64,000 nt of DNA from CBDFMG01 sp965221205 [NCBI: bacterium]. GTDB taxonomy: Bacteria; SM23-31. The notes beneath the pieces were generated by a model that was not told the DNA's origin, made no database searches, and worked only from the letters and a program-made list of their open reading frames with translations. Within the stretch, counting starts at the first letter, position 1, and each line of letters starts with the position of its first letter. The stretch lies in contig OZ244870.1 in NCBI GenBank assembly GCA_965221205.1, forward strand, positions 3,596,001-3,660,000, in the 5' to 3' direction. The position numbers and the translations under genes are program-made. This document shows positions 1-64,000 of this stretch, in pieces.

Positions 1-68
1 TCTTCAGTAATATATTTATGAAGATTTTCAATAAATCCCGTTACTTGAGAAGTTTTTTTTCTCATCAT
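1..68 (-). CDS. N-terminus of an unidentified protein, cut by the window edge
   Basis: Only about 22 codons are visible, reading leftwards off the window edge. The start is one of two adjacent ATG codons at 68 or 65, preceded by a purine-rich ribosome binding site (AAAGGATAA). The visible residues begin MMRKKTSQVTGFIENLHK, a basic, helix-forming start without a signal peptide. No family can be assigned from so little sequence. The gene is divergent from metF; the roughly 285 bp between them is AT-rich and would hold both promoters, but I see no clear promoter pair or riboswitch. Confidence 0.5.
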   Translation of the reverse strand, partial: MMRKKTSQVTGFIENLHKYITE

Positions 69-353
69 TTATCCTTTTCATCTAAAAAAACTTAAGGTAA
101 TTATATAATCATTTTCCAAGATGTCAATACATTTTGTTTATTTTGACTCAACACAGAAACAATTCATATCAATTCGTAGTAATTCTCAATTATTTGCACT
201 AATCTGTCGTAATAATGGTGTGAATGTGAACCGAGACAATTTTGTTTCAAATGTCAGTTAAATCATCTATATTATATAGTTTTTGCGTTATACGTACCAT
301 TTTAGAGATAATTTTTACATTTACCACTAATTAACGAATGAAGACGATAGATT

Positions 354-1199
354 ATGAAAGTCAGTGATATTTATACACAAACAGAACCGGTAATTTCGCT
401 CGAGTTTTTCCCTCCGAAGGAAAATATGGAGCTGGTGTTTGAAACACTCAAAAACCTGATCGAGTTTGGACCGAATTTTGTCAGCGTCACATCTAAATCG
501 GATGGGACCAACAAGGATAAAACATTTGAGATTACCTCCCGGATCAAAATTGAATATGGTATTGAGGCCATCCCCCATCTCACATGTATTAGCACAACGA
601 TGAATGAGATCGATGAGAATCTGTCAGAAATCAATGAGAAAGGTCTTGAGAATATCCTTGCCCTGCGGGGAGACCGGCCAGAAGAATTGGTGAACAGCCA
701 TTTCAGGCATGCATCGCAGCTCGTACTACATATCAAACAGAATATGCCTGATTTTTGCATCGGCGTGGCCGGCTATCCAGAAACACATCCTGAGGCTGAG
801 TCAATTGAGAACGATCTTGACAGGTTAACAGAAAAAATCGACAACGGCGCAGATTTTGTTATTACACAGATGTTTTTTGAGAACGGTTTTTTCTTCGATT
901 TTCTCGAGAAATCTGAAAAAATCGGCATTGAAGTTCCGATTGTTGCGGGTATCATGCCTATATTTTCATATAAGAATATCAACAAATTTGCAAAAATGTG
1001 CGGTGTCCAAGTTCCCTGTACGCTTGAGAGAAAAATGAGACAGTACATCGATGATCCCGATTCTATTATTCAACTCGGAATCGATTTCGCACTCGAACAG
1101 TGTTCAGAGCTTTTGGATAACAAAATTCCGGGACTCCATTTTTACACGATGAACAGATCAACTCAGGTCGGAGAGATTCTGAGACAATTACAGAAATAA
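354..1199 (+). CDS. metF: Methylenetetrahydrofolate reductase
   Basis: MetF reduces 5,10-methylenetetrahydrofolate to 5-methyltetrahydrofolate with FAD, supplying the methyl group for methionine synthesis in the cytoplasm. The 281-residue length fits the bacterial catalytic-domain-only form. Seen in the protein: the N-terminal SLEFFPPK strand (residues 15-22, with the conserved Glu), VSVTSKSDG following the first helix, and the LALRGDRP segment near residue 101-108, whose Asp contacts the flavin in this TIM-barrel family. The C-terminal part has PGLHFYTMN, another family hallmark. The gene is followed after 2 bp by a methyltransferase reading frame, suggesting co-transcription. Assignment is secure. 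Confidence 0.96.
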   Translation: MKVSDIYTQTEPVISLEFFPPKENMELVFETLKNLIEFGPNFVSVTSKSDGTNKDKTFEITSRIKIEYGIEAIPHLTCISTTMNEIDENLSEINEKGLENILALRGDRPEELVNSHFRHASQLVLHIKQNMPDFCIGVAGYPETHPEAESIENDLDRLTEKIDNGADFVITQMFFENGFFFDFLEKSEKIGIEVPIVAGIMPIFSYKNINKFAKMCGVQVPCTLERKMRQYIDDPDSIIQLGIDFALEQCSELLDNKIPGLHFYTMNRSTQVGEILRQLQK

Positions 1200-1201
1200 C
1201 T

Positions 1202-1962
1202 ATGGCGAATTCCGACAGAATAAAATCGTTCTATGAAAATTTTGCCGCTTATCTTGTAAAAGACAGAATTATCGACAATCCACGACATACCAAGATTTTC
1301 GGTTTTCTTGATAAAATCTTTGCACAGCATACTATCTCGTCGGCTCTTGAAATCGGATGCGGTATCGGCATCATTTCGGAGTACATCAATAAAACTGTTT
1401 CTGTTGTCGACAGTCTCGACATCAGCAAAAAAATATCCTCTTCGCTCAGAGAACGGTAAAGGATGTAAATTTTCAGGCCGCCGATTTTTTACAGCTAAAT
1501 CCTGAGCGAAAGTACGATTTGATCACTCTATTCGATGTTCTAGAACATTTTCCCAAACCGCAGCATCCACTTGTGTTTTCCAGAATAAAACAATGCTCGC
1601 ATGACAGCACACTCATTGCCATCACCATTCCCGATGCACGGTATCTCGATTTTTTCCGCAAACACTATCCGGAGCGGCTGCAGGTGGTAGATGAAAGCAT
1701 CACTTTTGAAGAGATTATGTCGCTCTTCTCCTGTTTCAATATGGAAACTATTACATATCAGCGTTTCGGGATCGATTTTGAAAACCAGTACCGATTTTAT
1801 TTGCTGAATTACCGGAAGGAGACATTTACACTCGAACAAAAGCGGAATGTGCCGAAACCATGGATTCCGGATAAGATAAAAATGAATGTAGACCGGATAC
1901 GCGCTCACCTACGGGCATTAAAATACAAAAAAATTCTTGAAGACCTCAATATTTCGAAGTAG
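1202..1962 (+). pseudogene. SAM-dependent class I methyltransferase, frameshifted
   Basis: Two overlapping frames together make one class I methyltransferase. The first (1202-1459) carries motif I as ALEIGCGIG and the acidic strand following it. The second carries DLITLFDVLEHFPKP, typical of UbiE/methyltransf_11-type enzymes, and continues to a stop at 1962. The frames join at a run of seven A residues at 1427-1433; slipping back one base gives SLDISKKNILFAQRT and restores the protein. So one base is missing relative to an intact gene, or the ribosome or polymerase slips at AAAAAAA. It begins 2 bp after metF and probably shares its transcript. Substrate unknown. Confidence 0.75.
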
Positions 1963-2075
1963 TATCCCATATTTCATCACAACTCAACAAAAAAAGGCGG
2001 ACTTCACGTCCGAAACCTGCCTGAATAACACTAAAATCCATCTCTATTGCCTCAATTCACTCATCATGTTTTCTC

Positions 2076-4541
2076 TTAAAATCTGTGTGTATATGTGTCA
2101 AAATCCCAGATCGACGATCCGTAATTCAACCAATTCTGTGTATAGACCATAAACAGATCATTACCCGGTGTGACAGTCCATCTGAGCTTTGCAAACAACC
2201 CGATTATTTCACTCACATCGTCATATTGGATATTGCTCGTGAGCAAAGTTCTCGGTGTCGGTCGGTGTCGGATGGAGTCCTGTCTCAATCTGATATACAT
2301 TTGTTTTAAAATCACCCTGCGGAAGCGATACATTATTGACTTCTACTTCTGTTTGCAGACTTAGCCCGGGAAATGGTTTAAAATTCAATGAACCTCTATA
2401 TTGAAGCCGGTCACCTGACCAGAAATCACCCCAGCTCACATTGACCATTGCCTGTACCGGACGGTACCCAGCACTCCAATTCGAAAACTTCCACTCATTA
2501 TAGTTATATTCACCCATCGGGATAATAATACCATCACTGATCTCGAATTCCTCATCAAGAAATTCAAAATTCTGGTTTAATTGAATCTCAAAACTATCTC
2601 CGATATTAAACCGTGCTTAAAACAACGTATATTGTATATTGCTTGTAATAAGTTCGTTACTCATATCCAAGAAGTAGCGCCATTGACCAGTGAACTGAAG
2701 CTGCCTGATTCCCGACAAAAAGTCAGGACGAGGCAGGACGAGGATTGAAGCCTAACCGTGGCTCTACTCTGCGGAAACCGTTTCTACCGACAAAACCGAA
2801 AAACCGGCAGACGGATCATATTCCCCACCCAACTCCCGGTAGGAAACATGTCCCGACCACAGGTCGTTCTGGTAACTGATTCAGAGACCGCTGGCACTCA
2901 GTTCATTAAATGTTGCATTGCCACCACTCTCAGGATCGGTATGTCAGACTAAAAATCCTTCAAACTGGAGATTTTTATCTCCAAGAAATTTTGAGGTCGA
3001 GAGATTTAGATCAGCACCAACCGCATGACGGTCATCCGGTCACCTTCTGCCAGACCGATTCTCCTGCCGAAATAAGGATTCACTCCATTTCTTGAGGCAA
3101 AACTGAATACGCTCGAACCTTCAAGGAAGAAATCACGTTTTTCCTGAAAAAAGAGGGGAAACCGCGTTAAATTGATCCGTCTCCGGTCTACTTCGACTTC
3201 AGCAAAGTCAGTATTAATTGAAACAGCACCACGAAGGCTTGGTGTAATATTATAAGAGATATCAAATCCGATATCCGATGGAACTTCAGTCGGGTCTTCA
3301 GGATTCAGAATAAGCACATTATCTTCTATGAATTCGGAACATTGTTTGCGGCAAATGTCCCGTACGGCTTTATTTCGAGGCCTATCCCCTGCGAAACACC
3401 TGTGAGACCATTTAGCCTTCCTGCATGAACAGGACGTGTCAACGGTTGATTCCGCTTATGACCACTCCATCTCATTTCTTCATTTTTACGCCGTATTGTT
3501 CGCTGGGAGTTAATACCCCAGACATCTTTTTGGAATCAAAATTAAGTGTCTGAAAAAGGTATTCTTGCTTCGGCAATCCATCCTTTATCATTCTTGGAAG
3601 TTCGTACATCCCAGATTCCGTCCCACGATTTATTGGTTCCTCTACCACCGCTACCGCGGCCACAACCACCGGATCTAATCAATCCGTCACCCAGCAGACC
3701 TGCGAGATTCGTTTCAAAAAAGTATCCGGCTACGTCCATCATCACGTTGTTTCTGAAAACCGAGAATTCCATCCTGATCACTATCGTAGAGCATTGCCCC
3801 GATATAAAGATTCTTTTCGTCATACAAAACATAGACTTCGGTGTTTTCTGTTGGCTCGATACCCTTTGCTTGGCTCTGATTGTAGAAACTCGGTAGCCGG
3901 TGTTGCTCTCGCTTCCAAGCATCCTTGTCCAATACACCATCCAATTTTATTTCACCTGAATTGTGAGCAGCTTGCAGCATTTTTCCGAAGTATGATGGAT
4001 CGACGGTAGAAACGGTGTGGCCATTTGCGGGTACATTCTTAGCACTGTGATTAACATTACCACTACTATATCCGTTTGCCATATAATTTTCGCTTAAATT
4101 CCAAACAGTATTATCGGTAAACTCCACTTTTTGCGGAACAATAGCGCCATCGACAGGGATACCGTACTCTAACAAGGTTACTTCCCAGAAAAAGTTCTTT
4201 GTAGAACCCGGCTCAATGGTTGTGGCAAATGTTTTCTCAAACAAGACCGGATTTGCGCGGTCTTGAATATAAGACTATTAACCATACATTGAGTTTTGTC
4301 AGATCAATACTGCCTTTATTTTCAACGTCAAAATATGCTCTTAAACTATTTTCGCCGGTCAATGCATTGACCGGATCAATAATAGAAAATGGGGCATTAT
4401 CGTATTGAAATGTTGTTAACGGAATATATATATATTTACAGATGATCCATTATCGGTCACCTGAGCATTTAATTCCTGAACAAAATTCATTGAAAGGAAT
4501 ATATATATACAGAAAGCAAAAAAGTATTTTAAGAAGTACAT
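2076..4541 (-). pseudogene. DUF5916 / CBM9-like outer-membrane protein, multiply broken
   Basis: Reading right to left, pieces in different frames line up as one large exported protein. The ATG at 4541 starts a hydrophobic signal peptide. Next is a domain with NALTGENSLRAYFDVEN, then a CBM9-like sugar-binding fold (GEIKLDGVLDKDAW near 3950), then the DUF5916 hallmark FFQEKRDFFLEGSSVFSF around 3120-3170. The C-terminal strands end in TPGNDLFMVYTQNW before the stop at 2076. Full-length family members are beta-barrel-like outer-membrane proteins of unknown function in FCB-group bacteria. At least five frame changes or stops are present, one at an AT dinucleotide run near 4425, so this copy is unlikely to make a product. 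Confidence 0.8.
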
Positions 4542-4709
4542 AATACTTTAAATCTTCATAATAACCTGTTTTTATCGTGAAAACATTTGAAGAATCGAAC
4601 CATCTATATTCCTCAACACTACAAAACAATTTATTATAATTTTTTGTTGCGCAAATGTATTCTATAATCTATATTTCTAATTTTACTGTATAATTTAGGA
4701 CAGCATGCT

Positions 4710-5102
4710 ATGAGAGAACAGGATCAACTCGATTCACAGCGGCTCGAAAAGTGGCTCTCAATCGCCCGCCTCTTTAAAACACGAAAATTGGCAACACAGG
4801 CATGCGAAAACAGGCATGTGAAAGTCAATGATGTGACATCCAAAGCATCTAAAGCGATTAAAGCAAGTGACGAGGTTACTATTCGGCTACGGGGAAAATA
4901 CCGGTCATTTCAAATACTTGGAATAATCAAACGGAACGTCAGTGCACAACTTGCACGAAAGCTGTATAAGGAAACTACCTCACTTGATGTAGATCCAGAG
5001 CAGCAGGAATTGATTCGACTAACGTTAAAATCGCAAAAGCAGCAAAAACCTCAATATAAAGGCAGGCCTACTAAAAAAGAGCGGCGGAAACTTACACAAT
5101 GA
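4710..5102 (+). CDS. S4-domain RNA-binding protein, Hsp15-like
   Basis: A 130-residue basic protein whose N-terminal half is an S4 RNA-binding domain: RLEKWLSIARLFKTRKLAT (residues 11-29) is the first helix pair and RHVKVND the turn that follows. The basic tail (KPQYKGRPTKKERRKL) is typical of the Hsp15/RqcP group, which binds stalled 50S subunits carrying nascent peptidyl-tRNA and recycles them. A -10-like TATAAT lies at 4663-4668 upstream. The next gene converges from the other strand, and a hairpin lies between them. The family call is firm; the exact role (heat-shock recycling or another RNA target) is inference. Confidence 0.85.
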   Translation: MREQDQLDSQRLEKWLSIARLFKTRKLATQACENRHVKVNDVTSKASKAIKASDEVTIRLRGKYRSFQILGIIKRNVSAQLARKLYKETTSLDVDPEQQELIRLTLKSQKQQKPQYKGRPTKKERRKLTQ

Positions 5103-5176
5103 GATGATTCCATTTCTTGATTTTGACGATTTAATACAAAGCTTGGATAGTATATTACAGCCCGCTTATAAGAATA

Positions 5177-5205
5177 AAAAGGATCGCACACGTGCACGAT
5201 CCTTT
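5177..5205 (-). terminator. Intrinsic terminator downstream of the CDGSH gene
   Basis: AAAGGATCG (5178-5186) pairs with CGATCCTTT (5197-5205) around a 10-nt loop. Read on the minus strand the stem runs into a T-rich tail (TTTTTATTCTT), as expected for the CDGSH gene that ends at 5252. On the plus strand there is no T-run, so any effect on the S4 gene would be weaker. Confidence 0.65.
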
Positions 5206-5251
5206 GAACAATTAAAACACCTCGCAATACATCAATTATATTTTTTGTCTC

Positions 5252-5488
5252 TTATATTCTTTTATGTTCTCCGTCACAAAAGGGCTGATTGTTGGAGCAT
5301 TTGCATCCACACAAAGCGTACTTTTTCTTTTCCTCGATTGTGAGCTGCATTGGCTTAATATCGGTCTCTTGATGTGCACCATCACAAAAGGGCTGATTTT
5401 TTGATCTTCCGCATCGACACCACCAATATTCACCCGGTTCCATTTCCAGAACATAGGGAGCCCTTTGAGCTATTTCTGGTTCTGACAT
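5252..5488 (-). CDS. Dual CDGSH iron-sulfur domain protein
   Basis: This 78-residue protein has two CDGSH zinc-finger-like motifs. The first reads CRCGRSKNQPFCDGAH and the second CGCKCSNNQPFCDGEH, each with the three Cys and one His that bind a [2Fe-2S] cluster in MitoNEET-type proteins. Two motifs in a soluble small protein match the bacterial tandem-CDGSH class; no membrane anchor is seen. The start was set at the ATG at 5488 because a strong AGGAGGT lies 7 nt upstream; an in-frame GTG three codons earlier overlaps that site. The role is probably redox or Fe-S transfer, but no partner gene is adjacent. Confidence 0.9.
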   Translation of the reverse strand: MSEPEIAQRAPYVLEMEPGEYWWCRCGRSKNQPFCDGAHQETDIKPMQLTIEEKKKYALCGCKCSNNQPFCDGEHKRI

Positions 5489-5612
5489 AAAGCGCACCTC
5501 CTCTTTTTCGTTACTGCAGGGTTATTTTTGTGAGTATGATTTGAGTACGATTGATTCGATCAATATCTCTCAATAAACATCGATTATCGTCTAAATCAAC
5601 CATTTCTCTGTT

Positions 5613-6020
5613 TTATTTATGTTCTACTAAACCATTCATAAAAATTTCGCCCATCAATGTATCTTCTTTTTTCGAGTGCTGTCGTTTCTCTTTTTTCTGC
5701 AACACTAAATGAAAAAAATTTCGGAAAGCATCGGCCAAATGTGCAGGGCTTCCAGTTCGCGTGGATTCAGCCTTCTGGAACTGCACAAGAAATTGCTCGA
5801 GTAGTGATGAATGCTCGTAAAGAGGATCGATTCCGAGAACATCTGCATGCTGAAGACAGTAATGCACTGGAAAATCACCGAAGATGTAAATCATTTTCAG
5901 GAATTTGTTTCTCTCGATCTGCCAGAATATCTTTAAGAGCGTTTTAGCGGCGCCTTGCTTTTGAGCAGTTTTCATATGTATATATTGAACGTTAATAGTT
6001 TCTTTGTTGCCATGGCTCAA
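5613..6020 (-). other. Unrecognised open frame, possibly a decayed gene
   Basis: A 135-codon frame with no family I recognise. Around 5890-5945 an alternative frame reads KDILADREKQIPENDLHL, which looks more protein-like than the main frame there, while downstream the main frame (DFPVHYCLQHADVLGIDP) looks better. That pattern suggests a real gene with frameshifts. The formal start is TTG without a convincing ribosome site; an ATG at residue 16 is an alternative. It lies just after another decayed gene on the same strand. Confidence 0.3.
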
Positions 6021-6039
6021 CAGATAATGCTATTGCGTA

Positions 6040-6580
6040 TCATTCCAGGTTATATTGATCCAGAAATCCGCGGAAACTCGTCGCATTTGGAATAATTCCG
6101 GGAGTTGATTCGCAATAATCCAGGTATTCTTTGTCGTATCGTGGTACAAGGTCGTATTTCTCCTCTAATGCTGCATAGGAAATTGAAAAACAAAATCTGA
6201 GGATGCCGGACAAGTTTCTGCAAACCTTGCATCCGTACCGGACCCCTCAGTGTTACTCAGCAAGCTGTGGGCAATTGAGAACTCAATTAACGAGAGAAAC
6301 CATCCTGCCATTGCTGCAATCAATATTGCACTTCCGAAAAATGATATTATGCCGGGAGGAGTGTAATTAGAGTTGCTGATCATAACACGCCATCCATAAC
6401 CGATACATCAAAATGCAGTATACATTATGCCTGTTTTTGCTAATCCTGGAAAATGCAGTTTAATCTGAAACGGAAAAAGATTTAACAGAGTTAAGCCACA
6501 ATAGGTTATTAAAATTCCAATAAACAAATTATTTGTTACGGGAGTTGAACAAATTAACGCTAATATAAAAAAAGGTAATA
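6040..6580 (-). pseudogene. Isoprenylcysteine-methyltransferase-like membrane protein remnant
   Basis: Joined minus-strand frames give a hydrophobic protein: several membrane helices (for example LFIGILITYCGLTLLNLF and ISFFGSAILIAAMAGWFL) followed by a C-terminus EEKYDLVPRYDKEYLDYC. That ending, with a conserved Glu, an Arg-Tyr and a Tyr-x-x-Tyr, resembles integral-membrane methyltransferases of the ICMT/PEMT type. Frame changes near 6400 and 6190 and an internal stop break it. The identification rests mainly on the C-terminal motif, so a different small membrane family is possible. Confidence 0.4.
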
Positions 6581-6586
6581 AGGTAA

Positions 6587-7390
6587 TTAGGTCAAGAACG
6601 GACTAACGTGAATTTTGATTAAAGAATGGTATAGATTTTGGTTTCTGTAATTGTATCTCCATTCCATTTCCTTGCGGTATACCAGGCAATGACTTTTGCT
6701 GACACCATGGTACTGTAAGCGTCTTTCTTGTGCAATTGACCAGAACCCCAGGCCGTTATTACTATGACGACATCCCGTGATGCACTATGTGTTATGATCG
6801 ACCGTACGCTGTTTACCAAAAAACTTCAGCGATGTATACGAACGGAACGGAGCAGTGTAGAAAACGCTCTCTTGCTCAGCGGTGTCCCTGATCTCGTTCA
6901 TCAAGCGGCAGTCACATCGTAGTAAATAGCTTCCCGTGACGTCCCACCATGCCGAAAACCTTTATTGTACCGGCACTCCCGCGACCGCTGGTTCCCGTAC
7001 GTTTCCCACCAAAGCAGCGTGCATCACATCCTATCTCGCCGGAAAGTCTTCTCAATTCCTGAAATCATAAATCTTCTGTCGATAAAGCATCTATGTGCCT
7101 CGCACCGTCGTGGAGCCAAAACCAAGACCCCTAGCAGCTTTATTGGCAGGTATCTCCAAAGAAACATAATGCAGTAGAGCAAGATCGTTCTTGAACCGCT
7201 TCGGGTTCTCTTTACAAGAACATCGAGTACATGGAAAACGATTAGCACGCAAACGGTACAGACGATCCCCAGAACAAAAAAGACATGATGTACCAACAAT
7301 CAACCTAGTGACTTCTTCTTCCATTCCAGGTATACTGTAACACGTGATCCGAAAATAACCTAAGTACCTAAATAAATTAAGTAGCCACAT
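6587..7390 (-). pseudogene. IS1595-family (ISXO2-like) transposase remnant
   Basis: Frame-hopping translation of the minus strand gives a recognisable IS1595 transposase. It starts with a zinc ribbon (CLFCSGDRLYRLR then FPCTRC, about 7290-7330) and a helical region (NKAARGLGFGSTTVRGTYR). The DDE domain follows: VFGMVGRHGKLF near 6950, ESVFYTAPFRSYTSLKFFGK near 6850, and the characteristic KEMEWRYNYRNQNLYHSLIK just before the stop at 6587. At least five frameshifts or stops are present, so it is inactive. I could not identify terminal inverted repeats or a target duplication. A second, separate set of IS1595 fragments lies at 42,484-45,377. Confidence 0.75.
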
Positions 7391-7751
7391 GATAAGAAAC
7401 TATTTATCAGTCGGTTTATCGTGATGGAATATCTACTAAATTAATGAAGGAATATTTTTCTGCAAATTATACTCCTAAAGAATAGGTAATTTTCGATATA
7501 TTGTCAATAAAATTTTACCGTTCTTTTTACAAATGTGACGTATATCATAGCGCTGCAATCCGGTCTAATTTGTATATAATCCGTGGTGTATATATAATTT
7601 GCACCATACTGTCTGTTTGAGTAACATCAACCTCGATTTGTACTGATAATATGGTTATAAAATACTTGACATTCTTTTAATATTTAACTACTATTAATAT
7701 ATAGAAGATTATTGAAATTTTATAACGACTGAAACAAAGTGATGGGAGAAA
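7391..7751. other. Intergenic region upstream of ssb
   Basis: AT-rich non-coding DNA between the transposase remnant and ssb. Apart from the ssb promoter (7666-7694) I see no gene, repeat or structured RNA. Confidence 0.6.
7666..7694 (+). promoter_or_regulatory. Sigma-70-type promoter of ssb
   Basis: A perfect -35 box TTGACA (7666-7671) is followed after exactly 17 bp by TACTAT (7689-7694). Transcription would start near 7701, leaving a leader of roughly 50 nt before the ssb ATG at 7752. Confidence 0.65.
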
Positions 7752-8180
7752 ATGGCAAGCATTAATAAAGCAATTTTGATTGGAAACTTAGGACAGGACC
7801 CTGAACTGAAATATATGCCGTCCGGCGATGCATTGTGTAATTTCACAATTGCGACAACTGAATCATGGAAAGATAAAGACGGCGTTCAACAGGACCGTAC
7901 GGAATGGCATAGAGTGGTTGCGTTCAGACGCCTTGCAGAAATCTGCGGTGAATACTTAAAAAAAGGGAAACAGGTCTATATCGAAGGGAAAATCCAAACG
8001 CGTTCATGGGAAGATAAGGACGGAAATAAACGGTACACAACTGAAATTGTCGCCGATCAAATGAAGATGCTCGGCAAACGTGATGAAGAAAGCGGTAAGT
8101 CATATTCTTCGCCTTCTCCTCAGAATTCAGCAGCTGCCGTCCCTTCTGTAACGGAAGAAGATGATGATCTCCCTTTTTAG
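7752..8180 (+). CDS. ssb: Single-stranded DNA-binding protein
   Basis: SSB coats single-stranded DNA in replication, repair and recombination as a tetramer. The 142-residue protein starts with the OB-fold signature [17 protein letters not shown] (residues 5-21), followed by [21 protein letters not shown] and [17 protein letters not shown]. After about residue 112 comes a Ser/Pro/Ala-rich linker, and the protein ends in the acidic tip DDDLPF that recruits partner proteins. The length is within the short bacterial range. It stands alone behind its own promoter rather than in an rpsF-ssb-rpsR operon. Confidence 0.97.
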
Positions 8181-8526
8181 TATTAGAAAAATGCATTCCA
8201 TACCCGCCTTGTTTGAAAACAATGTCACTCAAGACAGCCCACTTCACTGTCGAGATAATGATCCTCTGTGTAATTGCCTCATCTCAATCCGAATGTATTA
8301 GAGAACAATACAAATTTTGCCTGAATCCGAGTCCTTTACTCTATCTATGCTGAACAATGATGGAGTAATTCTTAAATTAATCCTCTGTGACTACACAATG
8401 AGCACAGCATCAGCCTAACCATTACTATTGGTTTATTGCAATAAATTTATTATATTTTACATTTTTTAGACATCAACAGATACTGATCCTGAGTCTGTAC
8501 GCGCTTCACTGTAATGGAGGTCATAA
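8181..8526. other. Intergenic region between ssb and fbp
   Basis: About 345 bp without a credible reading frame. AT-rich near fbp (around 8430-8470), where the fbp promoter probably lies, but no well-spaced -35/-10 pair is evident and no terminator hairpin is obvious after ssb. Confidence 0.5.
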
Positions 8527-9531
8527 ATGACCGGTAGTGTTATAACGATTGAACAATTTATTTTAAAGCAGCAGCGTCATTTTCCCGATGCATCTGGTGA
8601 GTTTTCGGAGCTTCTCAGTTCTATCAGACTCGTTGGTAAAATTATTTCCTGGGAAGTTAATAAAGCAGGATTAGTAGAGCTTTTAGGAATTACCGGCCAA
8701 GAAAATGTTCACGGTGAAACAGTCCAAAAACTAGATATGTATGCACAGAATGTTTTTGTGCAAACTCTCAGGCGGTCCGGTAAAATGTGTGTTTTAGTGT
8801 CTGAAGAAAGTGAAAGAATGATACCGATACCGAAAGGATACAACACCGGGAAATATGTTGTATGCTTTGATCCTTTGGATGGCTCTTCCAATATTGATGC
8901 AAATGTCAGTGTTGGTTCAATTTTTGGGATTTTTAAAAAAGTATCTGATGGTGAATATGGAACAAAAGAAGATATTCTTCAACAGGGGAAAGCTCTGTTC
9001 GCTGCCGGCTACATAATCTACGGATCAAGCACAATGCTCGTCTACTCTACCGGTTACGGTGTCCACGGTTTTACGCTCGACCCCAGCATCGGTGAATTTC
9101 TACTCTCCCATGAAAATATTCAGATTCCTGCAAAAGGAAGAATATATAGCGTAAATGAAGGGAATTCGGAGACATGGGATGCAGGAATCAAACAATTTAT
9201 TCAAATCCTAAAACAGCCAGATGCTGCCGGCAAAAAGCCGTATTCCACACGATACATTGGCTCTCTTGTCGCTGACTTTCACAGAAACCTCCTTTATGGA
9301 GGGATATTTCTCTATCCGGGTGACCAGCGAAATCCTCATGGAAAACTAAGACTTTTGTATGAAGCAAATCCCCTTGCCTTCATTGTTGAACAAGCCGGAG
9401 GAGCAGCCTCGGACGGGCAGCGAAGAATTCTTGATATCAAACCTGATTCATTTCATCAAAGAACACAACTTATTATCGGAAGTAAAGAAGATGTTAAACT
9501 CTGTGATAAATGTATCGCCGAGAATTCTTAG
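8527..9531 (+). CDS. fbp: Fructose-1,6-bisphosphatase, class I
   Basis: Hydrolyses fructose-1,6-bisphosphate to fructose-6-phosphate, the committed step of gluconeogenesis, in the cytoplasm. The 334-residue length matches class I enzymes. The metal-binding motif FDPLDGSSNIDANVSVGSIF (near residues 115-134) is intact, as are VSEESE upstream of it (the metal-ligand glutamates), SLVADFHRNLLYGGIFLYPG and the C-terminal YEANPLAFIVEQAGG. A good ribosome site (GGAGG) precedes the ATG. There is no obvious operon partner; the next gene is a small regulator 195 bp downstream. Confidence 0.97.
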   Translation: MTGSVITIEQFILKQQRHFPDASGEFSELLSSIRLVGKIISWEVNKAGLVELLGITGQENVHGETVQKLDMYAQNVFVQTLRRSGKMCVLVSEESERMIPIPKGYNTGKYVVCFDPLDGSSNIDANVSVGSIFGIFKKVSDGEYGTKEDILQQGKALFAAGYIIYGSSTMLVYSTGYGVHGFTLDPSIGEFLLSHENIQIPAKGRIYSVNEGNSETWDAGIKQFIQILKQPDAAGKKPYSTRYIGSLVADFHRNLLYGGIFLYPGDQRNPHGKLRLLYEANPLAFIVEQAGGAASDGQRRILDIKPDSFHQRTQLIIGSKEDVKLCDKCIAENS

Positions 9532-9670
9532 CGTTCATGTAACATATTTAATTATTGTGCAACATATATTGAATACATATTTACGGTTCTTATAAGTGTA
9601 TTTTTGTTTTCCTATTATTTTTTTGCACGTCTCAAACCCTGTGGAAAAATAAAATATTTAAATAATTGGG

Positions 9671-9693
9671 AACTTATTAAAAAAAAATAAGTT
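9671..9693. promoter_or_regulatory. Inverted repeat upstream of the XRE regulator, possible operator
   Basis: AACTTATT (9671-9678) and AATAAGTT (9686-9693) are a perfect 8-bp inverted repeat with a 7-A spacer. It lies just upstream of a -10-like TATAAT (9705-9710) and 33 bp before the XRE gene. This is a sensible place for an autoregulatory operator, though it could also be a weak hairpin ending the fbp transcript. Confidence 0.4.
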
Positions 9694-9725
9694 CTATATA
9701 TGTGTATAATGCAAGGGGATGACCT

Positions 9726-9935
9726 ATGGTATTAACAAAGTTGAGAAAACTGCGTAAAATTAATGAGATAACCCTTGATGAAGTAGCACTGGATACCGGT
9801 TTATCTATCGGATATATAAACCGTATCGAGCGTGGGTACATTACTGATATTAAAAATAAAGTAAAGCGCAAGCATCTCGAGACCTACATCAAGAACCTTG
9901 AAAGAAAGACAAAAAAAGAATTGTCTTTGTCATAA
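9726..9935 (+). CDS. Small XRE-family helix-turn-helix regulator
   Basis: A 69-residue protein that is little more than one HTH_3 domain: LRKLRKINEITLDEVALDTG (helices 1-2), then LSIGYINRIERGY, the recognition helix with the conserved turn. The C-terminus is basic and helical. No toxin, phage or metabolic partner lies next to it; it sits alone between fbp and comM with its own terminator. It probably binds DNA as a dimer, and the upstream inverted repeat is a candidate site. ATG with an upstream AGGGGAT was taken as the start. Confidence 0.85.
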   Translation: MVLTKLRKLRKINEITLDEVALDTGLSIGYINRIERGYITDIKNKVKRKHLETYIKNLERKTKKELSLS

Positions 9936-9968
9936 ATACAACTTCTCAGACGCAGTTTTTAAACGTTG

Positions 9969-10005
9969 AAAAAGACGGTTCGAGTTCGGATCGTCTTTTT
10001 TTGTT
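9969..10005 (+). terminator. Intrinsic terminator after the XRE gene
   Basis: AAAGACG (9971-9977) pairs with CGTCTTT (9992-9998) with further partial pairing inside, followed by a run of T residues and TTGTTT. Well placed 35 bp after the stop codon. Confidence 0.75.
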
Positions 10006-10089
10006 TACGTAAGATTATATTGACAACACTTCCTTAAATTAGTATATTTTTTGATATTATTTCCGAAAGTCATCTGTCACACTTCACCT

Positions 10090-11625
10090 ATGTTTTCACT
10101 AATTATTAGCGCTGCTGTTCAAGGTATAGAAGCATATCTCGTCAAGGTTGAATCACATTTAGAAAGTGGACTGCTGGCATTTACAACAGTCGGACTTCCT
10201 GAAGGTGCCGTTAGAGAAAGCAAAGAGCGAGTTACTGCCGCAATTAAAAATTCAGGCTACCCGTTCCCGCAAAAACGTATTACTATTAACCTTGCACCGG
10301 CCGACATAAGAAAAGAAGGTTCAGCCTTTGATTTGCCGATCGCGGTTGGCATACTTGCTTCCACAGGTCTTGTTCAGTCGCAAACTGTCGAACGGTATAT
10401 CATTCTGGGAGAATTGGCTCTTGATGGAAAATTGAGACCTGTCAAGGGTGCTCTACCTATTTCAACTATTGAAACAAAACTGGATATAGACGGCATCATT
10501 CTTCCAAAAGAAAATGCGAATGAGGCGTCGATTGCCCGCAACTTCCCGATATATCCAATGGAAAACCTCAGAGAAACCGTAGAGTTTTTAAATGGGAATA
10601 ATGAGCACAAACCATATGTGATTGATAGTGAATTGACTGATTCTTCCCGAAAAGAATATGATATAAATTTTTCAGAAGTGAAGGGACAAGAAAATGTGAA
10701 AAGGGCATTAGAGGTTGCATCGGCAGGAGGACATAATACTATTATGATAGGTCCTCCCGGCTCGGGAAAGACAATGCTCGCAAGGAGAATTGCAACAATT
10801 TTGCCCAATTTAACGTTTGAAGAGTCATTATCGACGACCAAGATACATTCTGTCGCGGGTATGCTCAACTCTGGTCAGGCGCTGGTAACCCGTCGGCCAT
10901 TTCGTTCTGCACACCACTCTATTTCCGATGCCGGTCTGATCGGTGGTGGCCATATTCCAAAACCGGGTGAAGTTAGCCTTGCTCATAATGGTGTTCTCTT
11001 TTTGGATGAAATGGCGGAATTTAAGAAGCACCTTCTTGAAATGCTCCGACAACCGTTAGAAGATGGTTATGTCACTATATCCCGTGCAGCAATGTCTCTA
11101 ACATATCCTTCTCGATTTATGCTTGCAGCAGCCATGAATCCCTGTCCCTGCGGTTATGCTACCGATTCGACCCATTCATGTTCATGTACTTCGAGCCACA
11201 TACAGAAGTATATGGCGAGAATTTCGGGACCGCTCTTAGATAGAATCGATATTCATTTGGAGGTACCGAGAGTTAATTTCAAAGAGCTCTCATCAGAGAG
11301 TGTCGGAGAATCATCTGAAACAATTCGAAATAGAGTTATCCGGGCACGAGAGCTACAGCTTGATCGATTTAAAAACAGCAGTACCACATTTACAAATGCC
11401 GCAATGAACACAAAAAGTATTCGTAAACATTGCAAACTCGATAACGAATGTCAGGAATTGCTTAAAGCAGCCATTACCCAGCTCGGATTATCTGCACGAG
11501 CATATGATAGGGTTTTGAAAGTGTCACGCACTATTGCCGATTTGGAATCATCGGAAGACATCCGACCTGAATTTGTGAGCGAAGCAATTCAATACCGGAG
11601 CCTTGACAGAAACTTATGGAATTAA
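10090..11625 (+). CDS. comM: YifB/ComM-family Mg-chelatase-like AAA+ ATPase
   Basis: ComM is a hexameric helicase that promotes branch migration when DNA is integrated by natural transformation; the family is widespread also in non-competent bacteria. From the ATG at 10090 the protein has 511 residues, the usual size. The N-terminal ChlI domain starts FSLIISAAVQGIEAYLVKVE. The Walker A motif is IGPPGSGKTMLARR, Walker B is VLFLDEMAEF, and the Mg-chelatase C-terminal domain ends in SRTIADLESS. A cysteine cluster (NPCPCGY and HSCSC) follows the AAA+ core, as in YifB proteins. A TTG 13 codons upstream is in frame but has no ribosome site. Confidence 0.93.
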   Translation: MFSLIISAAVQGIEAYLVKVESHLESGLLAFTTVGLPEGAVRESKERVTAAIKNSGYPFPQKRITINLAPADIRKEGSAFDLPIAVGILASTGLVQSQTVERYIILGELALDGKLRPVKGALPISTIETKLDIDGIILPKENANEASIARNFPIYPMENLRETVEFLNGNNEHKPYVIDSELTDSSRKEYDINFSEVKGQENVKRALEVASAGGHNTIMIGPPGSGKTMLARRIATILPNLTFEESLSTTKIHSVAGMLNSGQALVTRRPFRSAHHSISDAGLIGGGHIPKPGEVSLAHNGVLFLDEMAEFKKHLLEMLRQPLEDGYVTISRAAMSLTYPSRFMLAAAMNPCPCGYATDSTHSCSCTSSHIQKYMARISGPLLDRIDIHLEVPRVNFKELSSESVGESSETIRNRVIRARELQLDRFKNSSTTFTNAAMNTKSIRKHCKLDNECQELLKAAITQLGLSARAYDRVLKVSRTIADLESSEDIRPEFVSEAIQYRSLDRNLWN

Positions 11626-11647
11626 AAGATCAGCAGGTTTAAAAAAA

Positions 11648-12377
11648 ATGCCGGAAACCCTGATTAAAACAAATACGATGTCCTTCAAAAGAGGCAAAAC
11701 AGTCTTTCGCGAAGGCGATGTTGGTGAGGAGATGTATATCATTAAATCCGGCAAAGTCGAAGTGGTCAAAAAAAGTCCAAGATGAGGAAATGGTTCTCGC
11801 TACGCTTGAAGCAAACTCCTTTTTCGGCGAAATGGCACTCTTCGGAGATAAGCGCAGAAGCGCTACCATCCGAGCGCTTGAAGAAACATTAACGATTCGC
11901 ATTAATAGAAGTATCCTCGACCTTCAGCTTTCAAAAGCGCCCGATTGGTTTGCTGCAATTATGCGTACCCTCGCACTGCGGCTCAAGGAAACAAATAAAC
12001 GTGTACAATCCCGGTACTATATTAATTTAGAGTACAGCCTTATTAAAATGTTTCTGCTCACCATGAATGTGCTCGGCACACGTAAAGGTTCGGAATTATC
12101 GGCAGAGCTTGGCCCTGTTCTCCGTGATGTGCAATTGATACTTGGTGTTTCCAAAGAAGGGTTGTTAGTCAAGCTCAAGGATTTTTCATTTATTCAGATG
12201 ATATTATTCTCCGAAACAGAGAATAATATCACCGTACCGGATATTGATAAGGCTAAGAACTTCTTACTCTTTTTACAGGGGAAGAAAGATAAAAAAACAC
12301 GATTAACATCAGCACTTGACGACCTTCAGGATGATACAAAAAAATGCAATACTTTGAGCGACTCTATCGGCTTCTAA
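11648..12377 (+). pseudogene. Cyclic-nucleotide-binding-domain protein (CRP-like sensor), frameshifted
   Basis: Two frames encode a cNMP-binding beta-roll: FKRGKTVFREGDVGEEMYII is the start and NSFFGEMALFGDKRRSATIRA the phosphate-binding cassette, followed by a helical C-terminal region without a clear HTH. The frames meet at seven A residues (11768-11774); removing one A gives KVEVVKKVQDEEMVLA and an intact protein of about 240 residues. Natural disruption, polymerase slippage or a base-calling error are all possible. The start is taken at the ATG at 11648, 22 bp after comM, so the two may be co-transcribed. Ligand and output are unknown. Confidence 0.75.
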
Positions 12378-12609
12378 CCCGGAGAAAAGGAGAAGTTGTG
12401 CAAAAATAAGTTTAACAACGATCGCAACTCTGGTTTGTCATACAAAAATCAACAGATTCTCTTTTTGGTTATATTTTCAAAGAAACGTACTTAAATAATT
12501 TTATATCTCTTTTGTTTTACACTCATATTTTCCTCTCCTGTTTATTATCTTATTTTAACTATTGCCATAAAGCAACACAAACCATATAATTGTCTATGAC
12601 TTATATTCC

Positions 12610-13422
12610 ATGAAACCGGAAGCCCTTGATACAGAAATAATTAGTCGATCCATATCGAATCATCAGTTCGGTCGATATATTGAGTACAAAAAATCGGCGG
12701 CATCAACGAATGACATTGCAAAGCAATATGCCCTCTCTCAATCGCAGCTTCCCATGATTATCTTTGCTGAAAAGCAGACAGGCGGCAAAGGAAGAATGAA
12801 ACGGAGTTGGTTCTCTCCACGTAATGCCGGCATCTGGTTTTCAGTCATATTTCCGCCGAATCATAATCCGGTCGTGTTTGGTCATTACAATTTTTTTATG
12901 TCACTTGTGCTTGCATCCGCTATTGAATCTATTACTCAATGTGAAATCGAATTGAAATGGCCGAATGATATTCTTATTAAGGGGAAAAAGGTGTGTGGGA
13001 TTTTATCCGAAGTAGTTACCAGAAAAGAAAATTCGGATATTGTCATTACCGGTGCCGGACTCAATGTGAACCTTGAAGAAAATGAATTCCCGAAAGAACT
13101 GTGCGATACCGCTACTTCATTGAGTATTGAATCTGGTGAAACAATTAACCGGACATATCTGTTTATAGAAATACTTTCAACATTGAATACCATCTATGAC
13201 TTGTGGGAACAGCGAGGAATCGAGCCGATTTTCCACTCATGGCTCCAAAAATGTTCTACTATCGGCAAATCACTCACTCTTAATTTGGGATCACGGAGTA
13301 TTGACGGAACTGCGCAACATATTAACTTAGACGGCTCCCTTGTGCTTCAGGATGCCAATGGATATAATTACACGGTGTATGCAGGCGATCTTGAATATTC
13401 CGTGCGAGTTCAAGATATGTAA
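12610..13422 (+). CDS. birA: Biotin--[acetyl-CoA-carboxylase] ligase
   Basis: Activates biotin as biotinyl-5'-AMP and attaches it to the carboxyl carrier protein. The catalytic domain is clear: SAASTNDIAKQYA, then the biotinyl-AMP loop in AEKQTGGKGRMKRSWFSP (the GRGRxxR-type loop reads GKGRMKR), LKWPNDILIKGKKVCGILSE, and GAGLNVN. The C-terminal SH3-like domain ends the protein. At 270 residues it lacks the N-terminal DNA-binding domain of E. coli BirA, so it is a monofunctional ligase rather than a repressor. It begins a run of genes leading into selA and selB with short gaps. Confidence 0.95.
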   Translation: MKPEALDTEIISRSISNHQFGRYIEYKKSAASTNDIAKQYALSQSQLPMIIFAEKQTGGKGRMKRSWFSPRNAGIWFSVIFPPNHNPVVFGHYNFFMSLVLASAIESITQCEIELKWPNDILIKGKKVCGILSEVVTRKENSDIVITGAGLNVNLEENEFPKELCDTATSLSIESGETINRTYLFIEILSTLNTIYDLWEQRGIEPIFHSWLQKCSTIGKSLTLNLGSRSIDGTAQHINLDGSLVLQDANGYNYTVYAGDLEYSVRVQDM

Positions 13423-13472
13423 TTGCAATTGTCAACTTATTGAAACCAAAATAAACCACAGAACTTTAGAGT

Positions 13473-14915
13473 ATGCATGCTCTTCAACAAGAAAAACTAA
13501 GTAGTAATCTTATTCAGGCGATGCTAAAAGAGCTCCCTTCTGTGGAATCACTCATAAGTAATTCCACATTCGAGACAGCTCTCAAATCATATTCACGAGA
13601 TTTTATAACGTATATTATCCGGAAACAGGTCGGCAATATCCGTGATGAAATAAGAAACGGCATCTACTTCAGGGACATCTCAAAAAAATCATTGAGCGAA
13701 ACTATTATCAAACGCGTTGAAAATTACCTTGCTGAAACCGACAAAGGCGCTCTTCTACCAGTCGTTAATGCAACAGGAGTTGTTTTACATACCGGACTCG
13801 GCAGAGCTCCGTTGTCTCCGGCAGCAGTCAGTTTTGTTCAACAAATAATAAGCGGTTACTCCACCCTTGAAATTGACCGGTCTTCGGGACGACGCGGCAG
13901 CAGAACTCAAATTCTTGAGGAGCTGTTATGCTATCTTTGCTGGGTTGAAACTGCAATGGTTGTCAATAATAATGCTGCTGCTGTGATGATAGTCTTGAAC
14001 ACCCTTGCACACAATAAAGAGGTGATTATTTCACGGGGGGAACTAGTGGAAATAGGAGGATCTTTTCGCATGCCCGATATTATGGCTGCGAGCAGTGTAA
14101 AAATGGTTGAAGTTGGTACAACCAACAAAACAAAAGTGTCCGACTATACAAAAGCTGTTAACAAAAATACGGGAGCTATCCTCAAGGTACATTCGAGCAA
14201 TTACAGAGTGCTTGGCTTCTCGGAATCAGCTGCAATCAGTGATTTAAAATCCAGCAATAAGTGCAAGAACATTCCTGTTATTTTCGATCTTGGTGGTGGT
14301 GTGATTTTCGACTTGGAGCAAGTCGGCTTGCCGCACGAACCTATTGTTGCTCAATCAATCCGCGATGGCGCCGATATCATCACCTTTAGCGGAGATAAAG
14401 TGTTCGGAGGTCCGCAATCCGGAATTATTGTTGGGAAAAAAAAGTATATTGATAAGATCAAAAAAAATCCCTTTGCACGAGCGATGAGATGCGACAAACT
14501 GATCCTTGCAGCACTATACGGAACTATTCTAACATATCTTAAAGGGATAGAAGGGTTTACCTCTCTCCCCTCAACTAAGATGCTTATGGAAAAACCTGAG
14601 TCTATCCGGAAACGGGCCTTAAAGGTTAAAGAATCAGCATCAGAGAAGCGGATCAGAGGTCTCATTATCTCTGTGGAGGCATGTGAATCTGAAGTCGGTA
14701 GTGGTGCCATACCTCTTGAACGGCTACCTAGTTTCGCATTGTGTCTTGCATCAAAGAAAATTTCAGCAGAATACATTGCTGCTCAACTGCGCTCAGGTTC
14801 CCCGCCGATTTTCAGTTACATTAAAAACAATAAAGTCTATCTCGATATGCGAACAGTATTCCGCAATCAGCTCAAACATATTACAGAAAATATAGCTGCA
14901 ATTCATAATAAGTAG
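13473..14915 (+). CDS. selA: L-seryl-tRNA(Sec) selenium transferase
   Basis: A PLP-dependent decameric enzyme that converts seryl-tRNA(Sec) to selenocysteyl-tRNA(Sec) using selenophosphate. The 480 residues show the N-terminal helical domain, VVNATGVVLHTGLGRAPLS near residue 100 and YSTLEIDRSSGRRGSR after it. The PLP lysine lies in SGDKVFGGPQSGIIVG near residue 308. The length fits bacterial SelA. selB starts 18 bp downstream, the classic selAB order. No selC tRNA or selD is visible in the window, so they must be elsewhere if the pathway works. Confidence 0.96.
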   Translation: MHALQQEKLSSNLIQAMLKELPSVESLISNSTFETALKSYSRDFITYIIRKQVGNIRDEIRNGIYFRDISKKSLSETIIKRVENYLAETDKGALLPVVNATGVVLHTGLGRAPLSPAAVSFVQQIISGYSTLEIDRSSGRRGSRTQILEELLCYLCWVETAMVVNNNAAAVMIVLNTLAHNKEVIISRGELVEIGGSFRMPDIMAASSVKMVEVGTTNKTKVSDYTKAVNKNTGAILKVHSSNYRVLGFSESAAISDLKSSNKCKNIPVIFDLGGGVIFDLEQVGLPHEPIVAQSIRDGADIITFSGDKVFGGPQSGIIVGKKKYIDKIKKNPFARAMRCDKLILAALYGTILTYLKGIEGFTSLPSTKMLMEKPESIRKRALKVKESASEKRIRGLIISVEACESEVGSGAIPLERLPSFALCLASKKISAEYIAAQLRSGSPPIFSYIKNNKVYLDMRTVFRNQLKHITENIAAIHNK

Positions 14916-14933
14916 TCCAGAGAAAATTCATAC

Positions 14934-16823
14934 ATGTCACACAGAATAATTGGGACAGCAGGACATATTGATCACGGAAAAACCGCACTGGTCAAAACTC
15001 TGACCGGAATTGATACTGACCGGCTCAAAGAGGAAAAAGAACGGGCAATTACCATTGATCTCGGTTTTGCATTTCTGGACGACACAACGGCAATTGTCGA
15101 TGTGCCTGGTCATGAGCGATTTGTGAAAAACATGGTCGCCGGAGTGACCGGAATCGATTTGGCCCTGCTTGTTATAGCAGCTGATGACGGTGTCATGCCC
15201 CAGACCCGTGAGCATATCGAAATTATTCGTCTTCTTTCAATTGAGCGGCTTGTTGTGGCAATAACCAAGATTGATCTTGCTGATGATGAATGGATATCAC
15301 TTCTTCACGATGAAATCGACCTGCTTCTTGTCGGAAATGGTTATCCGGATGCACCGATAATACTTGTATCAGTATTTACCGGGATTGGGATAGAGGAATT
15401 AAAACAAACTCTTAAAAATGAAGTTGCATTCGTAAAGGACAAAAATATTGATAAGCCCTTCAGGCTGCCGGTTGACCGATCGTTTACTATGAAAGGTTTT
15501 GGAACTGTCGTAACCGGCTCTGTTATGTCCGGAAAGCTTAAATCCGACGACAATGTCGAGCTGCTCCCTGAGGAGAAAGAACTCCGTCTTCGTGGCTTGC
15601 AACACCATAATGAGACAGTAGAGACTGTTCAGGCTGGCGATCGGGCTGCATTGAATTTTAGCGGGATTCAGAAAGAGGCGATAATTCGGGGGAATGTTGT
15701 TGCCTTAAAAGATTCCTATCATTCATCCACTATTATCAATTGTTATTGTCACTTTCTCAAAAGTTCAGAGAAACCTTTAAAACAACATCCGTGGATCCGA
15801 TTCCATTGCGGAACTATTGAAACACTTGGAAAAATTAATCTTCTCGGAAAAAAAATTATTGAACCAGGCGAATCAACATCGGTTCAGTTCATACTCGAAA
15901 AACCTGTTGTTGCAGTATCGGGGGATCGATTTATTATTCGGCGTTATTCTCCTGCATTGACGATTGGGGGTGGCGAAATCATTGAAGTTGATACACAACC
16001 AGCAGGAAGGAAGTGGGCAGATGTTGCTGCTTTTATAGAAACACTACACGCTCTGCCTCAAAAAGACAGAGTATTTCGCTACGTGGAGAATTGTGAACTC
16101 GGACCAGTATCATCAGCCGATCTTGGAAAGCAGTTTGGCTTGCACCCTGAACAGATCGATTCTCTTCTCTCTTCATACCAAAACGACATCATCAATTTTG
16201 TTATTGAAAAGAATCAATTCTGGATACATAGAGTTTTTTTTGAATCAGCTTGTGAGAATATTGTGCGTACTATTGCAACATATCATCAACAAAATCCTGA
16301 AAAACCGTATTTGCAGCTTGAGTCTCTAAAAAGCAAAATTGGTTCTGAGTTAGAGCATCACTTCCTTTTGATGCTCTTCGAAACCTTAATAAAACAAAAA
16401 CGAATTGCTATTGACCACAATCGGATCAGATTATCTGATTTTAAACCCCGGTTTTCCGAAGATTTAACAATACTAATGGGACGGTTTATTTCATATCTTG
16501 AAGAAAAGGGACACGAAGGCCCTACATTTGAGGAAACCAGTACATATCTCGGCGTCGATGGTGTGTTCCTTAAAAAAATAATAGATTCACTTTCTGCAGA
16601 AGGTGAAATCGTGCGAGTTGGAGAATTGTTTCTTTATAAGCTTGAACAGATAAACTCAATTGAAGCTTCTATACGTGATTCGATCAGAAATGAAGGATCA
16701 ATTACCGTTGCAGGCCTCAGAAACACCCTCGGTACCAGTAGAAAATATGCATTACCGCTGTTGAATTATTTTGATGATGCTGGAATCACATTGCGTATTG
16801 GCGACAAACGGGTCTTGAAATAG
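14934..16823 (+). CDS. selB: Selenocysteine-specific elongation factor
   Basis: SelB delivers selenocysteyl-tRNA to UGA codons followed by a SECIS hairpin. The GTPase domain has GHIDHGKT (residues 9-16), DVPGHE and TKID, and the EF-Tu-like domains 2 and 3 follow. The C-terminal third is made of winged-helix repeats (for instance [19 protein letters not shown], then a last one ending at the stop) that bind SECIS RNA in bacterial SelB. The 629-residue length is normal. It is cotranscribed with selA judging by the 18-bp gap. No in-frame UGA selenoprotein could be recognised in this window. Confidence 0.96.
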
Positions 16824-16895
16824 ACCGCAAGTTTACACTTTCTGGTTCGAATCATCTTATATCTGTTCACAGTCCACCCACTTTCACTTCAAAAC

Positions 16896-16922
16896 AAAAA
16901 AAGGCGGGCAACAATGTCCGCC
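16896..16922 (-). terminator. Intrinsic terminator, minus-strand orientation
   Basis: GGCGGGCA (16903-16910) pairs with TGTCCGCC (16915-16922) around ACAA. On the minus strand the stem is followed by seven T residues, so it ends the response-regulator remnant at 16954. It also lies 80 bp after selB and may work less well in that direction. Confidence 0.7.
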
Positions 16923-16953
16923 TCAGTATTTTAATCATCTCTATTAATCCATT

Positions 16954-17262
16954 TCAAACAAAAGCTTTCAGAATTTCTTCTTGCATACCGTGCAAATCGT
17001 CATATGCTGAATTAAATTGTTTAATTTTGTCTCTGATCCGAATAATCAGCAGTAAATTATCGTTTTCCCGTGGTTTCTCAATATACTGAAACAACTGGAT
17101 ACCATCCATTTCCGGCCATTTCCGGTATTAAATAATCACAGATAACGAGTGATACATCATTCTTTTCGATAAATTCGAGGGCATCATTCGCGGAAGTAAA
17201 CGTTTTGATTGTGTAATCTGACTCCAACTGCAGAAAAGAATCAGGTAAATATCATACTATTT
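16954..17262 (-). pseudogene. Response-regulator receiver fragment cut at the island edge
   Basis: Minus-strand frames give a CheY-like receiver: LESDYTIKTFTSANDALEF, then DVSLVICDYLIPEM with the phosphoacceptor Asp strand, and the C-terminal helices ending AFV at 16954. The N-terminal first strand with the acidic pair is missing because the sequence changes to GC-rich foreign DNA near 17262. A small duplication (ATTTCCGGCC repeated around 17110-17130) breaks the frame in the middle. It marks the left boundary of the 17-25 kb island. Confidence 0.6.
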
Positions 17263-17454
17263 TTCAAATTACCGAAAGTCGATACCTGCCGCATCGGTGA
17301 TGCCCTTCCGATATGCGTCCGCCATCTCGTGAACCGGCAGAAAACCCTTGTAGGCACAGGGTCTTATCGTTTTTCCCGTCTCGCTCTGCCGTGCGGCTTC
17401 CCCGTGAAATCCACGCTTAAAAAGGACAACGGACTCAGGACACCCAGACGTCCG

Positions 17455-17693
17455 ATGGATGCCTTTTCGCCGCCGAGTTCCTCGAACAAGCCCGGCACCC
17501 ATGGAAGTCCAAGACCCTGGAAACCAACGAGTACTTCATCCGCAAGTACATCCTGCCCACCTTGGCAACTTGACCGTCGGCAAGCTGCTCGAACACCGGC
17601 GGCACCGAACCACCGCCAGATACGCGCACCTCGTCGAGACAGTCGAGAGGGTCGGAAGTATCATCGCGGAGGCGATGAATGTTCTACGTTAAA
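17455..17693 (+). pseudogene. Tyrosine integrase remnant with internal deletion
   Basis: The start looks like the core-binding (SAM-like) domain of a phage-type integrase: AAEFLEQARHPWKSKTLE, then FIRKYILPTLGNLTVGKL. It jumps directly to the extreme C-terminal catalytic end, HRRHRTTARYAHLVETVE, which contains the active-site His-x-x-Arg region and the nucleophile Tyr (RYAHL). The middle of the catalytic domain is deleted and there are two frame changes, so it is dead. Its position at the left end of a GC-rich island suggests it mobilised that island once. Confidence 0.6.
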
Positions 17694-18088
17694 CAATTCG
17701 TAACACCGTTTTAGCCGGGAATCACCAAACCGTTGCCTAAGTCAATTTGACCACATGGTCTAGGGCCGAGGTCAAGAACAGGAATCGACAGAGCGTGGTG
17801 CCTGAATCGCGTCGGGCGCGGGCAAATTGGAAAAGTCCGCTCGCGCACGGTCGCAAGGTGTCATGGAGAGGCGGACATGAACGAAAACCGGGAAGACTAC
17901 AGCAAATGGAACTTTGGGGACTGGTGCGACGAGGAGGGCAAGCACACCCTCTCGCGGCATGGTCAAACCATCCCGAAGCGACGGCGGTGGTGAGATTGAA
18001 CTAGTTCCGGGGTGGTTTCCAAATATATATCCGGTCCGGCGATGGCGGAGATTTTTCAGTGCGGCGAGCTTATGAACCCGAGTTGGCT
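17694..18088. other. Non-coding GC-rich stretch inside the island
   Basis: No convincing gene. A short plus-strand frame at 17876 (MNENREDYSKWNFGDW, 37 codons) could be a fragment of a small protein, but nothing supports it beyond an open frame. The right end is the 3' flank of the TonB-receptor gene. Confidence 0.4.
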
Positions 18089-20525
18089 TCAGAACGACGT
18101 CCTGGCAGACAGGAAGATGGTGCGTCCCCGGATGGAATCCAGCCTTGCGTCCGCGCCCTCACTGCCAGGTACCGTGGGATCGGTTGACGGACCGCGATCA
18201 CCGGCATTGAGGATGCCGGCGGAGAGGTCTATTCCCATCAAGCCGAACGCATCGCTCCAGCGTAGCGTGATGTCGTGGCCCATCCACGCCTTGTAGCGAC
18301 CGGTTGCGCGCTCATTCCAGTAGCCAGAAACCGCGTGAACGCTCCATTTCGCGGTGATACCGTATCTGCTCGCACGAAACGAGGCATGAACACGATTACG
18401 CGGGTAGTCGCCCGGTTGCATCTCGTCGGCCACACGCTTCTCGTATCGGGTCACGCGTGACCAGCGGACTCACGATCCGTACGGCGAGGTCTCCCTCGCG
18501 TATGACCGCCGCGCCGGAAGGCAACAGCCCCTCCGCTTCCAAGTCGATGATGGACTGCGCGAACAATTCGGCTGGCGCGCCGGAAAGCCCGATCCGGAAT
18601 CCATCCGCGCTCAAGGAAAAGGGGCCCAGGCTCGTCACGGTGCCGAGACTGAAGCTCTCGGCTTTATCCGGCTTGAGATTCGGATTGCCGCTGCTCACGC
18701 GCTCCACCTGGTATTCGTCGCAATCTTCTATGCCACCGGTGAGAGATCTCGTGTCGCAGATTTGCGGATAGTCGAGTGCTGCGCGTGTATGCAGAGCACG
18801 TAGGCTGGGCGCCTTCGAACCCTCGCTCCAGGATCCACGGAATGCGAGGACCTCGTTCAACCGGTACCGGCTCGCGACCTGGTGTGAAAACGTCGCGCCG
18901 ACATCGTTGTAATCATCACGCCGCCCGGCAAGGTCTAAATCCCAATCGCCGTGCAACGGCATGGAGACTTCCGTGAACGCCGACCAGCGCCGGCGCTCGC
19001 CCGAGAACGTGTTGCCACCGGACCCGAGGACATCGCCCGCATCGTGGGAACCGTTGAAAATGTCAAGATAATCGTAGACGTCCCGCCGGTCCTCGTAAGC
19101 GACTTCGGCACCCGCCGCCCACCGCACGTTGCCGCCGCTAAGCGTGAACGCCGCTCCGTCGAAGGAAGCACGCGCTGTCTTGTGGTCCGTCACCTGGTCG
19201 CGGATCAGCCGGAGCCCAGTTTCGCGAACGGCCAACAGATGCTCAGGGTCTCTCGATAACGGGTTTTCGAGATCGTAACGCCTCTCGTCAATAACCCCCC
19301 GGATTGCGCTCTCGCTCACGAAGGTATTGCCATCCACGATGGTGTCGTGACGATAGTACCGGAGATGCGCATCGTAGCCGATACCGCCGCCCGAAATCCG
19401 TCCCTGGACGCCGAGCGTGAGATCGTATTCCTCAATATCTGTGCGCCAGTCACGATTACCGTGGCCGAGGAATCGATGGGCCACGCGGAGCGGCGTGTCG
19501 ATTTCGGGAACTTGCGGCAATTGCTGCTTGAGCGCATCAGAAGGCAAAAAAGAGAAGGTACCAACCGAAGGTGCGTAGCGAAATGCGGAATTACCACGCG
19601 CGACCCGGGCGTCGACATACATGTCCACGTCCTCGCCAAGCGGCTGATCAAGGTTAAGAAACAAACTCTGCCGTTCGTAACGCTCCAGGTTCCACGCGAT
19701 CCCGGCCCAGGCAAAACCGCAGCCCGCGCCGGATATCCCGTAAGGCTTGGTGAGTACGCCCGTGTATACGCTTTCATCGCAAACTCCAAGGGGATGCGCG
19801 ACCGAGCCACCGTCGATCGGGATGAAGACGGTGTTACCACCCACCGAAACGCCGGCCGCTGCGGCGAACGGGCCGCCCGGTGTCCACGAGGCGCGGCTGT
19901 AATCCCGATCCGCGTCGCGGATCTCCTGTCTCCGGAAGACGTCCACACCGATCACCACATGACCGCCTCCGAGAGAGCCGCCCCACAACGCGCTCCCGTG
20001 CCCGGTATCACCGCCCACGCCGGTCGGCAGGTCGGCGCCTGTCTGGACCTCGATGCCCTCAAGCTTGCGCTTGAGCACGATGTTGACCGCGCCACCGATA
20101 GCGTGTCCACCGTGCAAGGCGGCGGCACTGTTGCTCAGAATCTCGACGCGCTCGACGGCCGATATGGGCAGAGCTTCAAGATCGAAAGTCGAATCAGAAA
20201 CGCGGCGCCCGTTAACAAGAACCGCGACGCGGTCCCCCTCGAGGACGAACGGCCGGTGAAGGCCAAAGTCGTTATAATCCTTACGGCTCAGCAGCAGATC
20301 CCAGACATTTTTCATGCCGGACAACTCGATATCTGTCCGATCAATCACGGCGAGTGGACGCGCAACATCTGCCGCCTCGGTGGGAATGTGGCCGGCAACT
20401 GACTGTCTCTCGTCCGCTGTGCTTTCCGGATTTAACTGTATCCAACAGTTTCCTGGCGAGGTCGTCACCAATGTAGCAAGAGCAATAATCGCCGCTATAG
20501 CATAATTTCGGACAGTAATATCCAT
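18089..20525 (-). pseudogene. TonB-dependent outer-membrane receptor, frameshifted near the C-terminus
   Basis: Outer-membrane receptors of this family import siderophores, cobalamin or other scarce ligands with energy from TonB. The ATG at 20525 has AGGAGAG just upstream and begins a signal peptide. The plug domain follows (VAVLVNGRRVSDSTF, AVERVEILSNSAAALHGGHAIGGAVN), then a beta-barrel. The main frame closes at 18396. A second frame (18089-18454) carries the rest of the barrel and the typical terminal Phe (FLSARTSF), so one indel near 18450 separates them. The full protein would be about 810 residues. High GC and different codon use mark it as foreign. Substrate unknown. Confidence 0.85.
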
Positions 20526-21029
20526 TAAACTCTCTCCTGTATTTTTTAAATCAATTGAATGCGTCATAGTTAATGGTATGCTCTAATAAACAGAAAAACA
20601 GACAAGAGCATATAATACATTACATGGCTTGAATGCTTAGATGCGTTTTTTAATAAAACACGGCAACAATATAGTCAAACATTATGTGTATGTCATTTGC
20701 CGATTTATGGAACTTGTTCAATATCAGAAAACGTTGACATTCAAACAGTTCGTAAAACTGGAATGGCAGCAATTGGTATCATTACGTGCCATTGCTACCT
20801 CTCTCTGTTCCGCGCCGGACGGCGCGAAAGCGCTCAAATATAAAATAATTATTGATAATTTGTCAACACTTTTTTACTATTTTGTTTATCGTTATCTTGC
20901 GTAAACAATTTGATCCTGCTGTTAACACGCCGCAGCATCTTCCTCAATAATACTGGACATTACAAATTAAATGTGGGTAAACTCCAGAATTATATACTTG
21001 GCTGCCATAGGTTGCCCGCGAAGGAAACC
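20526..21029. other. Spacer between the TonB receptor and the methyltransferase
   Basis: About 500 bp, more AT-rich than both neighbours. A plus-strand frame of 87 codons (20641-20904) has no recognisable features and no ribosome site, so I do not call it. The TonB-receptor promoter is presumably here on the minus strand. Confidence 0.45.
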
Positions 21030-22456
21030 TTAACGCAGCCCCTGCGCCTTGAGTTTGGCGATCAGAGAGGATTGGTCCTTGTCACCCTTAGTGCTATTAC
21101 ACGCGCCGCACAATAGTTGCAGGTTGTCGAAGTGATCGCTCCCGCCCTTACTCTGCGGAACAACGTGATCGACCGTCATGTTCCTGAATTGAAACAGCAT
21201 CAGACATCCCGAACATATACCTTCCTGTTTCCCATATAACTGGTGTTTGTGTGTGCGATAGTTCGGCAAGTCACCAAGGTCTGTGCGCTTCGGGATGTCG
21301 GACCGTTGGATAGGTGTGAAGTTGTGAAACAAGTCGATTTCCTTGCGGATGCGAACCTGAACGAGACCAACCGCCTTTTCAGCGATGTCTATACCGACCC
21401 ATTGACGGTCCAGCCGTTCGGCAGCAACGCAGGCCGTCGCGCAGCCGCAGAACGGATCAAGCACTACGTCACCCTTATTTGAACTGGCCTTGATGATATA
21501 CGGCCAAGTAATCCGAGCGGTTTTTGGGTTGGATAGCCGGTGCGCTCCTTGCCCTGAATTGGGAGAATATCGTCCCAGAGGTTACCCGTTGGTTCTCCAC
21601 GATAGTCTCTCAAGTATGCCCGACGCTCTAACTTGCCGTTTTGCTTGATACAGATGTTGCCCTTCTCAAATTCCTCTTCCAGGCGCGCCTTGGACAACCG
21701 CCACCCGGATGGATGAGGATTCGTATAGCCCCTCCACTCGTAACACAGATTCGGTCTGTCACCCATATTTGGAGTGCGCCAAATATGGTGAGAATCATCT
21801 TTGTACCGCTCCCCGTTTTCATCCACCTTCGGAAACTTCTTCACGGCTTCCTCGGCCGTCAGTTCCTTGTAAGGCCTGACCTTGGTGCTCCCCATTGAAT
21901 AGAACAAAAGAGCGTCCGTGTTGGTGCCCCAGGTTTTAGGAAGGTATTGACTTCCTTTAGCTCTGGATGTAGCCCGTTTCCAAACAATTTCGTTCCTGAA
22001 GCACTTTGCCCCGAACACGCAGTCCATGACTAGCTTCAGGTAATGGTTGGCTGTTGAATCACAGTGCAAATAAATGGAGCCGGTATTTTTGAGGATACGG
22101 TGCATCTCCAACAACCGCACGGCCATCATGATCAGATACGATTTCATACCCTTCCCATGCGCCATGCCCGCCGAATCGATGATCGAGTACAAAGCCGGGT
22201 ACTTGTCAGCGATCTCTCCATGCCATGCGACGTCAAGGTCATCCAGCGTCCATGTATCCTTAAAGGCAGCACCGGCAGCCTGTGAGCCGATAGGCGCGGA
22301 ATACGTCTTGTTGGAGTTAAACGGCGGATCCAGATAGATCAAGTCAACCGTGTCGGAATTCATACCCCGCATGATATCAAGGTTGTCCCCGGTCCACATG
22401 GTGCGGTTTTTCCAGTTGGGTGTTATCGTTTTTCTCAATCTTTTCGGCTTTTCCAA
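21030..22456 (-). pseudogene. Site-specific DNA methyltransferase with C-terminal HNH domain, frameshifted
   Basis: The first frame has the catalytic motif IV DLIYLDPPFNSNKTY followed by the target-recognition part; the second begins with motif I, LDPFCGCATACVAAERL. IV before I is the beta-class order of N6-adenine or N4-cytosine methyltransferases. After the methyltransferase comes an HNH nuclease module: a Cys pair in CSGC, MTVDHVVPQSKGG and LLCGACNSTKGD. The two frames are separated by an extra AT in an ATAT run near 21490; removing it gives RIIKASSNKGDVVLDPF. An HNH domain fused behind a methyltransferase suggests restriction-modification or a phage-derived enzyme. OLD nuclease lies directly upstream on the same strand. 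Confidence 0.85.
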
Positions 22457-22695
22457 TAATGCCTCACGCGCCTTTATGGACTACATAAACTAAATAAATT
22501 ACATCTTCATTGTAAGAATTGTAAGAGAAAAAGTGACACCCAAACCCTCTCATAGACCAAATTGAAAGTGTCAGCAAATTTGGGAATGAGATGATAAAAC
22601 CAAATAACCAAAATTCTTTATTAAGGGGAATAACGTTCAGAGGTAGCGATCCACAAACGTAAGCTGTACAAGGAACCACGCGACATGCTTTCGAC

Positions 22696-24768
22696 CTACG
22701 GCTTGAGACCCTCGAAACGGCTCGTCAATGCTTTGAACAACGCTTCTGCCCGGTCCAGAATCTCTTCCGGCATATCTTTCGGCTCAGTTGTTGACCACGC
22801 CACCACGATCCGGCGCGCGACCTCCGGCTTCCAGCCATCCGGAAGTTCGACACCATGTCGACCCGCGGCGCTCTTGATTTGATCCACCAGACTGCCTTTG
22901 CCGCGATCATCCTGATTAAGACTGACTTTTTTGCCGACGACCTTCTTCAGCACGGGTAGAATCGCCGCCTCACCGATGATGTCTTCGATTTCACATTTCT
23001 CCTTTTCGAGCACATCTTCCAACATCAGTACCGCCTTCTCATTGCCCGCATACAGTTTCTTCATCAGCGCGGACTTCCGTATTCTCCCTGCATCATCGCC
23101 GTCTAGCAACACAACCGGTCGCACTTTCTGCCCCAAAAACAGCGACGCGATGTAGCCTACCATTTTGGTTCCGCCGCACGGCGTTATGTAGATATCTTCG
23201 GGCAAGCCTTGCCGCCTGAGCGCGTGACAGTGGAGGTTCAGGCTGTGCAGATACAGGTAATCCGTTAGTCCCTCCACCAACACATTCTTTTTGTACTGGA
23301 ACAGCCCCTGCACCATCGCGTAACCAGCCGCCGCTTGCAGGGGAAAGATCGTTTCCCTGTCTTGCGGCCAGCCCTCGACACTGATCCTGGAATGCCCGGT
23401 ATCGTCTTCCGTGACCGGACGAATCCGGTGGATGTGCTTGCCATCAATCAAGAACGGTGAGTGTGTGGTGTAAATCAGCGGGTTGTCCTCAGACAGCTTT
23501 TCGAAGAACGACATAAGCTCCTGCTGTGCCGTCGGGTGCAAGTGTAGCCCCGGCTCGTCGAGCAGCAGGATCGCATCTTTGTGCCGCCCATCTGATTCCG
23601 CCAGAAAGACGAGGTAGAACGAGAAAAACCATTGGAATCCCTTACTGCGGCTCTCCAACTCGATATTAACACCGGGCCGACGATCATCCGACACCCATAT
23701 ACGGAAATATTGGCCGTCCGCCTGATACTTGAACTCGTACTGTCTCTGTCCGAACCATTGATTGAACTTCTTTGAGATGTCGAGCGACGCCGAATTCAGC
23801 TTCATACTCCGCAAGTCCATGCTTTCCTGGCCGCGCTGTATCATATCCTCGGGAACTGGCTGCCCTAGCTCCGCTATCTCCGCGGCGTCCAACTTCCCAT
23901 GTTTGAACATGGCATTGATCGTCCGAATACGCGGATTCTCCGGATCTGTTGCAAGGCCTTCCAAAAAATGAGGCAGATACACCGCGCTGTCGAGAATCCC
24001 GTAATTCTCGAAATAGATGAACACCGGCAGCTCGCCCTCAATGACTTTATTGAACTGCGATAGGAGTGGCACCGCCGTCGCCCTGCCGTGCAGTTCCTTG
24101 ACCTTCTCATGAAGAACTTCAACCAGATCCGCCGTCGCCGGCTGCGCGTATCCATTCGCTTCTTCAAGCACTTGGGCCAACAGCTCGACGCCCGTCTCAG
24201 TCCGCAAATCCTCTATCTCTCCAACAGCGGACTTCTTGCCGTCAGCCCAGTTCGCCAATTCTGTCCTGAGCGCCTGCGTGACTTCCTCCTGGTCTTCCGC
24301 CGGCGCAGCCAGATGCCGCGCTCCTTTTGCGAATACATCCAGCACCGTCGTCAGTTCCTCCGGATCGACTGGGTCATCCGACACTTCAGTGTCGTATTCG
24401 ATCTCCAGATTACCGTCATAAAAGCGTGTCAGAAACGCCTTTTTCGGTACCTCCGCACCGTTTAGAAGTTCCCCAAGTTCCTTGCGGAATTCATCTGACA
24501 GTTCGAATTCAACCCGACACACAGGACTAAACACAAGATAGTCCTCGCCATCTCCGTACTCAGCCGCAAAGCGGTCACGCGGAAACTCCCGTCGTACGCT
24601 GTAGGACTCCTCGACCGCCGGGTTAAATTTGTGCAGGGCCTTCAGCAATGCTGTTTTTCCCGACTCGTTCCGACCGATAAAGGCCGTCACCCGCTCAAGC
24701 GGAATCCACCCGCTGTCGTCGATGTTGCGGTAGTTCAAAACCCTGAATTGCTTCGCGATCAACTTCAT
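22696..24768 (-). CDS. OLD-family ATP-dependent nuclease (AAA ATPase plus TOPRIM)
   Basis: A 690-residue ABC-type ATPase with a C-terminal TOPRIM nuclease, the architecture of OLD (overcoming lysogenisation defect) proteins. Walker A is GRNESGKTALLKAL (residues 31-44), the Walker B and D-loop region is LLLDEPGLHLHP near residue 400, and the H-loop reads IYTTHSPFLID. The TOPRIM domain shows LVEGLTDYLYL near residue 498 and VLLDGDDAGR near 553, the Glu and DxD of a nuclease site. No UvrD-like helicase (Gabija GajB) or retron is adjacent, so a class 1 stand-alone OLD is likely. Together with the methyltransferase-HNH gene it forms a small defence-like cassette. Confidence 0.88.
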   Translation of the reverse strand: MKLIAKQFRVLNYRNIDDSGWIPLERVTAFIGRNESGKTALLKALHKFNPAVEESYSVRREFPRDRFAAEYGDGEDYLVFSPVCRVEFELSDEFRKELGELLNGAEVPKKAFLTRFYDGNLEIEYDTEVSDDPVDPEELTTVLDVFAKGARHLAAPAEDQEEVTQALRTELANWADGKKSAVGEIEDLRTETGVELLAQVLEEANGYAQPATADLVEVLHEKVKELHGRATAVPLLSQFNKVIEGELPVFIYFENYGILDSAVYLPHFLEGLATDPENPRIRTINAMFKHGKLDAAEIAELGQPVPEDMIQRGQESMDLRSMKLNSASLDISKKFNQWFGQRQYEFKYQADGQYFRIWVSDDRRPGVNIELESRSKGFQWFFSFYLVFLAESDGRHKDAILLLDEPGLHLHPTAQQELMSFFEKLSEDNPLIYTTHSPFLIDGKHIHRIRPVTEDDTGHSRISVEGWPQDRETIFPLQAAAGYAMVQGLFQYKKNVLVEGLTDYLYLHSLNLHCHALRRQGLPEDIYITPCGGTKMVGYIASLFLGQKVRPVVLLDGDDAGRIRKSALMKKLYAGNEKAVLMLEDVLEKEKCEIEDIIGEAAILPVLKKVVGKKVSLNQDDRGKGSLVDQIKSAAGRHGVELPDGWKPEVARRIVVAWSTTEPKDMPEEILDRAEALFKALTSRFEGLKP

Positions 24769-24799
24769 TCAGTTTCCTCCGATTCCATGGTGGCAATAG

Positions 24800-25200
24800 T
24801 ATTTACTGCTAGTAAAACGCGCTTGAAATTTCCTGCACATTTAGGTTTGCTCCGTGCCCGCAGCACTGTTTTTTTCGAAAAATCCCTGTCGGTTCACGCG
24901 AGCCAAAGACATCCCGTAGAACAGCACAGTGTTGTGCTTGCGTTGGAATGCTTTGTGCGGCTCCAAATTACCGCGATACCGCCCCACACAATTTCATTTC
25001 AAAACGCTGTCCAGTCCATCACCGCATCCATCACCAACTTGAGATAATGAGAAGCTGTCGGATCACAATGCAGGTAGAGACTTCCACTCGGTTTCAAGAG
25101 CCGTCGCATTTCGATCAGTCTCACGTCCCCGTATCCTTAAGAACGCGGCCCCAGCAGCTTGTGAACCGAAATGATATGTTTTGGATCTCGATCAACTAAA
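24800..25200 (-). pseudogene. Remnant of a second DNA methyltransferase
   Basis: Frame-hopping minus-strand translation gives GSQAAGAAF, then RLIEMRRLLKPSGSLYLHCD, HYLKLVMDAVMDW and KHNTVLFYGM. These match, piece for piece, the middle of the methyltransferase at 21464-22456 (GSQAAGAAF, LHCDSTANHYLKLVMD), so it belongs to the same family but differs clearly in sequence. Most of the gene is gone. Confidence 0.65.
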
Positions 25201-25353
25201 TCCTTTGCAATTGCAATAGGCGAAGTATTTTAATTGCCACTTTATCTCAGCTTTCAGCATATCCAGCATAAACACTACCAAAACCACCGGGACCACACCT
25301 GGTAAAGTAGGATCATATTGCCACACTCCGCCTGGTAATGTTATCTCACGCAT
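25201..25353 (-). pseudogene. N-terminal scrap of a Ser/Thr protein kinase
   Basis: An ATG at 25353 with AGGAG 8 nt upstream starts MREITLPGGVWQYDP, and after one frame change the sequence reads GPGGFGSVYAGY and then VAIKIL, the glycine-rich loop and the VAIK lysine of protein kinases. The frame stops immediately afterwards at the junction with the methyltransferase remnant. This is the first 50 or so codons of a kinase gene whose remainder is lost. Confidence 0.55.
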
Positions 25354-25893
25354 TACACATACTCCTATTAAATTTTTAAAACTTATATTTCATTTAAAAT
25401 TTGATTCCTTTGATAATTTCCTTATTATATATTCAATACCATGAAGAATTTTGTACCTAAATACAAAGAGTGAGATTTTTGTGATGTGCTCATTAATCCA
25501 GAATATCTGTTCACATTAAAAATTCAATAAATTGCTGATGTAACGTTAGCGCAAAAATCATAGAATCATTAAAAATGCTTAAACACACTGCAATTATCAC
25601 AAATTATTCTAAAGTGAGTTAAATATTTTTTACTGCGAGCTACATTGCTTACAAAAAATCTTCGAACATAAGATACGAAAAAAAGTGTTAAATTCAATAA
25701 AATACGTATACCTGATTCCTTGAGTGGAAGGATTACCCAGAAACATTTATGGAACATATAGTAAGCAGTATCAACACCAATTACGCCACAGTCAATTATA
25801 ACAATCTTCTTTATCGGATTCAACTCGTCAATCCCACGTATTGGAAGTAAAGAATAGATTGTATTAAGGCATTAATAACCGGAGAGTAAAAAT
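25354..25893. other. Decayed intergenic DNA with a Rossmann-fold fragment
   Basis: AT-rich and without an intact gene. On the minus strand near 25740-25823 a frame begins MNPIKKIVIIDCGVIGVDTA, like the dinucleotide-binding start of FAD-dependent amino-acid or sugar oxidoreductases, but the second and third glycines are altered and the frame then becomes meaningless. It is best read as a leftover fragment. Confidence 0.35.
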
Positions 25894-26823
25894 TCACATT
25901 GTGTCTTCGCGTGATTCTCGTGACCAAAGTGACACGAGAAACGAAGCACTGAATATACACATAAATACAAAGATTACCGCAGGAAGAGCAACGCGCTCAT
26001 TAAAGTGGGTGAGCGCCAGTACGCTGCCAAGACCTGCATTCTGCATCCCGATTTCGATAGCAAGAGCACGTCTCTTTAAGAGATCGAACCGAGATATTTT
26101 TCCGATTGTGTACCCGATAGTCATTCCCAAAATATTGAGAACAACCACGGCAAGAAAAATCCATCTGTCCAGTTGCGCAATAAATTCTTTATTTAATGCA
26201 ATAACGACTGCACAGATCAAAACAATAAACAGCACTGAAAGAGCTGGCGCAGCAATCGCCAGAGGCTGCACCTTGTTGTGAAAAATCTGCTTAACGGATA
26301 TGCCGAGTACCACCGGTATCAGCACCATATAACAGACACTGAGTACCATGCTCCAGAATGGAATCTCAAGCACCGTTTGTGCAAGAATAAGTGTGAGCAG
26401 TGGTGTCAGAATCGGTGCAAGAAGTGTAGATGCTGTGGTTAGAGAAACGGAATAAGCAACATCTGCTCCGGCAAGATAACTGAGGATATTACTCGACATT
26501 GCACCAGGAGCTGAACCGGTGAGTATGAGGCCCAGAGTAATCTCATCGGAAAAGGCAAACACGAAGGCTATGGCAAACGCAAGAAGTGGCATTATAGTGA
26601 ATTGCGAGACTATTCCAATTAATACTACTCTGAAATTTTTAATAATAGTGACAAATTTATGAGGATCGATGACCAATCCCACACCGAACATTGTAAGTCC
26701 GAAGAGCCAGCTCATATAAGGCTGCAGTTGAGTAAAAAATTCAGGGTACAAATAAGCAGCAGCACCGCCAAGAATTACCCAGACAACAAATAGACGGCTG
26801 AACAAGTTGAGGATACGAGTCAC
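25894..26823 (-). CDS. Bile acid:sodium symporter (BASS) family transporter
   Basis: A 309-residue, almost wholly hydrophobic protein with about nine or ten membrane segments. Family motifs visible are MSWLFGLTMFGVGL, GSAPGAMSSNILSYLAGADV (the sodium-binding crossover region near residues 103-122) and AIEIGMQNAGLGSVLA near residue 255. BASS proteins co-transport organic anions such as bile acids, pantoate or keto acids with sodium; the substrate here cannot be told. It stands alone; the upstream gap of 214 bp to msrB is divergent. Confidence 0.93.
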   Translation of the reverse strand: MTRILNLFSRLFVVWVILGGAAAYLYPEFFTQLQPYMSWLFGLTMFGVGLVIDPHKFVTIIKNFRVVLIGIVSQFTIMPLLAFAIAFVFAFSDEITLGLILTGSAPGAMSSNILSYLAGADVAYSVSLTTASTLLAPILTPLLTLILAQTVLEIPFWSMVLSVCYMVLIPVVLGISVKQIFHNKVQPLAIAAPALSVLFIVLICAVVIALNKEFIAQLDRWIFLAVVVLNILGMTIGYTIGKISRFDLLKRRALAIEIGMQNAGLGSVLALTHFNERVALPAVIFVFMCIFSASFLVSLWSRESREDTM

Positions 26824-27037
26824 AAAAATCTCTCCAGATTAATCTTCAAAATTATATCAGATAAATTATTGTCTATAATTCAATTCAGCGGTACATAATA
26901 CAGCATTCTGGTCCTATTTCCAAGATATTATTAGCTGTTTTCTGCAGCACTGTGTTGTGAATGAATCATACAAGAAAGAATCAGTTGGGAACATCTCTGA
27001 ACCACGCTCCGTTTAAGTTTTACGTAGAAAGGAAACC

Positions 27038-27586
27038 ATGATGAAAAATTCATTTATATATACGTTTATGATCTGTGCGGTAATTATCAATGCATGCGGC
27101 TATGCACAAAATAAAGCGCCCGCGTCGCAAAAATCCAACACGAATGTATCTACTGATGAGGGCAACATAATGAGTGAAAAAGTTGTTAAAACAGATGATG
27201 AGTGGCGGGAATTACTGACCGACGAAGAATATTATATTCTAAGAAAAAAAGGGACAGAGCGGGCATTTACCGGAGAATTCAACGATTTTAAGGGGAAAGG
27301 TGTGTTTCTGTGCGCCGGATGCGGTAATGAGCTGTTTAGTTCTAATTCCAAATATGACTCAGGAACAGGCTGGCCGAGCTTCTGGGAGCCGATTTCTGAG
27401 CAAAACATTGAAACAGAAGAAGATAACAGTCTGTTTACGAGACGGACAGAGATTTTGTGCAGCCGTTGCGGTGGACATCTCGGACATGTGTTCGAAGATG
27501 GTCCAGATCCGACCGGACTGCGATATTGCATCAACTCTGCCGCACTTGATCTTAAGGAACCAGACGATTCTGATATGGAAAAATAA
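27038..27586 (+). CDS. msrB: Peptide-methionine (R)-S-oxide reductase, lipoprotein form
   Basis: Repairs methionine-R-sulfoxide in proteins. The catalytic domain holds the four zinc-binding cysteines in CAGC and CSRC, GTGWPSFWEPI, GGHLGHVFEDGPDPTG and the active-site Cys in RYCINSAAL near the end, so it is a Cys enzyme rather than a selenoprotein despite selAB nearby. The first 20 residues form a signal sequence ending IINAC, a possible lipobox, followed by a polar linker. This suggests anchoring in the periplasm, where it would repair exported proteins. A clear terminator follows. Confidence 0.93.
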   Translation: MMKNSFIYTFMICAVIINACGYAQNKAPASQKSNTNVSTDEGNIMSEKVVKTDDEWRELLTDEEYYILRKKGTERAFTGEFNDFKGKGVFLCAGCGNELFSSNSKYDSGTGWPSFWEPISEQNIETEEDNSLFTRRTEILCSRCGGHLGHVFEDGPDPTGLRYCINSAALDLKEPDDSDMEK

Positions 27587-27625
27587 AACTGTACATGTAT
27601 CACATTGAATTTTTGTAAAACAAAA

Positions 27626-27664
27626 TAAAAAAAGAGTCTTGAGCATTGCTAACTCTTTTTTTAT
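27626..27664 (+). terminator. Intrinsic terminator after msrB
   Basis: A-run plus AAGAGT pairs with ACTCTT around an inner AGC/GCT stem, and is followed by seven T residues. It lies about 45 bp after the msrB stop. Confidence 0.8.
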
Positions 27665-27782
27665 ATTAATATTTACTATCATTATATACATTCAAGACAC
27701 CAACCCTCGGATCGTAACCAATCCGGTTCTGTTCCTTACTGTTATTTAAGTAGCCATTTCACACTTTACAGGCTTTTCAGCT

Positions 27783-28463
27783 ATGAACAAATCGGTAGCA
27801 GTCATCGATGATGAACAGGATATTAGAAATCTTGTTGATCTGAATCTGACAAAGTCCAACTTTTCTGTTTCAAAATTCTCAGACGCTGCATCCTTTTTGA
27901 AATCTCTTGAATCTTTCATGCCTGATGTGATCATTCTAGATTTAATGCTCCCGGATATGGATGGCATCGATGTTTGTAAACATCTTAAGTCCACCTCCCG
28001 TCATTCCAACATTCCGATAATTATGCTGACAGCAAAAGCGGAAGAATCCGATAAAATAGTCGGGCTTGAACTTGGTGCTGATGACTATGTCACAAAACCG
28101 TTTTCGCCGAAAGAACTCGTTGCCCGGGTTAAAGCTGTTCTTCGAAGAAATCGTACGAGTTCTGAACAAACTGACATTAGAATCGGTCCACTTCTCATGA
28201 TAGTACCTGAAAAATTCAGCGTTTATGTTGATGAAAAAGAGGTGATGCTCACAACAACGGAGTTTAAAATCCTTGAATTGCTTTCACAAAAACCGGGACA
28301 TGTATTTTCGAGGAATCACATTCTGGAATATCTCTGGGGTGCCGATAAATATGTGATCGACAGAACAGTTGATGTGCATATTAAACACTTGAGAGAAAAA
28401 ATCGGTGAAGCAGGTACCATGATAAAAAGCATTCGGGGAATCGGATACAAAATTGAGCCATGA
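27783..28463 (+). CDS. phoB: OmpR/PhoB-family response regulator, probably PhoB
   Basis: The receiver domain has VIDDEQD at the start, VIILDLMLPDMDG with the phosphoacceptor Asp near residue 54, MLTAK and the TKPF lysine. The winged-helix output domain ends YVIDRTVDVHIKHLREKIG then IRGIGYKIEP. The stop overlaps the start of the sensor kinase, and porin, pstSCAB and phoU follow, so phosphate-starvation control is the natural role. The TTAACA boxes at 30271-30309 are a likely target. Naming it phoB rests on context plus domain type. Confidence 0.9.
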   Translation: MNKSVAVIDDEQDIRNLVDLNLTKSNFSVSKFSDAASFLKSLESFMPDVIILDLMLPDMDGIDVCKHLKSTSRHSNIPIIMLTAKAEESDKIVGLELGADDYVTKPFSPKELVARVKAVLRRNRTSSEQTDIRIGPLLMIVPEKFSVYVDEKEVMLTTTEFKILELLSQKPGHVFSRNHILEYLWGADKYVIDRTVDVHIKHLREKIGEAGTMIKSIRGIGYKIEP

Positions 28464-30184
28464 AAACATCAATCTTTAGAAAGATATTCAGCGGCTATAT
28501 TCTCATCGCCCTCCTTTTGACAATACTTATTACCTTCTTTACGTTCGGACTTCTTAACAATTTTTATAGTAGCATACTCGAAAACAGGCTGACCGAGTTA
28601 AATGAATCACTTGCTCCTGTTGTTATTGAGCTTATGCAGGATGATGATAAAGAGCCACTGGAGGGTTATATTAATAAAATTGGTGAAAAGATGAGCACCA
28701 GAGTTACAGTTGTTCTGGTTGATGGGATTGTGATAGCCGATACCGAAGAAAATACTGCCAACATGGAAAATCACAGCAATCGTCCTGAAATTATCACTGC
28801 ACTTCAAGACGGCACCGCTTCAATTGCCCGGTACAGTGAAACGATTCAGAAAGATATGTTCTACGTTGCTTCATCACTTATAGTTGATGGAAATGCTATC
28901 GGAATACTTAGAACCAGTTTGTTTCTGCAAGACACCTCCAGTATTCTCAACAAACTGAAGCTTAACATAATACAATCAGTGCTTGTTATTGTTTTATGTA
29001 TCATCATTATCTCAGCATTTATCTCCCAAAACATTACTAAGCCGGTTAAAACATTGACACTCGGATTAAAACGATTCGCTTCCGGCGACTTTAAAACCAG
29101 AGTGTTCATGCATAAAGAAGATGAATTCCATATGCTTGCGGAGAACTTTAACGCAATGGCGACTCAGGTTAATGAATTATTTGAGCGTGTATCTCAGCAG
29201 AAAGAAGCACTAGGTACTATTATTTCTTCTATGCAGGAAGGTGTTCTGGTCTTAAACAACGAAGGAAAAATCAAAATATATAATGAAAGTTTTACAAATT
29301 TATTTCACGCGGACACTTGCTTTGGGAAATACTATTGGGAAGTCATAAATGATTATAAAATCCAGGAATTTATTAAAGAAATTGCATCATCAAGAAAAAG
29401 CAAAACGACCGAAACTGCATTTGAGACAAGAGAATTGCTCCTGAGCGGGACAAGCAGAGAAGAATACGAAAATACAATTATTGTGTTTTACGATATTACC
29501 AATATGAAAAAGTTTGACACATTGAAATCGGAGTTAATCGGTAATGTCTCCCACGAACTGCGCACACCCCTCACTGCAATAAAAGGATATCTGGAAACCC
29601 TGCATGAAGAAGTTCCAAATAAGCAACAGCAGTATATTGCAATTGTCAGTAAACATACCCAACGGCTAATTAACATTGTCCAAGACCTTTTGACACTCAC
29701 CGAGCTTGAGGATGAAAATACAGAACTTTACAAAGAACCACTCAACTTCCGGGAACTCCTTGAACGAATTTCGGGCCTGTTTGATCAGAAGATACGAGAG
29801 AGAAATCTTACACTCGTTACATCAATTGAGTCAGATTTACCGAACTTTCACGGCGACCCTTTTAAACTTGAGCAGCTCTTTATAAATCTTATAGATAATG
29901 CCGTAAAGTATACCAATGAAGGGAAAATATCTATAGAAGTAAAATCCAACCCGGATTCTATTATTGTTTCAATATCCGATACAGGAATCGGTATAGGGCA
30001 CGAACATCTGGAACGGATATTTGAAAGGTTTTATGTGGTCAACAAGTCACGATCCAGGGATCTCGGTGGTACCGGATTAGGTCTTGCCATATCAAAACAT
30101 ATCATACTGCTTCATAACGGGACAATTAAAGTTGACAGTGAACCGAACAAGGGTACGACATTCTCAACCCACCTGCCAGTCTGA
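28460..30184 (+). CDS. phoR: Phosphate-regulon sensor histidine kinase PhoR
   Basis: A 574-residue membrane kinase. It has two membrane helices (about residues 10-32 and 170-192) around a periplasmic sensor domain, a HAMP linker (ITKPVKTLTLGLKRFASGD), and a PAS domain (IISSMQEGVLVLNNEGKI). The dimerisation/phosphoacceptor helix reads GNVSHELRTPLTAIKGYLE with His near residue 364. The ATPase part shows NLIDNAVKYT, SDTGIGIGHEH and GGTGLGLAISK. It overlaps the regulator gene by 4 bp. The pst genes downstream point to PhoR, which is normally held off by PstB/PhoU when phosphate is plentiful. Confidence 0.92.
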   Translation: MKTSIFRKIFSGYILIALLLTILITFFTFGLLNNFYSSILENRLTELNESLAPVVIELMQDDDKEPLEGYINKIGEKMSTRVTVVLVDGIVIADTEENTANMENHSNRPEIITALQDGTASIARYSETIQKDMFYVASSLIVDGNAIGILRTSLFLQDTSSILNKLKLNIIQSVLVIVLCIIIISAFISQNITKPVKTLTLGLKRFASGDFKTRVFMHKEDEFHMLAENFNAMATQVNELFERVSQQKEALGTIISSMQEGVLVLNNEGKIKIYNESFTNLFHADTCFGKYYWEVINDYKIQEFIKEIASSRKSKTTETAFETRELLLSGTSREEYENTIIVFYDITNMKKFDTLKSELIGNVSHELRTPLTAIKGYLETLHEEVPNKQQQYIAIVSKHTQRLINIVQDLLTLTELEDENTELYKEPLNFRELLERISGLFDQKIRERNLTLVTSIESDLPNFHGDPFKLEQLFINLIDNAVKYTNEGKISIEVKSNPDSIIVSISDTGIGIGHEHLERIFERFYVVNKSRSRDLGGTGLGLAISKHIILLHNGTIKVDSEPNKGTTFSTHLPV

Positions 30185-30270
30185 TAAACCTATCACATAC
30201 TCTCTGATTCATATAATCCCACTACGTTAAGATTTTACATACTCATACATTCCACTTTACCGATAAAAAA

Positions 30271-30338
30271 TTAACAGAAAATTAACATTTTCTTAATTCC
30301 CACTTAAATATCATGTAGTAAATTAGACACATTATAAT
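30271..30338 (+). promoter_or_regulatory. Putative Pho boxes and -10 element upstream of the phosphate porin
   Basis: Four TTAA-type hexamers stand at exact 11-bp intervals: TTAACA at 30271, TTAACA at 30282, TTAATT at 30293 and TTAAAT at 30304. Eleven-bp direct repeats of TT(A/T/C)ACA are how PhoB/PhoP-type dimers bind DNA. A perfect TATAAT at 30333-30338 follows, 23 bp after the last repeat, about 67 bp before the porin ATG. Binding by the PhoB encoded upstream is inference. Confidence 0.6.
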
Positions 30339-30404
30339 TCTGTTCTGCAGGCATCAGAATAATTAATAAGTGTTATGAAAAACAATTAATATACAGGTAA
30401 GGTA

Positions 30405-31433
30405 ATGAAACTATTACTCAAACGATTCTTATTATTCGGATTCGCAATCGTTATATCGCACAATGTCTACGCACAGAGTGATGTTAAGTTTTCCGGGTTG
30501 CTGTTCGGTGACTATTATTACGCAGCCAATAATCATGATGAAGACATTGAAGGTGAAAATGCTTTCTGGATCCGCCGTATTTATCTAACGTTCGATAAAC
30601 CATTGAGCGGTAATTTTTCATTCAGAGCACGGCTGGAAATGGGAAACTCAGGTAATTTCAACACTAAATCAAAAATGGAGCCGTTTATTAAAGACGGTTA
30701 TGTGCGGTGGAGAAAGAATAACCACAATATCTATCTCGGTATATCAGCTTCACCGTTCACTATTCTCCTCGAGCCGTTATGGGGATACCGGGCAGTGGAA
30801 AAAACAGCACCGGACCTCCAGAAACTTATTTCCACACGACAGTTTGGTATCTCATTCAGAGGGTATTTCGGCGCAAGTCAAAAAGTCAGTTACCATTACT
30901 TTCTCAGCAATGGCAATGCGAACAGTTCCGAAGTGGGACAGGGCAAAAAATCTGCGGCATCTCTTGGATTTCATCCGGTTAAGGGTTTAACGTTTCAGGC
31001 ATATGCCGATTATGATGATCGCCCTGACGGAAAACACCGTGAGACATATATGGGTTTTACCGGCTATGGCAATGATGATTTTCGCATTGGTGGGCTCTAT
31101 ATCCGTCAAAACAGAAGAGTCGGTCCGAATACCGATGATCTGAAATTGGATGTGGTTTCAATCTTTGGTGTACACAAATTTAACGAGAAGGTATCCGGAT
31201 TTACACGGTATGACCGCATGTTTGATCCGAATCCTGAAGGTGATAAAATATCGTATATACCATTTGATCCGACAGCGAAGTCTCATTTTATTCTTGTTGG
31301 AATTGATTATAATGCAGCACCGACAGTCAAGATCATTCCAAATGTCGAAATTGTAAAATACAACGAAAATGGTGCAGGTGTTACACCTGGTACAGATATA
31401 ATTCCACGGGCTACATTGTTTGTAACTTTCTAA
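30405..31433 (+). CDS. Phosphate-selective porin (OprO/OprP family)
   Basis: A 342-residue outer-membrane protein with a signal peptide (about 23 residues, ending NVYAQS). The body has alternating strand patterns of a 16-18-stranded porin: FWIRRIYLTFDKPLSGNFSF, a typical first-strand pair of porin O/P proteins, and a C-terminus ATLFVTF ending in Phe. It sits between phoR and pstS behind Pho-box-like repeats, so it should let phosphate or polyphosphate cross the outer membrane during starvation. Ligand specificity has not been read from the sequence. Confidence 0.88.
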   Translation: MKLLLKRFLLFGFAIVISHNVYAQSDVKFSGLLFGDYYYAANNHDEDIEGENAFWIRRIYLTFDKPLSGNFSFRARLEMGNSGNFNTKSKMEPFIKDGYVRWRKNNHNIYLGISASPFTILLEPLWGYRAVEKTAPDLQKLISTRQFGISFRGYFGASQKVSYHYFLSNGNANSSEVGQGKKSAASLGFHPVKGLTFQAYADYDDRPDGKHRETYMGFTGYGNDDFRIGGLYIRQNRRVGPNTDDLKLDVVSIFGVHKFNEKVSGFTRYDRMFDPNPEGDKISYIPFDPTAKSHFILVGIDYNAAPTVKIIPNVEIVKYNENGAGVTPGTDIIPRATLFVTF

Positions 31434-31485
31434 TATTTAATCAAGGTACAATTTTTCTCCATAAACCTATATAAGGAGTAAAAGT

Positions 31486-32526
31486 ATGAAGCATCTCAAA
31501 TCCTTTGCTGTTGGCATACTCAGTATTATCATGCTTGTTTCGGGGGTGTTTGCCCAAGATACCGAGTTTATCGGTGCCGGAGCAACGTTCCCTTATCCGC
31601 TCTATTCAAAGATGTTCGATGTCTATAACAAATCATTTGGTACACGAATCAATTACCAATCAATTGGTTCCGGCGGTGGTATTCGTCAATTGTTGAGTAA
31701 AACGGTCGATTTTGGTGCATCCGACGCATTTATGAGCGATGAAGATTTGCAGAAAGCTCCGGCTGAAATCGTCCATATTCCAATCGTTCTCGGTGCTGTA
31801 ACCGTGACCTATAACGTAGCTGGTATCGGCGATTTGAATCTTTCACAGGAAGTGCTCGCCGATATTTTTCTCGGTACGATCACAAAGTGGAATCATCCTA
31901 AGATCAAAGAAATCAACCCTGGTGTTGTTCTACCCGGTAATGAAATTGTTGTTGTTCACCGTTCTGACGGCAGCGGAACAACTGCAATATTCACCGATTT
32001 TCTTGCAAAAATCAGTAGGACATGGACAGAAAAAGTTGGAAGGGGAAAATCGGTCAAATGGCCGGCAGGACTTGGTGCAAAAGGGAATGAGGGTGTTGCA
32101 GGACTCATCAAACAAATTCCCGGCAGTATCGGCTATGTTGAGCTCGCATATACGACTCAAAACAATATGCCGAAAGCTTTGATTCAGAACAAAGCGGGTA
32201 ATTTTATTGCTCCCGGCATCGAATCGACCAGCCTAAGTGCTAATATCGAATTACCGGAGGACACCCGCGTATCGCTGACCGATACGGAGAGAAGTAATGG
32301 TTATCCGATTGCAGGATTCACCTGGATTCTTATTTACCGGGAACAAAACTACGATTCCCGCAATAAAAAACAGAGTGAAGAGCTTCAAAAACTGCTCTGG
32401 TGGATGACGCATGAAGGACAGAAATATGCCGAGCCGCTTGATTATGCTCCATTACCTGCAGAAGTAGTTACTCGGGCAGAATCAATTATTAATTCGCTTC
32501 ACTATAACAATGGACCTCTCCAATAA
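31486..32526 (+). CDS. pstS: Phosphate ABC transporter substrate-binding protein
   Basis: Periplasmic phosphate receptor. A signal peptide ends GVFAQD near residue 24. The mature protein has GAGATFPYPLYSKMF, YQSIGSGGGIRQL, DFGASDAFMSDEDL and HRSDGSGTT; these loops supply the Ser, Thr, Arg and Asp ligands that enclose phosphate in PstS. Length 346 is normal. AAGGAG lies before the ATG. It is the first of pstSCAB and probably co-transcribed from the porin promoter, since only 52 bp separate them. Confidence 0.97.
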   Translation: MKHLKSFAVGILSIIMLVSGVFAQDTEFIGAGATFPYPLYSKMFDVYNKSFGTRINYQSIGSGGGIRQLLSKTVDFGASDAFMSDEDLQKAPAEIVHIPIVLGAVTVTYNVAGIGDLNLSQEVLADIFLGTITKWNHPKIKEINPGVVLPGNEIVVVHRSDGSGTTAIFTDFLAKISRTWTEKVGRGKSVKWPAGLGAKGNEGVAGLIKQIPGSIGYVELAYTTQNNMPKALIQNKAGNFIAPGIESTSLSANIELPEDTRVSLTDTERSNGYPIAGFTWILIYREQNYDSRNKKQSEELQKLLWWMTHEGQKYAEPLDYAPLPAEVVTRAESIINSLHYNNGPLQ

Positions 32527-32531
32527 ATACT

Positions 32532-33497
32532 ATGGAAACAGTTTCTGATATCCAGAAATCGGTTGAAAAGACTGATGTAGAGATAGTTCGGAGCGGGAAA
32601 GCTCTCCGGTCGTCAGGTGTATCTCACAGGACAGGTGAAAACCTGTTCCGTTTCTCGCTTCAATCATCGACATCAATTGTTTTAGCTTGCACAATAGTAT
32701 TTTTTTTGATCCTTACAGTTACCTCATGGATGTCAATACGCACAAGCGGTTTTGCATTTTTTACGGGCATTGAATGGGATCCTGTCATCGGTGATTTCGG
32801 AGCGCTTCCTTTTTTTGTCGGGACGATCCTCACCTCGTTGTTGGCACTGTTTATTGCAATCCCTTTTTCAATCGCTATCGCACTGCTTTTTGGTGAATAT
32901 TTCACTCATGGAAAATTTCCAGTGATCTTTAGGAGTGTTATCGAGCTCCTCGCAGGAATACCTTCAATAATTTACGGTTTCTGGGGGATCTTTTTTCTAG
33001 TTCCGATTGTCCGTCAGCTTGAGATTACGCTCGAAGTACCGCCCTACGGTGTAGGGATTTTTGTTGCTTCTGTCGTTCTTGCTATTATGGTTATCCCGTA
33101 TGCAGCATCGATCAGCCGTGACGTAATAAATCTTGTTCCAACTGGCATGAAGGAAGCGGCGTATGCGCTTGGTGCTACCCGCTTCGAGGTCGTTTCCCGT
33201 GTGATTATACCGTATGCACGTTCGGGTATTGCAGCAGGGATCATCCTTGCACTCGGCCGTGCTCTTGGGGAAACCATGGCAGTAACAATGGTAATCGGAA
33301 ACAGTAATACACTGCCGACAAGCATTTTCAGCCCTTCCAATACAATGGCAAGTATCATTGCAAATGAATTTGCCGAGGCAACAGATGATCTCTACTTATC
33401 TGCATTGACCGAGATTGGGCTGCTGTTACTCTTAGTAACAGTTGTGATGAACCTTGCCGGTAAGTACATAATTTCCCGTATGCAAACCAACACTTGA
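32532..33497 (+). CDS. pstC: Phosphate ABC transporter permease
   Basis: One of two inner-membrane channel subunits for phosphate. Six membrane helices are visible in 321 residues, with a polar N-terminal tail of about 50 residues. The cytoplasmic EAA loop reads GMKEAAYALGATRFEVVSRV near residue 206, followed by GRALGETMAVTMVIGN, a PstC signature. It starts 5 bp after pstS and is followed by pstA after 19 bp. Confidence 0.96.
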   Translation: METVSDIQKSVEKTDVEIVRSGKALRSSGVSHRTGENLFRFSLQSSTSIVLACTIVFFLILTVTSWMSIRTSGFAFFTGIEWDPVIGDFGALPFFVGTILTSLLALFIAIPFSIAIALLFGEYFTHGKFPVIFRSVIELLAGIPSIIYGFWGIFFLVPIVRQLEITLEVPPYGVGIFVASVVLAIMVIPYAASISRDVINLVPTGMKEAAYALGATRFEVVSRVIIPYARSGIAAGIILALGRALGETMAVTMVIGNSNTLPTSIFSPSNTMASIIANEFAEATDDLYLSALTEIGLLLLLVTVVMNLAGKYIISRMQTNT

Positions 33498-33516
33498 TTA
33501 TTATTTTATTGAAATT

Positions 33517-34383
33517 ATGAGTAAATTAGGCAAAACTCAACACTCTCGCATAACGTTCAGACTGCTCAAAAATCAAATTTTCGGAATCGGAATTGTGCTG
33601 CTTTCGCTCATTCCAGTAGTCCCGTTATGCCTGATCCTCTATTTTATTATTCATCAGGGGATCAGTGCAATAAACTGGACATTCTTTACCGAACTGCCAG
33701 CCCCAGTCGGTGAAACCGGAGGCGGTATTGCAAATGCACTGGTTGGAACACTTATTTTAGCATTTATTGCGCTCATTATTTCTGTGCCAATTGGGATTGC
33801 AACGGGAGTTTATCTTTCCGAAAATAGAAACAGTACCTATGCAAATTGGATACGAAACGGCTCTGACATCCTTCTGGGTATTCCTTCTATTGTGATTGGC
33901 ATTGTTGTCTATTTCGTTGTCGTACGAACTATGGGTAGTTTTTCAGCACTATCGGGTGGTATCGCGCTTGGTATTATGATGCTTCCTCTTGTCGTGAAAG
34001 CCACGGAAGAAACATTGATTCGCATCCCCGAACAGCTCAAAGAAGCGTCGCACGCGCTTGGCGTTCCACACTATAAAACGGTTCTCAAGGTATTACTGCC
34101 GGCAGGTATAGGCGGAATATTAACGGGGATTCTGTTAGGGCTATCACGAATTGCAGGAGAAACCGCTCCTCTGCTTTTTACAGCCTTCGGGAATCCCTTT
34201 ATGAGTGTGAATATATTGAAACCCGTACACTCACTGCCCCTTTTGATTTATAATTATGCTATCAGTCCTTATGAAGAGTGGCACTCAATTGCATGGGGAG
34301 CATCATTTGTCTTGGTTTCTCTTGTGCTTTTTATTAATGTTACAACAAAGATTATCGCTCGAAAATGGAAAACACAATTTTAA
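33517..34383 (+). CDS. pstA: Phosphate ABC transporter permease
   Basis: The second phosphate channel subunit, 288 residues with six membrane helices. The EAA loop is LKEASHALGVPHYKTVLKV and is followed by GLSRIAGETAPLLFTAFGN, the PstA form of the conserved region. The gene overlaps the start of pstB by 19 bp, so the two are translationally coupled. Confidence 0.96.
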   Translation: MSKLGKTQHSRITFRLLKNQIFGIGIVLLSLIPVVPLCLILYFIIHQGISAINWTFFTELPAPVGETGGGIANALVGTLILAFIALIISVPIGIATGVYLSENRNSTYANWIRNGSDILLGIPSIVIGIVVYFVVVRTMGSFSALSGGIALGIMMLPLVVKATEETLIRIPEQLKEASHALGVPHYKTVLKVLLPAGIGGILTGILLGLSRIAGETAPLLFTAFGNPFMSVNILKPVHSLPLLIYNYAISPYEEWHSIAWGASFVLVSLVLFINVTTKIIARKWKTQF

Positions 34384-35123
34384 ACATTGAGCGGGTTTCT
34401 GCATATTTTGGAGAGACTCAGGTTCTAAAATCAGTTTCAATGAGTACGTCCGAACACACTGTTACCGCTGTTATTGGACCGTCCGGATGCGGGAAAACAA
34501 CGCTAATACGGTGCCTGAACAGACTTCATGAAATGCATTCTGATGCCCGCATTGCCGGCAGAGTTCTACTCAAGGGAGAGGATATCTATACACTCCCATA
34601 TATAGTTGTTCGGAGAAAAATTGGGATGGTTTTTCAAACACCGAATCCCTTTCCGATTATGAGTATATATGATAATGTAGTCGCCGGTTACAGGCTGAAC
34701 GGCATCCGCTTAAGCAGATCCGAACGTGATATGATTGTGGAAGAGTCGCTTGTTAATGCTGCCCTCTGGGATGAAGTGAAGGACCGGCTCCATAAAAAAG
34801 GGACATTCTTATCGGGCGGCCAGCAGCAGCGGCTTTGTATCGCACGCTCACTTGCAATGAAACCGGATATTCTCCTTTTAGATGAACCGACTTCTGCTCT
34901 TGATCCGATTTCTACACAAAAAATTGAGGAACTCATTGAAGATCTGAAAAAAACTGTTTCGATAATTTTGGTAACACATAACATAGCTCAGGCAGCACGA
35001 ATTTCTGACAATACCGCTTTTATGTACTTGGGAGAATTAATGGAATACGGTGCAACACAATCTGTATTTACAACACCAAAGAATAGCAAAACAGAAGAAT
35101 ATTTATCTGGGAAAATCGGATGA
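34365..35123 (+). CDS. pstB: Phosphate ABC transporter ATP-binding protein
   Basis: The ATPase that drives phosphate import and, with PhoU, reports phosphate status to PhoR. Walker A is GPSGCGKTTLIRCLNRL near residue 39, the signature motif LSGGQQQRLCIARSLAM, Walker B ILLLDEPTSALDP, and the H-loop LVTHN. Its 252 residues match PstB. MSTSEHTVTAV and the following region lack insertions. phoU follows after 10 bp. Confidence 0.97.
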   Translation: MENTILNIERVSAYFGETQVLKSVSMSTSEHTVTAVIGPSGCGKTTLIRCLNRLHEMHSDARIAGRVLLKGEDIYTLPYIVVRRKIGMVFQTPNPFPIMSIYDNVVAGYRLNGIRLSRSERDMIVEESLVNAALWDEVKDRLHKKGTFLSGGQQQRLCIARSLAMKPDILLLDEPTSALDPISTQKIEELIEDLKKTVSIILVTHNIAQAARISDNTAFMYLGELMEYGATQSVFTTPKNSKTEEYLSGKIG

Positions 35124-35133
35124 GGTAGTAACT

Positions 35134-35790
35134 ATGTTTGAAAATGAATTTACAGTACTCAAATCGGAAATTGTTTCATTGGCACATCTGGCTGTATCGA
35201 TGATCGACAAGAGTGTAACCGGTGTATTGGATAAAGATCAATCTCTTTTTGACGAAGTGATCAATGAAAGTGAACCGAAAGTAAATAAACTCGAATTGGA
35301 ACTTGACAAAGCCAGCACATCACTCATAGCTCGCTACCAGCCGATAGCGAAAAATCTCAGAACCATCCTGATGATTCTGAAAATGAACAACGACCTCGAA
35401 CGGTTAGGTGATACTGCCGTCAATATATGTGAAAGCGGCATGGAGCTTATGACATTTACCATACCATTTCAGCTCCAGAATATGGTAAAGACAATGAAAC
35501 ATGAAGCTATCGAAATGATGAATAATAGTATATCTGCATTTACTAAGGAAAGTCCTAAAAAAGCGAAGGAAGTATGTGGGCGTGATTCGGTTGTCGATAC
35601 ATACAGAGATAAGATTATTGATGTGGCAATACATAATATGGAATCTGATGTATCACATATCAAACACTATACTCATCTAATCAGAGTTACACGTAATCTT
35701 GAGAGGGTAGCAGACCTATCAACCAATATCGCTGAGGATGTTCTCTATATCGTCGAAGGTGAAGTAATCAAACATAAATATCACGGTTAA
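35134..35790 (+). CDS. phoU: Phosphate signalling regulator PhoU
   Basis: PhoU is a cytoplasmic helical protein that restrains PhoR and Pst activity when phosphate is abundant. From the ATG at 35134 it has 218 residues in two repeated three-helix bundles. Both contain the metal-binding E/D-x-x-x-D pattern: NNDLERLGDTAVNI near residue 87 in the first, TRNLERVADLSTNIAEDV near 188 in the second. An in-frame alternative start 28 codons upstream lies inside pstB and has no ribosome site. It closes the phosphate cluster. Confidence 0.93.
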   Translation: MFENEFTVLKSEIVSLAHLAVSMIDKSVTGVLDKDQSLFDEVINESEPKVNKLELELDKASTSLIARYQPIAKNLRTILMILKMNNDLERLGDTAVNICESGMELMTFTIPFQLQNMVKTMKHEAIEMMNNSISAFTKESPKKAKEVCGRDSVVDTYRDKIIDVAIHNMESDVSHIKHYTHLIRVTRNLERVADLSTNIAEDVLYIVEGEVIKHKYHG

Positions 35791-35895
35791 CAATGCTCTC
35801 CTCTTTCATTTATCTGCTAAAATATAAAAAACACTCTTCACAAAATATCGTAGAAAACAGTACAAAACAATCTCAAATAGGACAATATTACAAAT

Positions 35896-35932
35896 ATTGT
35901 ATGTATATACACTTTTAGAATGTACATACAAT
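35896..35932. repeat. Inverted repeat between convergent phoU and marR
   Basis: ATTGTATGTA (35896-35905) and TACATACAAT (35923-35932) are perfect 10-bp arms with a 17-nt loop. It lies between the convergent ends of phoU and the marR gene. It has no T-run, so it may be a weak bidirectional terminator or a protein-binding site. Confidence 0.5.
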
Positions 35933-35942
35933 GCAATGAATA

Positions 35943-36401
35943 TTATTGAGCTCTCGTAAAATCTGATAAATCTGCCAAACTTGACACAAGGTCATGCCAT
36001 TGTGCATGGCCAATTTCATTGATCAATTGTTGATTTGCTTCTCGCCAGAGAGGAAAAGCTGTTTTCAATGCATTAAATCCCGCACCTGTTATTTCGAGGA
36101 GACGGGTTCGACGGTCAACTCCCGGTTCAATTGATACTAAACCCTGCTTTTCAAGAATCTGAATGTTGCGGGTCAATGTAGTTCTATCTATAAGAAGCTC
36201 ATCTGCAAGCTCTCCCATTGTTACACTGCCCTGTGTAGAAAGTTGTCCGAGAATATTTCCCTGAGACACTTTTAATCCCGATGGTCTGAGGGCTCGGTCA
36301 AAATACTGTGTAACGGCCCTTGATGCCCTCCGTATATTGAACCAGGTACAGGGAGAATCGATTAACCTGAGGGAACTATCTTTTTTGTTCATTCGGTTCA
36401 T
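35943..36401 (-). CDS. MarR-family transcriptional regulator
   Basis: A 152-residue winged-helix protein. The centre has GELADELLIDRTTLTRNIQI (helix-turn-helix, about residues 78-97) and LEKQGLVSIEPGVDRRTRLLEITGAG cut as LVSIEPGVDRRTRLLEIT, the wing with the conserved Asp-Arg-Arg, flanked by the N- and C-terminal dimerisation helices. MarR proteins usually respond to small phenolic or oxidising ligands and repress neighbouring genes. The divergent neighbour is the folate reductase operon 302 bp away; whether it is the target is unknown. Two start codons four codons apart (MNRMNKKD) are possible. Confidence 0.9.
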   Translation of the reverse strand: MNRMNKKDSSLRLIDSPCTWFNIRRASRAVTQYFDRALRPSGLKVSQGNILGQLSTQGSVTMGELADELLIDRTTLTRNIQILEKQGLVSIEPGVDRRTRLLEITGAGFNALKTAFPLWREANQQLINEIGHAQWHDLVSSLADLSDFTRAQ

Positions 36402-36703
36402 TATTCCTTAACTTTGTGTTACATTGGGTGATTATACACTTAATTGCGAGATATTCCAAGAGTTATTAGCATTTATTATGGCAAATGATGGATTCTTGCT
36501 GTGTATTACTATTTGAAATATATATACAAATCCCCCTGCATTACGAAGGCAAATAATTAATGATATACAATGTGATACCCTTTTGAAATTAAGAGCATTC
36601 TTACAACTAGGTATATATTCTTTTCAATTGCTGATAAAATTATTACATTAACCCAAAATTTGACGTTAACAAATTATTAAAGTAGTAATTTTTTCATGCT
36701 ACA
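36402..36703. other. Divergent intergenic region, marR and folM-like operon
   Basis: About 300 AT-rich bases between divergent genes. They must hold both promoters, but I cannot pick a confident -35/-10 pair or a MarR-type palindrome. Confidence 0.45.
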
Positions 36704-37423
36704 ATGAATATATCTGAAAAAGCAGCACTGATCACTGGTGGTGCACGAAGAATAGGAAAAGAGATAGTCATTTTCCTTGCGGAGATGGGGTATGATATTG
36801 CGCTTCATTACAATACATCAAAGCAAGCTGCTGTTGAATCTGCTGAAAAAGCCCGGGACTTTGGTGTTAACTGCGAATTATTCCAATACGATTTTGTCAA
36901 TAATCGTAATATACACGGATTTATGAAGCGCGTTCATACCTCATTTCCGAATCTATCACTGCTCATTAATAATGCATCTATCTTTGAAAAACAGAATATC
37001 GCTGAAACATCTCCAGAACAGTTTGACAATAATTTTTTGCTACACAGCAGAACACCGTTTTTTCTCATTCAGAAATTTATTTCATTATACAAAAGAGGAC
37101 ACATCATCAATATTGTCGACTCACGTGTATTAAAAAACGATTACGCGTATGCTGCCTATACCCTATCAAAAAAGTCGCTTGCCGACCTGACATGTATGGC
37201 TGCCTGTGAGTTCGCTCCTGATGTCAGAGTTAACGCCATTGCGCCAGGAATCATATTAGTACCCAGTGGTACGAATGACGCACATCTCGACCGGAGATCA
37301 AGCGTGATTCCTATCAAAAGGAAAGGAAATACTGACAATATTGTTTCGGCATTGGAATATCTACTGAAGAATGATTTTATTACGGGACAAATATTATACG
37401 TTGATGGAGGTGAAAGTCTGTGA
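36704..37423 (+). CDS. Short-chain dehydrogenase, probably dihydromonapterin/dihydrofolate reductase (FolM-like)
   Basis: A 239-residue SDR. The cofactor loop TGGARRIGKEI (residues 13-23) has the double Arg typical of NADPH-using pteridine reductases and FolM. NNASIF and IINIVDS follow, and the catalytic Tyr and Lys are in YAAYTLSKKSL. DGGES closes the fold. The gene overlaps folB by 4 bp and folK comes next, so a role in pterin or folate reduction is well supported. It could replace FolA or make tetrahydromonapterin; the sequence alone does not decide. Confidence 0.85.
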   Translation: MNISEKAALITGGARRIGKEIVIFLAEMGYDIALHYNTSKQAAVESAEKARDFGVNCELFQYDFVNNRNIHGFMKRVHTSFPNLSLLINNASIFEKQNIAETSPEQFDNNFLLHSRTPFFLIQKFISLYKRGHIINIVDSRVLKNDYAYAAYTLSKKSLADLTCMAACEFAPDVRVNAIAPGIILVPSGTNDAHLDRRSSVIPIKRKGNTDNIVSALEYLLKNDFITGQILYVDGGESL

Positions 37424-37776
37424 AGACGGCTATAATAAATATTGAAAATCTTCGATTACGTACAATTATCGGTTTTAATGATTGGGAACGGAAAAAGAAA
37501 CAAGATGTTATAATAAATGTAGAAATGAAAGTTGATGTTGCTGAAGCAGTTCAGAAAGACAGTATAGACAATTCCGTTGATTATAAAATCATTTCAAAGC
37601 AAATTATTGCTGAAGTTGAACAGTCAAACTATTTTCTGCTCGAATCGCTTGCATATTTTATACTGAATATAGTCCTTAATGAAAGAAAGATAATTCATGC
37701 AAAAGTCCGCGTCGATAAGCCGCACGCGATCAGATATGCAGGTTCTATTGCTGTTACGGTTTCAAGCACAGAATAA
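37420..37776 (+). CDS. folB: Dihydroneopterin aldolase
   Basis: Cleaves 7,8-dihydroneopterin to 6-hydroxymethyl-7,8-dihydropterin and glycolaldehyde in folate synthesis. The 118 residues contain LRTIIGFNDWERKKKQDV (the conserved IG.ndWER start), NSVDYKIISKQI and the late VRVDKPHAIRYA with the catalytic Lys. It begins with GTG at 37420, overlapping the reductase stop; GGAGGTG sits 8 nt upstream. It is followed by folK. Confidence 0.95.
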   Translation: MKTAIINIENLRLRTIIGFNDWERKKKQDVIINVEMKVDVAEAVQKDSIDNSVDYKIISKQIIAEVEQSNYFLLESLAYFILNIVLNERKIIHAKVRVDKPHAIRYAGSIAVTVSSTE

Positions 37777-37857
37777 AATCAATCTTCTTTATTTGATTGT
37801 TATTGATGCACCCTGCTTTTGTATAAAGAATATTGCACCTAACGTGAAAGAATATGT

Positions 37858-38238
37858 ATGAATCAAGCTATCATTGCTGTTGGTTCAAATATTGACCCTG
37901 ATAAGAATATCGGGACAGCATTAGAAGAAATCAGGAAACATTTAGCACTTCAGGCTGAATCATCTTTTATCCGAACAAAGCCGATTGGTAACCTTGAGCA
38001 GCCTGACTTTTTAAATGGGGCACTGCTGGTTGAGACAAAGAAACTCTATTCAGAGTTAAAAAATTGGCTCAAACAGGTGGAAATCAAACTCGGTCGCAAT
38101 AGAAATGACGGCAAATATGGACCTCGGACTATCGATCTCGATATTGTTGTTTGGAATCATGACATAGTTGACAATAATGTTTATGACCGGGAATTTCTTA
38201 AAAAAGCTGTATTTGAACTGCTCCCCGACTTAAAATAG
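37858..38238 (+). CDS. folK: 2-amino-4-hydroxy-6-hydroxymethyldihydropteridine pyrophosphokinase
   Basis: Transfers pyrophosphate from ATP to the FolB product. The protein opens with IIAVGSNIDPDKNI, has QPDFLNGALLVET, and carries the HPPK signature GRNRNDGKYGPRTIDLDIV with the metal-binding Asp pair. At 126 residues it is shorter than usual, because the C-terminal helix after DREFLKKAVFELLPDL is trimmed, but the active site is complete. It is the last gene of the folate set. Confidence 0.94.
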   Translation: MNQAIIAVGSNIDPDKNIGTALEEIRKHLALQAESSFIRTKPIGNLEQPDFLNGALLVETKKLYSELKNWLKQVEIKLGRNRNDGKYGPRTIDLDIVVWNHDIVDNNVYDREFLKKAVFELLPDLK

Positions 38239-38241
38239 TAA

Positions 38242-38270
38242 TTGACAAAAATTGCCGGAAAACGTATATT
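38242..38270 (+). promoter_or_regulatory. Strong sigma-70-type promoter of the tRNA gene
   Basis: TTGACA (38242-38247), a 17-bp spacer, then TATATT (38265-38270). It lies immediately after the folK stop and about 30 bp before the tRNA, so transcription would start just ahead of the tRNA 5' end. Confidence 0.75.
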
Positions 38271-38299
38271 TAGTATTGTACATTTTATGCGTAAACTAT

Positions 38300-38372
38300 G
38301 CTGGCATAGCTCAGATGGTAGAGCAATTCACTCGTAATGAATAGGTCGGGAGTTCGAGTCTCCCTGCCAGCT
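38300..38372 (+). tRNA. tRNA-Thr with CGT anticodon
   Basis: A 73-nt cloverleaf: acceptor arms GCTGGCA and TGCCAGC, D-arm GCTC/GAGC, anticodon stem ATTCA/TGAAT with loop CTCGTAA (anticodon CGT), and a T-arm with the GTTCGAGTC loop region. CGT reads ACG threonine codons. CCA is not encoded; the discriminator base is T. It has its own promoter and a terminator. Confidence 0.95.
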
Positions 38373-38408
38373 CTGTATCGCTGTTTATTTTAACTGCTTA
38401 CAACACAA

Positions 38409-38436
38409 AAGCCCGCTGATTTCAGCGGGCTTTTTA
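38409..38436 (+). terminator. Intrinsic terminator after tRNA-Thr
   Basis: GCCCGCTGA pairs with TCAGCGGGC over a very short loop, followed by TTTTT. The A-run before the stem makes it usable for the convergent gene ending at 38471 as well. Confidence 0.85.
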
Positions 38437-38470
38437 TAGTTTTACAGCTGTCAAAAATGTTGTAATCGTA

Positions 38471-39289
38471 CTACCATGATTCCTTGGAAATCTCAGATAT
38501 TGCGTCGATTACTTCCTGATGAATTGTACCGTTCGTTCCGAGGATTTCCATTGACTCAATAAAATAGTTTTCACCAGACAGAGTGGTTACTTTCCCACCT
38601 GCTTCTTCTATCAGTAGTACAGCGGCAGTTAAATCCCCTGGATTCATATTGAGCGCCCAGAATCCATCGTATTGGCCGCATGCCACATAAGCAAGATCGA
38701 GTGTCGCAGTACCGTTATTCATGATGCCCTCAGCTTTCATAATAAGATGGTTGAAAATACTGAGATTAGTTACCTTTCTATTATGAATATCATATGGAAA
38801 TCTTATTGAAAGAAGTGAGTTTTCCAATTTATCTGTATTTGAAACTCTGATAGGTTTGTCGTTGAGGAATGAGCCATGACCTTTAACAGCAGTGAAGAGT
38901 TCCTTAAAGACAGGATTGTACACAACTCCGGCAACGATGATGCCGTCTATCATAAGTGCCGAGGAGATGGCATAATGGGGATCTCCGCGAGCAAAGTTTC
39001 CGAGACCAACCAAAGGGTCTAATACCCAGAGATATCCCTCCTTAAAGAACGTTTGGTTTTTGGTTCCTACGGAAATATATTGATGATCTGGAAAGACTTC
39101 GCGAATTGAATTATATAGACAATCATCTGATTTATGATCAACATCGTCAATAAGCTTTGATCTCTCCTGGGCATTCAGCTTATGATCCATTGGCATCATC
39201 TCGAGTAACACATCGCCTGTTTTTTTGGAAGCAATCACCGCCTGTTGAAGATAATGATCAAGGTCTTTTTTACTTAAATCTACAATAAT
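38471..39289 (-). CDS. Inositol-monophosphatase-family protein lacking catalytic residues
   Basis: The fold is clearly IMPase: LWVLDPLVGLGNFARGDPHY, then GIIVAGVVYNPVFKELFTAVKG, FLNDKPIRVS and a C-terminal EEAGG. However, the metal-binding DPxDGT motif reads DPLVGL, losing the second Asp and the Thr, and the upstream GEE glutamates are replaced (YISVGTKN). The WDxAAG motif is also altered (PGDLTAA). It is therefore probably not an active phosphatase. In-frame coding continues upstream of the first GTG (39238): residues VDLSKKDLDHYLQQAVIA fit the family helix, and AGAGGAGT stands just before ATT at 39289, so a rare ATT start is likely. Pseudoenzyme or early pseudogene. Confidence 0.75.
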   Translation of the reverse strand: MIVDLSKKDLDHYLQQAVIASKKTGDVLLEMMPMDHKLNAQERSKLIDDVDHKSDDCLYNSIREVFPDHQYISVGTKNQTFFKEGYLWVLDPLVGLGNFARGDPHYAISSALMIDGIIVAGVVYNPVFKELFTAVKGHGSFLNDKPIRVSNTDKLENSLLSIRFPYDIHNRKVTNLSIFNHLIMKAEGIMNNGTATLDLAYVACGQYDGFWALNMNPGDLTAAVLLIEEAGGKVTTLSGENYFIESMEILGTNGTIHQEVIDAISEISKESW

Positions 39290-39616
39290 ACTCCTCTCAT
39301 AAAGCGGTTGATAGCATTGAAAAATTACCGTAAAAACTGCTCATAAAATAGCTTCAAAAATTCCTGTAAAACCTATGAAAATGATACAATTATATTTTGG
39401 TTTATCCTGAGAATAATTTGAGATTAATTACGTTAAAAATAGCATATTTATTATGCCCAATCAAGTTAATTACATCATTTTTCCCAAATGCACAATTTTC
39501 TCACTCTAAATTCATATTAAATCTTTTAACTTCCTCAAAAATTATGAAATCGATATCAGAACACCAAACTAGAATTTGGATTGTTATGGGACTCTTAGGT
39601 TGATAAAGGAAATTAT
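39290..39616. other. AT-rich intergenic region
   Basis: Between the start of the IMPase-like gene and the end of the FapA-like remnant, both on the minus strand. No gene is evident; a plus-strand frame at 39397 looks random. The IMPase promoter should lie here. Confidence 0.45.
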
Positions 39617-40823
39617 TTAATAATCAATGGAGGATACATAGGTATAATTACGTTTGACTTCAGGATTTTTGAACTCGCCGGCTTTTTTCTCCTGTGCTTC
39701 AATTTCTTCTCTGATAGAGCTTTCCTTGTCTATGAGTTTTATTTGCAATTGTTTTAATTTTTCAATTAAAATTTTCTTGCTCGGCGGAATTGCTTTCTTG
39801 ACAAGCAGCAGCCGCTTGAACATTGCAAGTGCTTTTTCAACTTCATTTTTCTGTTCGATATTTTTTGCCAATTTCAATTCGAGCACCCGCTTTAGTTCTC
39901 TGTATTCTTTATCAACTCTGGCATATATTGCGGTCTGTGTATAGTTTTGATTCTCGGTCACTTTTGCCTCCACACCCTCCATCGCATAAATTTCTCCACC
40001 GACAATTAGACCGGTTTGTTCAGTTACGGTTAGCTTGCCTTTTGTATGAATGTTGCTGTGCATGACAAAATCGCCGATATCAATATCTCTATCACACGTG
40101 ATATTTTGTGTATCACAATATTTGGTTACTACACTACCTTGTGCACTTATTTTACCATCTCCTTTTCCGATAAATCCGGTTTTAACAAGAGCATTACCAT
40201 GAGAGTCAATATGCGAATCTTCTACCAGACCGTTAATCTGGACGCCGCCATGAGCCTTGACGTTGAAACTGCTTTTCACATCTCCGTTTAAAAAAACCGG
40301 GCCGTCAAATGTTATATTGCCGGTCGCAAAGTCTATATTTTCCTTAATGGTGAAGACCGGTTCGACTTCGACGTTTTTTCCTTTTAAAGAAACAGTCCCG
40401 TCAATCTCGGCGGGCAGGATATTTGCATTGCCCGGGTCGGTCTGGACATTGCTTCCTGCTGGCAGGGGTGGAATCCGGCCTTCTTCCGGCTGAATTGTTT
40501 CCTTGAACATGGTACAATCTTCTGCTCAAATTTTCCGTTAGCAAAAGTCGATTCTATTATTGCTGCTTTTGAGGTATGCTTTCAGATCTTTGGGACTAAA
40601 GTCACCGCTTTTCATTAACACCAAATTTAATGCCTTCATCAGTCAGTACGTTTTTAATCTCTTCTTGTGTGCATTGCGGATCGTCAGTGAGCGGAATTAA
40701 CGTGATAAATGCTTCGCTTTTATCCTGTGACACTTCCATATTTATAGAAACGATCTGTTCTTCAGACTTTGCGTCTGTCGGCGATTGTGTATCTTCATTC
40801 ACTTTTGTCTTTCCTGGCAACAA
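39617..40823 (-). pseudogene. FapA / DUF342 polymer-forming protein, frameshifted
   Basis: The N-terminal frame (40602-40823) holds a polar region and QCTQEEIKNVLTDEGIKFGV, the small helical domain seen at the start of DUF342 proteins. After frame changes between 40,600 and 40,510 the main frame carries the beta-helix repeats: GNITFDGPVFLNGDV, NVKAHGGVQINGLVE, GKISAQGSVVTKYCD, and a C-terminal coiled coil. FapA-type proteins form right-handed beta-helices and are linked to flagellar assembly or surface control. At least two lesions make a normal product unlikely. It overlaps the CBS-domain gene upstream. Confidence 0.75.
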
Positions 40824-41178
40824 AGAAGAGGAGATCAGAAGTGCTGATTATTCCGACAACTTTTTTTCGCTTTGTTACAACTACTCTGTGAATATTATTG
40901 ATAATCATTGTATCGGCAATGTTCTCAATTGGCGTACTTCCGGTTACAGTAATCGGATCACTGGTCATAATATCATTTACGAAAACATCTTTCTGTGCTG
41001 CTATCTCAACTTGTGTGTCTTCTGTATGGAGATCAAGAATATCTTTAAGCCTGATTCGTACGTTCAACTCAAGATGTGCATCGATTGATGCACCCAAAAC
41101 ATCGGTTTTAGTGACGATCCCGATAAGATTATTATTTTTATTAACAACAGGCACACCGCTGATCGAGTATTCAAGCAT
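40795..41178 (-). CDS. CBS-domain pair protein, short at the N-terminus
   Basis: Two CBS modules, usually adenosyl-ligand sensors, make up the 127 residues. The first begins late, at MLEYSISGVPVVNKNNNLIGIVTKTDV cut as YSISGVPVVN and IGIVTKTDV, so its opening strand and helix (the usual M-T-x-D-x-I-T-V part) is missing. The second is complete: VNDIMTSDPITVTGSTPIEN, then HRVVVTKRKKVVGIISTSD. Frame continues open upstream of the first ATG but without recognisable CBS sequence. The end overlaps the FapA-like gene by 29 bp, suggesting an operon. Confidence 0.75.
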   Translation of the reverse strand: MLEYSISGVPVVNKNNNLIGIVTKTDVLGASIDAHLELNVRIRLKDILDLHTEDTQVEIAAQKDVFVNDIMTSDPITVTGSTPIENIADTMIINNIHRVVVTKRKKVVGIISTSDLLFFVARKDKSE

Positions 41179-41262
41179 ACGTTCATTTAAATTTTGGTAA
41201 CTATATGCTTGAGTGATCCAATTATATAGTTGCCAAAATATTTCTAACTTATTTAAATTAAT

Positions 41263-42374
41263 TCATTCATATTCAAATATGTCTTTTTTGCGACCGGCAT
41301 TAAAATCACTTTTTATGCTTTCTTTAGTAACAGATTTCTTTGATAAAATTTTTACTAAAAAATCAACCCGACATTTTTGAAAGATATAGTCGCCGTGAAG
41401 TTCGTCGTATTGACAATATTTTGTATTGGTCTTACTTGGATCAATATTTTCTGTTTTGATTTCGATAGGTCTAATAGAAAATACAAAATAAAAACATTTA
41501 TGATGATAATGATTAAGTTCAATGCCACATTGTTTTTTAACTAAAGCTAAAACCCCACCTGGTTTTAGCTTTCCAACATTTACAGCTTCTTTTTTTTACT
41601 ACTTTTTCCTTTATGATTGCATTAATTTGTTGTTGATATTTTTCTTTGTCTTCATCACTCAATTTATCCCACTGGACAAATTCAATAGCTGCATCATTTC
41701 GGTTAGTATTCGATATTTTTGGAATTTGAATTAGTTTAATACTATACTCTTGAGAATTAAATACACTATCGTCTAAAGAATTACGATATTTTTTAATATA
41801 TTTACGAATTTCTTCCATGTCCTTCATGCCCCTTGTAAGTATTTTTTTGTTGGAAATTTCTTGTTCTTTTTTTCTGAGTATAGAAAATTGCAAAGAATAT
41901 ACTAAATTCTCATTAAGGGCAAATTTTTCTCCAAACAAACCCATTAGAGTATTTTCGTAATTATTATAGTAAAGATTGCAACTCACCAAAAATCGATTCA
42001 ATCTCATGTTTTTCAATATGTTTATGTTCTATTTTATTTCTTAAACCAATAAAAAATTCAAGGTTTGCTTTTATAGGAGGACTTAACTTATTGAATTCCT
42101 TGTAACATGTTTTTAAGTCCCAAGCTTTTCTTTCACCATCTTTTTTATCATATAGTAACTTATATCTTCCACTTTTGGTTTTATAATAAAATTTGTCGCC
42201 TATTTCATGATAAAAGAAAGCATGAAATAATCTTGTCCAAGCTATGATCATCAACGCTATATACGCTTCAGTTCTAAATGTTGTTCTCGGTTTGTTATAA
42301 ATTTCTACTGCTAAAAGGGCAGAATCTATCGAACTTTCAAGAATACTTTTGGTTTTACCTTTTCTAAGTTTCAT
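41263..42374 (-). pseudogene. DUF3644-family protein, two frameshifts
   Basis: The N-terminal frame has SILESSIDSALLAVEIYNKP, AYIALMIIAWTRLFHAFF and GLRNKIEHKHI, the hallmarks of DUF3644. Translation then shifts near 41,990 to YYNNYENTLMGLFGEKFAL, and again near 41,560 to GGVLALVKKQCGIELN, and runs on to a stop at 41263 (KDIFEYE). The whole protein would be about 370 residues. DUF3644 genes occur on mobile and defence-rich regions; their activity is not established. The start is put at the ATG at 42374, 10 codons inside the longest frame. Confidence 0.7.
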
Positions 42375-42483
42375 AATTAAAAAACCTGTGCAAATATAAA
42401 TCAATGGTAATTATATACTTGACAGATCCAATATTATTTCTCTATTGTTAGTAGGGAGAAAAAACTAACTATGGAGATTTAAA

Positions 42484-42700
42484 TTGGGAAAGCAAAAGAA
42501 ATTTAAGGATGCCATTCATTTAACACAAGTGTTTTTAAGCGAAAATGCTTGTTTGAATCATCTTAAGGCATTGCGCTGGAATGGTAATCCTTATTGTCAA
42601 TTGTAAGGTTTCAGGACAAGGTTGGACGGATTGAGGTTTAAAGTTGAGAGACAGTTTCGTGCATGTTTGGGTGATCTGGTTAACGGAGATAAGTTATAGG
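42484..42700 (+). pseudogene. N-terminal fragment of an IS1595-family transposase
   Basis: The plus-strand frame reads LSENACLNHLKALRWNGNPY and continues through a region like GFRTRLDGLRFKVERQFR. This matches the start of ISXO2-like transposases, where a zinc ribbon follows a conserved Leu-Arg-Trp. The expected cysteines are partly lost and stops intervene. The matching C-terminal half lies at 44985-45377, on the same strand, 2.3 kb away. Confidence 0.55.
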
Positions 42701-42779
42701 CTTATTGGCGTTAATGAGAGTTCATCTTGAAGCTCTAATGCGTAATTTGTACTATGATTGAACCGTGTACACTGTTTTT

Positions 42780-43440
42780 TGCAAGGAGTCATGCTGAGTC
42801 CCGGGATGAGTTCTGCTGGAGTAAGGACTTCCCTGAAGCTGGCAAGAAGGTTGCTTCAGGGAGACACTGTCAGAGAAGTGACCGGTTTACGTAGCGAGGA
42901 TGATTAGCTCAAGTAACTGGTTGCAGAACTGTGTGCTCAAAAAAAGTTTGCATGGCATGGAATAAAGATTGCACGGAATATGCAGTATCGACTGGCAGAA
43001 AAACAGGAGTATTGCATTTCAGAATCGGGCGTGTATCGTATTCTAAAGTCATACTGATCTGATCGCCCGGCATACATTTTTCTATCAGCGAGCGATACGT
43101 TCACACACCACACCGTACGGGTAAATGAACTTTGGCAGACCGACTTCTCATACTTTCTGGCCATGCAGTGGGGATGGTATTATCTCTGATCAGTAATGGA
43201 TGATTACCAACGGTTTATAGTGTCATGGAAGCTTTTTAGCACGATGTCGGGAGAGAATGTGAAGGAAACGCTGGATATGGCAGTTGCGAAAGCCCATGTC
43301 AGACCGCGGGTGCTCTCGGATAATGGACCCTGTTACCTTGCACGTGAACGCAAAGATTATCTTGATAAACAAGAAAAAATCGATCGATCAAGACTATACT
43401 TAATGTACAGCATTATTATACACCGGAAGCAATGGAAAAA
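42780..43440 (+). pseudogene. IS3-family integrase (orfB) remnant
   Basis: Broken plus-strand frames give GVYRILKSY near 43030, VNELWQTDFSYF near 43120, DDYQRFIVSWKLF at 43200 and RPRVLSDNGPCYLA at 43300. These are the DDE integrase blocks of IS3-type orfB proteins, including two acidic positions. Stops and frame changes occur throughout. No inverted-repeat ends were found. Confidence 0.6.
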
Positions 43441-43762
43441 GAGATTGCCGCCTTCATGGAGTAGTACAGTAATCATCGGTATCATGAGCCTATAAAGACT
43501 CTCTCTATTACGAAAGAGATGCAATCAAACAACAAACAATGCAATCCAAACGTGAAGATAACCCGAAAAAGAAAGTTTATACAAAACATTTGTATAAACT
43601 ATATGTATTTCTTAACTTTTAACCCAATTAATCCAACGTGCTTGCAACGTACAGGTATGGGCACAAGATCAGCGGAATATAGAGGATACTGTAAAAAGAT
43701 CGGATGTTTTATTATTCAATACTGTATATTTGTATTAATGCCATATTTTTTGTGGGGATATA
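43441..43762. other. Decayed DNA between IS remnant and nuclease-like gene
   Basis: Mostly AT-rich. Short plus-strand frames (for example 43519-43770) show no recognisable protein. The promoter of the following gene is presumably in the last 150 bp. Confidence 0.4.
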
Positions 43763-44989
43763 ATGAATAGATCTGAGCAATTCGTATTGGAATTTTGCCG
43801 TCAGACGTTTTTTTCCTTGTGGAGTTATTCTCAACCTCAAGGAAAAGAAAAAAGTAAAGAATTATGTGATATTTTGGTAATTTGTGAACCGGATGTTATA
43901 ATTATTTCTGTTAAAGAAATTGAATTCAAGGATAGTGGAAATTATAATGTTGATGTCGAACGATGGCAGCGAGAAGCAATCGAAAAATCAAGCAAGCAAT
44001 TATATGGTGCTGAAAGAAGAATTAAACAAACAACTCATGTAATCATGAAAAATGGGAAAACGGGCTTGCCATTTCCAGAAGCTTCTAAAATGAGAATCCA
44101 TAGAATCGCAGTTGCCTTGGGAGGCAAAGAAAAAGTACCAATTTATTTTGGCGATTTTGGAAAAGGTTTTATTCATGTACTTGATGAAAAATCATTTTCT
44201 ATACTAATCGGTGAACTAAACACTATTGAAGATTTTGTTGATTATCTTATTGATAAAGAGAAATTGTATCATAGTGGAATGAGAACTCATATTCCAGGGT
44301 CGGAAGAAGACTTGTTAGCTTTATATTTGTATAATAATCGTAAATTCCCCTATACGCAGGATGAAATTAACATCGGGGATGGTTTGTGGTCAGCTTTTAT
44401 TGATAAAAAACAATATAAAGCCAAGTTAGAAGCCGATGGGGACAGTTATGGATGGGATAATTTAATTGATTTATTATGTGAGGATTGTTTTGAAGATTTT
44501 GAAGATAACTATAATTTTCTTTGGCCTATTGGAGGTACATTAACTGAAGTAGAAAAAGTTGTTAGAATAATGGCAAGAGAAAACAGGTTTAATAGAAGAA
44601 TTTTAGGAAAGTATTTTAAGGAATTTCTAAATATGTCAGATAAAATTGGGTCACGAGCTTGCCCATCACCTTCGGGTATTATGTATGTGTTTTTGGCTAC
44701 TCGCCATGGAGAAAGCAGAGATTCCAGAATGAATGAATTATCTCTTCGTTGTTTCTGTATTAGAGGCTCATACCCTGAGTATAAAACGCTGATAGGTGTA
44801 GCTACTGAAAAACATAAAGAAGGAAAAGGATTTTCCCTGGATACAGGATATTACCATTTTCCAACTCTCACATCTAAAGATATGGAAAATATAAAAGAAA
44901 TACGTAAAGAATTCGGTTTTTTCAATAATCCTAGAGAGCGAATGATTCATGAAGATGAATATCCAACAAATAAAAAAGAGAAAAGGTAA
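43763..44989 (+). CDS. Uncharacterised protein with PD-(D/E)XK-like nuclease motif
   Basis: A 408-residue, intact gene that I do not recognise as a named family. Its N-terminal 60 residues read SKELCDILVICEPDVIIISV followed by KEIEF, the D-x(n)-(S/E)-x-K arrangement of restriction-endonuclease-like folds, with a Glu upstream. The rest is mixed alpha/beta, with no membrane segments and an acidic middle. It lies between an IS3 remnant and an IS1595 fragment, and low GC marks it as acquired DNA. A defence or mobile-element nuclease is plausible, not shown. Its 3' end overlaps the frame of the transposase fragment. Confidence 0.6.
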   Translation: MNRSEQFVLEFCRQTFFSLWSYSQPQGKEKSKELCDILVICEPDVIIISVKEIEFKDSGNYNVDVERWQREAIEKSSKQLYGAERRIKQTTHVIMKNGKTGLPFPEASKMRIHRIAVALGGKEKVPIYFGDFGKGFIHVLDEKSFSILIGELNTIEDFVDYLIDKEKLYHSGMRTHIPGSEEDLLALYLYNNRKFPYTQDEINIGDGLWSAFIDKKQYKAKLEADGDSYGWDNLIDLLCEDCFEDFEDNYNFLWPIGGTLTEVEKVVRIMARENRFNRRILGKYFKEFLNMSDKIGSRACPSPSGIMYVFLATRHGESRDSRMNELSLRCFCIRGSYPEYKTLIGVATEKHKEGKGFSLDTGYYHFPTLTSKDMENIKEIRKEFGFFNNPRERMIHEDEYPTNKKEKR

Positions 44990-45377
44990 TATAAAAGCTA
45001 TGAAAATTGTTGATATTAAAACGAATACGATTATGGATAAAGTCACCACAAATGTGGTTATTGGAACAAAATTAATAGCGGATGAGTGTAAGTCCTACAG
45101 AAGATTGTCGTTTTTATTCAAACACGATTTTGTGAAATATTCAAAAGGTGAATATGTAATTGTCAAAACCAGCACAACTACTATTGAAGGATTTTTTTCT
45201 TTGCTAAAACGTGGGATTTTGGAGATTTATCACTTCGTAAGCGAAAAGCATTTGAATATGTATTTAAAAGAATTTACTTTTTGTTACATCGCAAAGAAAG
45301 AAACAGAAGAAGATAGATTCAATTTACTTTCAGCAAGCTGTAATGGCAGATTAATGCACGAAGATTTAATGAGCTAA
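44985..45377 (+). pseudogene. C-terminal fragment of an IS1595-family transposase
   Basis: From about 44985 the frame reads AMKIVDIKTNTIMDKV, then LIADECKSYRRL with the second catalytic Asp region, and TTTIEGFFSLLKRGILEIYH, the IEGFFS block with the last acidic residue of the IS1595 family. It ends YLKEFTFCYIAKK. The N-terminal domains are absent here; the start codon of this frame lies inside the nuclease-like gene. Confidence 0.7.
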
Positions 45378-45403
45378 TATTAATTGAGAGAATTATTTCA
45401 AAA

Positions 45404-46099
45404 ATGGCTGAGATAGACAATATGAGCGACAAATTCTTCCATGCCGACCGGCTCGCGCATCCTGAAGATGTTAAGAAGCACTTGGCGAAGCCGGACCATT
45501 GGAAAAAGGGATTCTCAGCATACGAGCTGGCTTATTCGTGGATGACGGCGAACGGCATACCCGGCGCGGTGCGCGCTGTTCTGGATCAGGCGGCTGAATT
45601 CCGGCGCATGGAGTTGGTCGAAGGGTTCTTTGAGAAAGACACCGATCTTCGGTCCCGTGGACGGCCAAGCCAGACGGACTTGCTGGCATTGATCGGCGAT
45701 GGCGACGGTTTCGCGGTGCTTGGGATCGAGGGAAAGGTGAACGAGCCCTTTGGCCCTCTGATTTCGGAGTGGGAGGTCAACGCTTCCGCGAACAAGCAAA
45801 CGCGGCTGTCGAAACTCCGCGAGACGTTGGGGCTGAAGGGCGCCGATGTATCGACCTTGCGCTATCAGCTTCTGCACCGCACGGCTGCGGCGGTGTACGA
45901 AGCGCAGCGCTACAAGGTTCGGCAGGCCGTGATGCTCGTGCATTCGTTTTCTGAAAGTCATTGCTGGTTTGATGACTTTCAGGCGTTCGCCGATGCTATG
46001 GGCACACCTGTTTCCAGTACGAATGAGTTGTCGGCAGAGGTCGAAGTCGAGAGCATCTCCCTTCGATTGGGATGGGTCGCCGATAAGGTTTCTCCGTAG
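45404..46099 (+). CDS. Uncharacterised GC-rich protein (DUF6946-like)
   Basis: A 231-residue intact gene with much higher GC than its neighbours, hence recently transferred. Visible: LAHPEDVKKHLAKPDHWKKG near the start, YELAYSWMTANGIPGAVRAV, and FAVLGIEGKVNEPFG near residue 105, where E-G-K after a hydrophobic strand resembles a PD-(D/E)XK active site. The C-terminal part has VYEAQRYKVRQAVMLVHSF. It fits my recollection of DUF6946, often seen near restriction or abortive-infection genes, but function is unknown. The start may be 6 codons later (MSDKFF). Confidence 0.55.
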   Translation: MAEIDNMSDKFFHADRLAHPEDVKKHLAKPDHWKKGFSAYELAYSWMTANGIPGAVRAVLDQAAEFRRMELVEGFFEKDTDLRSRGRPSQTDLLALIGDGDGFAVLGIEGKVNEPFGPLISEWEVNASANKQTRLSKLRETLGLKGADVSTLRYQLLHRTAAAVYEAQRYKVRQAVMLVHSFSESHCWFDDFQAFADAMGTPVSSTNELSAEVEVESISLRLGWVADKVSP

Positions 46100-46299
46100 C
46101 CGAATGCCTGCTCGGAGAAGCCTCGACCTGCAGCGGACCGGCGCCACAGAGAAGAGCTGCTGGATGATAGATCAATTATCACGATTCCGAACGGTTTCTC
46201 CCGAGTGCCGCGTCGTGCCCGCTTAGGCGCCGCGACGACAACTCTCTGCTGTGACCCCCCTCCGTGCGGGCGCGCCATAAAGAGGACGAGCCGGGCGAT

Positions 46300-46452
46300 A
46301 GACGTACCATTTAATGAGGCTTTGCAAAGGTTTGTTAATGTAACCACAGAGGATATTGTTGCTGAATTGGAAGAAGAAGATTCGACTAAAACAGCTTTGC
46401 CATTTGCAAAATGGGCTGATGGGAAACGAAGCATAATCAAATGGAAAAACTA
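46300..46452 (+). pseudogene. C-terminal fragment of a small unidentified protein
   Basis: From 46300 the AT-rich frame reads VPFNEALQRFVNVTTEDIVA, then ALPFAKWADGKRSIIKWKN and a stop. The upstream part of the frame is unrelated GC-rich sequence, so only the end of a gene of perhaps 80-100 residues survives. Family not recognised. Confidence 0.35.
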
Positions 46453-46914
46453 GTCAAGACCTTGTAAAATGTTGATTGTATCGCGGAACTGACCATAAGC
46501 AGCCTTATACCCCTCGATCGTTTCATACCCCCGGAATTCGTATTCCAAATTGCCCCCGCCCAGATCATAGATGAGTGGAATAGTGCTGAAAAGGGGGGTT
46601 TGGAGATTAAGACCTATCGGCATTGAGGTCAATTCATTGATGTAATTAACCAGCATATCGAACGGGAAATTACTCTGAGAACGTTTTGGCGGCCACTGAT
46701 TATTTTTTTCATAGTAATCGATCAGATGCTTAATATCGTGCCGGAGAATTTCGAGTTCACTGATAATTATTTTTTTCAGACGATCAATCTTCCGTCTCTC
46801 TGCTATCTTGCTCCTAATCATTTCAATAGCATAAATAGCCATACCAGTAAGAATGGCAGAAATAAACGCAATAAAAAACGGATTATTGACTATCTCATTG
46901 AATATAATATTCAT
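46450..46914 (-). CDS. Hypothetical membrane-anchored protein
   Basis: A 154-residue protein from the ATG at 46914. One N-terminal membrane helix (PFFIAFISAILTGMAIYAIE) is followed by a basic, coiled-coil-prone stretch (KIAERRKIDRLKKIIISELE) and a soluble tail. This one-helix plus coiled-coil layout is common in small phage-defence or stress membrane proteins, but no family can be named. It converges with the fragment ending at 46452. Confidence 0.55.
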   Translation of the reverse strand: MNIIFNEIVNNPFFIAFISAILTGMAIYAIEMIRSKIAERRKIDRLKKIIISELEILRHDIKHLIDYYEKNNQWPPKRSQSNFPFDMLVNYINELTSMPIGLNLQTPLFSTIPLIYDLGGGNLEYEFRGYETIEGYKAAYGQFRDTINILQGLD

Positions 46915-47216
46915 AAACCAAAAATAGTAAAACAAAAAACTAATAGCAATTATTTAAGAATGTGCTGAAAATAAAAAAGCGAGCATCAGAGTGCCTATCC
47001 GCCCCGATTACCAGCAATATCCCAGAATTTTCTTCATGGATTTTGTATACTACACAAAGAACTTTTACAAAATATTCACAATTATATTAAATATTTAATT
47101 TTTTGTTCAGATTGATTTTACCTTTCAAATTCCTCTGAAATGGAACATATTCCGTACACAAAAACGGCTCCGTATTATTGTCATGCACAGCCTTTTCAGT
47201 GTGAAATTAGTTGGCA
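46915..47216. other. Intergenic AT-rich region
   Basis: About 300 bp between the hypothetical membrane gene and the 3' end of an M24 peptidase gene. No gene, repeat or clear terminator is visible. Confidence 0.4.
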
Positions 47217-48566
47217 CTATTTTATCAGGATTATCTTCTCATTCGGCGGATAGAGCCACTCGACACCGTTATTGGTCAGGACATGGTTATCTTCGAAATT
47301 TATGCGGAGTTTTTCTCCGTTCAGTTCCGGTATCGCCGTGTAACACACGTATTCGAATGAAAAGAGATGGTTGTGCTGCAGCATGAGATGTCCTCTATCG
47401 GGTCGGAACGAAGCCATTGACGGGCCGACCGCAACTTCGCTGTTTCCGGTATTGCCGACACTATGGAAATCGATCGACACTTCGGTCTTATCGGGATATT
47501 TGAGCTGGTCACCCGGCCTGATTCCGGAAAACCCCCCACCGGTAGTCGGATCGTTGTGGATATAACCGAAACCGGCCTCTTCAAGTGCCCGGCCGATAAT
47601 CTGAATCGTCTCATTCGGTGTTCGGCCGACTTTGAAATTCTTCTTGATAACCTCGCGGGCTTTCAAACCTTGATCGAATGCATACTGGATACCTTCCGGA
47701 ACCGCATTTTCACCTTCACGCAAAATATAGGCGTTCCGTTTATAATCGGTTCCGTAATTCAGGTACTCTACACTCATATCGTGGGTCAGAAAATCGCCTG
47801 GCTGATAAATGTAGTCCGGAGAGCGTGTATCAGACATATCTGACTGAGCAGAATAGAGCACTGACGGTCCGTTATTACCGAACGTTGAGGTAAGTCCCTG
47901 CTCAAGTATCCGGTCCTGTATCCACCAGCCGACGTTCTGCCGTGAAGTGATTCCAGGGGTGATGACTGCGCTCGACATAGCTTTCTCGAGTATCTGCCGG
48001 TGCATTTCCGCAGTATTTGCAAATGCGATGATCTCACTCTGTGTTCTCCGCACCCGGAAATCAGTTATCACATTTTCTGCGGAGACAATCCGCTTAGCAT
48101 ACTTGTCACCGAGCAGTTCGACCAGTTTTTTGTATCCGGTGTGGGAAATTCCGTCCGCAACCGCAATCCATTCTGAATAGTTCACGGCAATTACCTCGGG
48201 ATCACGCTCTTCGACATGTGCCCGGAGCACTCTCTCTCCCCCCCGAATATCATAGACATCATCACCACCCCAACCGCTAAAAACGGCCCGTTCGATCCGA
48301 TCACCGCCACGGTCGGTAAAAACGAAATATCCCTGGCTGCCGCCGAGATCGATTGTCAAAGGATCGGGGTCACCGTCACGCACAGCATGAATCCACATAT
48401 CGACATTGTTATCACGCAGCGCACCCGGCAGGACCTGATCAAATTTCTCTTTTCGGATGAGATTCAGCATCTCCCACCGTTTTTTCGCTTCCTGTGCAAA
48501 TGAATCTGTTCCCACCATGAGAACAATCATTGAGAACACTGTAACAGCTAACCATTGCTTACGCAT
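47217..48566 (-). CDS. Secreted M24-family metallopeptidase (Xaa-Pro aminopeptidase-like), copy 1
   Basis: A 449-residue protein with a signal peptide ending SFAQEA. The N-terminal creatinase-like domain is followed by a pita-bread domain with all expected ligand positions: THDMSVEYLNYGTDYKRN supplies two Asp, DFHSVGN the His, FSFEYVCY a Glu and INFEDNHVLTNNGVEWL the last Glu. It should be a periplasmic aminopeptidase or pitalysin-fold dipeptidase. GAGGAGG precedes the ATG. A related gene at 50422-51729 and two lipoprotein genes lie upstream on the same strand, spaced as one operon. Confidence 0.88.
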   Translation of the reverse strand: MRKQWLAVTVFSMIVLMVGTDSFAQEAKKRWEMLNLIRKEKFDQVLPGALRDNNVDMWIHAVRDGDPDPLTIDLGGSQGYFVFTDRGGDRIERAVFSGWGGDDVYDIRGGERVLRAHVEERDPEVIAVNYSEWIAVADGISHTGYKKLVELLGDKYAKRIVSAENVITDFRVRRTQSEIIAFANTAEMHRQILEKAMSSAVITPGITSRQNVGWWIQDRILEQGLTSTFGNNGPSVLYSAQSDMSDTRSPDYIYQPGDFLTHDMSVEYLNYGTDYKRNAYILREGENAVPEGIQYAFDQGLKAREVIKKNFKVGRTPNETIQIIGRALEEAGFGYIHNDPTTGGGFSGIRPGDQLKYPDKTEVSIDFHSVGNTGNSEVAVGPSMASFRPDRGHLMLQHNHLFSFEYVCYTAIPELNGEKLRINFEDNHVLTNNGVEWLYPPNEKIILIK

Positions 48567-49453
48567 AATGCCCCTCCTCGAATTAAGAGAAAATTTCTAC
48601 CGCTCACTAACGGTGAGCGGTAGAAATTCATAGTTTCCGTCCGGCAGAACCGTCGGAAGGTGGTACTCTGGATCTGTCAACAAGGTATAAACGTCGGGAT
48701 CCTGCTCCTGAACTTTCGCAGCGTTGTTTGATCTCCATTCGTTGTCAATCTGGTCCAAGCGCCAGTCAAAGTCCTGTGCACCGAGAATTGAGGTCAACGC
48801 CCAGTAGGTGTATTCAGTAATCATACAGCCGTAATCGCAGGTTATAGCATCATAGGTGAACCATGCACCTTCGGGATACTGTGAAGGAACCGATCTAAAA
48901 AATCCACCTCTGGCATTATCCATAGCATCTGCAACCTTGCTCCCGGGAAATTCTCCAAACACATTTGGGTAGACACGAGCATAACCGTGCTGGGTAATCA
49001 GATGGAGCACTTCCTCAAGTGTCGCATCGAACACTTCGTTTTCAGCACCATTCGGATGTGTTTCACTACCCCACAATCCCTGTCCCGGTCCGTCCGGAGC
49101 AGTGCCGAAATCAGCCCTGTCTAATTCACTTTCATTCGATGCCATAGCGATGAATGCATTTCTGCGAACAAGTTCATCGACCACATCCTGATTATTGACA
49201 ACCCCGTCTTCATCACTGTCGAGATACTCCGCCATTATGTTCGCTGCGTGCAGAATTTTATCATCCGGTGTTGCACTTGTGGCAATAACCAGAACACCAT
49301 GTACATCAACTTCTTTTGTGAAAGGAAGCCCCGATGTTCCTCCCGGATTTGTAATAACGTTCGAATTTGAATCGCTGCAGCTCATGCTCAGGACTGTCGA
49401 CGCGGCGAGAACTGGTATAAGCAGCTTCTTCATGGTACTTTCTCCATGGCAAT
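48516..49453. repeat. 938-bp tandem repeat, left copy
   Basis: This copy and 49454-50391 are directly adjacent and align without gaps at an offset of 938 bp, with scattered point differences. The unit contains one lipoprotein gene plus the ribosome site and first 17 codons of the left M24 gene. Confidence 0.9.
48597..49433 (-). CDS. EF-hand-like lipoprotein, duplicate A
   Basis: 278 residues from the ATG at 49433 (GGAGAAAG just upstream). A lipoprotein signal ends LSMSC, so the mature N-terminal Cys should be acylated. LDSDEDGVVNNQDVVDEL has the D-x-D-x-D-G spacing of a calcium-binding EF-hand/dockerin-type loop. Further on are LEEVLHLITQHGYARVYP, with E-x-x-H, and ITCDYGCMITEYTYWAL. The E-x-x-x-H region could be metal-binding, but I do not recognise a named family. 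The ATG overlaps the TGA of a 24-codon chimeric frame created by the tandem duplication. Confidence 0.8.
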   Translation of the reverse strand: MKKLLIPVLAASTVLSMSCSDSNSNVITNPGGTSGLPFTKEVDVHGVLVIATSATPDDKILHAANIMAEYLDSDEDGVVNNQDVVDELVRRNAFIAMASNESELDRADFGTAPDGPGQGLWGSETHPNGAENEVFDATLEEVLHLITQHGYARVYPNVFGEFPGSKVADAMDNARGGFFRSVPSQYPEGAWFTYDAITCDYGCMITEYTYWALTSILGAQDFDWRLDQIDNEWRSNNAAKVQEQDPDVYTLLTDPEYHLPTVLPDGNYEFLPLTVSER

Positions 49454-49504
49454 CATGAGAACAATCATTGAGAACACTGTAACAGCTAACCATTGCTTAC
49501 GCAT
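49430..49504 (-). pseudogene. Truncated M24 signal-peptide frame, coupled to lipoprotein A
   Basis: The right repeat unit carries the ribosome site and first 17 codons of the M24 gene (MRKQWLAVTVFSMIVLM). At the repeat junction these continue as IAMEKVP and end at TGA, which overlaps the lipoprotein start as ATGA. It is a by-product of the duplication, but may couple translation of the following lipoprotein. Confidence 0.6.
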
Positions 49505-50391
49505 AATGCCCCTCCTCGAATTAAGAGAAAATTTCTACCGCTCACTAACGATGAGTGGTAGAAATTCATAGTTTCCGTCCGGCAGAACCGTCGGAAGGTG
49601 GTACTCTGGATCTGTCAACAGGGTATAAACCTCGGGATCCTGCTCCTGAACTTTCGCAGCGTTGTTTGATCTCCATTCGTTGTCGATCTGGTCCAAGCGC
49701 CAGTCAAAGTCCTGTGCACCGAGAATTGAGGTCAACGCCCAGTAGGTGTATTCAGTAATCATACAGCCGTAATCGCAGGTTATATCATCATAGGTGAACC
49801 ATGCACCTTCGGGATACTGTGAAGGAACCGATCTAAAAAATCCACCTCTGGCATTATCCATAGCATCTGCAACCTTGCTCCCGGGAAATTCTCCAAACAC
49901 ATTTGGGTAGACACGAGCATAACCGTGCTGGGTAATCAGATGGAGCACTTCCTCAAGTGTCGCATCGAATACTTCGTTTTCAGCACCATTCGGATGTGTT
50001 TGACTACCCAACAATCCCTGTCCCGGTCCGTCCGGAGCAGTGCTGAAATCAGCCCTGTCTAATTCACTTTCATTCGATGCCATAGCGATGAATGCATTTC
50101 TGCGAACAAGTTCATCGACCACATCCTGATTATTGACAACCCCGTCTTCATCACTGTCGAGATACTCCGCCATTATGTTCGCTGCGTGCAGAATTTTATC
50201 ATCCGGTGTTGCACTTGTGGCAATAACCAGAACACCATGTACATCAACTTCTTTTGTGAAAGGAAGCCCCGATGTTCCTCCCGGATTTGTAATAACGTTC
50301 GAATTTGAATCGCTGCAGCTCATGCTCAGGACTGTCGACGCGGCGAGAACTGGTATAAGCAGCTTCTTCATGGTACTTTCTCCATGGCAAT
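49454..50391. repeat. 938-bp tandem repeat, right copy
   Basis: Second unit of the exact tandem duplication. The unique flank begins at GACGTTTGG after 50391; the left copy continues instead into the next repeat at the same place (after CCATGGCAAT), which fixes the boundary. Confidence 0.9.
49535..50371 (-). CDS. EF-hand-like lipoprotein, duplicate B
   Basis: A near-identical paralogue of the gene at 48597, also 278 residues with the LSMSC lipobox and the DSDEDG loop. Differences are few: for example GLLGSQTHP in place of GLWGSETHP, FSTAPD for FGTAPD, and YDDITC for YDAITC. This copy keeps the original upstream context next to the right-hand M24 gene, so it is probably the ancestral position. 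Confidence 0.8.
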   Translation of the reverse strand: MKKLLIPVLAASTVLSMSCSDSNSNVITNPGGTSGLPFTKEVDVHGVLVIATSATPDDKILHAANIMAEYLDSDEDGVVNNQDVVDELVRRNAFIAMASNESELDRADFSTAPDGPGQGLLGSQTHPNGAENEVFDATLEEVLHLITQHGYARVYPNVFGEFPGSKVADAMDNARGGFFRSVPSQYPEGAWFTYDDITCDYGCMITEYTYWALTSILGAQDFDWRLDQIDNEWRSNNAAKVQEQDPEVYTLLTDPEYHLPTVLPDGNYEFLPLIVSER

Positions 50392-50421
50392 GACGTTTGG
50401 TGACTTCCAATGTAGATGCCG

Positions 50422-51729
50422 TTAGCGAACGAGTAAAATTTTATTTTGGTCAGGATAGAGAAATTCGAATCCGTTTTCGGTGATGATAACGTTTTCCTCC
50501 ATCGGGATATAGATCTTGTGGCCGGCGGGCCAGCCGGGCACGGGCATATAGATATTGTATTCAAGTGCTATCAGATTGGTCGGCCGGAGTTCCATCTCCA
50601 TGTGCCACGGGAGCCGCTCCCAGAACGCCGGGCCAGCACCGTGTCCCCGGTTGCCGACCGAATGCGATCCGATGTTCACATCGGTCATGTTGGTTGGTGT
50701 GTATATATCCTCGATCTCCATCCGGTCATACCCTGCCTCCTCCACCTTCTGGAACAGCAACTCGAGTGTTTCGGCTCCGGTCCTGCCGGGACGGATGTTT
50801 TTCCGGAGAATATTGCGCACCGCCAGTGACTGATCGAATGCCTGCTGATAGTGGTCAGGCACTTCAAATTCACCATCTTTAAGGACATACGCCATCCGTT
50901 TCAAATCAAGACCGAAATTGAGGTCGTTGATACCGAAATCGATCGCGATGAAATCCCCGCCCTCGATGATGTGGTCATTCGAGCTGATTTCATTTCCATC
51001 CGGATACCGCAGGAAAACCTGCGGAAGCCGTGACGTCTCGCCGAATCCTCGCCTCCTGTGCTCTTCCTTGATCCACCATGCCACGTCTTTCAGGGTGGTT
51101 TTGCCTTTGGTGGTGACTCTGTTGGAGAGCGCTGTCTCCATGATGTTTCTCGAGATTTCGCACAGTCTCGCGTAGAGGACAATCTCACTCTGGACTCGGA
51201 GTGACCGGAAATCTGCAATGAGCCGGTCAGCGGAGACAAACCGCTCGGTGTATTTCGGTCCGACTGCTTCGACAAGCGCCATATATGCGCTGTGTGTAAT
51301 CCCGTCGGAAACTTCAAGATTCTCCGAGAGATTGATGCTGATCCGTTGGGGATCACGCTCGGCAACAAATGCCCTCAGATTTCGCGGGGATTCGAAAATG
51401 TCGTATATACCGCTCTCCCGCTGAAGTGTTCCGCCGCCACCAAGAACTGCCCGCTCGATCCTCTCACCGCCCTGGTCGGTAAAGATGGCATACCCCGAGT
51501 TGATACCGAGATCGATCGTCAGTGCATCGCGGCTGCTGCCACTGAACGTATGGATCCACATGTCGATGTTGTTTTCACGCATCACTTTCGGCAGGATTGT
51601 GTCGAACTTTTCATTGCGGATGAGGTTCAGCATTTCCATGCGCCATTTGGCTTCCTGCGCGGTAAGATCGGTCACAAAAAAACTCAGAACGACAATGAAA
51701 AAGATACTCAAACCATATACTCTTTTCAT
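50422..51729 (-). CDS. Secreted M24-family metallopeptidase, copy 2
   Basis: 435 residues with a signal peptide ending LTAQEA. It is clearly related to the left M24 protein over its whole length (for example MEMLNLIRNEKFDTILP against MLNLIRKEKFDQVLP) but well diverged. Metal ligands are present: FIAIDFGINDLNFGLDLKR (two Asp), SHSVGN (His), LIALEYNIY (Glu) and MEENVIITENGFEFL (Glu). GGAGGAG precedes the ATG. It is first in the transcription order of the four-gene cassette. Confidence 0.88.
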   Translation of the reverse strand: MKRVYGLSIFFIVVLSFFVTDLTAQEAKWRMEMLNLIRNEKFDTILPKVMRENNIDMWIHTFSGSSRDALTIDLGINSGYAIFTDQGGERIERAVLGGGGTLQRESGIYDIFESPRNLRAFVAERDPQRISINLSENLEVSDGITHSAYMALVEAVGPKYTERFVSADRLIADFRSLRVQSEIVLYARLCEISRNIMETALSNRVTTKGKTTLKDVAWWIKEEHRRRGFGETSRLPQVFLRYPDGNEISSNDHIIEGGDFIAIDFGINDLNFGLDLKRMAYVLKDGEFEVPDHYQQAFDQSLAVRNILRKNIRPGRTGAETLELLFQKVEEAGYDRMEIEDIYTPTNMTDVNIGSHSVGNRGHGAGPAFWERLPWHMEMELRPTNLIALEYNIYMPVPGWPAGHKIYIPMEENVIITENGFEFLYPDQNKILLVR

Positions 51730-52339
51730 GCCTGCTCCTCCATCAGATAATCTGATATGGTCGATTGATGTATGTGATAATAATTATTCGGGAGTGCTGA
51801 TTTTAAATACAAACTGATTAACTCCCGGGATTTTGCGATGTAGTAATGATGATAAATGTATCACGAATAGTCGATTGGCGGTTGCATCACTGTATGGAAA
51901 CGGATTATTTTTAAAGCTACTCTATAATACAAATAAAATCGTATAAACTTCAAGAAAACAATCAATAATCCGCTGCTTGTCTGCTTCAGATTATATGAAG
52001 ATTACACAAAGTTCCAATGTCATACTTAGTACATTATAACCATCCGAATCATTTTAAATAATCGCACATTGTCTAAGAAATTCCCTTTGAATGCGAGGCT
52101 TTAATGATGTATTATTCAACAATAATACGTTATAATTTATATTAGGATACTGAAACACCCGTATTAATTATTTAACTATTATTGTGACAGTTTTACGTAT
52201 TGTTGAAGCTACACAGGGCTTAACAGATACACAAAAGCAGTATTTCGTATTGTACGATTACTTCGATTGTTTCGTTTCGTATTGTAAGAATAGGATTTTT
52301 ATTCGGAAAGCAAGCTGTAAAAAATAAACCAAATTTTTT
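51730..52339. other. Intergenic region with short direct repeats
   Basis: About 600 bp without an intact gene. CGTATTGT occurs three times (52196, 52246, 52278), the last two inside a shared TTTCGTATTGTA. A loose inverted pair CGGGAGT/ACTCCCG lies at about 51790-51830. The M24 promoter should be near 51750-51800. The right part may be the decayed 5' end of the potassium-channel gene. Confidence 0.45.
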
Positions 52340-52562
52340 CAAAGGGGACTTTTATCTACCAAGCAACTCTAACACTACTCATTCTCTTCTGTGGTTCAAC
52401 ACTGCTCTTTTTTATTGAAAAAGATCCTAATGAAAGTATCAATACTTTTACTACCGTTGGATAGAAGATATTTATCCTGTTTGGGCTTGGTGTTGTTGCA
52501 TCTTTAACAGCTACTATTGCTGCATTTATACTGAGTCAGGGAGATGAAAAGCAGATCCGTTA
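52340..52562 (+). pseudogene. Potassium-channel pore-domain remnant
   Basis: The frame gives a membrane helix ATLTLLILFCGSTLLFFIEK, then FTTVG and, after a one-base shift, YEDIYPV, which together resemble the TVGYGD-x-x-P selectivity filter of two-helix pore channels. The second helix follows as LFGLGVVASLTATIAAFIL and the gene ends SQGDEKQIR. The pore helix before the filter is deleted and a stop interrupts the filter. Its last bases form the exact match to CRISPR spacer 1. Confidence 0.55.
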
Positions 52563-52571
52563 ATTCAAATA
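52540..52571 (+). other. Chromosomal protospacer identical to CRISPR spacer 1
   Basis: All 32 bases equal the first spacer (61737-61768), in the same orientation. The flanks are TCAG on the 5' side and GATA on the 3' side; identity extends one base each way by chance with the repeat ends. No CC next to the protospacer, the usual I-F PAM. Confidence 0.9.
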
Positions 52572-52608
52572 GATACATATATTAAATGAATAACCGGGGA
52601 AGGATGGC

Positions 52609-52818
52609 ATGTGTTTTTTCTCCAGTTTTATACCTGCCACAGTATTTGTGACAATTGGATATTTTGTTCTGTATTCTTCACACAAGGCAGAGGATCTGGC
52701 AATCTGGATATTTTTTATTGCACTCTTCTTTCCTATATGCGGCGCCTGCGTTACCATCAACGATCTTTGTCCCTTCGAAAACGAGACCCTAAGAATTGAA
52801 GTCGAATTAGAGCAGTAA
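52609..52818 (+). CDS. Small membrane protein of unknown function
   Basis: 69 residues with two hydrophobic helices (IPATVFVTIGYFVLYSS and LAIWIFFIALFFPICGACV) and an acidic tail. A purine-rich GGGGAAGGA lies before the ATG. No family recognised. It follows the channel remnant closely and could be a separate small gene or part of the same decayed locus. Confidence 0.4.
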   Translation: MCFFSSFIPATVFVTIGYFVLYSSHKAEDLAIWIFFIALFFPICGACVTINDLCPFENETLRIEVELEQ

Positions 52819-53119
52819 TCTCCTGCTCTCTCCTGTTAGTAATTTGTACTGTATTTCCATTGTGTTTACCCTGTAAACAATTACATTTCAAAGATTGCCA
52901 CATCGTTTCACTCCTTGCAATGACGCTTAGTGACATGAGATGGTGAAGAACATCCTCCCCGGCTTTTATGAGTTGTACACGATATAATTATTATAGTATT
53001 GATATCCTGAACTTGATTCAGGATCTCAAATCTGCTCCTCTTGCCATTCATACACAACCTTATTGCATAATGGGCTGCATTTTTGTATTTTAGAGCGCCA
53101 TTGATATGGGAATTACTGT
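52819..53119. other. Intergenic region upstream of the NtrC-type regulator
   Basis: About 300 bp, no gene seen. No sigma-54 (GG-N10-GC) promoter could be identified with confidence. Confidence 0.4.
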
Positions 53120-54499
53120 ATGACTAAGAAAGATACGCTGCTGATTGTCGATGACGAGAAGCACACTCTAAACGGTTTAAAAGAGATCATGTCCCAGGAG
53201 GGATACAAGGTCTTCACTGCCCTGTCAGCCGAGGATGGGATGGATCACCTGTCCAGGCAGGATATCGACCTTGTTATTACCGACCTGCAGCTCCCCGGTA
53301 TGGACGGCCTTGAACTTTCCAGAAATGTCCTCAAGGATTATCCCACTACACAAGTTGTCATTATCACCGCATTCGGCACCGTCGAGAGCGCCGTGCAGGC
53401 AATGAAAGACGGCGTATATAACTACATTACCAAACCGATCAAGAATATTGATGAGCTTCTCGTCGTCACGAAAAAAGCGCTCGACGAAAGCAGTATGAAG
53501 CGGGAAATCACCAATCTGAAATCGAAGATCACCACAAAGTACAGCATGAACAACATTATCGGTGTGTCGGGACCGATCGTGGAAGTTTTTGAGAAAGTGC
53601 TGAAAGTCGCCAAAACCAATTCGACCGTTCTGCTGCGCGGTGAAAGTGGCACCGGCAAGGAACTCATTGCCCATGCTATCCACGAACGCAGCAACCGGAA
53701 TAAAAAGCAATTTGTCGAGATCAACTGTTCAACTTTTCCTGATACACTTCTCGACAGCGAGCTTTTCGGGTATGAAAAGGGCGCTTTTACCGGGGCAGAT
53801 AAAACAAAACTCGGCAGGATCGAAGCTGCAGAAGGCGGGACGATTCTCCTCGATGAAATCGGCGATATCAATCCGGCTGTCCAGATGAAACTACTGCGGC
53901 TGCTGCAGGAAAAAACCTTTACGCGCCTCGGCAGCACTAAAACACAAACGGCAGATGTTCGGGTGATCGCGGCAACAAATGCAAATCTTGAGAATGCGAT
54001 CAAGAACGGTTCATTCCGGGAAGACCTGTACTACCGATTGAATGTGATCCCGATACTGCTTCCTCCCCTGCGGAAACGGAGGAACGATATCCCCCTGTTG
54101 ATCGACCATTTTATCAACAAATATACCGAAAAAAACAACCTCAAACGGATGAAAATATCGTCTGAGGCTATAGATTTACTGACCAATTATGCTTGGCCGG
54201 GCAATGTTCGTGAACTGGAAAATACAATTGAAAATTCCGTTGTAATGTGTGACAAAAAAACAATCGCTGTCAGTGACCTGCCGCAGTATTTGCATATCCG
54301 CGACATCAAAGGTACAAACGCTTCTTCCGTGCAGTTTCCTAAAGACGAACTCGATTATTCAACCCAGCTTGAGCTATCCGAGCGGCAGATCATCCAGAAA
54401 GCTCTTGAAAAAACCGATCACAATAGGACAAAGGCAGCCGAGCTGCTCGGCATCAGTCTCAGGACCATACGGTATAAAGTGAAAAAATATAATCTTTAG
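53120..54499 (+). CDS. NtrC-family sigma-54-dependent response regulator
   Basis: 459 residues in three domains. The receiver has LLIVDDEKHT, LVITDLQLPGMDG (phosphoacceptor Asp near residue 55) and the KPI lysine. The AAA+ domain shows GESGTGKELIAHAIH, the sigma-54 contact loop GAFTGA near residue 223, GGTILLDEIGD and AWPGNVRELEN. The C-terminal Fis-type HTH is RTKAAELLGISLRTIRYKV. It activates sigma-54 promoters on phosphorylation. Its partner kinase was probably the decayed gene on the opposite strand next door. Confidence 0.93.
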   Translation: MTKKDTLLIVDDEKHTLNGLKEIMSQEGYKVFTALSAEDGMDHLSRQDIDLVITDLQLPGMDGLELSRNVLKDYPTTQVVIITAFGTVESAVQAMKDGVYNYITKPIKNIDELLVVTKKALDESSMKREITNLKSKITTKYSMNNIIGVSGPIVEVFEKVLKVAKTNSTVLLRGESGTGKELIAHAIHERSNRNKKQFVEINCSTFPDTLLDSELFGYEKGAFTGADKTKLGRIEAAEGGTILLDEIGDINPAVQMKLLRLLQEKTFTRLGSTKTQTADVRVIAATNANLENAIKNGSFREDLYYRLNVIPILLPPLRKRRNDIPLLIDHFINKYTEKNNLKRMKISSEAIDLLTNYAWPGNVRELENTIENSVVMCDKKTIAVSDLPQYLHIRDIKGTNASSVQFPKDELDYSTQLELSERQIIQKALEKTDHNRTKAAELLGISLRTIRYKVKKYNL

Positions 54500-54513
54500 A
54501 ACCGGCTGCGTTT

Positions 54514-54800
54514 TCAGTTCAGCAGTAATGCTTCTTCCACTTTCTGCTTCAAGAGGCTCATATCCGAAGATTTCACCACATATGCCGATGCAGGCCAGGT
54601 AAAAAAATCTTCCTGATGTATCAGATATGCTGTGTTGAGAATCACGGATGTGTTTCGCGCAGACGATTTAATTTCGTTCATTGCTTCTATGCCGCCCAAT
54701 CGCAGTATACGAGTGTATCCATGATTATAAGATCAGGCTTGATTTTTGCACCTTTGTAATAGCCTCTTTACCGGCCTTGGCTAAAACCGCTTTAAACCCA
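54514..54800 (-). pseudogene. Response-regulator receiver fragment
   Basis: The minus-strand frame 54514-54699 reads GGIEAMNEIKSSARNTSVIL and AYVVKSSDMSLLKQKVEEAL, the second half of a receiver with the Lys of the K-P/S motif. Further upstream another frame has KPDLIIMDT, the phosphoacceptor strand. A small indel near 54,700 separates them, and the start is missing. Confidence 0.6.
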
Positions 54801-55240
54801 TTAGTAGTCGGTCGGCAAATATATTTCAAACGCCGTTCCTTTGCGGTATTTACTGCGCGCCTCACTATATCCACCGTGGACTTTCATAATCTGCTGCCTG
54901 ATCGGCAGCCACCCACAACCCGGTCCATTCGATTTCGTTGCGTAGAACGGCTGAAAGAGATATTCCATGTCTTTTTTTCTGATACCTATATCGGTATTTT
55001 TGATTGTTGCGACTGCAAAACCGTTATTGCGGCGGAAACCTACCAACACTTTGCCACCTTTTGGCATTGCATGTATACAATTACGCATAATATTCAGGAA
55101 CACCTCTGTAATCTGATTCGGATCAACATAGAGAATACAAACCGCATCTTCAAAATTCAGGTTTAGCCCACCGGTCGTCATAAGAAATCCCAATCGACCC
55201 TTCGTACACTTTAAGCGTGGTAATTAAATCGTTTGCTTGT
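54801..55240 (-). pseudogene. Sensor histidine kinase remnant, ATPase domain
   Basis: The minus strand encodes DPNQITEVFLNIMRNCIHAM (N box), then TDIGIRKKDMEYLFQPFYAT (G1/F boxes), GPGCGWLPIRQQIMKVHGG (a damaged G2 box) and KGTAFEIYLPTDY. Only fragments of the phosphoacceptor helix region remain upstream, where frames read ANDLITTLKVYEGSI. It probably belonged with the NtrC-type regulator or with the receiver fragment just downstream. Confidence 0.65.
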
Positions 55241-55464
55241 CTCTTTGTAAACCTCATTATTTTTTGTTGCGAGGTAAAAGCTTCTTGTTTATTGTTAAGT
55301 CTTTTTTTCACTTTTTTCAAAAAAATTTGATTATATTTGCGGAGTGCTCAGTCTTAAAGGCTATATTATATTAAAAGAACATATAAACTGCATGCTGATG
55401 AATCTTATACATTAATATTAACAAATTTTTGTCGAGTAAAACTCCCACATGAGGTGTCAGTAAA

Positions 55465-55974
55465 TTGATAAGCAATCCGAAAATTTATTCTTTTTCTCTG
55501 TTTGAGGCAGGTTATGCATCAATCCACTCACTCATCAGGGATTTATTTGATTCACCGAACAATGTATGCCCATCATTATCTCAGGGTGATTTATTATATG
55601 TTCTTTCAAAAGTTCCGCCTGCCAGGCCTCTGCATCATAGTTCTCAGGAAGCCGTGTCTGTCAATAAAAACACCAAAAAAGTGAAATTGGAGACCCATGT
55701 TGCTTTTTGCAATAGACACAGAGAAAATATCATTCCCGAAAAAATTTATCCCGACAAGGCCTTGGAAAAATTCTGTCTTCTTTCTGGTATTGAAAAAGAT
55801 TTAGCAAACTGTTGGTTCCTTGGCCCTCATAGTGAAAAGAAATTTAACATTCATAATGCATTTTGTACTCAGGGGGTATTTAATATTTTGGATCACAACA
55901 AATTCAATCAAGCATTAACAAATGGAGTGGGATCGAGAAGATCTTATGGGTATGGACTTATTTTATTAAAGTAA
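55465..55974 (+). CDS. cas6: CRISPR-associated endoribonuclease Cas6 (Cas6e-like)
   Basis: Cas6 cuts the repeat RNA and stays on the crRNA 3' hairpin. The 169-residue protein ends in NGVGSRRSYGYGLILL, the glycine-rich loop that defines RAMP/Cas6 proteins; the preceding GVFNILDHNKFNQALT is closest to Cas6e. His21 in SIHSLIRDLF is where Cas6e has its catalytic His. Start is TTG at 55465 with GAGGTG upstream. It is the first gene of a tightly packed operon (12 bp to cas7). The approximately 230-bp upstream is AT-rich and must contain the operon promoter. Confidence 0.85.
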   Translation: MISNPKIYSFSLFEAGYASIHSLIRDLFDSPNNVCPSLSQGDLLYVLSKVPPARPLHHSSQEAVSVNKNTKKVKLETHVAFCNRHRENIIPEKIYPDKALEKFCLLSGIEKDLANCWFLGPHSEKKFNIHNAFCTQGVFNILDHNKFNQALTNGVGSRRSYGYGLILLK

Positions 55975-55985
55975 GGAGAAAAACT

Positions 55986-56888
55986 ATGAGTCAAGAAATT
56001 AAATCTATTACGTTTGAAGGAGATTTAGAGGTGTGGGGCATTTACAACTATAACGGACCGGAAGAAAGATATGATGCTCAAACGAATAAAAGATATAAAA
56101 ATCACACTCGTGCAAAAACATTTAAAATCAATAATAAAGAAATTGATTATACATCTTCACGCTGTTTGAGGCATGAAATATTTAAAGACCTGCAGCCACG
56201 GCAGCCCTCAAACAAAGATTTTGGTGATCAATTTATAAAAATGGCGGCTTCAGAAGTTGGTCTGCTTAGAGGCTATTTGTCTCCTGATGATAGCCTGAAC
56301 AGACTTTCTCCTTTGCATATAGCGGATGCTCGAACAATAGATGAAACACCGCTTATTGTCTTTGATCAAGGCTCAAGCTCAAAGCCGAAAGAAAAAAGTG
56401 ATACTAAAAGTGATACTTCCATGTTTTCAAAGGATAATGCTCCCTATAGAACGCAAAAATTGTTCGGAGGCATCAACCTGAAAGAACTTCAATTTTTATC
56501 TCTGTACGATCTTGATAATGACTTTTCAATGATTGCAAAAAAAGACAGTAAAAAATTTACAGAACTTCTAACAGAATATTTTAAAGAACGCAATGTGGAT
56601 CATGCTCTTGCGATAAAGAAGTATGTTGATATTGGCGCAGTTTATAGAAACGAAAGAGAGGGAATACTGTTAAATCAGGAGCAAATTCGCCATTTGGTGA
56701 GAGTTGTGTTTCAAAGAATTAAAATGATACGTGGCTTGAAGGCGGGATCTAGGCTGGCCTACAAAAAAAACACCTTAGAGGTTTCTTTTTTTGATGGAGA
56801 AGATTCACAAGATGTAAAGGAATCCAACTTAAAAGAAGCATTAGAAGGCAAATCCATGAATTTTTACAGCTTTTTTAAAGAAGTTTAA
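55986..56888 (+). CDS. cas7: CRISPR Cascade backbone protein Cas7 (I-Fv-like)
   Basis: Cas7 polymerises along the crRNA spacer in type I effector complexes. The 300-residue protein shows YNYNGPEERYD (residues 20-30), SSRCLRHEIF near 58, VGLLRGYLSPDDSLNRLSPL near 93, and LKELQFLSLYDLD near 165. These blocks agree with what I recall of Cas7fv, the backbone of the minimal I-Fv (I-F2) complex of Shewanella putrefaciens; this is memory, not an alignment. A good ribosome site (AAGGAG) precedes the ATG. No Cas8 or Cas11 gene accompanies it. Confidence 0.8.
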   Translation: MSQEIKSITFEGDLEVWGIYNYNGPEERYDAQTNKRYKNHTRAKTFKINNKEIDYTSSRCLRHEIFKDLQPRQPSNKDFGDQFIKMAASEVGLLRGYLSPDDSLNRLSPLHIADARTIDETPLIVFDQGSSSKPKEKSDTKSDTSMFSKDNAPYRTQKLFGGINLKELQFLSLYDLDNDFSMIAKKDSKKFTELLTEYFKERNVDHALAIKKYVDIGAVYRNEREGILLNQEQIRHLVRVVFQRIKMIRGLKAGSRLAYKKNTLEVSFFDGEDSQDVKESNLKEALEGKSMNFYSFFKEV

Positions 56889-56896
56889 TCTTAATC

Positions 56897-58006
56897 ATGC
56901 CTTATATAAAATTAAACGTTAGCTCTGGCGGCATTTATATAAAAAGAGACACAAAGAACAATTGTATAAAAAGAGAGTTAATTTCCCATCCAGAACCTCC
57001 AGAAGACAACAAAAATCAAAAAGTTTTGGGCATTGTAAGAGAAAGCTCAATAAAGGGTTTATTTTCCTATTTGATGGGGGAGACAAAAAAGCTGAAGGTA
57101 ATAGAAGAGAGCTCAGACTCTTCAGTCAAAAAACTTAATTCAACTTTAGATATGATTGTTAAGGTATCTGCGTATAAAAGAGAGTCGGAGCTTTACATCA
57201 CAACTTTTTTTGAACTGAGAGGATATCCTAAGGTCAAATCTAAGATTATATACCAACCTAAAATTCATCTTTCTCAGCATACTTTTGAAACAGCTAATGC
57301 AACAATAAAATTATTGAAAAAACCATTAAAAAATATATTTGAAACAGAATGCCTTGGTGAAATTAACAAAAAGATTGAAGATAGTAAGGTTAAAGAAAAG
57401 GATTCTACATATAATGATTTACACCCTCCGAATTGCGAGAATATACCAGAATCAAAACTTGGAACAAAAATGAAAAATTATTTTATCGAGAGAACAAAAG
57501 AAAGTAAACCTATTTATCAGAAGACCATAGAAATCATCGATGAAGTCAACTCCCTTTGTGCAGAAGACTTGAATTTTAAAAGGAAACTTGAAAAATCCAA
57601 CTACGAGCGATTTAGCACCTTCACTGATCCACAACATACAAAGAGTTGGGTTGATGAGAAGTATTACCCTGTTGTGCGAGGAGCTCCAGCTTTTATTGCC
57701 TGTACTGATTTTGATATTTACCTTTCAGAGGGAGCTTTTGAAGGAACTCACAATTCTGACCATTTTAATTGGGAAGAAATTATACAAAAAATTCAAAATG
57801 GACCAAACATCGCCAGATGGGGAGAAGGAGGAATTGTTCGAGTGAAGTATCATCTCGATGAAATGGGCTGTCCCTACGAACAAAAAGATCATACGATGAA
57901 TCAACTTTTTGCGGAAATAAAAGACTTAAGAAAGTCAGGAATAAAAATAGTGCTCTATGACTGGGAAAAGACAGATGAGAAAGAAAAAAGCAAAAATAAG
58001 GAATAA
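56897..58006 (+). CDS. Putative Cas5 / large-subunit-replacing Cascade protein
   Basis: A 369-residue protein placed where Cas5 is expected, 8 bp after cas7 and overlapping cas3 by 50 bp. I see no motif that identifies Cas5 with certainty. It is basic, has a strand-rich start (MPYIKLNVSSGGIYIKRD), an internal charged helical region around 150-260, and a C-terminal part VRVKYHLDEMGCPYEQK. In I-Fv systems Cas5fv carries an extra domain that takes over PAM reading and target opening from the missing Cas8; its unusual length here would allow that. The call is by position and size. Confidence 0.6.
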   Translation: MPYIKLNVSSGGIYIKRDTKNNCIKRELISHPEPPEDNKNQKVLGIVRESSIKGLFSYLMGETKKLKVIEESSDSSVKKLNSTLDMIVKVSAYKRESELYITTFFELRGYPKVKSKIIYQPKIHLSQHTFETANATIKLLKKPLKNIFETECLGEINKKIEDSKVKEKDSTYNDLHPPNCENIPESKLGTKMKNYFIERTKESKPIYQKTIEIIDEVNSLCAEDLNFKRKLEKSNYERFSTFTDPQHTKSWVDEKYYPVVRGAPAFIACTDFDIYLSEGAFEGTHNSDHFNWEEIIQKIQNGPNIARWGEGGIVRVKYHLDEMGCPYEQKDHTMNQLFAEIKDLRKSGIKIVLYDWEKTDEKEKSKNKE

Positions 58007-60491
58007 AAATTTCTTCCTGGCCAATACGGGCAAACAGCCTTTAAAAGAGCATTCCATTGCCGCAGCGCTCTATGGATATAAATTATTACAATCCTTAAAA
58101 TTTAAACCCCGTATAGAAGAGAAAATAAGCAAATATCTGATTTATTCTGCTTTGCTGCATGACATAGGGAAAGTTTCAGACAGCTTTCAAAAATATATCA
58201 AAGAGAAAGCCGAGATTGACAATGCAGAAGATATGCCAAGAGATGCCGAATGCTCTAGACCAAAAACATTTAAAGGTCCCTTTCACAATGAAATTTCATG
58301 GGCCTATGCAGGAAACTTCTTTCTATTTGATAACAGAGAGACTCGAGAAACTGTTCGCCACTCTATTTATTGGCATCATCCTGCAAACTTTGATGATAAA
58401 GAAGATAGGTTGTGCTTTGAAAATTCTCAAACAATTTTTGAATCCGAAGAAGAAAATACAACAGATCTGCTCAAAAAGATACATGAATTTGTTGATGATC
58501 TTCGCGACTCTTTCTTCTCTGATTATGGACGTGATTTTAATTGGCAAAATAATCCTTTAGAGAAACCATGTGAGGATACGATTGAAGCAATCCAATGTCC
58601 TAAATTTTTCTCCCATGAACCGTGTGAAACTAAAAATAATGGTTATAAACAGCTATGCTTGAATTTATTGCTGGAGTCAGACAGAACCGTTTCCTCATGG
58701 AAGCCTAAGGAGTTAGATGATTTTTTAAAGAACTGGAAAGATGAAAAACTTTGTTTAAATCAAAGAGACAAATCCCCTGTTTTAGAAAATGTAGACAGCA
58801 GTAAAAAAAGCAAAGAGCAGTACGATCTGGCAAACAAAATGGCAAGCAAAAAATTATCAGTTTGCGGGGTAGATCCAGCAGGAGGAAAAACCAGTGTGGC
58901 CCTTTATTGGTGGAGTTTTTCCAATAATGAATATCCTTTTATGATCGCTCTTCCAAAACAGCAGCAGGTGGTAGGTTTAGTAGATTCTTTACAAGAGGAC
59001 TGTAAAAGAATCTATGGGGATAAAAAGCTAAAAATGGAAGCTGTTTTTAATGGAAAAAGACAGTTTAAAAGCTGGGAACCGCCAGAAGATAATTCAGATC
59101 TTTTAATTTCTGATATTAACATTTTGGTTTTTGACAGGTTTTTAAGCCCTTACTATAAAAGAAGCCAATCTTCCGAGTTTCTTACAATGCTTCGCTCCCA
59201 TTTGGTTCTTGATGAATTTCATGAATTTAGAGACCTTCCAACAATGATACCTTCTTTGAAAGAGGTGCTGACTATCAGAAGTTGGCTTGATTCTGGAGTG
59301 AAAACTCTTATGTTAAGCGGCACACCGGAGCCTTCTCTTCTAAAACTGTTACATATTGAAGATATTACAGACAAGAGCAAAGTTTTTAAAAGAACAGAAC
59401 TGTCCCCAAGAGGGAATCATAAATTTAAGATGTTTGCAGAAGAGAAAAATTTAGAAGAAGTCCACAAATTTCTTTCTGATTGTTTATACTCTTTTTTAAG
59501 AGTAGCAGATTGCCAGAAAGCATTTTCTCATTTTTTAAAAATTTATAAAGATACAATCAAAATGATACATTCTTATTTTACTGCTGACGATAAACAAGAT
59601 TTATTGAAGAACATTTTAAAAGAACATGGCAAAGATGCTGTCCCATCTGCAAGTGAAAAATCGGTTATCGCATCAAAAATGCTTCAGTCTTCTTATAACG
59701 TGAACTTTGATAAGGCCATTGTGGAATTGTCGCAGCCTTACATGGATTGTCAGACGGCTGGAAGAATCAACAGGTTTGAAAATAAACCCAATGCAGAAAT
59801 GCGCTTTTTTTATAATAAAAAATCAGAAGAATTTTTCAATAAAAACAAAGCAGGATTTAAGGAGATTCACAAGAAATGGAAAGAGCATATTGTATCTTTT
59901 ATTAATGAGCAAAAAGGACAGGCCGTCTCTATCAGAAAATTAATGGAATCGTATGATAACTTTTGGAATGAAAATAATGTCAATGAATCCTTAAAAATCT
60001 TAAAAGAACGGCATAAGGAGGCCATTGAGGAATTAAACGAATACACTCCCAAAAGACTTTCTCCAGGAAAAAAGAAGAAAACATCTTCTCGTCTTAATAG
60101 CTTGTTTAGAGGCGAGTCCCGCTATTTAAGCGCTTGTGTTGTGGATGATAATGGAAACGCAATAGATCAATTGCATGATGAAAATTTACTAAGTGAAGGT
60201 CGTCGTTACGTTATAGACAAAATAAAAAAAGCCATGGAAGTTTGTTTAAAAACAAATAAACAATGCGATCGTGCCAATAAAATCAAGGATCAGGAGGAAT
60301 TTGAATATAATAAATATGCCCATGCCTTTGGCTTTAAAACAGAAAGACCGTTGCTCTCTTCTCATTTCAACCGAGACATTGATAAATGTCTTAAAGAACA
60401 ACTTTCTGACGAAGATAGTAAGCAAACAGAACACCGAGTGTATAATAAGAAATTTGGATTGGTTAAAAAGAGTTTATTAGAAAATGGATAA
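57957..60491 (+). CDS. cas3: CRISPR-associated nuclease-helicase Cas3, without fused Cas2
   Basis: 844 residues. The N-terminal HD nuclease has KEHSIAAALYG (His31 region), LLHDIGKVSDSFQKY, FHNEISWAYAG and YWHHPANF. The SF2 helicase follows: motif I DPAGGKTSVALYWW near residue 305, motif II LDEFHEF near 419, motif III SGTPEP near 455, and motif VI DCQTAGRINRFEN near 598. Typical I-F proteins start with a Cas2 domain; here the HD domain starts at once, so it is a plain HD-helicase. An ATG six codons on (57975) is an alternative start. It overlaps cas5 and cas1. Confidence 0.92.
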   Translation: MTGKRQMRKKKAKIRNKNFFLANTGKQPLKEHSIAAALYGYKLLQSLKFKPRIEEKISKYLIYSALLHDIGKVSDSFQKYIKEKAEIDNAEDMPRDAECSRPKTFKGPFHNEISWAYAGNFFLFDNRETRETVRHSIYWHHPANFDDKEDRLCFENSQTIFESEEENTTDLLKKIHEFVDDLRDSFFSDYGRDFNWQNNPLEKPCEDTIEAIQCPKFFSHEPCETKNNGYKQLCLNLLLESDRTVSSWKPKELDDFLKNWKDEKLCLNQRDKSPVLENVDSSKKSKEQYDLANKMASKKLSVCGVDPAGGKTSVALYWWSFSNNEYPFMIALPKQQQVVGLVDSLQEDCKRIYGDKKLKMEAVFNGKRQFKSWEPPEDNSDLLISDINILVFDRFLSPYYKRSQSSEFLTMLRSHLVLDEFHEFRDLPTMIPSLKEVLTIRSWLDSGVKTLMLSGTPEPSLLKLLHIEDITDKSKVFKRTELSPRGNHKFKMFAEEKNLEEVHKFLSDCLYSFLRVADCQKAFSHFLKIYKDTIKMIHSYFTADDKQDLLKNILKEHGKDAVPSASEKSVIASKMLQSSYNVNFDKAIVELSQPYMDCQTAGRINRFENKPNAEMRFFYNKKSEEFFNKNKAGFKEIHKKWKEHIVSFINEQKGQAVSIRKLMESYDNFWNENNVNESLKILKERHKEAIEELNEYTPKRLSPGKKKKTSSRLNSLFRGESRYLSACVVDDNGNAIDQLHDENLLSEGRRYVIDKIKKAMEVCLKTNKQCDRANKIKDQEEFEYNKYAHAFGFKTERPLLSSHFNRDIDKCLKEQLSDEDSKQTEHRVYNKKFGLVKKSLLENG

Positions 60492-61356
60492 GCAAAAAAA
60501 TCATATAAGGATTGATGAAGTTCAGCCCTTGATTCCTCTTTCAAGAAGAGTGCCTTTTTATTATACAGAATACAGTAAAATTAAAAGAAAAGGTAATGAC
60601 ATAAGGATTTTAAAAGCTGATTTACAAGAAGAGTATTCCCTTCCTGTTTGTGGAATTGGAGGATTGTTTTTAGGCCCTGGCACAAGCATTACATCAGAAT
60701 CCATGAGAATTATATCGTCAAGAGGCTGCTTAATAGGAGTAATGGGCGGTAATGCTGCGCCGCTTTATCTATGCTCTACACAGCACAGGTCACCATTACC
60801 TCGTATTAGACAGCATAACATTATATTTAACGAGGCTAAAAGAATATCTGCTGCAAAAGTTCTTTTCGATAAGAGGAAATTATTTATCAATACATTCTCC
60901 AACGTAACGTTGCCTCAGTTTCCTTCTTATAAAGATGGCGATACAATAAACACTCTTTTATCAAAAGAAGGAGCGTGGGCCAGAGAGGCATACAAAGCTT
61001 TATCTGTTCAATATGACATTCCTTTTTTTAAAAGAGGAAAAGCTTTTAGAGGCAGGAAAGACCCTTTGACATTTTTAAATTTTCTATCTTATTCCATAGC
61101 AGATTTGACTATTTTACACTTAGGTTATGATCCTAATATCGGCGTGCTTCATGGAAGAACCAAGGGGGGAGGTTTGTCGTATGATCTCGCAGATGTTGTA
61201 AAGCCTGTCATTGCTTTAAATCTGTCATTTGTTGCTCTCAAAGAGGAATGGAGTCTAAAAGAAATCAAGAATCATTTTATGAAATTAACTTTAGAAATAG
61301 ATGTTTTAAATTACTTGAACAAGACATTAAATGAGATTTTCAGGAAGGATAATTGA
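60484..61356 (+). CDS. cas1: CRISPR adaptation integrase Cas1 (I-F-like)
   Basis: Cas1 with Cas2 inserts new spacers. The 290-residue protein has RRVPFYYTEYSKI, FLGPGTSITSESMRI and GGNAAPLY in the N-terminal domain, all in the pattern of I-F Cas1. In the catalytic domain it has LLSKEGAWAREAYKAL (metal-ligand Glu), GVLHGRTKGGGLSYDLADVV (His and the late Asp). It is somewhat shorter than usual I-F Cas1. It overlaps cas3 by 8 bp and abuts cas2, so all three are translationally coupled. Confidence 0.92.
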   Translation: MDKQKNHIRIDEVQPLIPLSRRVPFYYTEYSKIKRKGNDIRILKADLQEEYSLPVCGIGGLFLGPGTSITSESMRIISSRGCLIGVMGGNAAPLYLCSTQHRSPLPRIRQHNIIFNEAKRISAAKVLFDKRKLFINTFSNVTLPQFPSYKDGDTINTLLSKEGAWAREAYKALSVQYDIPFFKRGKAFRGRKDPLTFLNFLSYSIADLTILHLGYDPNIGVLHGRTKGGGLSYDLADVVKPVIALNLSFVALKEEWSLKEIKNHFMKLTLEIDVLNYLNKTLNEIFRKDN

Positions 61357-61647
61357 ATGGTTGTCATAATAAATGATTGTCTGAAAGAAAAAAGTGACAA
61401 AGCTCGTGCTATTATTGGGCGGTATTGCTGGCGGATAGCCAAGGATGTGTGGGTGTGGCAAAAAGACGGCATTAGAGAGGATATTGTAAAGGAGTTAAGA
61501 AAGATCGATGCAGATTTCAGAGTGGTTTTTATATGGTCTGACCGTACTCACCATCTGGGATTTCGTTCATTTGTTTTTGGCGATTTGAAAAGCCGTCAGA
61601 CTGATGAAGGGATATTCAATCATTTATTAGGTATCAATCTCAATTAA
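61357..61647 (+). CDS. cas2: Stand-alone Cas2, resembling the Cas2 domain of I-F Cas2/3
   Basis: 96 residues immediately after cas1, with AAGGATAA before the ATG. The order of elements VVIINDCLKEKSDKARAII, IREDIVKELRKIDADFRVV and FIWSDRTHHLGFRSFVFGD recalls the N-terminal Cas2 domain of I-F Cas2/3 (a Cys after the first strand, the long helix, then a W-x-R segment). It is here an independent gene. Alternative: another small adaptation factor. It ends 61 bp before the first repeat. Confidence 0.75.
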   Translation: MVVIINDCLKEKSDKARAIIGRYCWRIAKDVWVWQKDGIREDIVKELRKIDADFRVVFIWSDRTHHLGFRSFVFGDLKSRQTDEGIFNHLLGINLN

Positions 61648-61708
61648 ATCATTACGTGTTTGAGTGTTTGTTTGAGTGTTTGATAGTACAGGTATATTTA
61701 TTTTATGG
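61648..61708 (+). promoter_or_regulatory. CRISPR leader with a 12-bp tandem repeat
   Basis: The 61 bp between cas2 and the first repeat is AT-rich and contains GTTTGAGTGTTT twice in direct succession (61658-61669 and 61670-61681). The side is judged leader-proximal because it borders cas1-cas2 and because repeat degeneration lies at the other end. It may hold the array promoter and adaptation anchor site. Confidence 0.6.
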
Positions 61709-62886
61709 GTTGCGCCCGTGCGCGGGCGGTAGAAAGGGAGATGAAAAGCAGATCCGTTAATTCAAATAGTTGCGCCCGTGCGCGGGCGGTAGAAAGATAA
61801 ATCTGATTGTTTCGCAGGAAATATCCTCGTTGCGCCCGTGCGCGGGCGGTAGAAAGGGGGATAAAGATAGATTTTTTTCCTTCTCAGAGTTGCGCCCGTG
61901 CGCGGGCGGTAGAAAGCTCAACGGCCGGTCGTCCCAGTCTTGTTCATGGTTGCGCCCGTGCGCGGGCGGTAGGCGGTAGAAAGAGCAGGAATATATGTAT
62001 ATAGATATATACTCAGTTGCGCCCGTGCGCGGGCGGTAGAAAGGGGTTGCCAGACTGGCCTTTTAGAAATTGTCCGTTGCGCCCGTGCGCGGGCGGTAGA
62101 AAGAAACTATCCTGATTTCCACGCACATATTACACGTTGCGCCCGTGCGCGGGCGGTAGAAAGCAATATTGATTATCAAAATTTGTTTGCTCTTTGTTGC
62201 GCCCGTGCGCGGGCGGTAGACGGGCGGTAGAAAGGAAAGCATATCCCGTCATGAAAGAAGCGGCAGGTTGCGCCCGTGCGCGGGCGGTAGAAAGAAGAAA
62301 GGAGCAATAGAATTCAATAAAACAAGGTTGCGCCCGTGCGCGGGCGGTAGAAAGCGCGGCTTGGTGTCGAGCTTGGTGCTGATCCGGTTGCGCCCGTGCG
62401 CGGGCGGCGGGCGGTAGAAAGATGAAGCGGGGGGGGGGTCGAATAACCCAAACTAGTTGCGCCCGTGCGCGGGCGGTAGAAAGGTGTGGATGGGGTTAAA
62501 GAGACTAATAAGTTTGTTGCGCCCGTGCGCGGGCGGTAGACGGGCGGTAGAACGGGCGGTAGAAAGGTATGTTGTTCGGGGGAGTTGTTTTGGGCATCGT
62601 TGCGCCCGTGCGCGGGCGGTAGAAAGAGTGAGATGGGGTTGTAGTATTTGGTTTTTGTGTTGCGCCCGTGCGCGGGCGGTAGAAAGTTGAGTACCACACT
62701 CATTGCCTTCTGATCCCCGTTGCGCCCGTGCGCGGGCGGTAGAAAGTTGGTATATAGCTGAGAACAGGTAGTCGCCCAGTTGCGCCCGTGCGCGGGCGGT
62801 AGCGGGCATCTATCATTCACTTACTTCATGTGCGCCTCGTTGCGCCCGTGCGCGGGCGGTAGCGGGCGGTAGCGGGCGGTAGAAAG
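61709..62886 (+). CRISPR. CRISPR array, 19 repeats and 18 spacers, with length-variant repeats
   Basis: The standard repeat is 28 nt: GTTG, the hairpin CGCCCG-TGCG-CGGGCG, then GTAGAAAG. Spacers are 32 nt except spacer 12 (34 nt, with a G-run). Standard repeats give an exact 60-bp period from 61709. Repeats 5 (61949), 9 (62196), 12 (62387), 14 (62516) and 19 (62839) are 35, 39, 35, 51 and 48 nt because part of their 3' half (CGGGCGGTAG and similar) is reiterated. Repeat 18 (62779) ends CGGG instead of AAAG. Spacer 1 matches 52540-52571 in this window; the others match nothing I could find here. Confidence 0.97.
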
Positions 62887-63031
62887 TGAAGCAACTGATC
62901 GTCAGTTGTGACAATCTGCTCAAAGGCACTCCCCACCTGAGTCCGGAAAACAGCGGTGGTGTGCATAGATTGAGAACATTGGCAGAATCAAAGTTGACAA
63001 ACTAACAAACCGACAAGGAAGGAGACACACT

Positions 63032-64000
63032 ATGAAACATTTTAAGCCAACATCGGGCGGTTTGGTGTATGGAAAACGCAGCACCCGTACAGAAGTTGAA
63101 GCGGTCGAACAGACTGCATGGACGGACACGTGGCATCCTATAACGCATCGCCAGTGCATAGCAAGCTTTGATACTGCCCTTGACACGCTTGGATTAAAAA
63201 AGCTCAAAGAAACATATTCAATGAGTAATGGCGGCGGTCAAGCATACGGCATGATTATCGTACAGGACGGAAACAACGGAGTCGATATTAAAAACACTCC
63301 ACTCAAAACGATAGTATGGCGTAACTCCGTTGACAAATCCGTTTCTTTTGGTATGACAAGCGCCACAACGATTTTCCAGTGTGAAAATCTCGCTTTGTTC
63401 TCTTCATTTAATGAGGTTTCGGCATTTCGTAAGCATACAAAGCGGCTTGACGGCAACACGCTAAATGAAATAGTCGCTAACAACGTGCGACACTTTACTG
63501 AGAAGGCAAGCCGAGACATAAACTATCATCGTAGCTTTGCGGATGTTCCGTTGAGTGATGATAGAGTGAGACGGTTGGCTTATGATGCTATCACACGGGG
63601 CGTTATAAGTCGTCGGAAGATCAGCGAGTTTAACCGTATATTGTTTTCGGCGAGTCGTGAGTACAACCCGTCTAATCTGTATGGGTTCCACGGGGCTTGT
63701 ACCCAAACCATGCGGGAGATGAGAATGACCGGCAGTTTTGTCGACAAGCAAAAGGAACTGAGCAAGATGGTTGTTGAAGCCAAATCCCAGCATGAAATAT
63801 ACGACAACGTGCGACACTTTACTGAGAAGGCAAGCCGAGACATAAACTATCATCGTAGCTTTGCGGATGTTCCGTTGAGTGATGATAAAGTGAGACGGTT
63901 GGCTTATGATGCTATCACACGGGGCGTTATAAGTCGTCGGAAGATCAGCGAGTTTAACCGTATATTGTTTTCGGCAAGTCGTGAGTACAACCCGTCTAAT
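63032..64000 (+). CDS. DUF932-like phage/plasmid protein, open at the window edge
   Basis: An uninterrupted frame of 323 codons runs from the ATG at 63032 (AAGGAG 8 nt upstream) to the end of the window. It starts MKHFKPTSGGLVYGKRSTRT and has AYGMIIVQDGNNGVDI, VWRNSVDKSVSFGMTSATTI and FRKHTKRLDG, consistent with DUF932 proteins, which are carried by phages and plasmids and have no firm function. From residue 150 an in-frame segment repeats: NNVRHFTEKASRDINYHRSF recurs 108 residues later. The plus-strand coding is the convincing one; the minus-strand frames here are shadows. Confidence 0.75.
   Translation, partial: MKHFKPTSGGLVYGKRSTRTEVEAVEQTAWTDTWHPITHRQCIASFDTALDTLGLKKLKETYSMSNGGGQAYGMIIVQDGNNGVDIKNTPLKTIVWRNSVDKSVSFGMTSATTIFQCENLALFSSFNEVSAFRKHTKRLDGNTLNEIVANNVRHFTEKASRDINYHRSFADVPLSDDRVRRLAYDAITRGVISRRKISEFNRILFSASREYNPSNLYGFHGACTQTMREMRMTGSFVDKQKELSKMVVEAKSQHEIYDNVRHFTEKASRDINYHRSFADVPLSDDKVRRLAYDAITRGVISRRKISEFNRILFSASREYNPSN
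63480..64000. repeat. In-frame 324-bp direct duplication within the DUF932-like gene
   Basis: 63480-63803 and 63804 onward match almost base for base at an offset of 324 bp (108 codons). Differences I see include GATAGAGTG against GATAAAGTG (Arg to Lys) and a silent GCG/GCA. The second copy is cut by the window edge, so more copies may follow. Confidence 0.9.

What the first reader, a model, noticed from the sequence alone, without database searches (positions are those of the whole stretch)
52540..61768. Leader-proximal spacer targets the host's own chromosome perfectly
Spacer 1 (61737-61768) equals 52540-52571 in 32 of 32 bases, in the end of a decayed potassium-channel gene 9 kb upstream. 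As the presumed newest spacer it suggests acquisition from self DNA. The cell must tolerate it through a wrong PAM (5' flank AG rather than CC), inactive interference, or an inhibitor.
Basis: seen in the sequence. Interest (0 to 1): 0.85.

Follow-up and report, generated by a model that had tools for sequence, protein, structure and literature searches.

The report
Newest CRISPR spacer matches own chromosome
A bacterium's most recently added CRISPR memory is an exact copy of a piece of its own chromosome nine kilobases away, probably captured by mistake and tolerated because the flanking bases do not license attack; such self-matches are known, but the compact CRISPR system that holds this one looks like a rare variant.

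Summary
Spacer 1 (61737-61768) equals 52540-52571 in 32 of 32 bases; no other place in the window lies within 6 substitutions, and none of the other 17 spacers has a place within 9 mismatches in the window. 61709 is the leader end: the leader motif recurs in a relative, L001, from a Bdellovibrionales MAG.

Likeliest reading: the locus's own Cas1-Cas2 captured self DNA close to the array, and the spacer is tolerated because its target lacks an interference-competent PAM. No CC lies within 3 bases of the 5' end, no GG within 3 of the 3' end. A tested parallel exists in a type I-F strain (PMC3630108, passages). This system's own PAM is unknown, so tolerance is inferred.

Self-targeting spacers are well known. 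Less ordinary is the locus: Cas6e-like, Cas7fv-like, an unassigned protein, stand-alone Cas3, Cas1, stand-alone Cas2, no recognised Cas8 or Cas11. Its Cas7 was found in 1 of 368 Bdellovibrionota genomes, that of L001 itself. Cas1 groups with the five type I-F Cas1 proteins in a 14-row tree (95/93). It resembles type I-F2 but fails several of that subtype's defining tests.

The parts
52540..52571 (+). self protospacer; 5' flank TGAGTCAG, 3' flank GATACATA
   Evidence: 32/32 identity with spacer 1; flanks
52336..52563 (+). 75-codon remnant with one in-frame stop that ends inside the protospacer (channel-like, identity weak)
   Evidence: translation; Pfam Lig_chan E=0.08 only
55465..55974 (+). 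Cas6-like, 169 aa; C-terminal part Cas6e-like
   Evidence: PF08798 36.2 bits over cut-off 25; TIGR01907 23.7 bits under cut-off 45.2; PADLOC Cas6/Cas6e, then type IV Cas6
55986..56888 (+). Cas7fv-like backbone, 300 aa
   Evidence: NF040577 E=3.7e-30, 105.3 bits, under cut-off 200; PADLOC Cas7fv 92.1 vs Cas7f 66.3 bits; PDB Cas7fv 5o6u E=2.9e-14
56897..58006 (+). unassigned protein, 369 aa, in the place and of the size of Cas5fv
   Evidence: position after Cas7 as in I-Fv records; no family over cut-off; hhalign against Cas5fv negative
57957..60491 (+). Cas3, HD nuclease plus helicase, 844 aa, no Cas2 domain found
   Evidence: PADLOC Cas3fv 170.5 bits, next Cas3b 84.1; HD, GGKT, DEFH, SGTP, QTAGRINR motifs in window and L001
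60484..61356 (+). Cas1, 290 aa
   Evidence: TIGR00287 97.4 bits over cut-off 71.7; tree: with I-F Cas1, 95/93
61357..61647 (+). stand-alone Cas2, 96 aa, subtype unsure
   Evidence: PF09707 (I-E) E=0.007 and the I-F Cas2 domain PF21384 E=0.052, both under cut-off; PADLOC Cas2 E=0.0016
61648..61708 (+). leader; CAGGTATATTTA..TATGG before repeat 1 is shared with L001
61709..61736 (+). repeat 1, GTTGCGCCCGTGCGCGGGCGGTAGAAAG
61737..61768 (+). spacer 1 (newest), the self-matching spacer
61709..62887 (+). CRISPR array: 19 repeats, 18 spacers; 6 of 19 repeats altered at the 3' stem arm or tail

Best explanation
Spacer 1 is a genuine self-derived spacer. The locus's own Cas1-Cas2 captured a 32-base fragment of the chromosome about 9 kb upstream of the array and inserted it at the leader end (shown: the match, the order, the leader end; inferred: the act). 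The cell survives because the target is not flanked by a PAM that licenses the effector. The effector is most like type I-F2 (I-Fv), which needs two G-C pairs beside the protospacer at a fixed side; this target lacks them there, so Cas3 is not recruited (inferred). Survivor bias explains why the one self spacer seen is a PAM-less one: self spacers with a good PAM would kill their cell. The crRNA has the sense of the remnant gene, so it cannot pair with that gene's mRNA; silencing at the RNA level is not expected.
For: Exact match, unique in the window. Leader end conserved with L001. cas1 and cas2 open and constrained against L001 (cas1 dN/dS 0.13; cas2 dN 0.09 with saturated dS). 5' dinucleotides at slips -3 to +3 are GT, TC, CA, AG, GG, GG, GA and 3' ones AT, TA, AG, GA, AT, TA, AC: no CC before, no GG after. 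Effector nearest to I-Fv: Cas7 and Cas3. In S. putrefaciens I-Fv, targets with AG, GA, AA or CC in place of the GG at the 3' end of the target strand were not attacked (PMC4605320, passages). A native I-F spacer of P. atrosepticum with a 100% chromosomal match and a TG PAM is tolerated, while an engineered spacer with GG against the same gene is toxic (PMC3630108, passages). In E. [quoted passage not shown]
Against: The PAM of this locus is unknown; no usable protospacer for another spacer was found. The protein that should read the PAM (56897-58006) could not be shown to be a Cas5fv: hhalign negative, two AlphaFold2 models at mean pLDDT 33 and 31. In P. atrosepticum a GG lies within 3 bases of the PAM place for 99.5-99.7% of acquired spacers (PMC5059440, passages), so if CC were the acquisition motif here this capture would itself be a rare error. 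At slips +1 and +2 the 5' dinucleotide is GG; if this locus read GG on that strand, a slipped PAM would be present. One self spacer is one event, and its 9 kb distance is subject to what a 64 kb window can show.
Confidence: 0.55

Rival explanations
1. The flank AG is a proper acquisition motif of this locus (as AWG or AG are for type I-E) and tolerance comes from elsewhere: weak expression, repair, or an inhibitor.
For: All 18 spacers are preceded by G; in L001 the oldest repeat ends in T while the two others end in G, which would fit a G brought in with the spacer as in type I-E; I-E PAMs include AG and AWG (PMC8482600, passages); Cas6 looks I-E-like and Cas2 weakly so.
Against: The repeat itself ends in AAAG, so an AG or AAG PAM would license attack on the array; repeat and PAM disagree in over 98% of combinations except at position -1 of I-E and I-C (PMC8482600). 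In two I-Fv arrays the last base is a fixed repeat base: G in 86 of 86 repeats of L005, A in 85 of 85 of L006. Cas1 groups with I-F, not I-E (95/93).
Confidence: 0.15
2. Interference is off in this strain: the array can still gain spacers but the effector is silent or blocked (unexpressed operon, anti-CRISPR, or a host factor).
For: A perfect self match would otherwise be costly; its presence in an assembled consensus suggests no strong cost (inference).
Against: All six genes open, Cas3 motifs intact, dN/dS 0.13 to 0.29 against L001 for the five computable genes. No inhibitor gene was sought, and expression cannot be seen from sequence.
Confidence: 0.15
3. The spacer came from a mobile element that carried the same sequence, and the chromosomal copy is an old insertion of it.
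For: The region 52-53 kb is AT-rich (35% GC against 44-50% in the kilobases on either side) and decayed.
Against: A 20-mer of spacer 1 has no exact match in IMG/VR; the remnant peptide has no hit in plasmids and one hit at E = 0.4 in phages; the neighbours (peptidases, response regulator) look chromosomal (judgement).
Confidence: 0.08
4. Assembly artefact: array and target come from different replicons or organisms joined in error, so the spacer targets a neighbour, not self.
For: No genome or reads are held; the cas operon is AT-rich (33-36% GC) beside 44-48% at 53-55 kb; a truncated histidine kinase (54801-55193, minus) abuts the operon.
Against: A wrong join cannot create a 32-base match; the shift in composition is as expected for a horizontally gained operon, and 41-45 kb of the same window is as AT-rich (30-38%); L001 shows the same operon in another genome.
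Confidence: 0.07

Closest known systems
Tolerated native self-targeting spacer of Pectobacterium atrosepticum type I-F (CRISPR2 spacer 6 against eca0560; PMC3630108, passages)
   Same: 100% match of a native spacer to the own chromosome; flank is not the consensus PAM; cas genes intact
   Different: There the PAM was known and tested, the spacer is sixth from the leader and the target lies in an integrated element; here the PAM is unknown, the spacer is first and the target is a decayed stretch near the array
Type I-F2 (I-Fv) CRISPR-Cas, Shewanella putrefaciens CN-32 and Acinetobacter plasmids
   Same: No recognised Cas8 or Cas11; Cas7 and Cas3 nearest to Cas7fv and Cas3fv; 28-base repeats with hairpin and 8-base 3' tail, 32-base spacers
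   Different: Cas2 is free instead of fused to Cas3, gene order differs, Cas6 is Cas6e-like not Cas6f, Cas7 scores about half the Cas7fv cut-off, Cas5fv not recognised
Type IV-A1 self-targeting spacer against pilN in Pseudomonas oleovorans (natural CRISPRi; passage in PMC12714560)
   Same: A spacer against the own chromosome is kept
   Different: Type IV-A silences without a nuclease; here a Cas3 with intact motifs is present and the target is the tail of a decayed gene, so regulation is unlikely

Membership tests
Self-targeting spacer | A spacer in a CRISPR array matches DNA of the same genome outside the array | tested here: met
   32/32 on the same contig; other parts of the genome not held
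Self-targeting spacer | The target has a PAM for the host's own effector (autoimmune) or lacks it (tolerated) | tested here: inconclusive
   No CC before and no GG after within 3 bases, but the PAM of this system is unknown
CRISPR-Cas type I-F2 (I-Fv) | Cas7fv | tested here: not met
   NF040577 105.3 bits against cut-off 200, E=3.7e-30: related, outside the curated family
CRISPR-Cas type I-F2 (I-Fv) | Cas5fv | tested here: inconclusive
   No family over cut-off; hhalign with two Acinetobacter Cas5fv negative; first 80 residues z 2.4 to 2.9 for the window protein but -0.4 to 0.3 for L001, whole length not above shuffles
CRISPR-Cas type I-F2 (I-Fv) | Cas6f | tested here: not met
   Cas6e-like C-terminus; no similarity to two Acinetobacter Cas6f
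CRISPR-Cas type I-F2 (I-Fv) | Cas2-Cas3 fusion | tested here: not met
   HD domain starts near residue 30 of the 844-aa Cas3; free Cas2 of 96 aa
CRISPR-Cas type I-F2 (I-Fv) | No Cas8 and no Cas11 | tested here: met
   No Cas8 or Cas11 model among the hits shown for the six proteins; no further ORF of 80 aa or more outside them between 55465 and 61647 on the + strand. The ORF behind the array (63032-64000) has a Csa5 hit at E=0.057, under cut-off. A Cas11 made from an internal start was not tested
CRISPR-Cas type I-F2 (I-Fv) | GG PAM at the 3' end of the target strand (CC before the protospacer on the spacer-like strand) | not testable with these tools
   No usable protospacer of another spacer
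CRISPR-Cas type I-E | Cas8e, Cas11, Cas7e | tested here: not met
   None among the hits shown
CRISPR-Cas type I-E | Cas1e | tested here: not met
   TIGR03638 101.7 bits against cut-off 215.6; tree puts it with I-F, 95/93
CRISPR-Cas type I-E | Cas6e | tested here: not met
   TIGR01907 23.7 bits against cut-off 45.2, although the broader PF08798 is over cut-off

The most novel reading that the evidence does not exclude
The locus is an unnamed, Cas8-less branch of the type I-F lineage with unfused Cas2 and Cas3 and a Cas6e-like processing enzyme, perhaps close to the state before Cas2 and Cas3 were fused, or a later mosaic of I-E and I-F2 parts. Its newest spacer records self capture near the array, and the pair of array and target is a ready natural test of how this branch tells self from non-self.
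Probability: 0.5. Interest if true: 0.55.

Novelty: new variant of a known kind. Interest (0 to 1): 0.42.

Why it matters
A perfect, newest self spacer in a cell with seemingly intact cas genes is a natural test of what the effector needs besides the match. For a compact Cas8-less effector of unknown PAM, this one target gives a concrete prediction (flank CAG is not cut) that one plasmid assay can test. If confirmed, it adds a case to the view that self capture happens near the array and that only PAM-less captures persist.

Tried and rejected
PAM from targets. The whole array was compared with phages (the same search shown twice: 165 records, 40 and 60 rows seen; all rows seen but one hit array bases 336-371 at E = 4, the other, a Serratia phage, hit 654-683 at E = 1) and with plasmids (9 records, best E = 0.03, a stretch that includes repeat bases). 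I first took the phage row as pure chance. E = 4 means chance is not excluded, and with 5 mismatches the phage is not the source, so its flank gives no PAM. 20-base stretches of spacers 1, 2, 4, 6 and 9 and a degenerate pattern read from spacer 17 were scanned exactly in IMG/VR: 0 of 6 found. The other 12 spacers were not scanned there. The two spacers of L001 have no second copy in its genome at up to 3 mismatches. Arrays of two Acinetobacter I-Fv plasmids against phages (24 and 3 records) gave rows that I took for repeat or cas6 similarity and did not follow.

Cas5 identity. Two AlphaFold2 jobs gave no usable model, so no fold search was made. Cas1: I first read it as I-E-like from profile scores (I-E 101.7 against I-F 100.6 bits); BLAST (best 108 bits, a I-F Cas1, against 90 for the best I-E row seen) and the tree put it with I-F. 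A PAM-derived last G of the repeat, as in I-E, was considered; the uniform last base in two I-Fv arrays makes it the weaker reading.

More relatives. Cas7 alone and the Cas7 pair gave none in IMG/VR; genome contigs gave 1 (a single-protein query, which finds close relatives only); plasmids gave only I-Fv at 27-29% identity, 4 of 72,556 records.

Tree rows. Of 135 plasmid records with a Cas1 hit, 40 were shown; I fetched 10 of these 40, chosen by me for spread, and used L005 (also among the 40) and L006 besides. The 14 rows are the window, L001, 5 I-F, 6 I-E and 1 I-B; no row was dropped. The I-B row is very long.
Full report
The match. Spacer 1, 61737-61768, is GGAGATGAAAAGCAGATCCGTTAATTCAAATA and equals 52540-52571 in 32 of 32 bases on the same strand; no other place in the window lies within 6 substitutions. 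None of the other 17 spacers, nor the 2 spacers of the relative L001, has a place within 9 mismatches outside the arrays in the window or L001, while 200 shuffled 32-mers reached 9 to 14 mismatches at best (for the twelfth spacer the last 32 of 34 bases were used). Chance is excluded. The target ends 9,138 bases before repeat 1.

Which end is new. The cas genes run towards the array. Between cas2 and repeat 1 lies a 61-base AT-rich stretch; its last part, CAGGTATATTTA..TATGG, recurs directly before repeat 1 of L001. The last two repeats at the far end are altered.

The locus. Six genes run 55465-61647: a Cas6 with a Cas6e-like C-terminus (PF08798, 36.2 bits over the cut-off of 25; TIGR01907 below cut-off); a Cas7 nearest to Cas7fv (105.3 bits, about half of the cut-off; PADLOC Cas7fv 92.1 against Cas7f 66.3 bits; solved Cas7fv at E = 2.9e-14); a 369-residue protein without family in the place of Cas5; Cas3 with HD and helicase (PADLOC Cas3fv 170.5 bits, next Cas3b 84.1; in plasmids 4 records answer at E up to 1e-5, the same four that carry Cas7fv); Cas1; and a free Cas2 (weak hits to I-E Cas2, E = 0.007, and to the I-F Cas2 domain, E = 0.052). 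No Cas8 or Cas11 model answers among the hits shown for these six. The operon has 33-36% GC where 45-52 and 53-55 kb have 44-50%, which suggests gain from outside; but 41-45 kb and 52-53 kb are as AT-rich.

Relatives. One relative was found in genome contigs: L001, a Bdellovibrionales MAG (JAPPLY010000028.1), with the same six genes in the same order and a 3-repeat array of GTTTCGCCCGCATGCGGGCGGTAGAAAG. Protein identities run from 54% (the unassigned one) to 83% (Cas2); dN/dS is 0.13 to 0.29 for five genes, with dS saturated for cas2. A profile of the two Cas7 proteins found 1 of 368 genomes of that phylum, that of L001 itself. IMG/VR gave none. In a tree of 14 Cas1 proteins the pair groups with the five type I-F proteins and apart from the six I-E proteins (95/93; the I-B row is very long and the root is by midpoint). 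Behind the oldest repeat of L001 stands a lone repeat that I know, from recall, as type I-E-like; it is the only copy in that genome at up to 3 mismatches.

Is it type I-F2? It works like one as far as sequence shows: few genes, no large subunit, Cas7fv-like and Cas3fv-like proteins, 28-base hairpin repeats with an 8-base 3' tail and 32-base spacers as in an Acinetobacter I-Fv array. It is not filed as a member: Cas2 is not fused to Cas3, Cas6 is not Cas6f, Cas7 is under the cut-off, and Cas5fv is not recognised. The 2025 classification mentions a I-F variant between I-F1 and I-F2 in a figure that is not held (PMC12669027, passages); I cannot exclude that this is the same. In the rows listed by literature searches (titles, starts of abstracts) I saw no paper on this gene set.

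Why the cell lives. In S. [quoted passage not shown] AG, GA, AA or CC in place of GG stopped interference (PMC4605320, passages). Here the 5' flank is TGAGTCAG and the 3' flank GATACATA. No CC lies at slips of -3 to +3 on the 5' side and no GG on the 3' side, so neither a canonical, a slipped nor a flipped I-F PAM is present. In P. atrosepticum, a native spacer with a 100% chromosomal match is harmless because its PAM is TG, and an engineered spacer with GG against the same gene is toxic (PMC3630108, passages). By analogy the self target here is not cut. Shown: sequences and flanks. Inferred: the PAM need, because the PAM of this locus and the identity of its PAM reader are unknown.

Results against. 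If CC were the acquisition motif, this capture would be odd, since 99.5-99.7% of spacers in P. atrosepticum have GG within 3 bases of the PAM place (PMC5059440, passages); survivor bias can explain it, but so can a different motif. At slips +1 and +2 the 5' dinucleotide is GG, which would be a slipped PAM if this locus read GG on that strand. Every spacer follows a G, and L001's oldest repeat ends in T where the others end in G, which would fit a PAM-derived G as in I-E; against this, the last base is uniform within two I-Fv arrays (86 of 86 G, 85 of 85 A), and a repeat that ends in AAAG would itself carry an AG or AAG PAM.

The rest of the array. It looks like ordinary antiviral memory as far as one weak case goes: spacer 6 matches a DUF5681 gene of Felix O1-like phages in 27 of 32 bases, in frame, with 9 of 10 residues alike. 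BLAST gives E = 4, so this is a lead only; I had first set it aside as chance.

Why this place. In E. [quoted passage not shown] A self spacer from 9 kb upstream fits this, but only 64 kb could be searched, so distance is suggestive, not a test.

How usual. Self-targeting spacers made up 0.4% of spacers and were seen in 18% of CRISPR-bearing genomes in one survey, and in about 7% of genomes of another database (PMC6990116, section 4 read). The phenomenon is known; the interest lies in the locus and in the clean natural test it offers.

Noticed in passing
61709-62887: 6 of 19 repeats are altered near the 3' end: five carry inserts of 7 to 23 bases that repeat CGGGCGGTAG-like units (61949, 62196, 62387, 62516, 62839), and 62779 ends in CGGG in place of AAAG. 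Spacers stay 32 bases except one of 34 with a run of ten G. Slippage at the hairpin, perhaps in gap filling after spacer insertion, or sequencing error.
   Followed up: partly
62044-62075: Spacer 6 matches a DUF5681 gene of Felix O1-like phages in 27 of 32 bases, and its reverse strand reads GQFLKGQSGN against GQFKKGQSGN in the phage; E = 4, so a lead to the kind of target, not proof.
   Followed up: partly
L001:8765-8792: The oldest repeat of the relative's array runs straight into a lone type I-E-like repeat (label recalled), the only copy in that genome at up to 3 mismatches: a possible trace of a I-E array replaced by or joined to this system.
   Followed up: partly
63032-64000: ORF with under-cut-off hits only (V_ATPase_I 24.4 bits, DUF932 E = 0.016) that holds a 197-base direct repeat, 324 bases apart and 99% alike, at the window's end.
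   Followed up: no
54801-55193: Fragment of a histidine kinase on the minus strand (HATPase domain) beside an intact sigma-54 response regulator; the cas operon begins just after it, so it may mark the left edge of an insertion or deletion.
   Followed up: no
48597-50410: Two nearly identical neighbouring genes of unknown function between two similar genes, one of them an M24-type peptidase by Pfam.
   Followed up: no
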